From Pseudomonadota bacterium (GTDB lineage Bacteria > Bdellovibrionota_C > UBA2361 > OMIW01): 6,070 nt of DNA. Every line of letters begins with the position of its first letter. The stretch's first letter is position 1. Of this stretch, positions 1 through 6,070 are shown piece after piece. The position numbers and the translations under genes were made by a program. The notes under the pieces were generated by a model that was not told where the DNA came from, searched no databases, and saw only the letters and a list, made by a program, of their open reading frames with translations. The stretch lies in contig OMIW01000174.1 in assembly GCA_900299205.1 (NCBI GenBank), positions 1 to 6,070 of the forward strand. The letters are read 5' to 3'.

Positions 1-295
1 AGAGATCTTCAAAATTTTCCTTCAGAAGTTCAAACAGGGCGGACCACACCGCATAATTAGCCTCAATCCTCGCACGCTGGTTGGCCGCTTTTATCTTGTA
101 CGCCTTATCGAGTTGTCCCAGATAAGTTTGATAAGCATCACTCAATCGTTGCCGCGCCGCATTTATCCCCTCACGGTCTTTGGCCTCTCGTCGAGCATAC
201 CGAGCGATCTCCTCAGGGTCGAGCCTGAACCCTCCCTGCCGCGAGTCTTGACCCTTATCACCGCCACGGGCTGAGCTGAGGAGTTTTAGGAACAT
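1..295 (-). CDS. Hypothetical charged helical protein, N-terminal part (runs off the window)
   Basis: This is an open minus-strand frame from an ATG at 295 to the window edge, giving 98 codons without a stop. I do not recognise the product. Residues 1-30 are Gly/Arg/Ser-rich with one short hydrophobic patch (MFLKLL). From about residue 30 (LDPEEIARYARREAKDRE) onward it is rich in Ala, Arg, Lys, Glu and Gln with no prolines or glycine clusters, which suggests long amphipathic helices or a coiled coil. There is no clear signal peptide or membrane segment. The ATG is the only start in the frame: an in-frame TGA lies about 55 bases upstream with no ATG, GTG or TTG between. No Shine-Dalgarno sequence precedes it. 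A TACAAT box (310-315) would place transcription start within about 10 bases of the ATG, so the message may be nearly leaderless. It lies 172 bases after murG on the same strand, where murC is often found, but it has no Mur-ligase P-loop. Confidence 0.6.
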   Translation of the reverse strand, partial: MFLKLLSSARGGDKGQDSRQGGFRLDPEEIARYARREAKDREGINAARQRLSDAYQTYLGQLDKAYKIKAANQRARIEANYAVWSALFELLKENFEDL

Positions 296-467
296 AGCGA
301 GGGCTGGATATTGTAAAAGGCTAAAAGACCGCCCAGATGAGCGCCTATCTCAAAACAAGAACAGCCTAGTACCTAGGGATATTGACGATAAAGGGCAGTG
401 CGTTACCTTACGGCGATGAGGTATAACGACTCCACCAACTCCTCAAAAAGGAAAAGTCATCCTCGGT
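296..467. other. Intergenic region between murG and the hypothetical gene
   Basis: This is a 172-base gap with no supported gene. Reading on the minus strand after the murG stop there is T-rich sequence but no GC-rich stem followed by a T run, so I see no convincing terminator. A TACAAT -10-like box (310-315, minus) lies just upstream of the hypothetical gene but has no good -35 box. A small CTAG-containing inverted repeat lies at 365-377. Confidence 0.5.
365..377. repeat. Short inverted repeat CCTAG-tac-CTAGG
   Basis: Two perfect 5-base arms flank a 3-base centre in the gap downstream of murG. The CTAG tetranucleotide, which is rare in many bacterial genomes, occurs in both arms. As RNA it would form only a 5-bp stem with no T run after it, so it is not a standard terminator. 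It could be a small protein-binding site or chance. Confidence 0.25.
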
Positions 468-1544
468 CTACCCCCGCTTTCGCAAAAGTGCCAATACGCC
501 ATCCGCGATTCGAGCCGCTGCGGCCGCATCATCGCTCCCCTCTCCCGGCTTTTTCTGAAACGACTCGTAAGCAATCGGGTCAAGCATCTCCTCCAGATGA
601 GCCTGCATACGGCTCGCGAAAGCGGCTCCCTCAGGACATACCACCCCCTGACCCCGCTCGACGAGAAGACGGGCGTTGTAATGTTGTTCCTCGGCTCCCG
701 GTAGCGGAACAAGAATCGATGGACGACCGGTATATCGGAGCTCCCTCATCATCCCAAGACCCGAGCGACTGATAACGATCGATGCCCACTGATAGGCTTC
801 GGTCATCGAATCAATAAAGGTCACCACTGTCGCATCAACCCCTGCATTATGATAGGCGTCGCGAACCGACTCTACCCACTCAGGTCTACACTGATGACGA
901 ACCTTCAAACCCCGCTCAGCGAAAAATGGCGCGAGAGCGATTCCCACCTCATCGAGCGCACGAGCTCCTTGCGAACCCCCGGTAATTAAAACCGTACGCC
1001 GTTCCTCCGCAGAAAACGGCACGAAGGTCGACCTTATTAGCTCAGGTCGCAGCGGCTGTCCGGTTACTACGGTGTGCGCCCACACCGGCATGTGTGCGTC
1101 TGAAAAGCTCACCGAGCACTTTGTCGCTACAACGCTTAACGCCCAGTTTGCCCACCCGGGCCGCCGCTCTGCCTCGTGGATCCACGTTCGAACTCCCCGC
1201 AAAGCCCCGACCGCAACCGGCAGCACCGATGCGTACCCACCAACACCGATAACCACCCCCGGCTGAAGCTGTCGCACAAGACTCCACGCCTGAAGCAGTC
1301 CGGCTGGAAGATGAAGGAGCCATGCGACTACTCCACGCATGCCCATGCGTCTGAGCTTACGCGAGAGCACGACATACCGAGGATACCCACCCCCATCAAC
1401 AAGCTTCTCTTCGAGTGGGGTGCCCGCACCAACAAACGCTATCCTCACCTCGGGATCAGCCCGCTTGAGGGCATCGGCAATGTAGAGAGCCGGAAGGAGA
1501 TGACCTCCTGTTCCACTTGCTGCGATAAGAATTGTTCCTGACAT
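468..1544 (-). CDS. murG: MurG, lipid II synthase (UDP-GlcNAc:lipid I GlcNAc transferase)
   Basis: MurG is a GT-B fold, peripheral inner-membrane enzyme that transfers GlcNAc from UDP-GlcNAc to lipid I, making lipid II on the cytoplasmic face. Visible motifs, counted from the ATG at 1544, are GTGGH (11-15), the acceptor-side GGYAS (102-106), GGSQGA (189-194), SRSGLGMMRE (259-268, with the conserved Glu near its end) and PGAEEQHYNA (282-291). The frame stays open to an ATG at 1607. I choose 1544 because it gives 358 aa (E. coli 355), puts the glycine loop at the usual distance from the N-terminus, and has GGGAG 4 bases upstream. Two motifs depart from consensus: the usual HEQN reads HEAE (123-126), and the usual GNPVR reads GQPLR (162-166). 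It is the last of the four Mur/Fts genes, 66 bases after ftsW, and is not followed by murC. Assignment is firm; the effect of HEAE is unknown. Confidence 0.96.
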   Translation of the reverse strand: MSGTILIAASGTGGHLLPALYIADALKRADPEVRIAFVGAGTPLEEKLVDGGGYPRYVVLSRKLRRMGMRGVVAWLLHLPAGLLQAWSLVRQLQPGVVIGVGGYASVLPVAVGALRGVRTWIHEAERRPGWANWALSVVATKCSVSFSDAHMPVWAHTVVTGQPLRPELIRSTFVPFSAEERRTVLITGGSQGARALDEVGIALAPFFAERGLKVRHQCRPEWVESVRDAYHNAGVDATVVTFIDSMTEAYQWASIVISRSGLGMMRELRYTGRPSILVPLPGAEEQHYNARLLVERGQGVVCPEGAAFASRMQAHLEEMLDPIAYESFQKKPGEGSDDAAAAARIADGVLALLRKRG

Positions 1545-1548
1545 ACGG

Positions 1549-1553
1549 CTCCC
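1549..1553 (-). promoter_or_regulatory. Ribosome binding site of murG
   Basis: GGGAG on the minus strand lies 4 bases before the ATG at 1544. It supports this start over the upstream in-frame ATG at 1607, which has no Shine-Dalgarno sequence before it and lies 3 bases beyond the ftsW stop. The spacing is slightly short. Confidence 0.55.
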
Positions 1554-1610
1554 ATGAAAGCACCCTTGATAGAGTGTGGCCACCACATGCGGCAGCATCC
1601 TCTCCATCGA

Positions 1611-2738
1611 TTACAAAAAACCGCGCTGACGCGAGCGAAGCAGTCCCAGCATCATGCCGATCGATGCAAGCGTGCTCACCAGACTCGAACCTCCGTATCC
1701 GATCAACGGCAACACTAGCCCCTTCGTCGGCAACATGCCACTGACAACCCCCATATTAAGGAATGCAGGGAGCGCCACCATCACCGTCAAGCCGACGGCG
1801 AGAGTAAAGGCGAACATATCACCAGAGAGGCGACGCGCCAAAAGAAGTCCCCGCCACAAGAGGACAAGAAAAACGCACAGTACCGCGACGCACCCAACAA
1901 AGCCAAGCTCCTCGCCGATCAGGGCAAAAATAAAATCGGTGTGAGCGGCGGGGAGAAAAAAGAGCTTCTGCTTGCTCGCTCCCAGTCCTACGCCCCACAC
2001 ATCCCCACTCCCGAGCGCAATGAGCGACTGATCTAGCTGATACCCTTTACCTCGTGGATCGGCACCCGGATTAAGGAAATGAACGACCCGCGACATCCGA
2101 TACGAAGAGGTCACAACGAGAAGTGTCGCGAGAAGAGCCGCACCCCCGACAACCGTGCCAAGATACCGCCACGGCACCCCTGCTGCGATACTCATCGCAA
2201 AGATCACCGCGCAAAGAACCGCTGTGCTCCCGAAATCTGGCTGAGATAAGAACAGAGCCGCGAGCACGCCCATCAGGAGCGCAGGCCGTATAACCCCCAC
2301 TCCAAATCGGTGAAGTTCATGTTCATGACGGGCAAAAAAGCTTGCGATAAAGATTACAAAGAAAAGCTTTACCACCTCGCCCGGCTGGGCCGCAGTAACG
2401 CCTAAATTAATCCACCGCCGAGCCCCACCATCACGCAATCCAATCCCGGGAATGATAGTAAGGAGCAACAACCCGACGCACAGGGGATAGAGATACTTCG
2501 CATACTCTTTCACCCGACTCATGTTCACAAACGAGAGAACAAACATCGCGACAAGGCCGATTGAGGCCGCTACCCCCTGCTTTTTGACGTAGTAAAGGGG
2601 GTCACCATGAACCTTTTCAGCGCTGACCCCTGTCGCGGAGTAGATCATCACAAGTCCGAACATCACCAAAAGTACCGCGATTCCGACAAGGGTACGGTCG
2701 GCAACAAGGGGCGGGCGGAGTTCTCGGGGTGTTGCCAT
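1611..2738 (-). CDS. ftsW: FtsW, septal peptidoglycan glycosyltransferase (SEDS family)
   Basis: This is a polytopic inner-membrane SEDS polymerase that makes septal glycan strands from lipid II, normally together with the transpeptidase FtsI. At 375 aa it has about ten hydrophobic segments, starting near residue 17. Family motifs in order are GGARRWI (104-110), QPGE (118-121), QPDFGST (166-172), QSLIALGSG (237-245), HTDFIFALIGEELGF (266-280), LPTKG (336-340) and GYGGSSL (347-353). Asp268 in HTDFIF matches the essential SEDS aspartate. LPAAHTDFIF and the division-gene neighbours favour FtsW over RodA. The normally conserved Gln before the N(I/M)GV motif is Pro324 here (ALPAFLNMGV). Start: ATG at 2738, with only a weak GAG 8 bases upstream. 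A 71-base gap separates it from murD and a 66-base gap from murG. FtsI is not in this window. Confidence 0.95.
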   Translation of the reverse strand: MATPRELRPPLVADRTLVGIAVLLVMFGLVMIYSATGVSAEKVHGDPLYYVKKQGVAASIGLVAMFVLSFVNMSRVKEYAKYLYPLCVGLLLLTIIPGIGLRDGGARRWINLGVTAAQPGEVVKLFFVIFIASFFARHEHELHRFGVGVIRPALLMGVLAALFLSQPDFGSTAVLCAVIFAMSIAAGVPWRYLGTVVGGAALLATLLVVTSSYRMSRVVHFLNPGADPRGKGYQLDQSLIALGSGDVWGVGLGASKQKLFFLPAAHTDFIFALIGEELGFVGCVAVLCVFLVLLWRGLLLARRLSGDMFAFTLAVGLTVMVALPAFLNMGVVSGMLPTKGLVLPLIGYGGSSLVSTLASIGMMLGLLRSRQRGFL

Positions 2739-2798
2739 AGGTGATACTCAAAAAAAATGCCGGTGCCGGGACAAAACAAGAAAAAAGATGAGCCCTGT

Positions 2799-2814
2799 TG
2801 TAGCATATGCTACA
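2799..2814. repeat. Perfect 16-bp palindrome over the murD stop codon
   Basis: TGTAGCATATGCTACA is perfectly self-complementary. It spans the last bases and the TAG stop (2810-2812) of murD and extends into the murD-ftsW gap. As DNA it has the size and symmetry of an operator for a dimeric regulator (a TGTA-N8-TACA layout). As RNA it could fold as a 6-bp stem with a 4-base AUAU loop, with six T residues following about 10 bases later on the minus strand. That is weak for a terminator. Confidence 0.4.
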
Positions 2815-4357
2815 TTGCACCAGTTTTATCCTCGCGTCCTCCCGGACCAAGATACTCCCTCACAAACTCCTTAAATCGATCCCCCCGATCCTCAAAGCTC
2901 CGAAACTCGTCAAAGCTCGCGGCACCGGGGGAAAAGAGCACGACCTCCTGAACCCCCCGCTCTGGAGGGCTACAGCCTCTCGACATAACAAGCCGAACCG
3001 CATCGGCTACTGCATCAACGCGCGCTACTGCGATTCCCCACTCCAACGCGAACCGCTCGAGAAGGGGACCATCTTTCCCAAAACAGACAACCGATACGAC
3101 CCGGCGAGCCGATTCGTCACGAACAAGCGAAAAAAGGGGATCCCATGACCCAGCCTTTACGAGCCCCCCTATCATCACCACGACACTATGACGAGGATAC
3201 TGGGCGACGACACTCTCAACCGCTGCGACCGTCGCAGCAACCGTCGTCGACTTTGAGTCGTTGATGACAACCCGACCTTCCCACCGTCCCACCACCTCGG
3301 TCCGATGAGGGAGCCCCGTGAACGACGCGACCATTCGCTCGAATGCGGCGACCGGACCTCCTTTGATTCGAAAGGCAGCGAACGCTGCGGCGAAATTGTA
3401 TCGATGATGAAGCCCCTCAAGTGGGGCATCACCAAGCTCTACGACCCCCTCCTCCACCGGAATACCGTTCGCTCCATCTCCGTCCCGACAAAATCGATAC
3501 AGCAAACGATCGCGCTCCTCCTCCGGAGCATAATCGATCACCACGCCATTAGCACCAGCCGGAATCGCACGACCAAACCAAATCACCGAGCTTTTTATCT
3601 CTTCGGCGGCGCTCCTCACCAACGGATCATCGCTATTGAGCACCGCGACCTTACGTTCATCGTGTCGCTGAAAGAGACGCAGCTTCGCCTCGCGGTACCT
3701 ATCCATTGATCCGTGACGCTCGAGATGATTCTCCGAGAGGTTCAGAAACAGCCCTACCTCTGGAGACAACACCGTGCAGCTCTCGAGCTGATAACTAGAC
3801 GCTTCTGCGACGAGCATATCGAATTGCTTATCGTAACCAATTGCCGCCACCACCGGGGTGCCCACGTTACCGCATAAAAAGGATCGCACTCCCGCTTCGC
3901 ACCATGCGGCATGGATCAGAGAGACCGTTGTGCTCTTGCCGTTACTCCCCGTAACGACCGTCGCGGGGACCCCTGAAGCCTCGATGCCGAGCTCAAACTC
4001 CCCTACCATCGGCACCCCAAGTCGCGCAATCGCCTCCGCCGTCGGACTAGTGAGCGAAACGCCAGGGCTCAAAACCACCCCCGAGAGACCCTCGATAAAG
4101 GGAGCCACCGCATCTCCATCAACCCCCCAATAAACCTCCCCTCCCGCATCACGAATCGCCGCAACCTCCGCACCGTGGGAAGAGCCTCGGTGAAATGTTT
4201 CTTCGTCTCGGCGCTCTAGGCAGATAGGTCGCGCCCCGTGACGGATCAGGAAGTGCGCCGTGGCGATACCGCTGACACCAAGGCCAACCACCCCGACTCG
4301 GGCTCCCGCGGCAGTCACCGCTCGGATTATCGCATTTACTGACCCTTCTGTTACCAC
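2810..4357 (-). CDS. murD: MurD, UDP-N-acetylmuramoyl-L-alanine:D-glutamate ligase
   Basis: MurD is a cytoplasmic ATP-dependent ligase adding D-Glu to UDP-MurNAc-L-Ala. Three Mur-ligase domains are visible. The N-terminal UDP-binding domain has VVGLGVSG (23-30). The central ATPase has P-loop TGSNGKST (136-143, Lys141), EASSYQLES (185-193, metal-binding Glu185), LNLSENHLERHG (205-216) and YREAKLRLF (221-229, Lys225 matching the carbamylated lysine). The C-terminal domain has GLPHRTE (348-354), NDSKST (366-371) and SPGAASFDEF (476-485). Asp is usual where Asn210 stands in ENH. At 515 aa it is about 75 residues longer than E. coli MurD; the extra length is spread over both ends and loops near 52-75, 290-305 and 460-470. 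The start is a GTG at 4357 after purine-rich sequence (GAGGAAAAAGAGGAA). A GTG at codon 14 is an alternative but has no ribosome site. The stop codon lies inside a 16-bp palindrome. Confidence 0.95.
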   Translation of the reverse strand: MVTEGSVNAIIRAVTAAGARVGVVGLGVSGIATAHFLIRHGARPICLERRDEETFHRGSSHGAEVAAIRDAGGEVYWGVDGDAVAPFIEGLSGVVLSPGVSLTSPTAEAIARLGVPMVGEFELGIEASGVPATVVTGSNGKSTTVSLIHAAWCEAGVRSFLCGNVGTPVVAAIGYDKQFDMLVAEASSYQLESCTVLSPEVGLFLNLSENHLERHGSMDRYREAKLRLFQRHDERKVAVLNSDDPLVRSAAEEIKSSVIWFGRAIPAGANGVVIDYAPEEERDRLLYRFCRDGDGANGIPVEEGVVELGDAPLEGLHHRYNFAAAFAAFRIKGGPVAAFERMVASFTGLPHRTEVVGRWEGRVVINDSKSTTVAATVAAVESVVAQYPRHSVVVMIGGLVKAGSWDPLFSLVRDESARRVVSVVCFGKDGPLLERFALEWGIAVARVDAVADAVRLVMSRGCSPPERGVQEVVLFSPGAASFDEFRSFEDRGDRFKEFVREYLGPGGREDKTGAM

Positions 4358-4430
4358 TTCCTCTTTTTCCTCAGCACTTGATAGTTGATTCCGTAAACTC
4401 CACCGAAAAAAATGCTTGTGAGATCGTTCC

Positions 4431-5510
4431 TCACCGCAGCTTCAAAGTTGTCAACGAAAGAAGCGCGAGCACTACCGATATAATCCAAAACCTCACAATA
4501 ATTTTTGGTTCAGCCCACCCTTTGAGCTCAAAATGGTGATGAATCGGCGCCATCTTAAATACCCGCTTCTTCCTCCATTTATACGAATACCGCTGAATGA
4601 TGACCGAGAGGGTCTCGACTACAAATATCCCCCCCGAGACAACAAGCATCAGCTCCTGCTTACAGAGAACAGAGACAAATCCGAGAATCCCTCCCAGGGC
4701 GAGCGCCCCCGTATCCCCCATAAACACCTGAGCAGGGAAGGTGTTGTACCACAAAAAGCCAAGTCCCGAAGCAACAACCGCGGCGAGAATAATGCTGATT
4801 TCACCAAGATTGGGGACATACAGGACACCTATGTATTCGGCGATCCTCGCGTGTCCCGAAACATAACAGAACACCGCATAAGTCGCTGCAACCGTCATAA
4901 CCGGACCAATCGCGAGCCCATCCAGGCCATCCGTCAGGTTGACTGCATTCGAGGTCCCGATGACAACGAATATGACAAAAGGGATGAAAAGAATCCCGAG
5001 CGGAATCGCGGCCTGCTTGAAGAAAGGAAGCTGAAGAGTCGATGGGAATGCTGACCACAAAAGCCACCCAGCTGCGATGCCTGCGACGGAGACCTGCAAT
5101 AGCAGTTTTTGTCGCTCGCTTAGCCCTTTTGAATCTTGCTTAGTAATCTTTTTCCAATCATCAAGAAATCCGACGTAAGCAAAAAGATTGAAGACAACCA
5201 GCGCAACCCAAACCGCACCGACCGAGAGGTCACAAAAAAGAAGAGATGAAAGGGTCACCGCAACCACAATCACCAACCCTCCCATCGTGGGCGTTCCCCT
5301 CTTCGTTTCATGCTCACGGGGGCCATCATCTCGAATGGGCTGTCCCTTCACCCCCATCCGGTGCAACCGACGGATAAAGAGTGGTTCAACAACGAGCAAA
5401 AAAAGGAAACAGAAAAAAAACGCCGAAAGACACCGAAATGTCTGATACCGAAAGACATTGAGCACGGCGTAGTAGCCAGAGAGGCCTTGATAGAGAAGAT
5501 GGTAAAGCAC
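4431..5510 (-). CDS. mraY: MraY, phospho-MurNAc-pentapeptide translocase (lipid I synthase)
   Basis: MraY is an integral membrane enzyme that transfers phospho-MurNAc-pentapeptide from UDP to undecaprenyl phosphate, forming lipid I. About ten membrane segments are visible. Key motifs are DDGPREHETKRGTPTMGG (61-78), FLDDWKK with the catalytic Asp pair (117-118), NLTDGLDGL (191-199), FMGDTGAL (263-270, Asp266) and PIHHHFELKGW (322-332, His324). The conserved end VRFWIIS is present. The frame is open further up to a TTG at 5657, which would add about 49 unrelated residues. I place the start at the GTG at 5510: it gives 359 aa (E. coli 360), starts with LYHLLY as many MraY proteins do, keeps Lys70 and His324 at E. 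coli numbers, and has GGAG 5 bases upstream. It is first of the four-gene run, 73 bases before murD. The N-terminal segment FFFCFLF is encoded partly by a T8 run. Confidence 0.97.
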   Translation of the reverse strand: MLYHLLYQGLSGYYAVLNVFRYQTFRCLSAFFFCFLFLLVVEPLFIRRLHRMGVKGQPIRDDGPREHETKRGTPTMGGLVIVVAVTLSSLLFCDLSVGAVWVALVVFNLFAYVGFLDDWKKITKQDSKGLSERQKLLLQVSVAGIAAGWLLWSAFPSTLQLPFFKQAAIPLGILFIPFVIFVVIGTSNAVNLTDGLDGLAIGPVMTVAATYAVFCYVSGHARIAEYIGVLYVPNLGEISIILAAVVASGLGFLWYNTFPAQVFMGDTGALALGGILGFVSVLCKQELMLVVSGGIFVVETLSVIIQRYSYKWRKKRVFKMAPIHHHFELKGWAEPKIIVRFWIISVVLALLSLTTLKLR

Positions 5511-5718
5511 AGATGCTCCAGAAGAAGGGGTATCGGGCGATTCGATGTGGACAGTAGCGAACACTGCAGGTATGCGCAACAAAAGCCGCCGTTGGAGGAC
5601 TATACCGTAAGTGGGAATTGGTTTCGATGGTAGCGAGAGAAAACAAAAACATTCCAATCAATTGCCCCAGCAGCAAAAGACTGGTCCGGGCCAACATTGT
5701 TGAGCTCACTCCACTCAT
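5386..5718 (-). CDS. Doubtful small ORF overlapping the mraY start
   Basis: A 110-codon frame runs from an ATG at 5718 to a stop at 5386, in a different frame from mraY. Its first 35 codons read as a hydrophobic peptide (TSLLLLGQLIGMFLFSLATI, roughly residues 10-29) after a short polar start, as in a membrane anchor or signal peptide. After residue 50 the composition is Cys/Pro/Arg-rich and looks random, and the last 125 bases lie inside mraY. A GGATAGG sequence lies 4 bases upstream of the ATG. Only the N-terminal part could be meaningful, for example as a leader peptide. It may equally be chance. Confidence 0.12.
   Translation of the reverse strand: MSGVSSTMLARTSLLLLGQLIGMFLFSLATIETNSHLRYSPPTAAFVAHTCSVRYCPHRIARYPFFWSICALPSSLSRPLWLLRRAQCLSVSDISVSFGVFFLFPFFARC
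5516..5519 (-). promoter_or_regulatory. Ribosome binding site of mraY
   Basis: GGAG on the minus strand lies 5 bases before the GTG at 5510. With the protein alignment it fixes the mraY start and argues against the TTG at 5657. Confidence 0.5.
5599..5627 (-). promoter_or_regulatory. Candidate promoter of the mraY-murD-ftsW-murG operon
   Basis: Reading on the minus strand, TCGAAA (5622-5627, 4 of 6 to TTGACA) is followed by exactly 17 bases and TATAGT (5599-5604, 5 of 6 to TATAAT). Transcription would begin near 5592, giving a leader of roughly 80 bases before the mraY GTG. No better sigma-70-type pair was seen between the divergent genes on this strand. This is a pattern match only. Confidence 0.4.
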
Positions 5719-5738
5719 CGCGCCTATCCAAAAAAGGT

Positions 5739-5770
5739 TTGACACAGAAAAACGGGGGGGGGGGTAAAAT
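5739..5770 (+). promoter_or_regulatory. Candidate phase-variable promoter of the TadE-like gene
   Basis: A perfect TTGACA (5739-5744) and TAAAAT (5765-5770, 5 of 6 to TATAAT) face the plus-strand gene. The spacer is CAGAAAAAC plus 11 G, or 20 bases, against an optimum near 17. At exactly 17 bases from this -35 the hexamer is GGGTAA, which is not a -10 box. The sequenced state should therefore be weak, and shorter G tracts (8 or 9) should be stronger. Spacer homopolymers of this kind control promoters of Neisseria porA and opc. The function here is inferred. Confidence 0.45.
5754..5764. repeat. Homopolymer of 11 G in a promoter spacer
   Basis: Eleven uninterrupted G residues form the longest homopolymer in the window. 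The next longest are runs of 7-8 bases, for example A8 at 5413-5420 inside mraY and A8 at 2750-2757 before ftsW. The run is non-coding in both annotated genes and sits between the -35 and -10 boxes of the plus-strand candidate promoter. Tracts of this length are prone to slippage, and also to sequencing error. Confidence 0.9.
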
Positions 5771-5866
5771 CAACCTATTGATGAGAACAGTTATTCAAAA
5801 TGAGATAAAAGAGGGCGATTGTCACTACGGCCTGGGGGAGTTCGCCGTGATATGTCCGGGGAGAGC

Positions 5867-5872
5867 GAGGAG
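5867..5872 (+). promoter_or_regulatory. Ribosome binding site of the TadE-like gene
   Basis: GAGGAG lies 7 bases before the ATG at 5880, a near-ideal site. It favours 5880 over the in-frame ATGs at 5781 and 5901. Confidence 0.7.
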
Positions 5873-5879
5873 AAGCTGT

Positions 5880-6070
5880 ATGACGCATCCAAAGCGATCG
5901 ATGAACCGTCACGAGCGAGGGGTCGCATTTTTAGAAGTTGCGATAATCGCTCCATTGGCGGTGGCTACGGTGTTCGGGTTGGGTTTCTATGCAGATCTAT
6001 ACTGGACCAAGACCCGATTGGCAGATTCCGCTCGGGTCATTGCGCGGGCTATTCAGGATGACCCTACTAT
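5880..6070 (+). CDS. TadE/TadG-like pseudopilin, N-terminal part (runs off the window)
   Basis: This is an open plus-strand frame of 63 codons reaching the window edge. A short basic N-terminus (HPKRSMNRHERG, ending at Gly14) is followed by VAFLEVAIIAPLAVATVFGLGF (15-36), a single membrane helix, then a polar amphipathic stretch (YADLYWTKTRLADSARVIARAIQDD). This is the layout of TadE-family proteins, minor pseudopilins of the Tad (Flp) type IVb pilus system: basic lead, G-x4-E, hydrophobic helix with Pro after the Glu, then a helix ending in an AR..AR pattern. Gly14 with Glu19 five residues later fits prepilin-peptidase processing. The start at 5880 is chosen because GAGGAG precedes it by 7 bases. 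The frame is also open to an ATG at 5781, which would add 33 unlikely residues and place that start almost at the predicted transcript end. It is transcribed away from mraY, under the promoter with the G tract. TadE, TadF and TadG cannot be told apart from this fragment. Confidence 0.65.
   Translation, partial: MTHPKRSMNRHERGVAFLEVAIIAPLAVATVFGLGFYADLYWTKTRLADSARVIARAIQDDPT

Follow-up and report, generated by a model that had tools for sequence, protein, structure and literature searches.

A poly-G tract between promoter-like boxes before an orphan TadE-domain gene: a doubtful candidate for a porA-like switch in an uncultured lineage

The porA promoter of Neisseria meningitidis carries a poly-G tract in its spacer, and each G alters the spacing, with an optimum of 17 (PMC7864442; first described by van der Ende 1995, according to PMC5084427). 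At opc the mechanism differs from that of porA, with a poly-C tract that extends over the -35 region, while at Treponema pallidum tpr poly-G tracts of 8–10 nt lie near surface-protein gene promoters (PMC7864442). In Bifidobacterium breve, G-run slippage controls a sortase-pilus cluster (PMC9187656). A literature search found no description of phase variation for the uncultured lineage studied here. It also found no paper on homopolymer phase variation of a tad gene.

The window analysed here is the whole of contig C174 (6,070 nucleotides), from a genome assembly of 2.45 Mb in 206 contigs that is about 90% complete. It contains a G homopolymer between intact -35 and -10 boxes, the position that a porA-type promoter requires (Table 1). 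The tract is flush against the -10 box, both boxes are oriented towards a TadE-like gene on the same strand, and the site falls ~110 nt before that gene's start codon. Direct reading and a script recovered exactly the boxes, spacer and tract length first described.

Table 1. Features at and around the G tract, in coordinates of the window
Feature	Position	Strand	Basis or remark
mraY, divergent, GTG start about 5510	4431–5510	-	sequence
Weak promoter-like site TCGAAA-17-TATAGT, 9/12, facing mraY, background frequency	5599–5627	-	sequence
TTGACA, exact sigma-70 -35 consensus	5739–5744	+	direct reading and script
Spacer, 20 nt: CAGAAAAAC then G11	5745–5764	+	direct reading and script
11-G run	5754–5764	+	sole G/C homopolymer of at least 8 in the window
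TAAAAT, 5/6 against the -10 consensus; preceded by GGG, no extended -10	5765–5770	+	sequence
Orphan TadE-domain gene, 5' part; second in-frame ATG at 5901	5880–6070	+	sequence

Considering how such a tract could act, we propose that the TadE-domain gene may have a sigma-70-type promoter here, perhaps a degenerate one, whose spacer is filled by the G run. A gained or lost G would shift both the -35/-10 spacing and the helical phase, and transcription would track tract length. Should RNA polymerase start here, the strength of the site must vary with the G count, as at porA. The promoter would be productive at 7–9 G (16–18 bp) and weak or off at the 11 G of the assembly. The model rests on three suppositions: use of the site by polymerase, the lack of a further promoter for the TadE-like gene, and slippage frequent enough to turn its expression on and off.

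Promoter spacing in this genome bears on the model. We sampled 188 upstream regions, some of them picked for a nearby G run; of the 14 strong TTGACA/TATAAT-like pairs in this sample, 9 had spacers of 16–18 bp (binomial P = 1.4e-4). Spacing therefore matters in this genome, which appears to use sigma-70 promoters, and the premise of an optimum at 17 plus or minus 1 gains support. By the same token a 20-bp spacer should be poor, so the promoter as assembled is predicted to be weak or off. The original arithmetic was right: 17 bp needs 8 G and 18 bp needs 9 G. The assembled tract is thus two to three G away from a productive length, and no spacer of 16–18 bp lies within one step of it.

That the site is a real, spacing-sensitive promoter is possible, though short of probable, judging from its sequence. 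About equally likely is a fortuitous juxtaposition, in which one of many G runs happens to lie between TTGACA and TAAAAT in an intergenic region. Tract length would then be neutral, and the TadE-like gene would be transcribed from elsewhere, or poorly. Against chance speak the right orientation, the placement of the tract directly at the -10 box and the quality of the match. When flanks were shuffled (mononucleotide shuffles throughout), an 11/12 match to TTGACA/TATAAT with a spacer of 15–21 arose around this run with P = 0.0005; for at least one of the genome's 66 long G runs the value was P = 0.01. The site is thus unusual per locus, yet within chance for a scan of many genomes.

Several genome-scale counts favour the fortuitous account. 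None of the other 65 G runs of at least 9 reaches even a 9/12 promoter match, with 0.9 expected by chance. Genome-wide, strict TTGACA-N13-23-TANAAT pairs are no commoner than in a reversed control (6 versus 8). Across 45 genomes of the phylum there is no second TTGACA-G8+-TANNNT site, a result near chance when scaled from the shuffle test. We also considered a genome-wide family of G-run promoters and rejected it, as none of the 65 other runs qualifies and G7-TANNNT is not enriched in the genome (6 versus 7 in the control).

The abundance of G runs points the same way. The genome holds about 66 G or C runs of at least 9, versus about 41 expected, and about 9 of at least 11, versus 3–4 expected, both expectations being extrapolated from shorter runs. 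This excess of long runs is modest. Most runs of at least 9 are inside genes, including ordinary ones: sigma-54 rpoN, a SNF2 helicase, a PP2C phosphatase and a trypsin/PDZ protease (11 each), and a class II lysyl-tRNA-synthetase-like gene (10). Since long G runs are common here, also in housekeeping genes, an 11-G run alone marks no contingency locus.

Homopolymers are also prone to artefacts of sequencing and bioinformatic methods (PMC8808543). Several contigs of this assembly (C59, C103, C57/C178) end at G/C runs, as expected of ambiguity in length or of sequencing error. The C59 terminus (1–19, minus strand) consists of TTGACACA followed by G11, a second instance of this combination; it lies 180 bp before a livM-like gene of opposite direction, and its downstream side is absent from the assembly. 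The ends of C178 (1–40) and C57 (6340–6386) agree over 20 bases that lead into a C run, where two substitutions separate them (C11-GTT versus C13-T); this difference suggests strain variants or poly-G/C sequencing error. In an intergenic region of C5 (near 755–778, minus strand), before a 223-aa gene, G9 runs directly into TAGAATAAAA; there the run is flush with a -10-like hexamer, and no clear -35 box stands at 17.

Similar arrangements occur in other genomes. A class-mate carries TTGACAC-G10-TAGGTAATTT before a gene for a signal-peptide protein. Outside the phylum, genome G054 has TTGACATTTCT-G10-TATAAT (TTGACA-N5-G10-TATAAT; contig C66, 552–580) before a lipoprotein-like gene. A second genome outside the phylum, G052, contains four related-looking sites that start with TTGACAA, some of them in coding sequence, and these are possibly a promoter family. 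Sites in G052 and G054 combine TTGACA, a run of G7–G10 and a TANNNT box, some of them upstream of genes for lipoprotein-like or exported proteins. These pattern matches in three genomes show a recurring design; they do not establish that the site in the window works.

What gene would such a promoter control? A Shine-Dalgarno-like GAGGAG stands just before the ATG start codon at 5880. The window end and the end of contig C131 overlap by 87 identical bases, and across this join the gene runs on to 378 aa. The Pfam TadE domain matches the N-terminus at 21.8 bits for the whole protein, against a cut-off of 22.9, and at 26.4 bits in a six-frame search. A paralogue on contig C62 matches residues 8–249 at 56% identity; because this match spans the contig junction, it supports the join. 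Upstream of the paralogue there is no G run.

The gene was initially described as a Tad-type pilus component. Its TadE match is borderline, and the gene stands outside a tad operon, between ftsI with the neighbouring transposase gene and mraY. The genuine tad operon is on contig C150 and comprises RcpC/CpaB, a CpaF-type ATPase, two TadB/C-like genes and its own TadE. The gene in the window is therefore an orphan, and the pilus label is a guess. Its product would be a TadE-domain membrane or secreted protein.

The surrounding locus is rearranged. On its minus strand the window encodes mraY, murD, ftsW and murG, and the divergent intergenic region between the mraY and TadE-like starts spans 369 bp. 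Beyond the TadE-like gene, C131 carries a Y1 (IS200/REP-type) transposase gene, identified by Pfam, and then genes that we take, by sequence and order, for ftsI, ftsL, rsmH and mraZ. When positions 4431–6070 of the window are joined to 3624–8076 of C131, the dcw cluster is interrupted between ftsI and mraY, where the inverted TadE-like gene stands together with the transposase gene. Genes murE and murF usually occupy this position in dcw clusters; here murF is on contig C196. In the best named MraY relatives (two 'Candidatus Dadabacteria' MAGs and one uncultured bacterium), Mur-ligase genes lie directly upstream of mraY and replace this region. None of the nearest relatives compared, which are related only at the level of order, carries the TadE-like gene.

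This setting suits a further alternative, that the promoter is real and permanently weak. The 20-nt spacer would keep expression of the orphan gene low, and the tract would be fixed or would drift unselected. A spacer outside the 16–18 bp peak fits, as does the position of an orphan gene next to a Y1 transposase in a dcw locus that has been rearranged. On the other side, some slippage is usual for long G runs, as is generally known, and we consider a permanently weak promoter quite unlikely. A translational switch, in which the run would be part of an in-frame N-terminal extension (from TTG 5697, encoding GGGGK) and slippage would cause frameshifts, is very improbable: although an open frame leads from 5697 across the run to the TadE-like gene, the extension has neither a good start nor a good Shine-Dalgarno sequence, the C62 paralogue lacks it, and ATG 5880, with its clear Shine-Dalgarno sequence, is downstream of the run.

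Returning to the spacing-sensitive promoter, we think it unlikely that the site is also a natural phase-variable switch, a claim that forms part of the broader one. The slippage-driven ON/OFF promoter originally envisaged keeps its boxes, spacing and orientation; it loses the G11 tract as a sign of contingency, given how common such runs are, and the assembled length is off by two to three steps. The full reading is accordingly doubtful: it sees a porA-like poly-G spacer switch that acts on the gene of an orphan TadE-domain surface protein, itself placed within the dcw cluster of an uncultured lineage. If true, it would add a new example of the porA kind of switch and carry spacer-slippage promoters past host-adapted pathogens into such a lineage. 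G-tract length would then be a simple read-level marker of surface variation in metagenomes. If not, the locus teaches caution: since this genome often carries and tolerates G runs of 9–11, finding one near promoter-like boxes is a weak sign of phase variation.

The site resembles each of the known systems in part. The B. breve switch also rests on a G run and controls a pilus cluster; it is, however, intragenic and of the frameshift type, and it concerns sortase pili, with neither a promoter spacer nor Tad. Treponema tpr genes share the poly-G near a promoter, but the tprL tract overlaps the -10 box in part and leaves spacing unchanged. The preliminary description had placed the site with both Neisseria switches. 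For opc the likeness is loose: there too a homopolymer lies in the promoter and its length controls transcription, whereas the opc tract encompasses the -35 region and here an intact TTGACA precedes the run. The parallel with porA is a true one. Although the TadE-like gene is no porin, and length variation and expression have been measured for porA while the present site is known from one assembled length, in both cases a poly-G run lies within the spacer and each G changes the spacing.
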